DNA of 41,142 nt from Pseudomonadota bacterium (lineage in GTDB: Bacteria; Planctomycetota; UBA8108; UBA1146): NCBI GenBank assembly GCA_017859655.1, contig JAFMMO010000007.1:1-41142 (forward strand), in the 5' to 3' direction. Each line of letters opens with the position of its first letter. Position 1 is the first letter of the stretch. Below the pieces are notes generated by a model. That model worked only from the letters and a program-made list of their open reading frames with translations, did not search any database and was not told where the DNA came from. Of this stretch, positions 1 to 41,142 are shown one piece after another. A program made the translations under genes and the position numbers.

Positions 1-307
1 ACCTCTCCCGGTTCCTCCGGGCACTCCTCTCGTCCCCGTTGCGCAGCTGGAGGATCCCCGTGCTTGTGAGACGGGGGGCGAGGGCGGCGCGAACTCGCTC
101 CTTCTCCTCCTCGGAGAGCGCGGATGAGGCCAGAGGACGCCAGATCAGGCTGACCCGGGTCGCGCTGCGGTTCGCGTGCTGACCGCCGGGTCCCCCCGCG
201 GCGTCCTGGCGGAAGGTGAGCTCCGACCAGGGGATCCTCCGGCGCCCACGCCAGACGAAGCCCTCCGACTCCGGAGCGCGTCCTCTTTCATCGTGCGTCC
301 CCTCCAC
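1..307 (-). CDS. arfB: ArfB-like peptidyl-tRNA hydrolase (class I release-factor domain), C-terminus cut by window edge
   Basis: The minus strand from a GTG at 307 reads about 102 codons with no stop to the window edge. Residues 25-60 carry the release-factor catalytic core: IPWSELTF, then GGPGGQHANRSATRVSLIW with the GGQ tripeptide at residues 41-43, the motif that hydrolyses the peptidyl-tRNA ester. A basic, charged stretch follows (EEEKERVRAAL, then RSARRNRER), matching the ArfB/YaeJ layout of GGQ domain followed by a basic tail that enters the empty mRNA channel of stalled ribosomes. The protein lacks the codon-recognition domains of RF1/RF2 upstream of GGQ, so a rescue factor is the better call. 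The start is supported by GGAGGAGG at 314-321, six bases upstream. It is divergent from the NHL gene at 437 and shares a 129-base intergenic region with it. The C-terminal end lies outside the window. Confidence 0.85.
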   Translation of the reverse strand, partial: MEGTHDERGRAPESEGFVWRGRRRIPWSELTFRQDAAGGPGGQHANRSATRVSLIWRPLASSALSEEEKERVRAALAPRLTSTGILQLRNGDERSARRNRER

Positions 308-436
308 GGTGGACCTCCTCCGGGGGCAGGGTAACCGGGCGGGACATCGAGCACAGGGGAAAGGGCGGGGCCCGGTTGTCAGCGGCCGCGTGCCCCTGCA
401 CGATGGCGGCAGGCCGAGCGGCATGGAAAGGCTCCC
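308..436. promoter_or_regulatory. Divergent intergenic region between ArfB-like gene and NHL operon
   Basis: These 129 bases separate two divergent starts, so promoters for both directions should lie here. The stretch is GC-rich and I see no clear -35/-10 pair. The only sites I can place are the ribosome binding sites: GGAGGAGG at 314-321 (minus) for the ArfB-like gene, and GGAAAGG at 424-430 (plus), six bases before the GTG at 437. Confidence 0.4.
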
Positions 437-2014
437 GTGCGTCTGAATCTCTTCAACTCTGGCCTCCTCCTGCTCGTCCTCGGCGCGCACTCCCCGTGCG
501 GCGCCTCCGACGAGGGACCGGTCGTCTTCGAAGTGCACGAACGGACCATCGAGTGCGGGGGGATGCCGATCCGGGTCGATCGAGGCAGCCCGGACGGGTA
601 CCGGGTCCTCGACGCGGACGGCTCCCAACTCCTCCTCGACGAAGCGCTCTCCATCGTCGGGAGGGAGCTCGCCTCGGCTCCCGTCCGCTGGCGGCTCCTC
701 GAGCCCCTCCCGATCCCGGACGGCCATCGGACCCGGGCGCCCCTCCCCGCGGCGATTCTGCTTCCCCGACGCTTCGGGGCGCGTCCCGGCTTCTTCGCCC
801 ACCCCTCCGCTCTCTTCCGGACCTCCCAGGGGGATTACGTGGTCGACACGGCCAACCACCGGATTCAGGTCCTCGACCGGGCCGGGGTCTTTCGGGGGAG
901 GTTCGGGCTCCACCAGATCGAGCCGCGTCAGGGGGCCGGCCGTCTCCACTACCCGACCGATGTCCATGTCACCCGCGATGGCCTCCGCGCCCTCGTGGCC
1001 GAACCGCTGGAGGGACGCATCCAGGTCTTTCGGGCCCGGCGGGATGGGGATCCACCGCGCGACCCGGCCGCCACCTGGGACCGCGTGGATCTGCCCGCCC
1101 ACTACGGGGAGCACTGGGCGCTGGCGGGGGAGTGGCTCCTCGTCTCCGAGCCGGACGCGGTGCGGGTCGCGCTGCTGCGCGTCCGAGAGTCCGGAGTTCC
1201 GGTCCGGGTGTCCGATCTCGGGGGGGTGCCGGGGTCGGAGCTGGGACGCTTTCAGCGTCCCCGGGAGGTCGACTCGCTCCCTGCGGCCGAGGACGGTCGG
1301 GCGCGCTTCCTCGTTCATGACCCGGGGAGTGGGCGCGTCGTCCTCCTCGCCGTGGACCCTCTCGCCGGGGAGCTCCGCTTCGACCCTCGTCACTTGAGCG
1401 TGCTCGGTTCGATCGAGGTCGCCCCGGGAGCGGTGATCGCCGCGGCGGGGGGAGACGGAGGCCCCCCCGGGCTCTGGGAGGGGAGCGGCGCGGAGATCGT
1501 GCGGCGGGACCTGCGCGGCGAGAGACGGGGGGAGCCTCTGCCGGTCGGGGAGGGGGAGCTCCTCTCTCTCCACTCCGATCCGATGAGCGGCGACCTCGTC
1601 GCAATCCTGCTTCGCGACGGGGCCCGACAGCTCCTCCTCTTCGAGGCCGGGGACCGCGTCCCGAAGGTGCTCGCGTCCTCGGAGCTCGCGGAGGCGGAGC
1701 CCGGCAGCGTCGCGTTCGCCGCCGATGGATCCCTGCTCGTCTGCTGCCCCCGGCTCCACCAGCTCGTGCGCATCGACCGCACGGGGCGCTCCCTCGGCAC
1801 CGTCGGCGGCCCCGGGATCGGGGCGGCGGAGTTCCACCATCCGCAGGCGGTCCGCGTCGACGCCCGCGGACGGATCTGGGTCCTCGACCAGGGGAACCAC
1901 CGCGGCCAGGTCCTCGATCCACAGGGGCGGGCGCTCCTCGGCTTCGGCTCCCGGGCGTACCTCACGGAGCTCCGGCGGCAGCTGCAGGAGCGCGCGGGGA
2001 AGGAGTCGCCATGA
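437..2014 (+). CDS. Secreted NHL-repeat (beta-propeller) protein
   Basis: A 525-residue protein starting at GTG 437 behind GGAAAGG. The N-terminus is a signal peptide (hydrophobic LLLLVLGA, then a Cys near residue 21). NHL-type beta-propeller blades are visible: VVDTANHRIQVLDRAG near residues 136-151, a second blade beginning LHYPTDVHVTRDG, FQRPREVDSLP in the middle, and a clear final blade with FHHPQAVRVDARGRIWVLDQ and GNHRGQVLDPQGRALLGFG near the C-terminus. NHL propellers are binding scaffolds or, in some cases, enzymes; no catalytic residues can be assigned here. Its stop overlaps the start of the next gene (ATGA at 2011-2014), so it is the first gene of a three-gene operon with a YtkA-like lipoprotein and a di-haem peroxidase. 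A role as periplasmic partner of the peroxidase is inference from context. Confidence 0.85.
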   Translation: MRLNLFNSGLLLLVLGAHSPCGASDEGPVVFEVHERTIECGGMPIRVDRGSPDGYRVLDADGSQLLLDEALSIVGRELASAPVRWRLLEPLPIPDGHRTRAPLPAAILLPRRFGARPGFFAHPSALFRTSQGDYVVDTANHRIQVLDRAGVFRGRFGLHQIEPRQGAGRLHYPTDVHVTRDGLRALVAEPLEGRIQVFRARRDGDPPRDPAATWDRVDLPAHYGEHWALAGEWLLVSEPDAVRVALLRVRESGVPVRVSDLGGVPGSELGRFQRPREVDSLPAAEDGRARFLVHDPGSGRVVLLAVDPLAGELRFDPRHLSVLGSIEVAPGAVIAAAGGDGGPPGLWEGSGAEIVRRDLRGERRGEPLPVGEGELLSLHSDPMSGDLVAILLRDGARQLLLFEAGDRVPKVLASSELAEAEPGSVAFAADGSLLVCCPRLHQLVRIDRTGRSLGTVGGPGIGAAEFHHPQAVRVDARGRIWVLDQGNHRGQVLDPQGRALLGFGSRAYLTELRRQLQERAGKESP

Positions 2015-2463
2015 CCCGCTCGATTCCCCGGGACCTGCTGCTCCTCGGGCTCCTCTCCGTGTTCTGCTCCTCCTGCTCGGGCCCTCCTCGGACTCCCACG
2101 CGGGTCGAGGTCGAGTCTCACTTCGCGCAGGTGGTCGGCGGGCTCGGGCTCCACCGCCTGGGGTGGACCCTCTCCGGTGCGCCGACGCTCGACACCCCCC
2201 TCACGCTTCGGCTGACCCTCGAACCGCTGGAGGCTGCGAACCCCCTGGAGCCGGCGTGGGAGCCGCTGGAGGTCTCCTTCGATGCGACGATGCCCCACCA
2301 TCGGCACGGCATGAACGTCGTTCCCACGGTGCGGCGCGTCGGTCCGCGGGAGTTCGAGATCGAGGGAATCGAGCTCTTCATGGAGGGAGAGTGGCTCTTC
2401 GCCGTCGATGTCCGGCGAGGGGGGCTCACCGAGCGACTCCAGTGGTGGGTGTCCACGACATGA
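2011..2463 (+). CDS. YtkA-like domain lipoprotein
   Basis: A 150-residue protein with a hydrophobic leader (LLLLGLLSVFCSSC) that contains possible lipidation cysteines at 19 or 22, so it is probably a small lipoprotein, although the lipobox is not canonical. The core resembles the YtkA/FixH-like beta-sandwich family: DATMPHHRHGM near residues 91-101 corresponds to the family's MP.H.HGM signature, and FEIEGIELFMEGEWLFAVDV is the typical C-terminal strand pair. The His-Met-rich signature suggests metal, perhaps copper, binding; this is inference from the motif. It is translationally coupled on both sides: ATGA overlap with the NHL gene at its start and ATGA overlap (2460-2463) with the di-haem peroxidase at its end. 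It might help mature or shield the haem protein, but no direct sequence evidence shows this. Confidence 0.75.
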   Translation: MTRSIPRDLLLLGLLSVFCSSCSGPPRTPTRVEVESHFAQVVGGLGLHRLGWTLSGAPTLDTPLTLRLTLEPLEAANPLEPAWEPLEVSFDATMPHHRHGMNVVPTVRRVGPREFEIEGIELFMEGEWLFAVDVRRGGLTERLQWWVSTT

Positions 2464-3812
2464 GTCGACGCCGACCGCTGCTCCTCCTGCTCCTGACCGC
2501 TCCCCTCCTCGCGGGCTTCGCCCCCGCCGGCAGGGAGGGGACGACCCCGCCTCCCCTCCAACCCACCGGAGGCGCCGCGGACACCGCGGCCGAGGACTTC
2601 ACCGCGGAGGAGTGGCGGCGGCTTCGACGCATGTCCCCACTCTCCGTCCCTCCGGAGGATCCGACCAACGCGGTCGCGGATGACCCCCGCGCGATCGACC
2701 TCGGGCGGCGCCTCTTCTCCGATCCGCGCCTCTCCGGCTCGGGTGAACTCTCCTGCGCGACTTGCCACCCTCTGGATCGGGACACGATGGATGGCCGGAC
2801 GGTGGCGCTGGGAGCGGCCCTCGGGACGCGCAACACGCCGAGCCTCACGAACGTGGCGTGGCTGCGTGCCTTCTTCTGGGACGGGCGGGCGACCACTCTC
2901 TGGGGGCAGGCGACGATCCCGATCGAGTCTCCCATCGAGATGGGCGGAGATCGCCTCCTCCTCCTGCGGAGCATCGAGCGGGACGCCGCCCTCCGGGGGG
3001 CCTTCGTCGAGCTCTTCGGGGAGCCCTGGCCGGACCTCCGCGACCTCCCCGCTCGCGCCACCGTGAAGATCGACCCGTCCACCCTCGCGCCGGGCCTCCC
3101 CGAGCTCGGGGTCCGCCCCACGGAGGAGTGGCTCGCGCTCCCCCCGGGGGAGCGGGAGGAGGTCGATCGGTGGTTCTCGCGGGTCGGCAAGGTGCTCGCC
3201 GCGTTTCAGCGGACGCTGCGGAGCGGGGAGACCCCGTTCGATCGGTTCGTCCGCGATCGTGAGGCGGGAAGAAGCTCGGAGGCCCTGACCGATGCCGCGC
3301 GGCGGGGGGCCCGCCTCTTCGCCGGGCGGGCCCGTTGTCACCTCTGCCACTCCGGGCCGCTCCTCAGTGATCATGGCTACCACCGCACCGGGGTCGCCCC
3401 CCGGGCCGGGTCCGCCGCGGATCCCGGCCGATACGAGGTGGGAAGGGAGGGGCGGGGTCTCGGCTCGAGCTTCGCCGTGGACGGGGCCTTCAGCGACGCC
3501 CCGGAGGGGGCCCATGTCCGGCGCGCCCGCGGGCGTCCGGTCGGACCGGATGACTTCGCCGCGTTCCGGACTCCGGGGCTCCGGAATGTCGCGCGGACCG
3601 CGCCCTACATGCACGATGGGCGCTTCGACAGCCTCGCCGCGGTGCTTCGGTTCTACTCCGACCGCGAGGGCGCCCTCCCCGCCGATCCGGCTCATCCCGA
3701 GCCCTTGAACGAGCCGCTCCGGCTCTCGGCGGAGGAGCTCTCCGACCTCGAGGCGTTCCTCCGGGCCCTGAGCGACGCGCGGCCGGGGGAGTCTGCGGGG
3801 CGGGGGCGCTGA
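2460..3812 (+). CDS. Di-haem cytochrome c peroxidase / MauG family protein
   Basis: A 450-residue secreted protein starting at ATG 2460, overlapping the previous stop by four bases. The frame is open further upstream, but the leader MSRRRPLLLLLLTAPLLAGF makes 2460 the natural start. Two c-type haem sites are present: CATCH at residues 99-103 and CHLCH at 293-297. Family features between and after them include RNTPSLTNVAW, FFWDGRATTLWGQA, FQRTLRSGETPFDRF, FRTPGLRNVARTAPYMHDGR and the C-terminal DLEAFLRAL. CCP/MauG enzymes use the two haems to reduce peroxide or to oxidise a protein substrate. The length is somewhat greater than classic CCP (about 330-350 residues), with extra sequence in the linker between the haem domains. 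It is the last gene of the NHL-YtkA-peroxidase operon; a small CCTCG/CGAGG hairpin follows near 3814-3830. Confidence 0.93.
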   Translation: MSRRRPLLLLLLTAPLLAGFAPAGREGTTPPPLQPTGGAADTAAEDFTAEEWRRLRRMSPLSVPPEDPTNAVADDPRAIDLGRRLFSDPRLSGSGELSCATCHPLDRDTMDGRTVALGAALGTRNTPSLTNVAWLRAFFWDGRATTLWGQATIPIESPIEMGGDRLLLLRSIERDAALRGAFVELFGEPWPDLRDLPARATVKIDPSTLAPGLPELGVRPTEEWLALPPGEREEVDRWFSRVGKVLAAFQRTLRSGETPFDRFVRDREAGRSSEALTDAARRGARLFAGRARCHLCHSGPLLSDHGYHRTGVAPRAGSAADPGRYEVGREGRGLGSSFAVDGAFSDAPEGAHVRRARGRPVGPDDFAAFRTPGLRNVARTAPYMHDGRFDSLAAVLRFYSDREGALPADPAHPEPLNEPLRLSAEELSDLEAFLRALSDARPGESAGRGR

Positions 3813-3832
3813 GGTCCTCGCCCTTTCGAGGG

Positions 3833-3861
3833 TTGGAGGGGGAGGCATTCTCCACTAGACT
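3833..3861 (+). promoter_or_regulatory. Candidate sigma-70 type promoter for the choice-of-anchor B gene
   Basis: TTGGAG at 3833-3838 and TAGACT at 3856-3861 are separated by exactly 17 bases and each match four of six consensus positions. Transcription would begin near 3868, leaving a leader of about 83 bases that contains a GTGCCC/GGGCAC hairpin. In such GC-rich DNA this spacing is suggestive but not proof. Confidence 0.35.
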
Positions 3862-3950
3862 CCAAGGTGTGCCCCCGCGCGGGCACTCCTGCGAGGGCCT
3901 CGCCCCTCGGGGGACGCTGCGATCGACAGCCCCCTCAAGGGAGATCCCCG

Positions 3951-6470
3951 ATGATCCAATGCCCATCGGTCCGTTCCCCAATGCTGCTCGTGCTCGCCAC
4001 CATCACCATCGCGGGCGGGCTCCTCGCGCACCAGGATGACCCCAAGGCGGTCTACCGCCCGCAGCCCTACTCGGGCCTGGGGTACCACACCGGCGTGCCC
4101 TGGGCGCCCGGCGCTCCCTCCGCGCTTCCGGGCGTTCCCGGTGGCATCGCCGCCGGTCCCCTCGGGGGGACGGCGATGGGCGGCTCCTTCGATGCGTCGG
4201 GGATCAGCCTCCTCTCGTGGCTCAGCCTCCCCGAGCTCGGAGCCGGGATCACGAGCGGCTCCGACTGCTGGGGCTACACCTCCCCGAGCGGTCGCGAGTA
4301 CGCGCTGATCACGCACTCCGCGGGGACCACGATCGTCGAGATCACCACCCCGACCCAGCCGGTCGTCGTCGCCGTCATCAGCGGTCCGACGAGCCTCTGG
4401 CGGGATGTGAAGACCTACCAGAGCCACGCCTACATCGTCTCCGAGGGGGGTGGGGGAATCCAGGTCGTCGACCTCTCCGGCGTCGACGCCGGCGTGGCGA
4501 CCCTCGTGAACAGCATCAACACCCCCGCGGGCACGACGGCCGCCTCGCACAATGTCGCCATCGATGAGGTCAGCGGGTTCCTCTATCGCTGCGGTGGGGG
4601 CTCGAACGGACTGCGCATCTACGACCTCTCGAACCCGGCGAGTCCCACCTACGTGGGAGCCTGGGGAAACCGCTACGTGCACGACGCCCAGATCGTCACC
4701 TACACCACCGGCCCCTACGCGGGGATGCAGGTCGCCTTCGTCTGCGGCGGGCTGAACGGGGGCTGGGTGGACACCGGCCTCGACATCCTCGATGTCACCA
4801 ACAAGACGAACATCACGACGCTCTCCCAGACGATCTACGCGACCGGCCAGTACTCCCATCAGGCGTGGCTCTCCGAGGACCGGCAGTATCTCTTCCTCAA
4901 CGACGAGCTCGATGAGGATGGCGTGAACGTGCCGACGAAGACCTTCGTCTTCGATGTCTCCAATCTCGCCGCGCCGGTCCAGCTCGGAGACTTCACGAAC
5001 GGCAACCCGGCGATCGGGCACAATGTCTACACCGTCGGCAATCTGCTCTTCGAGGCGAACTACCGAAGCGGCGTGCGGGTCTTCGATGTGTCGAATCCGC
5101 TGTCGCCTCCGGAGATCGCCTACTTCGACACCTACCCCGACGACGACGCCGCCCAGTTCAACGGCCTCTGGGGGGTGTACCCCTACTTCCCGAGCGGCAC
5201 CTTCATCGGGAGCGACCTCGAGCGAGGCCTCTTCGTGTGGGCGCTCGGCGAGCCTCTCCTGCTCTTCGACTTCCCTCTCGGTCAGCCGGTGACGATCGAC
5301 CCCTCGGGGGGAACCTCCATCGTCGTCGATGTCCTCGGGAACGCGGGAGGGATCCTCGATCCGGCGAGCGTGACCCTCTGGGTCGACGCGGGCGCGGGGT
5401 TCTCTCCGGTCTCCATGGCGCCGCTCGGCGGCGCGAGCTTCCAGGGGGACTTCCCGCCGGTGGCCTGCGGGACCGCGGCCACCTACTACATCTCCGCCTC
5501 GACGACCGCGGGGGACACGGAGACCGCGCCGAGTGGCGCGCCGGGATCGCTCTACGAGACCTTCTCCCAGCTGGGGGAGACGATCGCCACCGAGGATGCG
5601 ATGGAGACCGATGCGGGCTGGATCGCCGGGATCGCGGGGGATACCGCGACGACCGGCGTCTGGCTGCGCGGAGATCCGGTGGGGACGGGCGCACAGCCCG
5701 AGGACGATCACACCCCGGCCGGCAGCCAGTGCTGGTTCACCGGTCAGGGCCCGACCGGCGGCGGGCTCGGCGACGCGGACATCGATGGGGGCCTCACCAC
5801 GCTGATCTCCCCCGTCTACGACCTGACGACCCTCTCCGATCCCCTCATCTCCTACTGGCGCTGGTTCTCGAACAACGCCGGCGCCGCGCCGGGGGAGGAT
5901 GTCCTCGAGGTCTCCATCAGCGGGGACTCGGGGGCGACCTGGGTCCCGGTCGAGACGGTGGGCCCCACCGGCCCCGACAGCGTCGGCGGCTGGCGCGAGC
6001 ATTCGTTCCGCCCCGCAGCCCTCCTGCCGCTGACCGCGACGATGCGGCTGCGCTTCATCGCGGGGGATCTCGGCTCCGGCTCCGTGGTCGAGGCGGCGAT
6101 CGATGACCTGATCATCTCCGATCTGCTCTGCACCGACTGCAACGGAAACGGCATCGACGATGCGGCCGACATCGCCTCCGGGACGAGCTCGGACGCGAAC
6201 CTCGATGGCGTCCCCGATGAGTGCGCGCCCCCCTGCCCCGAGCTGTTCATCCGGGGGGACACGAACGCGGATGGGGGGCTCGATCTCTCCGACGCCATCA
6301 CGATCCTCGGCTACCTGTTCAATGGCGGGGCGACCCCTTCGCCCCTCGCGCGAGCGGACCTCGACGGGGCCGGGGTCGTGAACATCGCCGATGCGGTGCA
6401 GCTCCTCGACTACCTCTTCCAGTCCGGGCCTCCTCCGGCCCCGCCCTTCCCGAACCCCGGCTGCCCCTGA
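3951..6470 (+). CDS. Choice-of-anchor B family protein with dockerin tail
   Basis: An 839-residue secreted protein from ATG 3951 (GGGAG about eight bases upstream; signal peptide through LVLATITIAGGLLA). Residues about 60-430 match the choice-of-anchor B family, a LVIVD-type beta-propeller: CWGYTSPSGREYALI, then DVKTYQSHAYIVSE, SHNVAIDEVSGFLYRCGG, LRIYDLSNPASPTYVGAW, HDAQIVTY and SHQAWLSEDRQYLFLNDELD. A beta-rich region follows (about 430-725), including a MAM/CBM-like stretch with LISYWRWFSNNAGAAPGEDV. Next comes a thrombospondin-3-like calcium segment (CNGNGIDDAADIASG...DGVPDEC, near 730-757). A type I dockerin-like pair closes the protein (FIRGDTNADGGLDLSDAITI, then ADLDGAGVVNIADAVQLLDY), ending GCP-stop. 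Family members are usually anchored to the cell surface by varied C-termini; here the anchor is the dockerin. A bidirectional terminator follows at 6498-6540. Confidence 0.9.
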   Translation: MIQCPSVRSPMLLVLATITIAGGLLAHQDDPKAVYRPQPYSGLGYHTGVPWAPGAPSALPGVPGGIAAGPLGGTAMGGSFDASGISLLSWLSLPELGAGITSGSDCWGYTSPSGREYALITHSAGTTIVEITTPTQPVVVAVISGPTSLWRDVKTYQSHAYIVSEGGGGIQVVDLSGVDAGVATLVNSINTPAGTTAASHNVAIDEVSGFLYRCGGGSNGLRIYDLSNPASPTYVGAWGNRYVHDAQIVTYTTGPYAGMQVAFVCGGLNGGWVDTGLDILDVTNKTNITTLSQTIYATGQYSHQAWLSEDRQYLFLNDELDEDGVNVPTKTFVFDVSNLAAPVQLGDFTNGNPAIGHNVYTVGNLLFEANYRSGVRVFDVSNPLSPPEIAYFDTYPDDDAAQFNGLWGVYPYFPSGTFIGSDLERGLFVWALGEPLLLFDFPLGQPVTIDPSGGTSIVVDVLGNAGGILDPASVTLWVDAGAGFSPVSMAPLGGASFQGDFPPVACGTAATYYISASTTAGDTETAPSGAPGSLYETFSQLGETIATEDAMETDAGWIAGIAGDTATTGVWLRGDPVGTGAQPEDDHTPAGSQCWFTGQGPTGGGLGDADIDGGLTTLISPVYDLTTLSDPLISYWRWFSNNAGAAPGEDVLEVSISGDSGATWVPVETVGPTGPDSVGGWREHSFRPAALLPLTATMRLRFIAGDLGSGSVVEAAIDDLIISDLLCTDCNGNGIDDAADIASGTSSDANLDGVPDECAPPCPELFIRGDTNADGGLDLSDAITILGYLFNGGATPSPLARADLDGAGVVNIADAVQLLDYLFQSGPPPAPPFPNPGCP

Positions 6471-6497
6471 TCCCCGGAGCGGATGCCGGAGACGCGA

Positions 6498-6540
6498 AAG
6501 CCCCCCGAAGAGAGGATCCGATCCTCTCTCCGGGGGGCTT
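6498..6540. terminator. Bidirectional hairpin terminator between convergent genes
   Basis: The arms 6498-6518 and 6520-6540 are complementary over 21 bases with one mismatch (AAGCCCCCCG...GGATC against GATCC...CGGGGGGCTT). It sits in the 90-base gap between the plus-strand gene ending at 6470 and the minus-strand gene ending at 6561, so it can serve both. Confidence 0.85.
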
Positions 6541-6560
6541 CTTCGTGTCCGTCGTTCCGC

Positions 6561-8825
6561 TCAGCGGATCATGATGTCATCGAAGCCGAGGCGGACATCG
6601 ACCGTGGCGGTGCCGAAGGTGTTGATCTCCACCTCGAGCTCCACCAGTTCGGAGAGGTCGAGGAGGGGGTTCGTGATGGTGAACTCCGAGAGCGGCACCT
6701 CGATGGTCGTGAAGCGCTGGTACTTCAAGGGGACGACCGTCCCCACCGGATGGGTCTCCGGGTGGAACTCGACCTGCGGGAGGAGCGGGTCCAGGGGGAC
6801 CGCAGCGGAGCGACCGATCCCGTCGGTCAGCCGCACCTGCAGGTCGAGGTGGCCGTAGCCGGAGTTGTCGGGCACCCCGTGGATGTCATGGTTCTTCAGT
6901 CGCAGGGAGAGGCTCTTCCCGCCGACTGCGTCCAGGGGCTCGCCCTGCTGCGTGACCGGGATCCGGAAGCTGGTGACACCGTTCGGGTCGGCGATGAGGA
7001 CGAGGTTGGAGATCCCCTGGATCGGAGAGGGGATCGGGAACGGCCAGTCGTAGCAGGCCCCCTTCAGGAAGAGCAGAGTCCCCGTCGAGGTGATCGTCCC
7101 GCCCCCGTTCGCGAGCGGGAAGTCATCGAAGTCCGCGAGCATCCGCTCGCCGGAGAGGTTCCGTCGGTGGGCCACCGTCACATACGGGGAGCCGACCGCC
7201 TCCCCCCCGTACAGGAGTCCCTCCACCGAGAGGTCCCCGTCGGCGTAGCGGCGGAGGAAGCCGAGGATGTAGTGCCGGGTGATGCTCTGCTGGAGCTCAC
7301 GGGTGATGTAGCGACAGCTGTCGACCATCGAGGGGCTGGCGCTCCAGGTGCAGGGATCACAGCCGGCGAGGCCCGCATCCGATGTGTACCCGTGGCAACC
7401 GCCGTGGATGGTCACCATGGTCGTCGGGCCGCGGAAGCGCTCGAGGACCCGCTCGGAGTAGGGGTAGAAGACGTCGGTGTCCTGCTCGGCGGTGATGCTC
7501 AGCACCGGAACGTCCGGGAGCGAGATCCAGCGATCCGTGTTCCCGATCGTGGAGTCCTGCCGCGCGTCGGTTCCCTGCAGCATGATGATGCCCCGGACAT
7601 CGCGGTCATGGAGCTCGTGGGCGATCATCGCGGCGGCTCCTCCCCGGGAGTGTCCCGAGAAGAAGACCTTCGTCGGGTCGATCAGGCCGAAGACGGGGCT
7701 GCTCGGGTCCGCGGCGATCTCCTCGACGACCTGACGCGTCCGGGCGAGGACGCGGGCCGCCTCGTCGTGTCCACCCCAGCAGTAGTGGTCCTCGACCTGA
7801 TTGAAGGAGAACTGGTCGTTCACCGAAGCGACGACCACGCCCTGGGAGGCGAGCCCCGTCAGCAGCTGCTGATAGCCGGCGTGGCCGAAGCCCGCTCCGT
7901 GGTGGAAGACGATGAGGGGGAGCGCTCCGGTCGAGCTGATCGGATAGTAGATCCGCACCGTCTTCGACTCGGTCACCTCCGGCGCGAGGGGGGGATTGCC
8001 GGTGCAGCCGAAGAGCGGGTAGGCGAAGGGCCACGGCAGCTCGTGGATGTGGTCGAAGGCGATCTCGATCGCTGCGACCAGGGAGAACCCTCCGGTCTCG
8101 AACTGCTGATTCGGGACGACGATGCTCTCGGCGGCGGTGAACGCTGGCAGCTCAAGCTCCAGCAGGGAGAGCACGCCGTCCGAGCAGCGCGCCCAGAGAT
8201 CGAAGCGGTGGAGCCCCGGCGGGATCGTGGTCCCGGTGAGCACTCCGCTGACCGGGTCGAGCACGAGATCCCCGGGCAGGGTCGCACCGGCCGGGAGGCC
8301 GTACTCCGCGAAGTCGACGGAGTCCTGAATGAGCCCCCCTCCGGAGCCATCGTCCCACTGGATCGACTGCCGACGATTCCGCGGCAGCTCTCCCCGGAAG
8401 GGGAGCCCCGCTCGGTGGGTCTCCATCGTGAACACGCGGACATCATCCGCGGGGATGGTGCAGGGTGGGTTCGCGCAGCCGAGTGGATCGGGGGTCGGAT
8501 CGAGGCCGCACTGGGTGGATCCGAGGGGCATCTGGGACATCCCGAAGACCCACTGAAGCAGGGTGATGACATCCGCGATGTCGAGGGCGCCGTCGTCGTT
8601 CGAGTCGCAGGCGTCCTGACAGGGCGGGGTCTGTCCGCCGACGCCGAACAGGGACTCGAGGAGAAAGACGGGGTCGCTGATGTCGAGAGGGCCGTCTCCA
8701 TTGCAGTCGGAACGGACGAGCCCGGCGACCTCCTGTGCTCCCCCGGTCGCTGGGAGCAGCAGGGCGCATCCCAGAATCAGGGCCCGCAGCGTCCAGCGGA
8801 GCCGCCGTGGGAGAGAGTTCGACAT
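6561..8825 (-). CDS. Secreted alpha/beta hydrolase with N-terminal dockerin and He_PIG-like module
   Basis: A 754-residue protein. Order of parts: a signal peptide (1-30); a two-loop dockerin at about 38-105 (SDCNGDGPLDISDPVFLLES and CDSNDDGALDIADVITLLQW) followed by a Cys tail CGLDPTPDPLGC; a He_PIG-like stretch (YGLPAGATLPGDLVLDPVSG, then VLTGTTIPPG) at about 170-215; an alpha/beta hydrolase domain at about 250-560; and a beta-rich C-terminal domain at about 575-754. The catalytic triad can be proposed as Ser393 in GHSRGG, Asp449 (SITAEQDTD) and His478 (HGGCHG). The fold resembles the dienelactone hydrolase/chlorophyllase/PET-hydrolase-like group, which cleave esters. IVFHHGAGFGHAGYQQ supplies the usual oxyanion region. 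Placing the dockerin before the enzyme is unusual next to the neighbours, which carry it at the C-terminus. The substrate is not predictable. It is convergent with the gene ending at 6470. Confidence 0.88.
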   Translation of the reverse strand: MSNSLPRRLRWTLRALILGCALLLPATGGAQEVAGLVRSDCNGDGPLDISDPVFLLESLFGVGGQTPPCQDACDSNDDGALDIADVITLLQWVFGMSQMPLGSTQCGLDPTPDPLGCANPPCTIPADDVRVFTMETHRAGLPFRGELPRNRRQSIQWDDGSGGGLIQDSVDFAEYGLPAGATLPGDLVLDPVSGVLTGTTIPPGLHRFDLWARCSDGVLSLLELELPAFTAAESIVVPNQQFETGGFSLVAAIEIAFDHIHELPWPFAYPLFGCTGNPPLAPEVTESKTVRIYYPISSTGALPLIVFHHGAGFGHAGYQQLLTGLASQGVVVASVNDQFSFNQVEDHYCWGGHDEAARVLARTRQVVEEIAADPSSPVFGLIDPTKVFFSGHSRGGAAAMIAHELHDRDVRGIIMLQGTDARQDSTIGNTDRWISLPDVPVLSITAEQDTDVFYPYSERVLERFRGPTTMVTIHGGCHGYTSDAGLAGCDPCTWSASPSMVDSCRYITRELQQSITRHYILGFLRRYADGDLSVEGLLYGGEAVGSPYVTVAHRRNLSGERMLADFDDFPLANGGGTITSTGTLLFLKGACYDWPFPIPSPIQGISNLVLIADPNGVTSFRIPVTQQGEPLDAVGGKSLSLRLKNHDIHGVPDNSGYGHLDLQVRLTDGIGRSAAVPLDPLLPQVEFHPETHPVGTVVPLKYQRFTTIEVPLSEFTITNPLLDLSELVELEVEINTFGTATVDVRLGFDDIMIR

Positions 8826-9463
8826 GGAGTGGGCCCCTCATCCGGTGCATCCCAACCGAGGAGGCTCGCGCGGTCCGCGGTCGCCGGTGCTGGACCGACA
8901 CTGCGTTGGGGGACCGCTGCACCGGGGGGGTGCCGCACCTCGTCTGGGGGGAGAAGGGGGAGTCGAGACCGGTTTCAGGGTCACGGGCGAGCCTGCCTCG
9001 AAGGGTTCCGACCCCACGCCGGAACGGACTCGAGGGGACCACGGACTCCCGGGATAGCAGGCCGGGATGGTCGTTCGTGGCCAGGCGAGCGCGGCCGAGC
9101 GATAGGGCGCACTCCTCATCTCCATCCCCGAGGCTACCGACCGCGGAGAGCGATACAAGTGACAAGGTGAAAGCACGATTTCGTCCGAGATTCGGGTGGA
9201 CCCCGGCCCCCGGGGCGGTAGGATCGTGGTTGGCGTAAGTCTTAACTTCGTAACGGTTTACAGAGTTTCTAACCTGTCAGCCGGCGCATTTGTTTCGGAG
9301 TTGCCAAACGCGACACCGCCCTCTGGAGGGGGCTGCGTGACCTACGCCCTGGAAGAAGTGTGCGGCTCCCGCCCGTTATCGCGGGGGCAGAACCCAACGG
9401 CCCACTGCAGCCGTCGCTCCTCCCGGAGCGATGTCCGCTGCCTCGGGTCTGAGGAGGTGTGTT
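8826..9463. other. 638-base intergenic region between divergent genes
   Basis: This gap separates the start of the hydrolase (minus) from the start of the large peroxidase (plus) and should hold promoters for both. The first 350 bases are GC-rich with no recognisable gene. Bases 9160-9300 are clearly richer in A+T than their surroundings (for example GTAAGTCTTAACTTCGTAAC from 9236), a likely promoter zone. GAGGAGG at 9451-9457 is the ribosome binding site of the downstream gene. I see no tRNA or known riboswitch. Confidence 0.5.
9236..9290 (+). promoter_or_regulatory. A+T-rich candidate promoter zone upstream of the dockerin peroxidase
   Basis: A short A+T-rich island with several -35/-10-like hexamers (CTTAAC, TTTACA, TCTAAC) stands out in a region near 70% G+C. 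None forms a well-spaced consensus pair, so only the zone, not the exact start, is proposed. The leader to the GTG at 9464 would be about 180 bases. Confidence 0.25.
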
Positions 9464-12400
9464 GTGTCTCTTTCTCCCGCATCCGGGCTCCGCGCGGCCC
9501 TCTCCCTCGTTCTCCTCGCGCTGGTCCCCAGCGCCGCGGACGGACAGCTGGCCCCCACCGGTCTCGTCTGCACCGTGGTCGGACAGACGGTCGAGATCAC
9601 CTGGTCGAACCCCGAGCCGTTCGACTTCATCGAGATCCGTCGGAACGGCTCGCTGATCCAGACGATCCCGGGCTCGGTCACCAGCTTCCTGGATCCCGGG
9701 GTCCCCGCGACCTTCCACTTCTACAATGTCCACGGCGTCGTGGGCACGGTCGTCGGACCGGGAGCTCCCTGCTCGGTTCAGGTCATCCCTCCCCCTGACG
9801 AGCCGCCGCTCGAGCCCCCGCCCTCCCTGAAGACCCTCCTGCCGCCGATTCCGTCGGAGCTCTTCAACTACGTGAAGGACTTCGAGGCGGCCGTCCGGCT
9901 CGGGAAGACCTTCTTCTGGGACATGCAGGCGGGCTCGGACGGCGTGACCGCCTGCGCGACCTGCCACTATCACGCGGGAACCGACACCCGGACCAAGAAC
10001 ATCCTCAATCCGGGTCCCAACGGGGTCTTCGAGACCGGAGAGCCGAACCGGAGACTCCGGGCCGCCCACTATCCGTTCCACCGCACGACGGACCCCCTCG
10101 ACGCGAATTCTCCGGTCCTCACGACCAGTGACGATGGATCGGGCTCCCAGGGGGTCCACCTCGGGCAGTTCAACGATGTGATTCCCGGCTCCGATGTGGA
10201 CGACACCACCGATTTCATCGATCCGAGCTTCACCGTGGATGCCCTGAATGTCCGCCAGACCACGAGCCGCAACGCGCCGACCATCATCAACGCCGTCTAC
10301 AACATCGAGAACTTCTGGGACGGTCGCGCGAGCTTCTGGTTCAACGGACGGAATCCGTTCGGACAGAGGGATACCGGCGCGACCGTGCTGCAGGTGCAGC
10401 CGGACGGAACCGTCGCCCAGACGCCGGTCCTCATCGAGCGCGCCTCCCTCGCCTCGCAGGCGGTCGGACCGCCGAGCGGGGGCGTGGAGATGTCGGTCCA
10501 CGGTCGGGACTTCCTCAAGCTCGGCAAGAAGCTGCTCAGCCTCGAGCCCCTCGCCGGCCAGGAGGTCAGCCCGACCGACAGCGTGCTCGGCGCGCTCGTC
10601 GATGTCGATGGCCTCGGGTTGAACACCACCTACGAGGCCATGATCCAGGCCGCCTTCCAGAACATCTGGTGGGAGAGCGACCGTCTCTTCGACTCGGCCT
10701 ACCTCGAGATCGGGCAGGGAACCCCCGCGAACACCGACCAGTTCACCCTGATGGAGGCGAACTTCTCCTTCATCTGGGGCCTCGCGATCCTCGCGTACGA
10801 GAGCACCCTCGTCTCCGATGACAGCCCCTTCGACCAGTACATGGATGGGGATGCGGGCGCGATGACCGGGCTCGAGCTCCAGGGGCTCGACGTCTTCTCG
10901 CGGAGCACCTGCCTCCTCTGCCACACTTCGCCGGTCTTCACCAGCGCGGTCGCGACGAAGCTCACGGTCGTCCTCGAGCCCGAGGCCTCCGCCCTCGAGG
11001 GGATCCTCGAGCGGATGCCGATGAAGGACGCCCTCCTGAGCATCTACGACGGAGGCTTCTACAACATCGGGGCCACCCCGACGACCTCGGACATCGGTCG
11101 GGGCGGGGTCGACCCGTTCGGCAACCCCCTCAGCTTCGCCGGCATGGTCCGGGACTTCGGGCTGGAGTCCCTGCCCTTCCAGCCGGGCACCGTCATCCTG
11201 AACCCGCCGGTCCTGCCGAGCGAGGATGTCGCCATGGCCGGCGCGATGAAGACCCCGACCCTCCGCAACACCGAGCTGACCGGCCCCTACTTCCACCACG
11301 GCGGCTCCTCGACCCTCGAGCAGGTGGTGGAGTTCTATGCCCGCGGAGGAGACTTCGCGGCGCAGAATGCAGACACCCTCGCGCCCGAGATCCTGCCTCT
11401 CCCGTTCCTGAGCACCTCACCCGAGCGTCGCGCCGCCATGGTCGCGTTCATGGAGGCCCTCACCGACGAGCGGGTGCGCCAGGAGGCGGCGCCGTTCGAT
11501 CACCCGCAGCTCTTCATCCCGAACGGCGCGGCCGGGGACCACAACACGGTGATCCCCGCCTTCGCCGGCGCCCTCACCGCGGCCGATGACTGGAAGATGA
11601 TCCCGGCGGTCGGCCAGGAGGGACGGGCCGCCGCGGGCCTCCCGCCGCTGCTGGAGTTCCTCCAGCCCCACGCGGTCGAGGACATGACCTGTGAGAACCT
11701 CCCGGGGGTCGGCATCCTTCTCTCCTGGACCAACGCGGACAGCTACCCGCTGATCCGGATCGAGCGGGACGGCTTCCCGCTCATCGTGGTCCCGGGGGTC
11801 AACGCCGCCCACACCGATCCCAACCTCACCCCGGGCCGCTGGGAGTACGACATCCATGCGATCGAGGGGACCCAGATCGGGCTCCGGACCGTCTGCGTGG
11901 TCGACATTCCCCCGCCCGCGCCCTCGACCGTCAGCGCGAGCCAGCTCGGGGCGGGTGTGATCGTCAACTGGACCAACACCTACTCCTACGACGGGATCCA
12001 GGTCCTCCGAAACGGGGAGCTGATCGCGACCGTGACCGCGGGCTCGACCGTCTACTTCGACACGGTCGCCATCCCCGGGGAGCACACCTACGAGGTCATC
12101 GGCCTCGTGGAGTCGGTGCCTTCGGTGCCGGTCGCCGCCACGACCTCGGTCATCCCCGCGCCCGTCTTCTCGGTGAGCTGCACCGAGGCTCCGGGTGGAG
12201 CGGGGGTCGACATCACCTGGGGGAACTCGGAGGAGTACGACAGCGTCGAGGTCCTTCGGGAGGGGGTGCTCCTCGCCTCCGTTCCCGGTGGCTCGACCCA
12301 GTACACGGATGCGTCGCCGCTGAGCGGGATCACGGAGTATCAGGTGATCGCCCGCACGAACGGCATCGACTCCCTCGCCGAGGGCTGCGTGATGACCATC

Positions 12401-13936
12401 GCGCCCGCCCCCCTCTCCTCGCTGACCTGCGCCGACGGCGGAGGCACGACCCAGCTGACCTGGACGAACGGGGACACCTACAGCGCGATCGAGCTCCGTC
12501 GCGGCGGACTGCCGATCGCCGACCTGCCCGGGGCGGCGACGAGCGCCACGGACCCGGAGCTCGCGGCCCTCGGGCCGGGAATCCACATCTACGAGCTGGT
12601 CCCGTCGACCGACGGGGTGACGGCGCTCTCCTCGATCTGCCAGCTCGATGTCGCCCCGACCGGCGTGTCCGGCCTCACCTGCGGCGTGATCGGGCTCGGC
12701 AACCTCGTCTCATGGACGAACACCGGAGCCTATCCGACGATCGAGGTTCGTCGTGACGGTGCACTCATCGCGACCCTCGCGGGGAGCTCGAGCTTCCTCC
12801 TCGATGAGCTGGTCGTGAACGGGACCTTCACCTACGAGGTCACGACCCTTGCGGACGGGCTCACCTCCGCTCCGGTCGCCTGCACCCTCTCCCGGACCCC
12901 GGCTCCGGTGACCCAGCTCACCTGCTCCGACACGGGGGCGGGGATCCAGCTCTCCTGGTCGAACGCCGAGCTCTACGACTCGGTGGAGATCTTCCGCAAC
13001 GGTCAGGTGATCGCGGCCCTCCCCGGAGTCGATGCGACCTTCCTCGACGCGACGCCCCCCGCGGGCCTCGTGAGCTACGCCGTTCGGGCGATCAGCAACG
13101 GCGAACTCTCCGCCGGCGCCCCCTCCTGCCTCGTCAACATCCTCCCGTCCCCGGTCACCGGCCTCGGCTGCGTCTCCACCGGGCCCTGCGGGGGTGAGAT
13201 CCTCCTCGACTGGAGCAATGCGGGTGCCTATGACGAGATCCGGATCGACCTGAACGGCCTCACCGTGGCGACCCTCCCCGGGGGCAGCACCACCTACACG
13301 GCGACCGTTCCGGGGGCCGGGAACCACAGCCTCGAGGTCGTCGCCCTCTCCGGCGGCATCCCCGCGGCCCCGACCGCCTGCGCGGTGACGGTCCTCGATG
13401 ACACCGCGTCCGCTCCGACCGGGCTCGTCGCTCAGGTCGTGAGTCCGGTCAGCTGCACCGTGGAGCTCTCCTGGGCGCTCGGCGGCACCTACAGCGCCCT
13501 CGAGGTCCGCCAGAACGGCGCTCTCCTGCAGGCCCTGCCGGGGACCGCCACGACCGCCACGGTGAACGCCACCGGATCCTCCGAGCAGCTGCTCGAGCTG
13601 GTGGCGACGACCGAGTGCGGGACCGAGCTCCCCGCGGTGACGGTGACCATCATCTGCGATTCCGAGTTCCTCCGCGGAGATGCCAACGCGGACGGAGGTC
13701 GCGACATCTCCGACGCGATCTTCCTGCTCTTCGCGCTCTTCGTGAACGGGGCTCCCCCGGTCTGTGAAGACGCGGCGGATGCCAACGACGACGGGGTCAT
13801 CGACATCGCCGATGCGACCGCCTCCCTCGCCGCGGTGTTCGGTCAGGTCACGAGCCTGCCCGCCCCGTTCAGCAGCTGCGGACCGGACAACACGAGCGAC
13901 ACGCTCCAGTGCACCGAGTTCTCGACCTGTCCCTGA
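9464..13936 (+). CDS. Giant secreted di-haem peroxidase with FN3-like repeats and dockerin
   Basis: A 1490-residue protein. I chose GTG 9464 over the in-frame ATG at 9431 because GAGGAGG lies six bases before it and it gives a clean signal peptide (ALSLVLLALVPSAADG). Parts in order: one fibronectin-III-like module (about 30-115); a di-haem cytochrome c peroxidase region (about 120-690) with haem motifs CATCH at 164-168 and CLLCH at 483-487 and the family phrases FFWDMQAG, NAPTIINAVYNIENFWDGRA and KTPTLRNTELTGPYFHHGG; eight further FN3-like modules of about 80 residues (about 740-1400) with a common pattern LTC...LSWTN...Y..IEV.R.G..IATLPG; and a C-terminal dockerin (FLRGDANADGGRDISDAIFL, then ANDDGVIDIADAT) ending in a Cys tail and CP-stop. 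The catalytic part is larger than usual CCP because of an insert between the haem domains. It probably works outside the cell or at the surface. A GNRA-loop terminator follows at 13985. Confidence 0.92.
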   Translation: MSLSPASGLRAALSLVLLALVPSAADGQLAPTGLVCTVVGQTVEITWSNPEPFDFIEIRRNGSLIQTIPGSVTSFLDPGVPATFHFYNVHGVVGTVVGPGAPCSVQVIPPPDEPPLEPPPSLKTLLPPIPSELFNYVKDFEAAVRLGKTFFWDMQAGSDGVTACATCHYHAGTDTRTKNILNPGPNGVFETGEPNRRLRAAHYPFHRTTDPLDANSPVLTTSDDGSGSQGVHLGQFNDVIPGSDVDDTTDFIDPSFTVDALNVRQTTSRNAPTIINAVYNIENFWDGRASFWFNGRNPFGQRDTGATVLQVQPDGTVAQTPVLIERASLASQAVGPPSGGVEMSVHGRDFLKLGKKLLSLEPLAGQEVSPTDSVLGALVDVDGLGLNTTYEAMIQAAFQNIWWESDRLFDSAYLEIGQGTPANTDQFTLMEANFSFIWGLAILAYESTLVSDDSPFDQYMDGDAGAMTGLELQGLDVFSRSTCLLCHTSPVFTSAVATKLTVVLEPEASALEGILERMPMKDALLSIYDGGFYNIGATPTTSDIGRGGVDPFGNPLSFAGMVRDFGLESLPFQPGTVILNPPVLPSEDVAMAGAMKTPTLRNTELTGPYFHHGGSSTLEQVVEFYARGGDFAAQNADTLAPEILPLPFLSTSPERRAAMVAFMEALTDERVRQEAAPFDHPQLFIPNGAAGDHNTVIPAFAGALTAADDWKMIPAVGQEGRAAAGLPPLLEFLQPHAVEDMTCENLPGVGILLSWTNADSYPLIRIERDGFPLIVVPGVNAAHTDPNLTPGRWEYDIHAIEGTQIGLRTVCVVDIPPPAPSTVSASQLGAGVIVNWTNTYSYDGIQVLRNGELIATVTAGSTVYFDTVAIPGEHTYEVIGLVESVPSVPVAATTSVIPAPVFSVSCTEAPGGAGVDITWGNSEEYDSVEVLREGVLLASVPGGSTQYTDASPLSGITEYQVIARTNGIDSLAEGCVMTIAPAPLSSLTCADGGGTTQLTWTNGDTYSAIELRRGGLPIADLPGAATSATDPELAALGPGIHIYELVPSTDGVTALSSICQLDVAPTGVSGLTCGVIGLGNLVSWTNTGAYPTIEVRRDGALIATLAGSSSFLLDELVVNGTFTYEVTTLADGLTSAPVACTLSRTPAPVTQLTCSDTGAGIQLSWSNAELYDSVEIFRNGQVIAALPGVDATFLDATPPAGLVSYAVRAISNGELSAGAPSCLVNILPSPVTGLGCVSTGPCGGEILLDWSNAGAYDEIRIDLNGLTVATLPGGSTTYTATVPGAGNHSLEVVALSGGIPAAPTACAVTVLDDTASAPTGLVAQVVSPVSCTVELSWALGGTYSALEVRQNGALLQALPGTATTATVNATGSSEQLLELVATTECGTELPAVTVTIICDSEFLRGDANADGGRDISDAIFLLFALFVNGAPPVCEDAADANDDGVIDIADATASLAAVFGQVTSLPAPFSSCGPDNTSDTLQCTEFSTCP

Positions 13937-13984
13937 TAACGGGATGGGCGGGATTCGCCCAAGCGGGCGATACTGAAGACGGAG

Positions 13985-14013
13985 GGGGTGATCGAGGAAT
14001 CGGTCACCCCTTT
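13985..14013 (+). terminator. Hairpin terminator with GGAA tetraloop
   Basis: An 11-pair stem (13985-13995 with 14000-14010, one G-T wobble) closes on GGAA, a GNRA-type loop, and is followed by TTTCGT. It lies between the peroxidase stop (13936) and the next gene. A smaller GGGCG/CGCCC hairpin sits at 13946-13960. Confidence 0.75.
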
Positions 14014-14051
14014 CGTCACCCTTGAAGACCACCCTGAGGAGGACCGAGACG

Positions 14052-15353
14052 ATGCAGCCCCCCCTCTCCCGACCTCTCCTGATCGCGCTCCCGCTCGCCG
14101 TGATCGCCCTGATCGCTCTCCTGCCCTGGTGCGCCGACCGCCTCCCGGTGGCGAGCGGGGCGGCTCAGGACGGCGCAGAGGGGTGCTGTGAGGCCGCTGG
14201 GGAGAAGGAGCCCGCCGGGGACGGCTGCTGCGCGGAGGAGCCGAAGAGCGACGATGAGAAGCCCCCCTGCTGCCCGACCGCGGAAGAGGCGGGCCCCTCC
14301 TCGGAGCGGACCGTCACCATCGAGGAGATTCCCGATGTTCGGGTGGTCGATCAGGACGGGGTGGAGCACTCCTTCCGGACCGATCTGGTGGCGGACCGGA
14401 CGGTGGTCATCAACTTCTTCTTCACCACCTGCAAGACGATCTGCCCGCCTCTCACCGCCACCTTCGCCAAGGTCCAGCAGGAGCTGGGCCCGGAGCTCGG
14501 TGACGGCGTGCGTCTCCTCTCCATCAGCGTCGATCCCACCAATGACCGTCCCGCCCGCCTGAAGCGCTTCGCCCGGACCTTCGGCGCGGCGGAGGGATGG
14601 AGCTTCCTGACCGGGGAGAAGCAGACGATCGACCGCCTGCTCGTCGCGCTGGGGTCCGCCACGCCGGACAAGTTCGACCACACTCCCATGGTCCTCGTCG
14701 GCAACCTCGCCACAGGCGAGTGGCGGCGGACCTACGGGCTCGCCCCCGCCTCGGAGATCGCGGAGGTCGTTCGCGGGGTCCACGCCCGCGCTCAGGTCGG
14801 GATCGAGTCGCGCCTCGCGAAGGACTACTTCCCCAACCGCCCGCTGATCGATCAGCACGGCACGCCAGTCCGTTTCTACGAGGATCTGCTGCAGGGGCGG
14901 ACCGTCGTCCTTCATGTGATGTTCACGCGCTGCACGAGCATCTGCCCCCCCATGCTCACGAACATCTCCAAGGTGGCGGAGCTCCTGGGAGATCGCCTCG
15001 GAGAGCGGGTCCAGATCCTGAGCCTGACCGTGGACCCGGAGTTCGACACGCCGGAGAAGCTCCGGGAGTACTCCCTCGCCTTCGGCTCCCGGGAAGGTTG
15101 GCGGTTCCTCACCGGCGATCGTGAGGATGTCCGGGCTGTCCTGCAGAAGCTGGGGGCCTGGGTCGATGATCCCGAGGCGCACAACGCCTGGCTCATCGTC
15201 GGGAACGAGGCGACGGGGGATTGGCGGAAGGTGCTCGCCACCTCGCCGCCGATGCAGATCACCCACCTCGTCCGGTCGATCCTCGGAGAGGGAGACGCGC
15301 TGGAATCCCCATCGGAGCCGAGAGAGCTGGAGACCAGCAAGTCCAACCCCTGA
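14052..15353 (+). CDS. Tandem SCO1/SenC-domain copper-chaperone-like protein with Cys-Cys ladder
   Basis: A 433-residue protein from ATG 14052 (GAGGAGG at 14036-14042). It begins with a membrane-anchor or signal segment (LLIALPLAVIALIALLPW). A linker with three adjacent Cys pairs follows, at residues 45-46, 59-60 and 73-74, spaced exactly 14 residues apart. Two SCO/SenC thioredoxin-fold domains come next. Domain 1 (about 95-250) has FFTTCKTICPP with Cys127/Cys131 and the ligand His210 in FDHTPMVLV. Domain 2 (about 270-415) has FTRCTSICPP with Cys294/Cys298 and a His377 in EAHNAWLIVG. SCO proteins deliver copper to cytochrome oxidase CuA or act as thiol oxidoreductases; both domains keep the CxxxC and a histidine, so both may be active. 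Two SCO domains in one chain are uncommon. The next gene downstream on the same strand is the TGA-containing DUF1573 gene. Confidence 0.9.
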   Translation: MQPPLSRPLLIALPLAVIALIALLPWCADRLPVASGAAQDGAEGCCEAAGEKEPAGDGCCAEEPKSDDEKPPCCPTAEEAGPSSERTVTIEEIPDVRVVDQDGVEHSFRTDLVADRTVVINFFFTTCKTICPPLTATFAKVQQELGPELGDGVRLLSISVDPTNDRPARLKRFARTFGAAEGWSFLTGEKQTIDRLLVALGSATPDKFDHTPMVLVGNLATGEWRRTYGLAPASEIAEVVRGVHARAQVGIESRLAKDYFPNRPLIDQHGTPVRFYEDLLQGRTVVLHVMFTRCTSICPPMLTNISKVAELLGDRLGERVQILSLTVDPEFDTPEKLREYSLAFGSREGWRFLTGDREDVRAVLQKLGAWVDDPEAHNAWLIVGNEATGDWRKVLATSPPMQITHLVRSILGEGDALESPSEPRELETSKSNP

Positions 15354-15354
15354 A

Positions 15355-15381
15355 AAGAGTTGAGTGTCCTTCTCGACTCTT
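15355..15381 (+). terminator. Possible hairpin terminator after the SCO gene
   Basis: AAGAGTTGAG (15355-15364) pairs with CTCGACTCTT (15372-15381) through ten pairs, one a wobble, with a seven-base loop directly after the stop codon. There is no long T-run, so termination may be partial. Confidence 0.45.
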
Positions 15382-15612
15382 CTGCCGACTCCTCGTTACC
15401 GAACATCCCCCTCAGGGTGGTACTCTTCCACAGCGTCGATTCCTGAAGGTGGGTCCGCCCCGCGCGGACACCGTCGACGCCGCGTCCGCCCCTCCCGCCC
15501 GGGGTTTCGCCGGTGCGGGAGCCCCGTCCCCTCCTCCGCTCCCGGCGGGGTGAGGCGGGGCTCGGAGGGTGTGGAGGCCGGAAGACCAGTCCCAGAGTTC
15601 CCTGGAGGCCTC

Positions 15613-16743
15613 GTGATCCCATCGATCCCGAACCGACCGTCCCGCGGAGTCTCACCGAGGCTCTCGCTCTCCGCTCTCCTCGCCGCCTGCTTCCTGCTCC
15701 TCGGTGCGACCCTGGTCGCCCCGGTCTCCGCGCAGGATGATCCGCCCGTCCTCGGACCGAAGCTCCGCGTGGACTCGCCGAGTCACGATTGGGGGAAGCT
15801 GATCAAGGGTGAGAGCCACGAGCACGTCTTCATCGTGCGCAATGTCGGAAGCGAGACCCTGCTCATCGAGCGGATCAAGTCGACCTGAGGCTGCTCCGCG
15901 GCCGAGTTCGACCGCGAGATCGCTCCCGGCGGGAGCGGTGAAGTCACCGTCAAACTGAACACCGAGAAGATGAACGGCGCCGGGGTCAAGAAGTCGGTGC
16001 AGATCATCAGCAACGACACCTCCGCTCCGGAGTTCTCCCTCGATCTCACCGGGGACATTCTCTCGGTGCTCGAGGTGGACTCGAAGCTGCGCAAGGTGGA
16101 GCTGCGTGGACTCGCCGGGACCGAGCTGGTCTCCGAGTTCGTCCTCAAGCAGGGGTCGCACCTCGAGGTGGAGATCCTCGAGTCCGAGGTCTCGAGCGGG
16201 AATGCGCGGGTCGATCGCTTCGAGCCCGTGGAGGGAGAGCCCGGGTCCTGGAGCGTTCGCCTCGTCGCGGACGCGGTGGATCGCCCTCTCATCTTCAATG
16301 AGAAGTTCAAGATCGCCGTTCGGACCAGCGACGGGCAGGAGCGGGAAGTGAGCTTCCCCTTCCGGGTCGAGCACAACGCGAGGGTGCAGGCGACCCCCAA
16401 GGGGCAGCTCAAGTTCATTCCTCGCGAGATCGCGAAGCTCTACGGCCCCAATCCGCAGCCGATCAGTCGGGCTGTCCTCCTGAACGCCGGCGGGGAAGGG
16501 ATCCGCTTCAATGTCCTCGAGGTGCGCCTCGATGAGAATCTCGAGGGAGTGGTCAAGACCGAGGTCACGGAGCAGCGCCCGGGAGAGCAGTTCGCGGTGC
16601 ATGTCCGGATCGAGGAGTGGCAGGAGAAGCGCCAGATGATCGGTCGCATGACGATCGTCACGGATGATCCCGAGTGCGGGGAGATCTCCCTCTGGGTGAT
16701 GGCCCTCTTCACTCCGCCCGACGGCGGAGGTGGCTCCCGCTGA
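15613..16743 (+). CDS. DUF1573 family protein, candidate selenoprotein (in-frame TGA at codon 92)
   Basis: Read through one TGA at 15886-15888, this is a 376-residue secreted protein from GTG 15613 (GGAGG at 15604-15608; signal peptide LLAACFLLLGATLVAPVSAQ). Residues about 54-145 are the DUF1573 (PF07610) beta-sandwich: SHDWGKLIKGESHEHVFIVR, then NVGSETLLIERIKST, TGA, then GCSAAEFDREIAPGGSGEVT. DUF1573 proteins carry a highly conserved S[ST]CGC[TS] motif here, and the TGA falls exactly on its first Cys. The frame stays open for 284 codons after the TGA with the same codon usage, and family similarity is continuous, so selenocysteine at residue 92 is more likely than decay. Residues 146-376 form further beta-rich domains (VFQ-type repeats with RVEHNARVQA and VTDDPECGEISLWV). 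Standard gene finders would split it, giving a 91-residue stub and a false start at 15970. The remaining Cys94 would pair with Sec92 as a U-G-C redox motif. The alternative is a C-to-A nonsense mutation. Confidence 0.78.
15886..15937 (+). other. Candidate bacterial SECIS hairpins directly after the in-frame TGA
   Basis: Two hairpins follow the TGA. The first pairs CGCGG (15897-15901) with CCGCG (15912-15916), then a one-by-one mismatch, then two more pairs closing on AGTT. The loop starts 16 bases after the TGA and has G in its second position, in line with known bacterial SECIS rules (loop about 16-37 bases downstream, G among its first two bases). The second is a perfect seven-pair stem CGCTCCC/GGGAGCG (15921-15937) with loop GGC, about 39 bases downstream, slightly far. 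Either could recruit SelB; folding energies were not computed. Confidence 0.5.
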
Positions 16744-16799
16744 CCGCAGGCCGCGGTCGAGAGGAGCGCAACCCTCCTCGCCCATTGCCGGGAAATGCA

Positions 16800-16834
16800 A
16801 ACAGGGGTCTGCGGCCATGCCGCAGACCCCTGTT
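16800..16834. terminator. Perfect 16-pair bidirectional terminator
   Basis: AACAGGGGTCTGCGGC (16800-16815) pairs perfectly with GCCGCAGACCCCTGTT (16819-16834) around the loop CAT. It lies between the DUF1573 stop (16743, plus) and the small minus-strand gene ending at 16871. The minus-strand exit reads TTTGCATTT, so it can terminate both. Confidence 0.9.
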
Positions 16835-16870
16835 CTCTTGGGTCAACGCCCTCGCTCACGAGGGGGGTGA

Positions 16871-17080
16871 TCAGCGCTGGGAGAGCCGCGCTTTGGTGAC
16901 AGAGACGGTTGACACGCTCCTCAGTCGGCTCTGACGCGAGGCCGCCGGCTGCGGGCCTGGGGCGGTGAGGGCGACGAGGATCTGCCGAACGGTTTCCTCA
17001 TCGAAGACGATGGGCAGCTCCTCCCAGCAGATCGGCTCCTGGCGATCTGCGGGCGGATGAGATGTCGGATCAGGCGCCAT
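16871..17080 (-). CDS. Small hypothetical protein
   Basis: A 69-residue reading frame starting at ATG 17080 behind a good ribosome binding site (AGAGGAG, seven bases upstream). I do not recognise a family. The central segment WEELPIVFDEETVRQILVAL is amphipathic, probably a strand and a helix, and its codons prefer G or C in the third position like the neighbours. The C-terminal third is basic and Ser/Arg-rich. There is one Cys (residue 18) and no signal peptide. The strong hairpin at 16800-16834, readable in the minus direction, supports a transcript ending here. A dyad CCTGA/TCAGG lies about 85 bases upstream. It may be a small regulatory or leader-type peptide, or may not be translated. Confidence 0.45.
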   Translation of the reverse strand: MAPDPTSHPPADRQEPICWEELPIVFDEETVRQILVALTAPGPQPAASRQSRLRSVSTVSVTKARLSQR

Positions 17081-17164
17081 AGAAGAACTCCTCTAGCTTC
17101 TGTAGGCACTCGGGGCCCGACTGCAGAAACGGCTCGCACCTGTGCCGCTCGGGACCCTGTTATT

Positions 17165-17181
17165 CCTGAATAGTAATCAGG
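17165..17181 (-). promoter_or_regulatory. CCTGA-N7-TCAGG dyad upstream of the small gene
   Basis: A perfect five-base inverted repeat with an A+T-rich seven-base centre (ATAGTAA) in an otherwise GC-rich gap. It lies about 85 bases before the small minus-strand gene, and the centre holds a TACTAT hexamer on the minus strand that could be a -10. An operator-promoter is possible. Confidence 0.25.
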
Positions 17182-17318
17182 CTCGCGGAGCGATGAAATC
17201 AGGGGCGGCGCAAGTCATGAGAGACAGGATAGAGAGGAGGGGGAGGTGGCGGGTGTATCCCCGGCCCGATCAGCCGAGTCGCCGGGATCGAGGGGTCTGC
17301 GGACGGACCCGGATGCGA

Positions 17319-17357
17319 GCGGGGGTGGATCCCGATCGAGTCGGAATCCACCCCCGC
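17319..17357 (-). terminator. Hairpin terminator after the response regulator
   Basis: GCGGGGGTGGAT (17319-17330) pairs with ATCCACCCCCGC (17346-17357), extended by CCGA/TCGG inside, with one mismatch and a five-base loop. It begins 37 bases downstream of the response-regulator stop on the minus strand. The rest of the 313-base gap from 17081 to 17393 shows no gene. Confidence 0.7.
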
Positions 17358-17393
17358 AGGGTCGAACTTGTTCTCCGCCGTCGGTCCGGCGGA

Positions 17394-17972
17394 TCAGGCG
17401 CCGATCTCCGTGCCCGCGAGCTGGAGAACCTTGGCGGCCAGGTCGCTCGGGGTGAACGGCTTGGGGAGGAACTCGTCCGCGCCGAGGCGGATCGCCTTGT
17501 GCAGGTCCTCCTCGGGGAGGGCGGAGATCACGAGGATCTTGGTGGTCCGCAGCTCGGGGCTGAGGCGGACATGCTCGATGACCTCGTAACCGGAGACGCC
17601 CGGCATGTTGAGATCGACGGTCATCACGCACGGCAGGTGCTCCCGGAGCAGGCTGCCCGCCTGGAAGCCGTCGTCCGCGGAGTACGCCTCGAAGTCGTGG
17701 GTCCGCAGGATGCGCTGGATCATGCGGGTGACCTCCTGGTCGTCGTCGATGATCAGCACCTTGCGAGCGAGGTGAAGGAAGTCGCGCGGGATCGGGATCT
17801 GGTTCTCACGAAGGAACGCGATGAAGTTGTGGACCTCGACGCGATTGTCCCCGCGACCCGGAAGCTGGTAGGCGCGGAGCTGCCCCCGCTGAATCCAGCG
17901 GATCACCGTGCGGAAGTTCACTCCGCAGTAGTCGGCGATCTCTCCCGTGGTGAGAGTTCTCTTGTGTTTCAT
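17394..17972 (-). CDS. Response regulator with N-terminal excisionase-like HTH and C-terminal receiver domain
   Basis: A 192-residue protein from ATG 17972. The frame is open for 80 more codons upstream, but that part is low-complexity and the HTH begins right after this Met. Residues 5-58 form a MerR/excisionase-type DNA-binding domain (LTTGEIADYCGVNFRTVIRW, then RGQLRAYQLPGRGDNRVEVH). Residues 70-189 form a complete receiver domain: acidic pair Asp76/Asp77 (VLIIDDDQEV), phospho-acceptor Asp120 (TVDLNMPGVSGYE), Ser150 (LVISALPEED) and Lys171 (FLPKPF). In most response regulators the receiver comes first; here the order is reversed. It acts in the cytoplasm and probably binds DNA according to phosphorylation by a histidine kinase not present in this window, so it is an orphan here. 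A promoter zone with two inverted repeats lies about 400 bases upstream. Confidence 0.9.
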   Translation of the reverse strand: MKHKRTLTTGEIADYCGVNFRTVIRWIQRGQLRAYQLPGRGDNRVEVHNFIAFLRENQIPIPRDFLHLARKVLIIDDDQEVTRMIQRILRTHDFEAYSADDGFQAGSLLREHLPCVMTVDLNMPGVSGYEVIEHVRLSPELRTTKILVISALPEEDLHKAIRLGADEFLPKPFTPSDLAAKVLQLAGTEIGA

Positions 17973-18575
17973 GAGGCCGTGCTCCAGTTCACCGGAGTTC
18001 TTGGGCTCCCTGGGGAGCCCGGGATGGTCGGCTTCGCCCGCGTCGTCGTCGGCAGCGACGGTCTCCGCGATCTCACGACGGAAGGGGAGTCTCGGAAGGG
18101 GACTCGGACTTCCGCGCCCGCCTCCCGCTCCACGCAGGAACGGAGGGGGCTCGCACCCAGTCGGCCTCTTGGGTCCGACGGTGAGTTTCTCGGAGCGCTG
18201 GCTTGAAGCCAAGGATTGCCTTGGGAGCGTCGAGCACTCTCAAGGGGGATGATACACACTCCCGCGGGCAGAGGACCGTGGTGTCTGCGTCCCCGGGCGG
18301 AGCCCGAGGACAGTTCCGGGCGGCTCGTCGCCCAGAGGGATGGTCTCGCAGGTTGTCCTAAACAACCGCGAGGCAAGTCCCGACTTGTCCCGCGCGAATG
18401 TCAATATTTTACCGCGTGGGTGAGTTTGGACTACCCTTGAACTGGATACTCTTCGTCAGTTCCGGCCCTGTCGCCCTATCCTGCCATTCAAGAGCTCAGG
18501 GCGGTCATCCGTTCAGGGAGCGGGGTCGGGGAGGGGAGTATTCAATTCAGGGATTGTGCGGAGTGTGTCGAGGGT
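17973..18575. other. 603-base gap upstream of the response regulator
   Basis: The gap lies between two minus-strand genes. Bases 17973-18250 are GC-rich, without a convincing gene or ribosome binding site. Bases 18351-18475 hold two inverted repeats and an A+T-rich stretch that look regulatory. No RNA gene is recognised. Confidence 0.5.
18351..18411 (-). promoter_or_regulatory. Candidate promoter with two inverted repeats for the response regulator
   Basis: On the minus strand TAAAAT at 18411-18406 matches five of six -10 positions, without a good -35. Just downstream lie two perfect dyads: CAAGTC-CC-GACTTG (18374-18387) and GGTTGT-CCTAA-ACAACC (18351-18367). They would sit in the first 50 bases of the transcript, fitting operator sites or leader hairpins. 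Confidence 0.35.
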
Positions 18576-20738
18576 TCAGGGGCAGGCCGGTGAGAATGAA
18601 CAGGTCAGCGGGTCGCCGAAGGTCGGATCCGGCCCGCAAGCCCCGGGCCCAGGGGCCTGGGGGAGCGGCACGAGGCCGAAGATGGCTCCGAGGAGTTCGA
18701 TCGCGTCGGTGAGCTCCAGAAGACCGTCGTCGTTGGCATCCGCGGCATCCTCACAGAGGAGCGATCCTCCCACGAAGAGGTGGGAGAGAAGCACCAGGGG
18801 GTCCGAAATGTCGAGCTGGCCGTCGTGGTTCGCGTCTCCCCGGATGAACCGAGCGAAGTCGAGCCCGCAGTCGTGAGTGCAGGTGACCGGGGTGAGGGGG
18901 TGCTGAGAGCAGTTCGCGACTCCATCGACGGAGATCGTCGTCAGCCCTTCCGCCGGGATGCCGACGATCGCCGTCGTGGTGGTGCCGGGGAGGGTCAGAG
19001 CGAGCAGGCCATCCACTCGGATCTCGATGACCTCGTAGGCCTCCGGATTCTCCCAGGAGAGGGCTGTGGTGCAGTCGAGGGGATTCAGGTCGCAGGCGAG
19101 GGCCTGCACCGGTGGTGGGGGGGGAGGTGCGGGGATGTCGAGGAGACAGCAGCGCGGGTCTCCGGAGAAGGTGAGGTAGTGGGGCTCCACGCAGAGTTCG
19201 TGCTGTCCGGGGGGAAGCCCATTCAACTCAAACACGACCGCTGAACCCGCGAGGCTCGCGATCGGGAGTCCGTCGTGGCGGATGATGATCTCGGTGTAGT
19301 CATCGGCGATCCCCCAGGTGGCGGTCACCGCGCCGCTGCAGGGATCGACGACCACGCAGGTCAGATCCTCGAGCGGCTCGGCCCTCTGGTCGAAGGGGAA
19401 GGCCCCCAGGTCGCGCGTGGTGCCATCGGGGTCCGGAGGGTCGAGGGGGTTCCCCCTGTCGATCATCGCGGAGCCGGGAGCGAGGGTGAGGTCCCCGAGG
19501 TCGGGGGCCCGGAATCCCGGCAGAAGGTCGACATTCCCCGTCCCGGGGGGAGGGCCGGGGGCGTTGGTGAAGCTCACGGTGCCCAGTCCGTTGTCGAGGA
19601 AGGTGGGGAGCGTGTTCTCCCGCGCGATCGACCCGTGCATCGTCCAGGCGGAGGTGCTGTTCGACGGAACGAAGAGGCAGCCTCCGGCGGTGGCGGAGTT
19701 CTGCAGCAGGGTGCAGTGGGAGAGAGAGAGCTCGAAGGCGTTGCTGCTCAGCGCCATCGCTCCCCCCTCCGCGTCGGCGGCGTTGCCCAGGAAGGTGCAG
19801 CGCTCGAGCGTGGCGCTCCCCCCATCTCCCCCGAGCCCCGCGCCGTTTCCAGCCCCGTTCCCGAGGAAGTCGGAGGCGGTGAAGATGGCCTCCGCACCGA
19901 AGACCAGGACTCCGCCTCCGAGGAGGATGGCGTCGTTCTGGACGAATCGACAGCCGACGGCGAGGACCGGGGAGTCCTGCAGGAGCACGCCGCCGCCGAG
20001 GATCGCTGAGTTCGATCGGACCTCGCACTCCTCCAGCAGGACTTCGGCCCCCTCGATCATGAGCCCGCCGGCGGCGGTGCTGCTGGTGTTCTCGAGGAAG
20101 TCGGAGCGCCGGATCACCGAGGCACCGGTCTGAAGGCGGAGGTGGGTCCCCGCCCCCTGCAGGCTCGAGTTGAGGGAGAATCGGCAGTCCTCGATCAGCA
20201 GCCCACTCCCGCCGTCGGCGAAGAGCCCGCCCCCGAACTGGGCGGTGTTCGCCGTGAAGTGGCAGTTGCGGAGGGTGGGGGAGGTGCCGAGGGCCAGCAG
20301 TCCACCGCCCGCCTCGAAGACACCGGTCGAATTCCCGAGGGCGTCGAGGATCGTCTCGCTCCTCCCCGATCCGCCTCGAATCGTGAGCCCCTCGATGACG
20401 GTCGAGGGGCCCTCACCGCTCTGGGCGAGGATGGTGGAGCCTTCACCGGGACCTCGCGTGAGGAGGGAGCCATCCACGATCGTGGCCTCCGGTCCGGCGA
20501 TGCCGATCAGTGTCACCGCACGGCCGAGGAGGTCGAGGTTCTCGAAGTAGGTGCCGGGCGCGACCTCGATGCGGTCGCCGGGCTGTGCGGCCTCGATCGC
20601 CTCCTGAATCGTCGGGAACTGCGAAGGGACGAGGAGGTCCAGGCCCCGGACCTGCCCGATCGGGCAGAGGAGCAGGAGGAGAAGGAGAGAGAGCCTGCTC
20701 GTGAGTGGGCCCGCGGTGCTGCGGATGCGATTTCGCAC
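18576..20738 (-). CDS. Secreted parallel beta-helix protein with FN3-like modules and dockerin
   Basis: A 720-residue protein. After the signal peptide (LSLLLLLLLCPIGQVRG) it opens with the typical right-handed beta-helix entry FPTIQEAIEAAQPGDRIEVA and continues with repeated short coils to about residue 430 (GNSTGVFEAGGGLLALGTSP, LEECEVRSNSAILGGGVLLQ, FLGNAADAEGGAMALSSNAF). It ends this part with PDPDGTTRDLGAFPFDQ, the closing phrase common to choice-of-anchor Q/polymorphic-outer-membrane-like helices. Two FN3-like modules follow (starting LTCVVVDPCSG and LACDLNPLDC). The C-terminal dockerin has RFIRGDANHDGQLDISDPLV and ANDDGLLELTDAIELLGAIF, with Cys tail and CP-stop. Beta-helix proteins of this kind bind or cleave polysaccharides, or are adhesins; no catalytic residues can be assigned. 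It shares its FN3 and dockerin type with the genes at 9464 and 31842. Confidence 0.9.
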   Translation of the reverse strand: MRNRIRSTAGPLTSRLSLLLLLLLCPIGQVRGLDLLVPSQFPTIQEAIEAAQPGDRIEVAPGTYFENLDLLGRAVTLIGIAGPEATIVDGSLLTRGPGEGSTILAQSGEGPSTVIEGLTIRGGSGRSETILDALGNSTGVFEAGGGLLALGTSPTLRNCHFTANTAQFGGGLFADGGSGLLIEDCRFSLNSSLQGAGTHLRLQTGASVIRRSDFLENTSSTAAGGLMIEGAEVLLEECEVRSNSAILGGGVLLQDSPVLAVGCRFVQNDAILLGGGVLVFGAEAIFTASDFLGNGAGNGAGLGGDGGSATLERCTFLGNAADAEGGAMALSSNAFELSLSHCTLLQNSATAGGCLFVPSNSTSAWTMHGSIARENTLPTFLDNGLGTVSFTNAPGPPPGTGNVDLLPGFRAPDLGDLTLAPGSAMIDRGNPLDPPDPDGTTRDLGAFPFDQRAEPLEDLTCVVVDPCSGAVTATWGIADDYTEIIIRHDGLPIASLAGSAVVFELNGLPPGQHELCVEPHYLTFSGDPRCCLLDIPAPPPPPPVQALACDLNPLDCTTALSWENPEAYEVIEIRVDGLLALTLPGTTTTAIVGIPAEGLTTISVDGVANCSQHPLTPVTCTHDCGLDFARFIRGDANHDGQLDISDPLVLLSHLFVGGSLLCEDAADANDDGLLELTDAIELLGAIFGLVPLPQAPGPGACGPDPTFGDPLTCSFSPACP

Positions 20739-21403
20739 GGGGGACCCCCTCTGGTCGGAGCACGGCTCCGGAGCGACGAAGACCGGGGGAGCCCCGGTCC
20801 GGGATGGGAAGAAGAGGGCGGCAACAGCGCCGGAAGCTCCCCCGGAGACGGAGGGGGAGACTCAATCGGCCGGGAATGACGGTCGGGGACGGAGTCCCAG
20901 ACCTCCAAGGCTCCTCCGATTGTACAGGTCGGCCCGAGATACACGTGGGCGGTCAGGTAAGTCGTCTTCGAGATGTTTATTTACAATCTCTCGATGGGGT
21001 CGTTCCGCGTCCTCAGTCAGTGGAGTCCTTCCTCTGAACCGAAGCTCTCTCCTAAAGGCATGTATTGTTGGGACTTGTGGGGGTGCGCTCGTGGCTGCCC
21101 TGTCGGTCTCGCAAGTCAGAAGAGTGACGCCGCGAGACCTTTTCCCACTTGTTAATAGCGAGGCCTCCCGCCGGTGCTAAGATTGACTTCGAGTCGGCTT
21201 CGGGCCATCCCCCCGATGACCGCCCCCGCACAGCCCCACAGGGCACCGGCGGGGCCGGAACGGCCGTACTGGAGCCATCCCTCCCGTACTCCCCCAACTC
21301 CAGTGTCGCTGCTCCTCTCAGGAGCTGCGGAGACATCCCTTGAGACGCGCGCGTGCTCGGAGCGCGTCGTTGGTGCCGTGAGAAGCGCCGAATTGGAGGA
21401 ATC
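20739..21403. other. 665-base intergenic region between divergent secreted-protein genes
   Basis: No protein gene is convincing. The part nearest 20738 is GC-rich. An A+T-rich island at 20955-20990 and a terminator-like hairpin at 21105-21143 suggest a small RNA on the plus strand (see separate entry). TTGGAGGA at 21393-21400 is the ribosome binding site of the downstream gene. Confidence 0.5.
20994..21143 (+). ncRNA. Candidate small RNA of about 150 bases
   Basis: TACAAT at 20982-20987 matches five of six -10 positions inside an A+T-rich island; no good -35 is seen. About 110 bases later a well-formed intrinsic terminator stands alone: GGTCTCGC (21105-21112) pairs with GCGAGACC (21132-21139), an inner GTCA/TGAC stem closes on GAAGAG, and TTTT follows. 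The hairpin is followed by T's only on the plus strand, yet no coding gene precedes it. It does not resemble 6S, SRP, RNase P or tmRNA. The 5' end is a guess. Confidence 0.3.
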
Positions 21404-22825
21404 ATGTTCAGCCCCCGCGGTGTTGCCATCGCGGTCGCGATGACCGCTTCCCTCGTCCTGTTGAGTGGCTGCTGGAACCGGAGTCACCGGATCCAACCGC
21501 CCTCCGCGCTCAGCTATGCGGATCTCGGATCGATCGTCCTTCAGGGGATCGAGCTCGAGGCGAAGCCCGAGTACAGGGGCGACCGCGCCACCGAGTTCCT
21601 GGTCGAGCCGCCCCTTCCGGCCGGTCTGACCCTCGACCCGGTGAGCGGGCGGATCCACGGCACTCCTCTCGAGATCACCCCGACGGCGGACTACGTCATC
21701 ACCGCGTGCAACTCCGGGGGCGAGGACGAGCTGCTCATCACGCTGACCGTCAATCCCCAGGCCCCCTGCGACCTCTCCTACAGCGAGGAGGACGCCCTTT
21801 ACGTCGGTCTCGTGACCGCCGTGGTGAACATGCCGAGCGTCTCCTGCGGTCCCGGGCACCTGTGGGTGATCGAGCCCGCGCTGCCGGAGGGCCTGACCCT
21901 CGATGGTGAGACCGGGATCATCGCCGGCGTCGCCACCGAGCTGATCGCCCGCACCGAGTTCACGATCACCGCGTCGAACGTGACCGGCAGCACCACGCGC
22001 ACGATCTTCCTCGAGGTTGAGTCCCCGGCGCCCTGCGGCCTCTCCTACGCCCAGGAGAACGTTGTCTACCCGCCGTCCGTCCCGATTCACCCGAACCTTC
22101 CGACCTCCGACTGCGGCGCGGTGGAGCTGTTCACCGTGACCCCCGCCCTGCCGAGCGGCCTGAGCCTCGACCCCGCCACCGGGGAGATCAGCGGGACCCC
22201 TGCGGTCGAGCAGGGAGAGTCGGTGCACACGATCACCGCCTCGAACAGCTACGGCTCCGACTCCACCGACCTCACCCTGCGCATCTCGCCCGTGTTCCAG
22301 TACATCGCCGGGAGCGCCGCGGCGGAGTTCGATCCCGCCACCGGCGAGGGCGCGCTCCAGTCGACCCTGCGCCTCCTCGAGGGCTCCGACAACGCGACCT
22401 TCCCGACGCCGATCATCGGCCTCTCCTTCGCGATCGAGCACGACTCCGCCCTGCTGGTTCCCTCCGACGTCCTTCCGGGTGCGGACCTGCTGACCCTCGG
22501 CGACGGCTCCGGCCCGGACTTCTTCGAGCCGTTCTTCCACGATGGAGCCGTGACCGTCGGGATCGTCTTCAGCTTCGATCTGATGACCCTCCTGATGGCC
22601 GACTCGCTCCGTGAGGTCCTCGTCATCGAGTACCAGACCCGCCCCGAGGCCTTCCTCGACGGCGCCGAGCCGGTGAGCACCGCCCTGACCTGGGGCTCCC
22701 CGGCTTCCTCCGCGGTGGAGAACGAGGTCGCCCTGAGCGGCACCTACTCCGTGGATCCGATCCTGATCGACGCCACCTTCCTGCTCACGCCGGCGGCCCC
22801 CGCGCCCGCCGAAGAGCAGCCCTGA
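21404..22825 (+). CDS. He_PIG-repeat lipoprotein with cohesin-like C-terminal domain
   Basis: A 473-residue protein from ATG 21404 (TTGGAGGA four bases upstream). The leader ends in a lipobox, LLSGC, with the lipid-bearing Cys at 23. Three He_PIG (putative Ig) repeats of about 85-90 residues follow (about 33-290), each with LPAGLTLDP.SG.I.GTP and a TIT..N..GS.....L.V.P ending. The first lacks cysteine, while the second and third each have a Cys pair (APCDLSY/SVSCG and APCGLSY/TSDCG). Residues about 291-460 look cohesin-like (GLSFAIEHDSALLVPSDVLP, then HDGAVTVGIVFSFDL). He_PIG modules are found in surface and adhesion proteins. The same architecture in much longer form is encoded by the next gene 137 bases downstream, so these are paralogues and may be co-expressed through a hairpin at 22864-22897. 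Confidence 0.87.
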   Translation: MFSPRGVAIAVAMTASLVLLSGCWNRSHRIQPPSALSYADLGSIVLQGIELEAKPEYRGDRATEFLVEPPLPAGLTLDPVSGRIHGTPLEITPTADYVITACNSGGEDELLITLTVNPQAPCDLSYSEEDALYVGLVTAVVNMPSVSCGPGHLWVIEPALPEGLTLDGETGIIAGVATELIARTEFTITASNVTGSTTRTIFLEVESPAPCGLSYAQENVVYPPSVPIHPNLPTSDCGAVELFTVTPALPSGLSLDPATGEISGTPAVEQGESVHTITASNSYGSDSTDLTLRISPVFQYIAGSAAAEFDPATGEGALQSTLRLLEGSDNATFPTPIIGLSFAIEHDSALLVPSDVLPGADLLTLGDGSGPDFFEPFFHDGAVTVGIVFSFDLMTLLMADSLREVLVIEYQTRPEAFLDGAEPVSTALTWGSPASSAVENEVALSGTYSVDPILIDATFLLTPAAPAPAEEQP

Positions 22826-22863
22826 TCCCGACCCCGGTCCCCGGGAACGTGTCCGGATCGCCT

Positions 22864-22897
22864 CCGTTCCCACCGGCCTCGCGGCCGGTGGGAACGG
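22864..22897 (+). terminator. 15-pair hairpin between the two He_PIG genes
   Basis: CCGTTCCCACCGGCC (22864-22878) pairs perfectly with GGCCGGTGGGAACGG (22883-22897) around TCGC. No T-run follows, so it may be a terminator, a partial attenuator that sets the ratio of the two genes, or an RNA-stability element. Confidence 0.6.
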
Positions 22898-22962
22898 TGG
22901 GCGAGACGTCCCTCGGTCCGGCCCTCCGCTCAGACTCCACTGACTCCCCCTGGAGGAGAACC

Positions 22963-25900
22963 ATGTCCGGCTTCCGCGCCTCGATTCCGACTCAACTGAC
23001 TCGCGCGATCGTCCTCGCCCTCCTGACCATTGTCGGGTGCAACAACGGTGGGGGAGGATCTTCGGTCACCGCACCGACGGGGCTCTCCTATCCGATCCCG
23101 GCGCCCTTCGTCGTCGGTGAGGTGGTCTCCCCGCTCCAGCCCGCGCTCGGAGGCGGCTCCGCGTCCCTCTACGAGGTCGCGCCGGAGCTGCCCGGTGGTC
23201 TTGAGCTCGATGCCGCGACCGGGGAGCTCTCCGGAGTGCCGACCGAGGTCACCCCGACCGCGGACTACACGATCACCGCCTCGAACTCCCTCGGCTCCAC
23301 CGACTTCGTCCTCCAGTTGACGGTCAACCCTCCCGCTCCGTGCGGACTCTCCTACAGCGAGCCCGTGGCGGCCTATCCGGTGGGGGAGGCCATCGCGCCG
23401 AACACGGCGTCGGTCGGCTGTGGCGCGGTGGAGACCTGGACGATCACCCCCGCCCTTCCGGACGGGCTCTCCCTGGATCCGCTCACCGGTGAGATCTCCG
23501 GAACTCCGACTGCGGTCGTCGCGACGACGATCCACACGGTCGTCGCCTCGAACATCACCGGCGCGGACAGCTTCGACCTCGAGATCACCGTGAACCCCGA
23601 GGTCCCCTGCGGCCTCGCCTTCACCGATCCGGCCCCCACCTACAACGTCAACACGCCCATCGCCCCGAACGCGGGCTCCAGTGCCTGCGGACCGGTCGCC
23701 GCCTGGGCGGTCGATCCGGCGCTCCCCGCCGGCCTCGTCCTCGATGCCCAGACCGGGATCATCACCGGGAGCCCCCTCGCGGTCCTCGCTCCGACCGTCT
23801 TCACGGTCACCGGATCGAACGCCTCGGGGAGCGCGAGCATCGACCTCCTCATCGAGATCCTCCCCGAGGTCACCACGGGGATCACCTACGGTGACACCGC
23901 GCCGACCTACATCCGGGGGATCGCGATCACCCCGAACGCCCCGAGCATCTCGGGTGGAGCCCCGAGCGACTGGAGCGTGGATCCGGCCCTGCCCGGCGGC
24001 CTCCTGCTCGATCCGTCCACGGGGGTCATCTCCGGGACCCCGGACCAGATCACCGCGACCCTCGACCACGTGATCACCGGGAGCAACGCCGCCGGCAGCC
24101 TCAGCACCACGATCTCGATCACCATCGCGCCCCAGGCCCCCTGCAACCTGAGCTACACGAGCACCGACGCCGTCTACCTCCAGGGGATGCCGATCACCGC
24201 CAACATCCTCGATTGGGGCTGCGACGCGCCGGACGCGATCGTCATCTCCCCCGCGCTGCCCGCCGGCCTCTCGCTCGACCCCGCCACGGGGACGATCTCC
24301 GGGACCCCGGCGGACGTCACCCCGACGACCACGCACACCGTGACCGCGAGCAACGCCACCGGCAGCGAGAGCATCGCCGTGACGATCACGGTGAACCCTC
24401 AGGCGCCGTGCAACCTCGGCTATGACGCCGAGGTGGTCACCTACCTCGCCGGTCTGCCGATCGCCCCGAACTCGCCGGCCTTGGGCTGCGGACCGGCGGC
24501 GCAGTTCGCGGTCAGCCCCGCCCTCCCGGCCGGGCTCGACCTCGACGCAGCCACCGGAGTGATCACGGGAGTGCCGACCGTGGTGGCGCCCGCCTCCACC
24601 CACACCGTCTCCGCGATCAATGTCACCGGTTCGGCCAGCGTCATCCTCGAGATCCGGATCGATCCGCAGGCGCCCTCGAACCTCTCGTACTCCGAGCCGA
24701 GCCCCGTCTACCAGCTGGACCTCCCCATCACGGCGAACACGCCGAGCGCCTCGGGCGGAGCGGTCGACGGCTTCGCGATCACGCCGGGCCTCCCGACGGG
24801 ACTCACCCTCGACCCGGTCACCGGGGTGATCTCGGGGACGCCGACCGTCCTCGTCGGCCCGACGCTTCACACGATCACCGCCACGAACGTGACCGGCTCC
24901 GCCGCCACGACCATCCTGGTCGAGATCGTGCCGCAGCCCCCCTGCTCCCTCGCCTACGGGGATGCGACGCCGGTCCTCCTGCTCGACATGCCGTCCGCGC
25001 CCAACCCGGCGAGCTTCGCCTGCGGCACGCCGGATCTGTGGGAGATCACGCCGGCCCTGCCCGCCGGACTCCAGCTCGACCCCGTCAGCGGGACGATCAG
25101 CGGGACGCCGACGGAGCTGCTCCCGACGACAACCTTCTTCGTCACCGCCACGAACGACACGGGGAGCTCGAGCGTCTCGATCATCCTCACGGTCAACCCG
25201 CAGGCCCCCTGCGATCTCACCTACGCGTTCCCGAGCTCGCTGTACCTCGCGGGGATCCAGATCCCCGTGAACCCCCCGAGCTGGGGCTGCGGCGATCCGG
25301 CCAGCTTCACCGTCAGTCCGCCGCTCCCGGCGGGACTGCTCCTCCACCCCGCGACCGGGGTCATCTCCGGCACCCCGAGCCTGCCGACCGGAGCTTCGAC
25401 CCACACCATCACCGCCTCGAACGTGACCGGGAGCGACTCCTTCCAGCTCTCGATCGCGGTCGACCCGCAGGCCCCCTGCGACTTCGAGTACGCTTCGGCG
25501 AGCCGGACCTACGTCATCGGCACGGCGAGCGCCGCGAACATCCCGAGCTGGGGCTGCGGCGACCCGCAGGGCTTCTCGGTGACGCCGCCCCTGCCGGCCG
25601 GCCTCTCCATCGACCCCGTCAGCGGAGCGGTGCTCGGCATCCCGACCGAGCTCCAGGAGCTCACCGTCCACATGATCACCGCCACGAACGTCACGGGGAC
25701 CGACACCACGACCATCGCGATCACCGTGAACCCGGAGGCGCCCTGCGCCCTGACCTACGCCGACCTGACGCCGATCTACGTCGTCGGCAGCGGCATCGCC
25801 CCGAACTCCGCCAGCTTCGCCTGCGGCCCGCCGGACCTTTACACGATCTCGCCCCCGCTCCCCGCCGGCCTCATGATCAGCGCCGCCACGGGGCAGATCT

Positions 25901-28900
25901 CCGGGATCCCGACCGAGATCGTCCCCGCCGCGATCTACACGGTCACCGGGACGAACCCGACCGGCAGCGACTCGGTGGACCTGCTCATCACCGTGAACCC
26001 GAAGGCCCCCTGCGACATCGCCTACTCGGATGAGACCGCGGTCTACCTCGTGGGGACGCCGATCGCGGCGAACCTCCCGAGCTGGAGCTGCGGCGACCCG
26101 GAGAGCTGGACGATCACTCCGGCCCTGCCGAACGGGCTCCTCCTCGATGCGTCCACCGGGGCCATCACGGGGACCCCGGCGGTCGTCAGTCCGCTCACCG
26201 ACTACACCGTCACCGCGACGAACGTGACCGGGAGCGACTCCCGCGTCTTCTCGATCCAGGTGAACCCCCAGGGGCCCTGCGGGCTCGCCTATCCCGACCC
26301 GAGCCCGCTCTACACCCAGAACGTCCCGATCACGCCGAACGTCCCGACCACCTCGTGCGGCACGCCGACCGGCTGGATCGTCACCCCCGCCCTCCCGGCC
26401 GGGCTCCAGCTCGATGCGATGACCGGAGTGGTCAGCGGCACCCCGACGATCCTCGTCGAGGACTCCGTTCACGTGGTCGCCGCCTCGAACATCACCGGCA
26501 CCGAGACCTTCACCCTGACGATCACCGTCCAGGAGCAGGCTCCCTGCAACCTGCAGTACACCTTCATGGCGCCGACCTACCATGTCGGCACCGCGATCGG
26601 CGCGAACGTGCCGAGCTGGGGCTGCGGAGTGCCGGGGAGCTTCTCGGTCAGCCCGGCCCTCCCGGCCGGTCTCTCCCTCCATCCCGTCACCGGGATCCTC
26701 ACGGGGACCCCCCTCGCCCTCGTCCCGACGACAGACTTCGTCGTGAGCGCGGCGAACCTCACGGGCAGCGCGGAGGCGATCCTCACGATCACCGTGAGCG
26801 ATCCGCCGCCTTGCAGCGTCGCCTACCCGTCGGCGAACGCGGTCTACGAGCAGGGTCTCCCGATCACTCCGAACATGCCGAGCTGGGCGTGCGGGGATCC
26901 GGAGTCCTGGTCGATCGCCCCGGCGCTCCCCGCCGGACTCGCCCTCGATCCGCTCACCGGGGTCATCAGCGGCACGCCGCTCGATCTCCTGCCCCCGACC
27001 CTCTTCCTCGTGACCGCGGAGAACGTCTCCGGCGAGGACAAGGTTCAGATCTCCATCGAGGTGGTGGAGGCCGCGCCGTGCGCCCTCTCCTACGCCGACA
27101 ACCCCGTCACCTACCAGATGGGGCTGGCGATCACGCCGAACCCGGCTTCCCACGGCTGCGGCGCCGCGGACTCCTTCACCGTGACCCCCGCCCTCCCCGC
27201 CGGACTCCTCCTCGATCCGCTCACCGGTGAGATCTCCGGGACGCCGACGACCCTCGCCGCGAGCACGGTCCACACCATCACGGCCTCGAACGGGACCGGC
27301 AGCTCGAGCACCGACCTCGTCATCGAGGTCGTCCCGCAGCCGCCCTGCGGCATCGCCTATGACGCCTCCGCCTCGATCTACCTCCTCGGAGACACGATCA
27401 CCCCGAACCTCGCGAGCTTCTCCTGCGGGGCCCCGGAGAGCTGGTCGATCAGCCCGCCCCTCCCGCTCGGCCTCACCCTCGACGCGACGACCGGCGCGAT
27501 CAGCGGGGCTCCCCTCGCGCTCGCCGCCGCCACCGACCACACGATCACCGCGGTGAACGTCACCGGTCAGGACTCGACCGTGATCTCGATCGCGGTCCAC
27601 CCCCAGGCCCCGGCCGGGCTTTCCTACGGAGACGCCGCCCCGGTCTACGTCGAGGGGATCGCCATCGCCGCCAATGAGCCGAGCTCGACCGGCGGAGCGA
27701 TCGATGCCTTCTCCGTCACCCCCGCGCTCCCGGTCGGGCTCGCCCTCGATCCCGCCACCGGCGCGATCAGCGGGACCCCCGGAGCGGTGCAGGGCGCCGT
27801 CGCCTACACGATCACCGCCAGCAACATCACCGGCTCGACCGACGCGACGGTCACGATCACCGTCAACCCGCCGGCCCCGGCCGACCTCGCCTACGGCGAG
27901 GCCGCCCCGATCTACCTGCTCGGGGACGCGATCGTCCCGAACGCTCCCACCTCCTCCGGGGGGCCGGTGACGGCGTACTCGATCGATCCGGCCCTCCCGG
28001 CCGGACTCCTCCTCGACCCGACGACCGGCGTGATCAGCGGGACCCCCGCCGAGCTCGCCCCGACCACCGCGCACACCGTCACCGCCTCCAACGTGACCGG
28101 CTCCGCCACCGCGACGATCATGGTCACCGTGAACCCGCAGGGCACCGGCACGCTGACCTACACCGACCCGGCGCCGACCTACCTCCGCGGGGTCGCGATC
28201 ACTCCGAACGCTCCGATCTTCGGCGGCGGCACCCCGGACAGCTTCTCGATCTCCCCGCCGCTGCCCGCCGGACTGCAGATCGACCCGCTCTCGGGCGTGA
28301 TCTCCGGCACCCCGACCGTCCTCCAGGCGGCCACGCTCCACACCGTGACCGCCTCGAACGTGACCGGCTCCGCCAGCGCGACGATCATGATCACGGTCAA
28401 CCCGCAGGCTCCGAGCGGCCTCATGTACCGCGAGCTGGTCTCCCTCTACCTCGTGGGTGACGCGATCGTCCCGAACACCCCGACCGTCAACGGGGATGTC
28501 GATGCCTTCAGCGTCGCGCCCGCCCTGCCCGCGGGGCTGAGCATCGACGCGCAGACGGGGGCGATCTCCGGAGTCCCGACCGCGATCACGGCCGCCGCGA
28601 CCTACACGGTGACCGCCTCCAACATCACCGGCTCCAACTCGGTGAACATCGTGATCACCGTCGATCCCCAGGCCCCGGCCGGGCTCACCTACCCCGAGCT
28701 CTCGCCGACCTACCTCCTCGACCTCGCGATCACCCCGAACGCCCCGAGCTCCACCGGCGGTCCGATCGCCGCCTTCGGGATCGCGCCCGCCCTGCCGGCG
28801 GGGCTCTCTCTCGACCCGTCGACCGGAGTCATCTCGGGCACGCCGACCACGCTCCACGCGACGACCGTCCACACGGTCACGGCGACGAACGTCACCGGCG

Positions 28901-31575
28901 CGACCACCGTCGACATCGCGATCACGGTGAACCCCCAGGCTCCGTCGGGGCTCTCCTACTCCGCGCCGAGCGCGGTCTACCTCCTCGACCTCGCGATCAC
29001 GCCGAACAGCCCCTCCGCGGGCGGCGGCGCGATCGATGCGTTCGCGATCACCCCGGCGCTCCCCGCCGGACTCGCCCTCGACCCGGTCACCGGAGTCATC
29101 TCCGGGGTCCCGACCGCGCTGCAGGCCGCGACGACCCACACCGTGACGGCGACGAACGTCACCGGCACCGCCACGGCCGAGGTCGTGATCACGGTCGATC
29201 CGCAGGCGCCCGCCGGCCTCACCTACGGCGAGCTCGCCCCGACCTACGTGGTCGGGACCGCCATCGGCGCGAACCTCCCGTCGGTCGGAGGAGGGGAGGT
29301 CGCCGGGTTCTCGGTGGCCCCCGCCCTGCCCGCCGGTCTCCAGCTCGATCCGCTCACCGGCGGGATCACGGGGACGCCGACCACCATCACCGCCGTGGCG
29401 ACCTACACGGTGACCGCGTCGAACGTGACCGGCTCCTCGAGCGTCGACCTCGTGATCACCGTGAACCCGGCCGCGCCGGCGGGCCTCGCCTACGGCGAGA
29501 CCGCGCCGACCTACCTGCTCGGCGACGCGATCACCCCGAACCTCCCGACCTCCACCGGCGGTCCGATCGCCGGCTTCACGATCTCCCCGGCCCTCCCGGC
29601 CGGCCTCGCGCTCGACCCCACCAGCGGGGCGATCACGGGGACGCCCGCCGCCCTCCACGCGACGCGGACCCACACGATCACCGGCTCCAACGTGACCGGC
29701 TCGACCTCCGCGTCGATCACCATCACCGTGAACCCGCAGGCTCCGATCGGCCTGACCTACACCGAGCTGTCCCCGACCTACATCACGGGCAGCGCGATCA
29801 CGCCGAACCTGGCCGCGGTCACCGGTGATGTGGACACCTTCACGGTCGTCCCGGCCCTCCCGGCCGGCCTGACCCTCGACCCCGCCACCGGGATCATCCT
29901 CGGGACCCCGTCGGCGGACACGCCGCAGGCGATCTACACGGTCACCGCGACGAACGTCACCGGGACCTCCTCGGTGGACCTCACCATCACGGTGAATCCG
30001 CCCGCCCCGGTCTCCGTCGCGTACCCGGCGGTCAACTCCACCTACCTGCTCGGCGTCGAGATCACTCCGAACGTCCCCGTGATCTCGGGGGGCACCCCCA
30101 CGAGCTGGGTGGTGAACCCCGCCCTCCCGGCGGGCCTCGCCATGGATCCGGCGACGGGAGTCATCACCGGGACGCCGACCGTCGTGCAGAACGCGGGGAT
30201 CTTCGTGATCAACGCCGCCAACGTGACGGGGAGCGCCTCGACGATCCTGATCATCGCGGTGGAGAACCCCGCCCCCTGCGGCCTCGCCTATCCGATCCCG
30301 AGCCTGGCGCTCCTGACGGCCACTCCGCTCCCGCCCCAGGTCCCGACCGTCGGGTGTGGCGTCGCGGACAGCTTCGCGATCTCCCCGGCCCTGCCGGCCG
30401 GACTGACCCTCGACCCGGCCACGGGAGCGATCCAGGGCACTCCGACCACGCCCGCTCCCTCGACCATCCACACCGTCACGGCGACGAACGGGTTCGGGAG
30501 CGACAGCGCGCAGCTGGTCATCTCCGTGGCCCTCACCCCGCCGACCGATGTCGACTTCGGCGCCACCGCCTTCGACTTCGTCGTGGGTGATCCGATCACG
30601 CCGATCACGCCGACCGCCGCCGGCGGCCCGGTCGACGGCTGGTCGGTCTCCCCCGGGCTCCCCTCCGGGCTCACCCTCGACGGGATGACCGGGACGATCT
30701 CCGGCACCCCGACCATCGTGGATGCCGGGGCGACCTATCTCGTCTCCGCCTCGAACTCCGCGGGCAGCGCCCAGCAGGCCCTGACGATCCGGGTCGTGAC
30801 GAACGCTCCCTGCGAAATGGCCTACTCCGAGCCTCTCGCCGTGTACCCGGTCGGTCACGAGATCGCGCCGAACACGCCCATCGTTGGCTGCGGCGGCGCG
30901 ACGAGCTTCACGATCGACCCGGTGCTCGCCACCGGGCTGGCCTTCGACGCCGGCACGGGTGTGATCTCCGGCGCGCCGCTCCTGCGGACCGGGCGGATGC
31001 TGCACACCGTCACGGCGACGAACGCGTTCGGCAGCACGACGGCCACGGTCGAGATCCAGACCTCGCCCCGCTACACCTATGACGCGCCCGACACCACCGT
31101 CACCCTCGACGCGACGGGAGCGGGGAGCTTCACCCTCCCGCTCACCATTGACGAGGATGTGCCTGCGAGCGCGTCCCCGACCGAGGCGGTCGGGCTCTCC
31201 GTCGCCCTCGCCTTCGATCCCGCCCTGCTCCAGCTCAGCGCGGTCACGCAGGGACCGGGACTCCTCGACCTCAACGGGGTGGACTACTTCTACCCCGGCC
31301 TGAACAACATCGACGGGCAGCTGACGATCGGCGTGATCATCAGCTTCTCCTTCACGAAGGTGCTCGTGGTGCCGGATCCGACCGTGTTCGCCGTGGCGGA
31401 CTTCGAGGTCCCGGCCGCCGGTGCTCCCACGCAGACGACAGAAACCTCGATGACCTGGGCGAACCTCGTCGGTTCGCCTCCGGTCGACAATCTGGTGGTC
31501 CTCGACGGCTCCGCGGGTGGGGGGATCCAACCGCTCTTCGAGGCTCCGACGATCACGATCGTGCCGACCCCCTGA
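22963..31575 (+). CDS. Giant He_PIG tandem-repeat lipoprotein (2870 residues) with cohesin-like C-terminus
   Basis: It starts at ATG 22963 with GGAGGAGA just upstream. The leader ends TIVGC with lipid Cys26, followed by a flexible NNGGGGSS linker, so the protein should be tethered to a membrane and exposed. Residues 37-2700 are 30 tandem He_PIG repeats of about 89 residues, each built as AP.GL.Y...PTYL.G..I.PN.P, then LPAGL.LDP.TG.I.GTP and HTVTASNVTGS....I.I.VNPQ. Sixteen repeats carry two cysteines (APC near the start, CG about 30 residues later); fourteen carry neither. Residues about 2700-2870 are a cohesin-like beta-sandwich (VGLSVALAFDPALLQLSAVT, then DGQLTIGVIISFSF). Such rods can span several hundred angstroms if each module is about 35-40 (inference). 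No enzyme domain is seen; a stalk, adhesin or scaffold is most likely. A UUCG-loop terminator follows. Confidence 0.92.
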   Translation: MSGFRASIPTQLTRAIVLALLTIVGCNNGGGGSSVTAPTGLSYPIPAPFVVGEVVSPLQPALGGGSASLYEVAPELPGGLELDAATGELSGVPTEVTPTADYTITASNSLGSTDFVLQLTVNPPAPCGLSYSEPVAAYPVGEAIAPNTASVGCGAVETWTITPALPDGLSLDPLTGEISGTPTAVVATTIHTVVASNITGADSFDLEITVNPEVPCGLAFTDPAPTYNVNTPIAPNAGSSACGPVAAWAVDPALPAGLVLDAQTGIITGSPLAVLAPTVFTVTGSNASGSASIDLLIEILPEVTTGITYGDTAPTYIRGIAITPNAPSISGGAPSDWSVDPALPGGLLLDPSTGVISGTPDQITATLDHVITGSNAAGSLSTTISITIAPQAPCNLSYTSTDAVYLQGMPITANILDWGCDAPDAIVISPALPAGLSLDPATGTISGTPADVTPTTTHTVTASNATGSESIAVTITVNPQAPCNLGYDAEVVTYLAGLPIAPNSPALGCGPAAQFAVSPALPAGLDLDAATGVITGVPTVVAPASTHTVSAINVTGSASVILEIRIDPQAPSNLSYSEPSPVYQLDLPITANTPSASGGAVDGFAITPGLPTGLTLDPVTGVISGTPTVLVGPTLHTITATNVTGSAATTILVEIVPQPPCSLAYGDATPVLLLDMPSAPNPASFACGTPDLWEITPALPAGLQLDPVSGTISGTPTELLPTTTFFVTATNDTGSSSVSIILTVNPQAPCDLTYAFPSSLYLAGIQIPVNPPSWGCGDPASFTVSPPLPAGLLLHPATGVISGTPSLPTGASTHTITASNVTGSDSFQLSIAVDPQAPCDFEYASASRTYVIGTASAANIPSWGCGDPQGFSVTPPLPAGLSIDPVSGAVLGIPTELQELTVHMITATNVTGTDTTTIAITVNPEAPCALTYADLTPIYVVGSGIAPNSASFACGPPDLYTISPPLPAGLMISAATGQISGIPTEIVPAAIYTVTGTNPTGSDSVDLLITVNPKAPCDIAYSDETAVYLVGTPIAANLPSWSCGDPESWTITPALPNGLLLDASTGAITGTPAVVSPLTDYTVTATNVTGSDSRVFSIQVNPQGPCGLAYPDPSPLYTQNVPITPNVPTTSCGTPTGWIVTPALPAGLQLDAMTGVVSGTPTILVEDSVHVVAASNITGTETFTLTITVQEQAPCNLQYTFMAPTYHVGTAIGANVPSWGCGVPGSFSVSPALPAGLSLHPVTGILTGTPLALVPTTDFVVSAANLTGSAEAILTITVSDPPPCSVAYPSANAVYEQGLPITPNMPSWACGDPESWSIAPALPAGLALDPLTGVISGTPLDLLPPTLFLVTAENVSGEDKVQISIEVVEAAPCALSYADNPVTYQMGLAITPNPASHGCGAADSFTVTPALPAGLLLDPLTGEISGTPTTLAASTVHTITASNGTGSSSTDLVIEVVPQPPCGIAYDASASIYLLGDTITPNLASFSCGAPESWSISPPLPLGLTLDATTGAISGAPLALAAATDHTITAVNVTGQDSTVISIAVHPQAPAGLSYGDAAPVYVEGIAIAANEPSSTGGAIDAFSVTPALPVGLALDPATGAISGTPGAVQGAVAYTITASNITGSTDATVTITVNPPAPADLAYGEAAPIYLLGDAIVPNAPTSSGGPVTAYSIDPALPAGLLLDPTTGVISGTPAELAPTTAHTVTASNVTGSATATIMVTVNPQGTGTLTYTDPAPTYLRGVAITPNAPIFGGGTPDSFSISPPLPAGLQIDPLSGVISGTPTVLQAATLHTVTASNVTGSASATIMITVNPQAPSGLMYRELVSLYLVGDAIVPNTPTVNGDVDAFSVAPALPAGLSIDAQTGAISGVPTAITAAATYTVTASNITGSNSVNIVITVDPQAPAGLTYPELSPTYLLDLAITPNAPSSTGGPIAAFGIAPALPAGLSLDPSTGVISGTPTTLHATTVHTVTATNVTGATTVDIAITVNPQAPSGLSYSAPSAVYLLDLAITPNSPSAGGGAIDAFAITPALPAGLALDPVTGVISGVPTALQAATTHTVTATNVTGTATAEVVITVDPQAPAGLTYGELAPTYVVGTAIGANLPSVGGGEVAGFSVAPALPAGLQLDPLTGGITGTPTTITAVATYTVTASNVTGSSSVDLVITVNPAAPAGLAYGETAPTYLLGDAITPNLPTSTGGPIAGFTISPALPAGLALDPTSGAITGTPAALHATRTHTITGSNVTGSTSASITITVNPQAPIGLTYTELSPTYITGSAITPNLAAVTGDVDTFTVVPALPAGLTLDPATGIILGTPSADTPQAIYTVTATNVTGTSSVDLTITVNPPAPVSVAYPAVNSTYLLGVEITPNVPVISGGTPTSWVVNPALPAGLAMDPATGVITGTPTVVQNAGIFVINAANVTGSASTILIIAVENPAPCGLAYPIPSLALLTATPLPPQVPTVGCGVADSFAISPALPAGLTLDPATGAIQGTPTTPAPSTIHTVTATNGFGSDSAQLVISVALTPPTDVDFGATAFDFVVGDPITPITPTAAGGPVDGWSVSPGLPSGLTLDGMTGTISGTPTIVDAGATYLVSASNSAGSAQQALTIRVVTNAPCEMAYSEPLAVYPVGHEIAPNTPIVGCGGATSFTIDPVLATGLAFDAGTGVISGAPLLRTGRMLHTVTATNAFGSTTATVEIQTSPRYTYDAPDTTVTLDATGAGSFTLPLTIDEDVPASASPTEAVGLSVALAFDPALLQLSAVTQGPGLLDLNGVDYFYPGLNNIDGQLTIGVIISFSFTKVLVVPDPTVFAVADFEVPAAGAPTQTTETSMTWANLVGSPPVDNLVVLDGSAGGGIQPLFEAPTITIVPTP
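23071..31062 (+). repeat. 30 tandem coding repeats of about 266 bases (He_PIG modules)
   Basis: The repeats average 266 bases and are clearly homologous but diverged. Repeats 8-17 (24937-27606) all have the Cys pair, repeats 18-27 (27607-about 30267) all lack it, and 1-7 and 28-30 are mixed. The nucleotide similarity makes the array prone to unequal recombination and to assembly collapse. Confidence 0.9.
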
Positions 31576-31621
31576 TCCTGCACGATCCCTGATTCGTCCG
31601 ATCGACCCCGAGGCCCCAGAT

Positions 31622-31668
31622 GGCCCCGGACTCCCCGGCTTCGGCCGCGAGGGTCCGGGGCCTTTTCC
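31622..31668 (+). terminator. Intrinsic terminator with UUCG tetraloop
   Basis: GGCCCCGGAC (31622-31631) pairs with GTCCGGGGCC (31653-31662), with an inner CGGC-TTCG-GCCG hairpin (31636-31647) and TTTT right after. It ends the He_PIG transcript, 47 bases past the stop. Confidence 0.85.
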
Positions 31669-31841
31669 TTGGGCTCGGTCGGTTCCTTCATGCTTCCGCG
31701 CGGGTTATCCTGTCCCGGTATTCTGACCGCGAGCCCATATCGGATCTTCCCCCCTTGGCGTCCGGGCCTTGTCGTCCGGGCCATGGAGTCGGGACGCTCG
31801 CTCCGAGCGGAGACTTCGCGGTTCCGGGAGGAGCCCGCTTC

Positions 31842-33725
31842 ATGCACCGCTGCACGTCCACTTTCCTCGGCATCTTCGCCGCCCTTCTCGTCGTCACGAC
31901 CACCGCGTCCGCTCAGAGTCATGACATCTCCCCGAGCCCGGCGGAAGGGGTGCCCAGCGAGGCGGGGATCCTCAGCTCGATGCTCCTCGACAACAGCGAG
32001 CCGGTGCGCGGCTTCTCCCTCGGCGTCGCCCACGACGGCGCGGTCCTCACGCTCATCTCGATCTCCGAGGGAGCGGACCTGCTCGCGGCCGGAGCCGGAA
32101 ACTCGTCCGGGTTGATCGCCTTCTGGACCGCGGACATCAACCCGCCCAACGGCCCGGGGGGTACCTGCGGCGCGATCATCAGCTTCAGCCCGCCGCTCCT
32201 CGACATCCCGGTCGGGGTCGACCATGAGATCGCCGTCTACAGCTACACGATCAGCCCCTCCGCCGTGCCGGGCACCACCACCGCCCTCACTCCGGTCAGC
32301 ACCCTCGGCAACCCCCCCCTCGCCACGGCGGTCAGCGTGAACGGCGTGACGAGGATCCCGACGAGCACCCCGGGGGTGATCACGGTGAAGCCCTTCCCCG
32401 TGACGGGGCTCACCTGCACCCTCAGCGAGGTCTGCACCTGCGAGTTCGAGCTCAGCTGGACGAACAACGGCACCTATGACGAGATCCGGATCCTCGAGAA
32501 CGGGGTCCTCGTCGCCTCGCTCGCCGGAGGGGCGACCGCGAGCACCGTGACGGTGGGGGCCACCACGATCGGGGGGCCGGCGAGCGCGGTCTACACCGTC
32601 GTCGGCGTTCAGAACGCCACGGCGGCCGATGGCCTCAGCTGCACCGCGGACTGTCCCGATGTCCCGGACCCGATCCCTCCGTCCGCGCTCTCCTGCGTCG
32701 TCGATCAGGCGACGCGGCAGGCCGTCGTCAGCTGGATCCTCAACGATGTCTACTCGGTCCTCGAGGTCTCCGTCGGTGGCGGCGTACCGACGAGCCTGGC
32801 GGGGGGCGAAACCGCTGTCGCCGTCCAGCTCGGCGGGGCCGGCGACTACGAGATCTGTCTCGCCGGCTCCGACATCTGCAGCGTGAGCTTCGCGCCCCTC
32901 TGCTGCACCGCCACGGTGGAGACCCCCCCGGTCACCAATGTGGTCTGCACGCTCACCGACCCCTGCCTCTGCGACTTCGATGTGACATGGACGAATGGGG
33001 GCGTCTACGAGGCGGTGGATGTCTATCAGAGCGGGATCCTGCTCCAGACCCTCGGGGGCGCCGCGACCTCGACCTCGGTGACCCTCGGCTCCACGACCAT
33101 CGGCGGCCCCCTCAGCGAGGTCATCACCATCGTGGGACGGGAGAACGGGATCGATGCGGTCGGGGCCGATGGGACCGCGACCTGCCCCGATGTCCCCGAT
33201 CCCGTCGCGCCGGTGAACCTGTCCTGCAGCGTGGACCAGACCACCCGGGTCGCCACCCTGGTGTGGACCAACCCTCAGCTCTACTCCTCCCTCGCTCTCA
33301 GCGTCGATGGCGGCGCGGCCACGGCGCTCTCCGCGACGGCGACCACCACGACCGTGCAGCTCGGGGGACCCGGGGTCTACACCCTCTGCCTCGACGGGGC
33401 GGATGAGTGCAGCGTCGCCTTCGGGACGGAGTGCTGCACGGTGGAGGTCGAGCAGCCCTTCATTCGCGGGGAGGTGAACCTCGACGGGGGCTACAACATC
33501 TCCGACCCGATCTACACCCTGAACTACCTCTTCGCCGGCGGGCCGATGGCCTGCGTGAAGTCGGTCGACGCGAACGACGACGGCGCCGCGGACATCTCCG
33601 ATGTGATCTGGATGCTGAACGGGATCTTCGGGAACGGCCCGCTCCCGACCGCGCCTCACCCGGGCTGCGGAGTCGACCCCACGCCCGACCCGCTCAACTG
33701 CCTGAGCTACCCGGTCTGCCCCTGA
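31842..33725 (+). CDS. Secreted protein with cohesin-like domain, FN3-like repeats and dockerin
   Basis: A 627-residue protein from ATG 31842 (GGGAGGAG about 8-10 bases upstream; signal peptide FLGIFAALLVVTTTASAQ). Residues about 25-185 are cohesin-like in pattern (VRGFSLGVAHDGAVLTLISI, then GGTCGAIISFSPPLLDIPVG). Residues about 190-535 hold four FN3-like modules arranged A-B-A-B: the A modules start GLTCTLSEVCTCEFELSWTN and NVVCTLTDPCLCDFDVTWTN, and the B modules start LSCVVDQATRQAVVSW and LSCSVDQTTRVATLVW. The pair has therefore been duplicated as a unit. The C-terminal dockerin (FIRGEVNLDGGYNISDPIYT and ANDDGAADISDVIWMLNGIF) is followed by the tail CGVDPTPDPLNC and CP-stop. Carrying both a cohesin-like and a dockerin module, it could act as an adaptor between surface-tethered and secreted components (inference). 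It is cysteine-rich for an extracellular protein. Confidence 0.87.
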   Translation: MHRCTSTFLGIFAALLVVTTTASAQSHDISPSPAEGVPSEAGILSSMLLDNSEPVRGFSLGVAHDGAVLTLISISEGADLLAAGAGNSSGLIAFWTADINPPNGPGGTCGAIISFSPPLLDIPVGVDHEIAVYSYTISPSAVPGTTTALTPVSTLGNPPLATAVSVNGVTRIPTSTPGVITVKPFPVTGLTCTLSEVCTCEFELSWTNNGTYDEIRILENGVLVASLAGGATASTVTVGATTIGGPASAVYTVVGVQNATAADGLSCTADCPDVPDPIPPSALSCVVDQATRQAVVSWILNDVYSVLEVSVGGGVPTSLAGGETAVAVQLGGAGDYEICLAGSDICSVSFAPLCCTATVETPPVTNVVCTLTDPCLCDFDVTWTNGGVYEAVDVYQSGILLQTLGGAATSTSVTLGSTTIGGPLSEVITIVGRENGIDAVGADGTATCPDVPDPVAPVNLSCSVDQTTRVATLVWTNPQLYSSLALSVDGGAATALSATATTTTVQLGGPGVYTLCLDGADECSVAFGTECCTVEVEQPFIRGEVNLDGGYNISDPIYTLNYLFAGGPMACVKSVDANDDGAADISDVIWMLNGIFGNGPLPTAPHPGCGVDPTPDPLNCLSYPVCP

Positions 33726-33747
33726 GGGGAGGACCTCGTCGGTGAGG

Positions 33748-33785
33748 GAGAGAGCCCGGAGGGGAGGGCCCCTCCGGGCTCTCTC
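33748..33785 (+). terminator. 17-pair hairpin terminator
   Basis: GAGAGAGCCCGGAGGGG (33748-33764) pairs perfectly with CCCCTCCGGGCTCTCTC (33769-33785) around AGGG, 22 bases after the stop of the cohesin/dockerin gene. Confidence 0.85.
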
Positions 33786-33907
33786 TCATCCGGGGTCGGC
33801 GACGGTCGCGGGGAGAGTCCCTTGAGGATGGAGCGGTCGCCGGCGCAGAATGCCCGGACAACGGAGCGCGAGCGCGCTCCCGACCCTCGACCCCGGGAAG
33901 GGGAGCC

Positions 33908-36061
33908 ATGAAGACCCGTCGATCCGCGCCGCTCGCGCATCCATGGGGAGCGATCGCGCCCCTTCTCCTCCTCCTCGCCCTGCTGCTGCCGCTCTCCGGC
34001 GCGGATCCCGGGGAGGGGGAGGATGGCGCGGCGCCGAAGCGCCGCCCGAACATCCTCTTCATTCTCACCGATGACCACTCGACCGCGGCGATCGGGGCCT
34101 ACGGGAGCACCCTCGTGCCGACCCCTCACCTCGACCGCCTCGCGGCGGAGGGCGTCCGCTTCGACCGCCTCTACTGCACGAACCCGATCTGCGCCCCGAG
34201 TCGGGCCTCGATCCTCACGGGGCTCTCCAGCGTGCACAACGGCGTCATCGACAATGTCGAGCGCTTCGATCCGAACCTCCCGACCTTCCCCAAGGTCTTC
34301 CGGGCGAACGGCTACCGCACGGGGCTCTTCGGCAAGTGGCACCTGAAGAGCACGCCGACCGGCTTCGATCGCTTCGCGGTGCTCCCCGGGCAGGGGCACT
34401 ACTACAACCCCGACCTGCTCTTCTCGGATCCGGAGGGCGGGCCTCCCGAGCGGCGGCGGATCGAGGGACACTCCACCGAGCGGATCACCGACCTCGCCCT
34501 GGAGTGGCTCTTCCCCGAGGACGCCGCCGCGGCGGAGCGGCCCGCCGCCTCCGAGCCCTTCCTGCTGCTTCTTCAGTACAAGGCGCCGCATCGGAACTGG
34601 ATGCCCGCGCCCGCCCAGCTGGGTCTGCTGCGAGACCCGCCGCTCCCCCTGCCCGAGACCCTCCACGACACCCACCCGACGCGCAGCGCCGCCTCACGGG
34701 AGCAGGAGATGTCGATCGCGGAGCACATGCATCTCTTCTACGACCTCAAGTGGCGCGGCGGACCGCAGGAGGATGGGCTCGGCAAGGCGATGAACGGCCT
34801 CCTCGAGCGGATGTCCCCGGCGCAGCGAGCCCTCTGGGACGCGGCCTACGCCGCCGAGGATGCGGCCTTCGGCGCCGCGTCCCTCGAGGGGAAGGCGCTC
34901 GTGGAGTGGAAGGCGCGCCGGTACCTCGGGGACTATCTCCGCTGCATCGCCGGAGTCGACGACCAGATCGGGCGGGTCCTCGCCGCGCTCGAGGATCGCG
35001 GCATCCTCGATGACACCATCGTCATCTACACCTCGGATCAGGGCTTCTTCCTGGGTGAGCACGGCTGGTACGACAAGCGCTTCCTCTACGAGGAGTCCGC
35101 CCGGATGCCGTTCATCGTCCGGCATCCCGCGACCATCGAGGCGGGGCGGGTCGACCGCAGCCTCCGGCAGAACTTCGACATCGCGCCGACCCTGCTCGAG
35201 GCGGCGCAGCTGCCTCCCCTCGCGGGGATCGATGGGCGCTCCTTCTGGGGAGCGGTCGCCGGTCGCCCGGAGGAGGAGCCGCCCTCCGAGGTGTACGGTC
35301 ACTACTTCGAGTATCCCGGTGTGCACGCGGTGAAGCGTCATGTCGGGATCCGCACCGAGCGCTGGAAGCTGATCCACTTCTACCACGACATCGATGCGTG
35401 GGAGCTCTACGACCTCCAGTCGGACCCGGACGAGCGGGTGAATCGCATCGGCGACCCGACTCTCGCGGGGGTTCGCCGCGAGCTCGAGGCCCGCCTCGAT
35501 GACCTGCGCGAGCGCTACGAGGACGATCCCGGCGCCATCGATGACGCCCTCGCGCCGCGCAAGGTCGCCCATGATGGGCGGGGCCTGGCCGTGAGCTTCG
35601 ACCCCGCCCCGCGGCGGGACCACGGGGGGGATCCCGCGGTCATGCTCACCGATGGGGTCGCGCGCTCCGGCTCCCGCTTCGCCCCGCGTACCCGGGAGGG
35701 GTGGCTCGGCTTCAGGGAAGGGCCGCTCACCCTCGAGCTCGCGCTCGACAAGCCCCGCAGCCTGTCCTCGGTCGCGCTCCATCTCCTCGACGAGCCCGCC
35801 TCCTGGATTCACCTCCCGCGCGCGATCGAGCTCTGGACGGCGGGGGAGTCCGGGGAGTTCACCCGCAAGGGCGTGGTCGCGCCCCCGCGCGGTGACGGAG
35901 GGGGGAGCGCCCGCTGGGTCGAGCTCGGTGGGGTGGAGACCGAGGTGTCGCGGATCCGAGTGAGGATCGAGCCGCTGGTCACGATTCCGCCGGGGAGCCC
36001 CGGGGCGGGGAAGCCGCCCTGGCTCTTCATCGATGAGGTCGCGCTGCGCTTCGCGGAGTGA
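33908..36061 (+). CDS. Secreted sulfatase (formylglycine type) with C-terminal F5/8C-like domain
   Basis: A 717-residue protein with signal peptide (LLLLLALLLPLSG). The sulfatase core has the metal site RPNILFILTDDHS (Asp55/Asp56) and the formylglycine motif CAPSRASILTG with Cys95, which a formylglycine-generating enzyme must convert to the catalytic aldehyde. It also has GLFGKWHLKS, and TIVIYTSDQGFFLGEHGWYD completing the active site. A C-terminal subdomain of the DUF4976 type (ERWKLIHFYHDIDAWELYDL) follows at about 475-550. Residues about 570-717 look like a discoidin/F5/8C-type carbohydrate-binding beta-sandwich (LTLELALDKPRSLSSVALHL), as in hexosaminidase C-termini. It probably removes sulfate esters from sulfated polysaccharides in the periplasm or outside; the specific glycan is not predictable. 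Sulfatases are typical of marine Planctomycetota. It is convergent with the HMG-CoA lyase gene, only nine bases apart, with no clear hairpin between. Confidence 0.93.
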   Translation: MKTRRSAPLAHPWGAIAPLLLLLALLLPLSGADPGEGEDGAAPKRRPNILFILTDDHSTAAIGAYGSTLVPTPHLDRLAAEGVRFDRLYCTNPICAPSRASILTGLSSVHNGVIDNVERFDPNLPTFPKVFRANGYRTGLFGKWHLKSTPTGFDRFAVLPGQGHYYNPDLLFSDPEGGPPERRRIEGHSTERITDLALEWLFPEDAAAAERPAASEPFLLLLQYKAPHRNWMPAPAQLGLLRDPPLPLPETLHDTHPTRSAASREQEMSIAEHMHLFYDLKWRGGPQEDGLGKAMNGLLERMSPAQRALWDAAYAAEDAAFGAASLEGKALVEWKARRYLGDYLRCIAGVDDQIGRVLAALEDRGILDDTIVIYTSDQGFFLGEHGWYDKRFLYEESARMPFIVRHPATIEAGRVDRSLRQNFDIAPTLLEAAQLPPLAGIDGRSFWGAVAGRPEEEPPSEVYGHYFEYPGVHAVKRHVGIRTERWKLIHFYHDIDAWELYDLQSDPDERVNRIGDPTLAGVRRELEARLDDLRERYEDDPGAIDDALAPRKVAHDGRGLAVSFDPAPRRDHGGDPAVMLTDGVARSGSRFAPRTREGWLGFREGPLTLELALDKPRSLSSVALHLLDEPASWIHLPRAIELWTAGESGEFTRKGVVAPPRGDGGGSARWVELGGVETEVSRIRVRIEPLVTIPPGSPGAGKPPWLFIDEVALRFAE

Positions 36062-36070
36062 GGAGCGCGG

Positions 36071-37006
36071 TCAGCGGCCGGCGCGCGCCGCCCCGATGAC
36101 GCGGCCCGGGAGCCGGCTCCCGAGCTCCTGCTCGAACCAGAGCCCGGCGTCGATCAGCGACTCGAGATCGACTCCGCTCTCGACCCCGAGCCCGTCGAGG
36201 AGGTAGACGAGATCCTCGGTCGCGAGGTTCCCGCTCGCCCCGGGCGCGTAGGGGCAGCCGCCGAGTCCGCCGGCGGCTGCGTCGAAGATCGAGATCCCAC
36301 GCTCCAGTCCGGCGCAGACGTTCGCGAGGGCGGTCCCCCGGGTGTCGTGCAGGTGCAGCGCGACCTGGCTCCCGAGGTCCAGCCCGGGCAGGGCCTCGAC
36401 GGCGTCGATCACGCGGTGGATGTCGGCGGGGGTCGCGACGCCGATGGTGTCTGAGATGGCGAGCTCGTCGATCTCGAGGGCGAGGAGTTGCCGGCAGACC
36501 TCGACCACCGCCTCCGCCGGGATGGCCCCCTCGTAGGGGCAGCCGAAGCAGGTGCTGAGGTAGGCCCGGACCCGCAGGTCGCGGCGCCCTTCGGCGTCGC
36601 GGGGGGCGGCCTCGAGGAGGACGCGGAAACGCTCCACGGACTCCGCGATCGAGGCGTTGATGTTCTTCCGGCAGAAGGTCTCGCTCGCCGCGGTGAAGAG
36701 CGAGATGTCCCGGATCCCGGCGGCGAGCGCCCCCTCCAGTCCGCGGGCATTGGGGACGAGGGCGCTCCAGGTCACGCCATCGCGAGGGGTGAGACCGGCC
36801 GCGACCTCGGCGGCATCGGCGAGGGGGGGGATCCGATCGGGGCGGACGAAGCTCGTCACCTCGATCTCCCGGAGCCCGGCGCCCGCGAGGCGCTCGATCC
36901 ACGCGAGCTTGGTCGCGGTGGGGAGCACCGTCGTCTGGTTCTGCAGGCCGTCCCGGGGACCGACCTCCACGATCCGGACCCTGGCGGGGAGGGAGCCGTG
37001 GCTCAC
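36071..37006 (-). CDS. mvaB: Hydroxymethylglutaryl-CoA lyase
   Basis: A 311-residue enzyme that splits HMG-CoA into acetoacetate and acetyl-CoA, the last step of leucine degradation. Family marks: RIVEVGPRDGLQNQ with Arg18/Asp19, EVTSFVRPDRIPPLADAAEV, SLFTAASETFCRKNIN, RAYLSTCFGCPYEG, metal-binding HLHDTRG (His218, His220), and the signature GGLGGCPYAPGASGN with the catalytic Cys251 and Asn260, followed by LATEDLVYLLDGLG. The length is normal for the family. It overlaps the biotin carrier gene upstream by four bases (37003-37006) and is the last gene of the leucine (liu-type) operon, ending nine bases from the convergent sulfatase. Confidence 0.95.
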   Translation of the reverse strand: MSHGSLPARVRIVEVGPRDGLQNQTTVLPTATKLAWIERLAGAGLREIEVTSFVRPDRIPPLADAAEVAAGLTPRDGVTWSALVPNARGLEGALAAGIRDISLFTAASETFCRKNINASIAESVERFRVLLEAAPRDAEGRRDLRVRAYLSTCFGCPYEGAIPAEAVVEVCRQLLALEIDELAISDTIGVATPADIHRVIDAVEALPGLDLGSQVALHLHDTRGTALANVCAGLERGISIFDAAAGGLGGCPYAPGASGNLATEDLVYLLDGLGVESGVDLESLIDAGLWFEQELGSRLPGRVIGAARAGR

Positions 37007-37482
37007 GCCTCCCCCTCTCCCGGGCCGGTGTGGGCATCCAGCTCGAGGAGGAGCTGCCCCATCTCGACCGGTCCCCCCGCCTCGACGAGGAGGGCGCGCA
37101 CCACACCGGCGGCCGGCGCCCGGACCGGCGTCTCCATCTTCATCGCCTCGAGCACGAGCAGCCGCTGTCCCGCCTCGACCGTGTCCCCGACGGCGACGAG
37201 CACCTCGAGGACCCGTCCCGGCATCGGAGCGGTGAGCTCGCCGCCTCCCGCCTCCGCGCCTCCGGGCGTGGAGGCGCCCGCTCGGGTGGGGGAGGGGACC
37301 TCGTGCCCCTGCCCGTCGACGGTGAAGCTCGCGCCGCGCTCCCCGGTCGCGAGGAAGACGCGGCGCACCTCCCCGTCACGCTCCACGAGGAGGACGGGGG
37401 GTTGCCACGAGACGATCCTCCCGAGGCGGGTCTCCCCCGAAGTGAGCACGCCATCCCGATCGATCCGGACTCGACCGCTCAT
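37003..37482 (-). CDS. Biotin carboxyl carrier subunit of methylcrotonoyl-CoA carboxylase (split alpha subunit)
   Basis: A 159-residue protein starting at ATG 37482, overlapping the biotin carboxylase stop by four bases and preceded by GGAGG about eight bases upstream. Residues 1-65 look like part of the BT (interface) domain of acyl-CoA carboxylases. Residues about 82-150 are a biotinyl domain: TAPMPGRVLEVLVAVGDTVE and then LEAMKMET, with biotin on Lys115. In most bacteria this segment is fused to the carboxylase as one alpha chain of about 660-700 residues. Here the break falls where the BT domain begins, after a DGWR phrase, and both ends have proper signals, so the split looks genuine rather than a frameshift. 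It carries CO2 from the biotin carboxylase to the beta subunit. Confidence 0.9.
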   Translation of the reverse strand: MSGRVRIDRDGVLTSGETRLGRIVSWQPPVLLVERDGEVRRVFLATGERGASFTVDGQGHEVPSPTRAGASTPGGAEAGGGELTAPMPGRVLEVLVAVGDTVEAGQRLLVLEAMKMETPVRAPAAGVVRALLVEAGGPVEMGQLLLELDAHTGPGEGEA

Positions 37483-39011
37483 CCGAGGTGCCTCCAGCCG
37501 TCGAGGGTCTCCGAGGGGGTCGGGAGGGTGCCGGGGCCACCGGTGGGGCCCCGCGCGGCCTCCACGCGCAGGTGGCGGCTGGCCGCGATGATCAGCTCCC
37601 GCCACTCCGCTCCGACCTCCGGCCGCTGCCACTCCGGCATCCGTTCGGCGATGAAGGTGGTGAAGACATCCCCGCGGCGGAAGTCGTCCCGGCCGATCAG
37701 CTCGCGCCCGAAGGCGAGGGTCGTCTCGACTCCGGCGATGCAGCTCCCGGCGATCGCGGCGCGGAGGCGGTCGATCGCCTCCGCGCGATCGGCGCCGTGG
37801 GCGATGAGCTTGGCGAGCATGGGGTCGTAGTCGATCGTCACGCGTTGTCCGGTGACCACGCCGGCATCGACCCGGACTCCGGGGTCGTCCGCCCAGTGCA
37901 CGAGGTCCAGCTGACCGATCGAGGGGAGGAAGCCGTTCGCGGGGTCCTCCGCGTAGACGCGCAGCTCGATCGCGTGTCCCCGCGGAGAGAGGTCCCCGAG
38001 GGTGCCGAGGTCGAAGGGGGAGCCGTCCGCATCCCCCTCGGCGATCCGGATCTGGGCCTCGACGAGGTCGATGCCATGGACCAGCTCGCTCACGGGGTGC
38101 TCCACCTGGAGGCGCGTGTTCATCTCGAGGAAGTAGAACTCTCCGCTCGAGGCGAGGATGAACTCGACCGTCCCCGCTCCGCGGTAGTCGACCCGCTCCG
38201 CGAGGGCGATCGCCGCGGCGTGCATGGCGGCCCGGGTCTCCGCCATCAGGCCGGGGGCGGGGGACTCCTCGACGAGCTTCTGGTGTCGACGCTGGATCGA
38301 GCAGTCGCGCTCCCCGATCGCGATCGCCTTGCCGGCGCCATCGCCGAGGAGCTGGACCTCGACATGCCGGGCTCCCTCGAGGTAGCGCTCGAGGAAGAGC
38401 CGGCCGTCTCCGAAGGCGCCGAGCGCTTCCCGCGCCGCCGCCGACACGAGCTCGGGAAGCTCCGCCTCGGTGCGGGCGATCCGCATCCCCTTGCCGCCTC
38501 CGCCCGCCGCCGCCTTGACCATCAGGGGGAGACCGATTTCCCGGGCGCGGGCGATGAGTTCCTGCGGGTCCGGGGTGCTCCCCGGGTCGGGCACATGGCT
38601 CGGGATGATGGGGACCCCCGCCTCCCGCGCCTCGACGAGGGCGGCGGTCTTGTCTCCCATCGCGGTGATGCTCGCGGCGGTGGGGCCGAGGAAGAGCCAC
38701 CCCTCCGCCTCGACCGCCTCCGCGAAGCGCGCGTTCTCGGAGAGGAAGCCGTACCCGGGGTGGACGAGGACCCGTGACCCCGCGGAGGCGTGGCGGCGAC
38801 CGGCCGCGAGGATCTTCTCGATGTCGAGGTAGCTCTCGGCGGGGGTGACTCCACCCAGGGGAACGATGAAGTCCGCCTCGGCGAGCGCGGGGGCGCCCGC
38901 GTCCGGCTCGGAGTGGACCGCGATCGAGCGGTACCCCATGCGGCGCACGGTTCGGAGGACCCGCCGCGCGATCTCCCCCCGGTTCGCGACCAGGACGATC
39001 GGAGCGCTCAA
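37479..39011 (-). CDS. Biotin carboxylase subunit of methylcrotonoyl-CoA carboxylase
   Basis: A 510-residue ATP-grasp enzyme that carboxylates the carrier biotin with bicarbonate and ATP. It has the N-terminal domain (VLVANRGEIARRVLRTVRRM; VHPGYGFLSENARFAEAVEA), the glycine loop AAAGGGGKGMRI, ERDCSIQRRHQKLVEESPAP, the catalytic FLEMNTRLQVEHPVSE, and the C-terminal TIDYDPMLAKLIAHGADRAE. It is about 60 residues longer than stand-alone AccC, with a C-terminal extension ending DGWRHLG that resembles the start of the BT region in fused MCC alpha chains. It shares four-base overlaps with the hydratase upstream (39008-39011) and the carrier downstream (37479-37482). Its operon partners make methylcrotonoyl-CoA the likely substrate system rather than acetyl-CoA. 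Confidence 0.94.
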   Translation of the reverse strand: MSAPIVLVANRGEIARRVLRTVRRMGYRSIAVHSEPDAGAPALAEADFIVPLGGVTPAESYLDIEKILAAGRRHASAGSRVLVHPGYGFLSENARFAEAVEAEGWLFLGPTAASITAMGDKTAALVEAREAGVPIIPSHVPDPGSTPDPQELIARAREIGLPLMVKAAAGGGGKGMRIARTEAELPELVSAAAREALGAFGDGRLFLERYLEGARHVEVQLLGDGAGKAIAIGERDCSIQRRHQKLVEESPAPGLMAETRAAMHAAAIALAERVDYRGAGTVEFILASSGEFYFLEMNTRLQVEHPVSELVHGIDLVEAQIRIAEGDADGSPFDLGTLGDLSPRGHAIELRVYAEDPANGFLPSIGQLDLVHWADDPGVRVDAGVVTGQRVTIDYDPMLAKLIAHGADRAEAIDRLRAAIAGSCIAGVETTLAFGRELIGRDDFRRGDVFTTFIAERMPEWQRPEVGAEWRELIIAASRHLRVEAARGPTGGPGTLPTPSETLDGWRHLG

Positions 39012-39814
39012 GTCGTCCCCTCCCCGTCATCGGAGAGCCAGGGCGCCGGGCGCCGCTCGAGGAAGGCGAGCATGCCCTCCTGTCCCTCGGCGCCGGCGCG
39101 TTGGGCCGCGATCCTCCGCGCGGTCTCGGGGATCAGCGCGGCGCGGTCCGGGGCTCCGGAGACGACCGGGATCAGCGCCTTGGCGGCGGCGACCGCCTGC
39201 GGGCCTCCGGCGAGGAGGGCGCCGCAGAGCTCGTCGATTCGGGCGTCGAGCGAGGCCGGGGGGACCACCTCGGCGACGAGGCCGATCCGCCGCGCCTCAT
39301 CGGCATCAAAGCGCTCACCGGTCAGGAAGTAGCGTCGCGCGTGGGCGGCCCCGATCTTCGCGACGACGAAGGGCGAGATCGCGGCGGGGATGATCCCGAG
39401 ACGGACCTCGGAGAAGGCGAAGAGGGAGCCCTCCTCGGCGACGGCGATGTCGACCGCCGCGGCGAGGCCCGCGCCTCCACCCATGGCCGCGCGCTGGATC
39501 CGGGCGAGGACCGGCTTGGGGCAGCGGTCGATCGCGAGGAACATCCCCGCCATCGCCTCCGCGTCTCGGATGTTCTCCTCAACGGGGACATCGACCTTGC
39601 TCTTCATCCAGTTCAGGTCGGCGCCCGCGGAGAAGACCTTGCCCTCGCCGCGCAGGACTATGACCCGAACCCCCGTCTCACCCCCGAGCGCATCGAACGC
39701 AGCAGTGAGCTCGCCGACGAGGCGGTCGTCGAAGGCGTTGCGCACCTCGGGGCGCGCGAGCACGACATCGGCGCGGGGCCCCGCGCGGTCGATCCGGATC
39801 GTCTCGAACTCCAT
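39008..39814 (-). CDS. liuC: Enoyl-CoA hydratase family, likely methylglutaconyl-CoA hydratase
   Basis: A 268-residue crotonase-fold enzyme from ATG 39814 (GGAGGAGG a few bases upstream; the frame is open further but this start matches the family). Marks: RPEVRNAFDDRLVGELTAAF, the oxyanion segment GKVFSAGADLNWMKS, which is typical of methylglutaconyl-CoA hydratases, KPVLARIQRAAMGGGAGLAA, and SLFAFSEVRLGIIPAAISPF with the position of the catalytic Glu. It hydrates 3-methylglutaconyl-CoA to HMG-CoA, linking the carboxylase to the lyase in the same operon. It follows the carboxylase beta gene by 23 bases and overlaps the biotin carboxylase start by four. The specific substrate rests on the operon context and the NWMKS motif; a general enoyl-CoA hydratase is the alternative. 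Confidence 0.9.
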   Translation of the reverse strand: MEFETIRIDRAGPRADVVLARPEVRNAFDDRLVGELTAAFDALGGETGVRVIVLRGEGKVFSAGADLNWMKSKVDVPVEENIRDAEAMAGMFLAIDRCPKPVLARIQRAAMGGGAGLAAAVDIAVAEEGSLFAFSEVRLGIIPAAISPFVVAKIGAAHARRYFLTGERFDADEARRIGLVAEVVPPASLDARIDELCGALLAGGPQAVAAAKALIPVVSGAPDRAALIPETARRIAAQRAGAEGQEGMLAFLERRPAPWLSDDGEGTT

Positions 39815-39837
39815 CGGCCTCCTCCGGGGGGCTTCGA

Positions 39838-41142
39838 TCACATGCGGTAGATGCCGACGCGACGCTCGGCCGCCGGTGCGCAGGCCGCCGCCTCGATCCC
39901 CAGGGCGAGGACCTCGCGGGTCTGGGTCGGATCGATGACTCCGTCGTCCCAGAGCCGCGCGCTCGAGTAGTAGGGGCTGCCTTCGTGCTCGTACTTCTCC
40001 CGGATCGGAGCGGTGATGCTCTCCTCCTCCTCCGGGGTGAGCGTCTTCCCCTCCGCGGCGAGCTGGTCGCGCTTGATCGTCAGGAGGACCTGCGCGGCCT
40101 GCTCCCCTCCCATGACGGAGATGCGGGCGTTCGGCCACATCCAGAGCTGCCGCGGCTGGTAGGAGCGTCCGCACATGCCGTAGTTCCCGGCCCCGTGGGA
40201 GCCTCCGACGATCACGGTGAAGCGGGGAGAGGCGCAGTTCGCCACGGCGTGGACGAGCTTCGCGCCATCCTTCGCGATGCCCCCCTCCTCGTAGCGCTGC
40301 CCGACCATGAAGCCGGTGATGTTCTGCAGGAAGATGAGGGGCACCCCGCGCTGGCTGCAGAGCTCGACGAAGTGGGTCCCCTTCAGGGAGGACTCCGAGA
40401 AGAGAACTCCGTTGTTGGCGACGATCCCCACGAGGTAGCCGTGAATTCGGGCGAAGCCGCAGATCAGGGTCGTCCCGTAGAGCGCCTTGAACTCGTGGAA
40501 GAGACTCCCGTCCACGATCCTCGCGATCACCTCGCGGATCTCGAACGGCTGCCGGGGATCGGTGGGGATGATCCCGTGCAGCTCGGCGGGGTCGCAGGCC
40601 GGGGGCTCCGGCTCGATGCGGTCGAAGGGGGTCGGCGCGCGACGCGGCAGGGCGGCGACCGAGTCCCGGGCGAGCTCGAGCGCGTGGGCGTCGTCGCGGG
40701 CGAGATGGTCGGTCACCCCGCTGCGGCGACTGTGGACATCTCCGCCCCCGAGGTCCTCCGCGCTCACCTCTTCACCGGTGGCCGCCTTCACGAGGGGCGG
40801 ACCGGCGAGGAAGATCGTCCCCTGGTTGCGGACGATGATCGACTCGTCGCTCATGGCGGGGACATACGCCCCGCCCGCGGTGCAGGAGCCGAGGACGACG
40901 GAGATCTGGGCGATCCCCTGCGCGGACATGCGCGCCTGATTGTAGAAGATCCGCCCGAAGTGGTCGCGGTCGGGGAAGACCTCGTCCTGGAGGGGGAGGA
41001 AGGCTCCGCCGGAGTCGACGAGGTAGAGGCAGGGGAGTCGATTCTCCTCGGCCACCTCCTGCGCGCGCAGGTGCTTCTTCACGGTGATCGGGTGGTAGCT
41101 GCCCCCCTTCACCGTCGCATCGTTGGCGACGACCATCACCAG
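39838..41142 (-). CDS. liuB: Methylcrotonoyl-CoA carboxylase beta subunit (carboxyltransferase), N-terminus outside window
   Basis: 434 residues are visible, open to the right edge; the family is about 530-540 residues, so roughly 100 N-terminal residues are missing. The carboxyltransferase folds are clear: [60 protein letters not shown], then the second half with [60 protein letters not shown] and [20 protein letters not shown]. These phrases match MCC beta rather than propionyl-CoA carboxylase beta. It transfers carboxyl from biotin to 3-methylcrotonoyl-CoA in leucine breakdown. It is the first visible gene of the operon; an isovaleryl-CoA dehydrogenase would be expected further upstream, outside the window. 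Confidence 0.95.

Follow-up and report, generated by a model that had tools for sequence, protein, structure and literature searches.

A planctomycete DUF1573 gene whose in-frame UGA is very probably decoded as selenocysteine, with a candidate SECIS hairpin 39 nt downstream

The gene at 15613–16743 of the window (the whole 41,142-nt stretch of DNA analysed here) contains an in-frame UGA that is very probably decoded as selenocysteine (Sec). Conservation of this codon was observed directly; its decoding is the reading favoured by sequence comparison. The kind of selenoprotein is already known, and a distant hairpin, with its loop 39 nt past the UGA, may be new. The window is contig C125 of the host genome (G000), a 3.5 Mb draft that is 90% complete.

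The in-frame TGA and its conservation

The reading frame starts with GTG and ends with TGA at 16741–16743. Its sole internal stop is the TGA at codon 92, around which the translation reads IKST-U-GCSAAEF. The gene has the following features.

15613–16743, + strand: DUF1573 (OS_HP2-type) selenoprotein gene, 376 aa with Sec92, as judged by the frame, PF07610, NF041425 and a structure model
15886–15888, + strand: in-frame TGA, very probably read as Sec (U92 of U-G-C), as judged by the frame, relatives and alignment
15604–15608, + strand: GGAGG, Shine-Dalgarno-like, 4 nt 5' of the GTG start, read directly
15766–16056, + strand: DUF1573 domain (PF07610), continuous over the TGA, from a profile match

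The Pfam search gave 69.3 bits for PF07610 against a gathering cut-off of 26.1, and the match (residues 52–148) covered the Sec site. An earlier, sequence-only reading had placed the TGA on the first Cys of the CGC motif of DUF1573, leaving UGC. This placement held, since PF07610 spans the site and the TGA column is Cys in every non-TGA row of a 30-row alignment.

We searched 59 genomes (the host's own and relatives) with the read-through protein and aligned each match to residue 92. Among the matches listed in an NF041425 survey of 392 Planctomycetota genomes, TGA occupied this site in at least 28 loci of at least 16 genomes; the further matches among those listed, to about E 9e-17, had no internal TGA. 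The TGA-bearing genomes were 15 of the 16 in family f1 (all except G007) and one genome of a sister family, G016. Each of the 28 loci had only that single internal stop. They comprised clade A, with the motif STUGC or GTUGC (the window gene and 14 orthologues, 35–54% identical to the window protein), clade B, with KPGUGC (12 loci, about 28–34% identical to it), and the G016 gene (L056 3298–4518), which reads KPGUSC, that is, U-S-C where the others have U-G-C. Non-TGA matches covering the residue-92 column had Cys, in one case (L058) one residue off. The earlier reading had proposed this comparison as a check, and relatives indeed align across the site with Cys or TGA, several genomes sharing the TGA. 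The protein set excluded near-copies and matches that began after query residue 100 or stopped before 300; in the 30-row alignment, 10 columns, including C92 and C94, were invariant and 17 further columns were nearly so. The host genome encodes four other DUF1573 proteins, all Cys-type, three with CGC and one with CSC (the last at L003 755–1021, contig C91). G007, from the genus of G005 and G009, has selA, selB and selD, and neither Sec-DUF1573 clade was found in its draft.

Past the TGA, differences at codon positions 1/2/3 numbered 19/9/127 between L018 and L022, 17/16/90 between L021 and L023, and 105/66/152 between the window gene and L015 (279 codons each), and 95/60/169 between L049 and L052 (334 codons). 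The differences concentrated at third positions in all four pairs, indicating that the part past the TGA is selected as protein.

The TGA could instead come from a nonsense mutation or a fault in the assembly, or be a programmed stop that yields two separate proteins. Mechanical ORF calling does split the gene, giving 15364–15888 (174 aa) and 15970–16743 (257 aa), as the earlier reading had foreseen for ordinary annotation; plain ORF calling splits Sec-DUF1573 genes. However, the identical site carries TGA in at least 28 loci of at least 16 assemblies, as the sole internal stop in each, purifying selection continues past it, and C94 and the adjoining G are conserved. We consider decay or error very improbable. 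The earlier reading had named a TGA in this strain alone, together with decay, as the picture that would speak against Sec; what we found was a TGA shared across the family with downstream codons under selection. An open frame alone would also speak for a general code change, with UGA standing for an ordinary amino acid throughout the lineage. Against this, the gene itself terminates in TGA, as do its orthologues L021, L023, L025 and L028, and the genome has a tRNA-Sec with a TCA anticodon plus Sec genes, so that the probability of a code change is close to nil. The frame, the shared TGA site, the TGA ends of the orthologues and the selection past the TGA led us to reject a pseudogene, an assembly error and a code change.

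The earlier reading had also asked for selA, selB, selD and tRNA-Sec in the host, and all four were found in its own genome.

C269:8300–9661: selA (506.7 bits)
C269:9793–10722: selD, with an in-frame TGA of its own (364.3 bits)
C269:13654–13747: tRNA-Sec (68.4 bits; called by ARAGORN as tRNA-SeC, anticodon tca)
C135:2135–4018: selB (349.3 bits)

With the shared site and the selection past it, this machinery bore out the Sec reading. Among the relatives searched, selA was present in 27 of 30 genomes, selD was above cut-off in 14 of the 16 family genomes, and selB in 16 of 17, with only a below-cut-off match in G012. Two genomes with TGA genes and selB, G001 and G002, gave no selA and no convincing selD in drafts that are 91% and 82% complete. 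All 14 above-cut-off selD matches contained an in-frame TGA; in the host copy on C269, locus L072, this TGA is near 1533.

A 57-row tree required three changes for the Sec form, at least two of them forced by well-supported branches: support was 100/100 for clade A (13 rows) and 97/93 for clade B (12 rows). The G016 gene stood apart on a long branch, and the program warns of long-branch joins. L029, one of the rows, duplicates part of the L056 Cys gene. The tree is compatible with either gain or loss of Sec and does not tell the two apart.

Relation to described DUF1573 selenoproteins

The earlier reading had supposed that the family might be undescribed. This did not stand: DUF1573 selenoproteins with a UGC motif appear in PMC9312934, PMC13188914 and PMC2398784 and as NCBIfam NF041425. 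The tables of PMC9312934 and PMC13188914 list a DUF1573 selenoprotein with the motif UGC, citing a 2007 study of Olavius symbionts, and the survey data of a 2008 ocean study (PMC2398784) give OS_HP2, pfam07610, with UxC, as two selenoproteins in two samples beside 354 Cys homologues. OS_HP2, attributed to Zhang and Gladyshev (2007) in those two tables, shares with the window protein PF07610 and a UGC motif in which Sec replaces the first Cys, and the UGC or CGC motif of the tables is present in the window protein and its alignment. In both OS_HP2 and the window family, Cys homologues are commoner than Sec forms.

NF041425, named OS_HP2 family (seleno)protein, matched the window protein over nearly its full-length domain with 98.0 bits (E 3e-28), 2 bits short of its cut-off of 100. 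Above-cut-off matches occurred in 3 of the 392 genomes, and none of the 28 TGA loci (best 97.0) was among them. The window family thus differs from the OS_HP2 profile in scoring under this cut-off, and in having two paralogous Sec lines within one planctomycete family. The Cys-type DUF1573 proteins have the same domain and motif position as the window protein; they differ in having Cys for Sec and, among the 32 homologues compared, in showing the distal hairpin described below at chance frequency.

The main text of a planctomycete genome paper on selenoproteins, in its relevant passages, does not name DUF1573. The lineage spread, the duplication and the 39-nt spacing were not found in the relevant passages of the literature searched, which included PMC9312934, PMC13188914, PMC2398784, PMC4807772 and PMC1794560. 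A rarely reported selenoprotein becomes a trait of nearly all genomes compared in one planctomycete family, most of them with two paralogues.

Hairpins 3' of the UGA and the SECIS question

The RNA just 3' of the UGA is predicted to fold into two hairpins and probably directs the recoding. The proximal hairpin spans +12 to +31, and the G-rich loop of the distal one begins 39 nt past the UGA.

15897–15916, + strand: hairpin 1, proximal; loop AGUU 16 nt past the UGA, one C.A mismatch in the stem; from fold and covariation
15919–15939, + strand: hairpin 2 (distal), a candidate SECIS; 9 pairs close the apical loop GGC, 15928–15930, 39 nt past the UGA

The minimum-energy fold of the window holds both hairpins together, hairpin 1 having −11.5 kcal/mol. 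We would place SelB more readily on the distal hairpin; its structure comes from codon-choice and pairing tests, and SelB binding there is a prediction. That this hairpin is the SECIS is our tentative preference, held at a little under even weight.

The Figure 2 legend of a 2026 review (PMC13188914) describes a bacterial SECIS with a 3–9 nt loop, a 4–16 bp upper stem, a G within the first two loop positions, a UGA-to-loop distance of 16–37 nt and a free energy of at most −7.5 kcal/mol; according to the same review, some putative elements fall outside the model. We tested for it with our own implementation rather than bSECISearch, and used synonymous shuffles as controls, drawing codons first from one pool of all sites and then from each gene itself (for 3 of the 59 sites a whole-gene codon set was lacking and the codons came from the short stretch). 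The 27 distinct TGA sites represent the 28 loci, one locus being identical to another over 180 nt; these genes are related, so the counts below are not independent. One of the 32 non-TGA sites, L058, shows ACC at the aligned codon because of its one-residue shift.

With an unbroken 4-bp stem, the published model fitted 3 of the 27 TGA genes, the window gene not among them, against a shuffle expectation of 6.4–10.9; it fitted 10–15 of the 32 non-TGA homologues, exceeding the TGA genes. Allowing one stem mismatch raised the count to 6 of 27, the window gene being included through hairpin 1. An Rfam gathering search of the window gave no match.

A hairpin with a G loop at 38–41 nt was present in all 27 TGA genes and reached −7.5 kcal/mol or lower in 26, whereas the expectation was 9.8 with pooled codons and 8.4 with own codons. 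Non-TGA homologues had such a hairpin at −7.5 kcal/mol in 8 of 32 cases, for an expected 8.6–8.7, and at 42–45 nt none of the 27 TGA genes reached this energy. The distal loop started 39 nt past the UGA in 26 TGA genes and 40 nt past it in G016, with a G in the first two bases. In 25 of the 27 TGA genes, but in just 1 of the 32 others, a loop at exactly 39 nt was closed by a stem of at least 4 bp. In a further test, region 4–39 alone separated TGA genes from the others weakly (mean z −1.01 vs −0.50), and region 7–60 separated them clearly (−2.24 vs −0.29), one Cys gene reaching −2.62. In a dinucleotide shuffle of the window alone, the fold was unremarkable (z −1.44).

Pairing was examined on alignment A3, which comprises 23 of the 27 TGA sites, without that of G016 and without rows that duplicate another over 63 nt. 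Hairpin 2 had 87.4% of its cells paired, against 57.5–71.0% when it was slid by 1–3 columns, and RNAalifold retained it alone. Two-sided changes occurred in 4 of its 9 pairs, yet these amounted to just 7 of 207 cells. One slid control (0.158 at −3) exceeded the covariation score of hairpin 2, 0.143. Hairpin 1 showed two-sided changes in 6 of 7 pairs across the 23 sequences and scored 0.328, where its slid controls reached no more than 0.189.

This covariation is one of the points in favour of an alternative in which the proximal hairpin at 15897–15916 is the SECIS, and the distal one has some other role or results from the codons chosen at a conserved Pro-Gly-Gly turn. In the window, hairpin 1 fits the published model with its one mismatch. 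A loop starting with G at 10–15 nt, at −7.5 kcal/mol, occurred in 11 of the 27 TGA genes where 4.8 were expected. Pro-Gly-Gly lies at the distal loop in 26 of the 27 TGA genes and in 4 of the 32 others, so that the protein sequence itself favours the distal hairpin; this tripeptide can be either the cause of the hairpin or its result. On the other side, the register and loop of hairpin 1 vary between clades, clade B having a different register, and 12 of the 15 clade-A genes have no hairpin that fits the model even with a mismatch allowed. The distal spacing of 39 nt, meanwhile, is kept in 26 of the 27 genes, above what their own amino acids and codons predict. A proximal SECIS is a serious possibility, though one that we rather doubt.

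Returning to the distal hairpin, it resembles the standard bacterial SECIS, as modelled in that legend of PMC13188914, in its short stem, its low free energy and an apical loop that opens with G. It differs in lying at 39–40 nt rather than 16–37 nt and in having the proximal hairpin between it and the UGA; the comparison of these planctomycete genes is with the published spacing model. Both hairpins could act as one element, with SelB on the distal G loop and the intervening hairpin shortening the path to the ribosome, an arrangement to which we give slightly less than an even chance. If true, it would be a distinct class missed by spacing-limited searches; related selenoproteins may then be under-annotated, and the result suggests that the accepted bacterial spacing rule may be too narrow. 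In selD of these genomes, an ordinary SECIS-like hairpin with a GGUCG or GUC loop was found 26–27 nt past the UGA in 9 motif-matched loci of 14 inspected; one SelB would therefore serve both spacings, provided that the distal reading is right.

A scan of the host genome for TGA-N36-CCCGGNGGG gave 17 sites, among which, by eye, the window site alone was a real coding frame; so narrow a pattern reveals little of the remaining selenoproteome.

Predicted fold, neighbouring genes and possible function

An AlphaFold2 model built with 30 sequences had a mean pLDDT of 89.6 and a pTM of 0.73. It shows a helix at residues 20–31, followed by beta strands with one short helix, and UGC lies between strands 83–90 and 94–99. 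The helix reads as a signal or anchor, and the modelled strands appear to form three Ig-like domains, with UGC in the first. PF22544 (HYDIN/CFA65/VesB-like Ig) matched with 48.3 bits. In line with this, the best 16 Foldseek matches were ciliary central-apparatus chains at 9–15% identity; the best 50 had TM-scores by query length of 0.18–0.32. These scores are low, and the ciliary similarity is therefore a match at the level of domains: the window protein shares the HYDIN/CFA65/VesB-like Ig domain and has no link to cilia. By sequence, the sole solved relative at E 0.01 was 2qsv, in which the aligned segment lacks the CGC motif.

The protein is probably exported, with tandem Ig-like domains, and its Sec-Gly-Cys most probably cycles as a selenenylsulfide, forming a redox centre that would lie at the cytoplasmic membrane or beyond it. 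Such an extracytoplasmic thiol/selenol redox protein is a reasonably probable prediction, based on the motif, the Cys homologues and the helix that resembles a signal. A CXC motif can mimic disulfide isomerase. To our knowledge, no activity is known for DUF1573.

Genes on both sides of the selenoprotein gene were compared with the loci of relatives.

14022–15353, + strand: two SCO1/SenC stretches in one protein, a CxxxC in each; from Pfam and locus comparison
17394–18212, − strand: HTH_17 response regulator; 12 of 14 relatives' loci carry similar sequence in the corresponding position

The main rival to the redox role is a UGC/CGC site that binds copper or another soft metal and does not carry out thiol-disulfide exchange; within the genus, the adjacent double SCO1/SenC protein could be its partner. 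A SCO1/SenC gene lies directly upstream in G000 and G001, and 11 of 13 clade-A proteins share a third Cys, located 39 residues N-terminal to Sec. That Cys is absent from the window protein, as it is from L015, and the remaining 13 of the 15 clade-A loci compared have no SCO match beside the selenoprotein gene; in two of them (L086 and L084) Pfam identifies the upstream gene as a large cadherin/Big_9 protein. We hold metal binding to be unlikely. Upstream in the window there are also two proteins with a MauG-type di-haem peroxidase domain, one adjoining 14022–15353, and the SCO and MauG genes together were common to the G001 locus alone among 14 relatives' loci. With these neighbours limited to G000 and G001, the SCO link is observed within the genus alone. 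A copper-chaperone operon made up with the SCO1/SenC and MauG neighbours was rejected, as SCO lies beside the gene in just 2 of the 15 clade-A loci.

On the downstream side, the response-regulator match was found via an opposite-strand frame, and Pfam identified the gene as such both in the window and at L086; a beta-helix gene has similar sequence in 11 of the 14 relatives' loci.

Some further observations concern the proteins of this region. The SCO1/SenC stretches of 14022–15353 read TTCKTIC and TRCTSIC, and the protein has a Cys-rich N-terminal tail (GCC, GCC, PCC). The third Cys of the clade-A proteins could lie near U and C. At 22849–31575, the window encodes a 2908-aa protein with 29 putative Ig (He_PIG) stretches, and the opposite strand carries a 2866-aa open frame across nearly the entire span.
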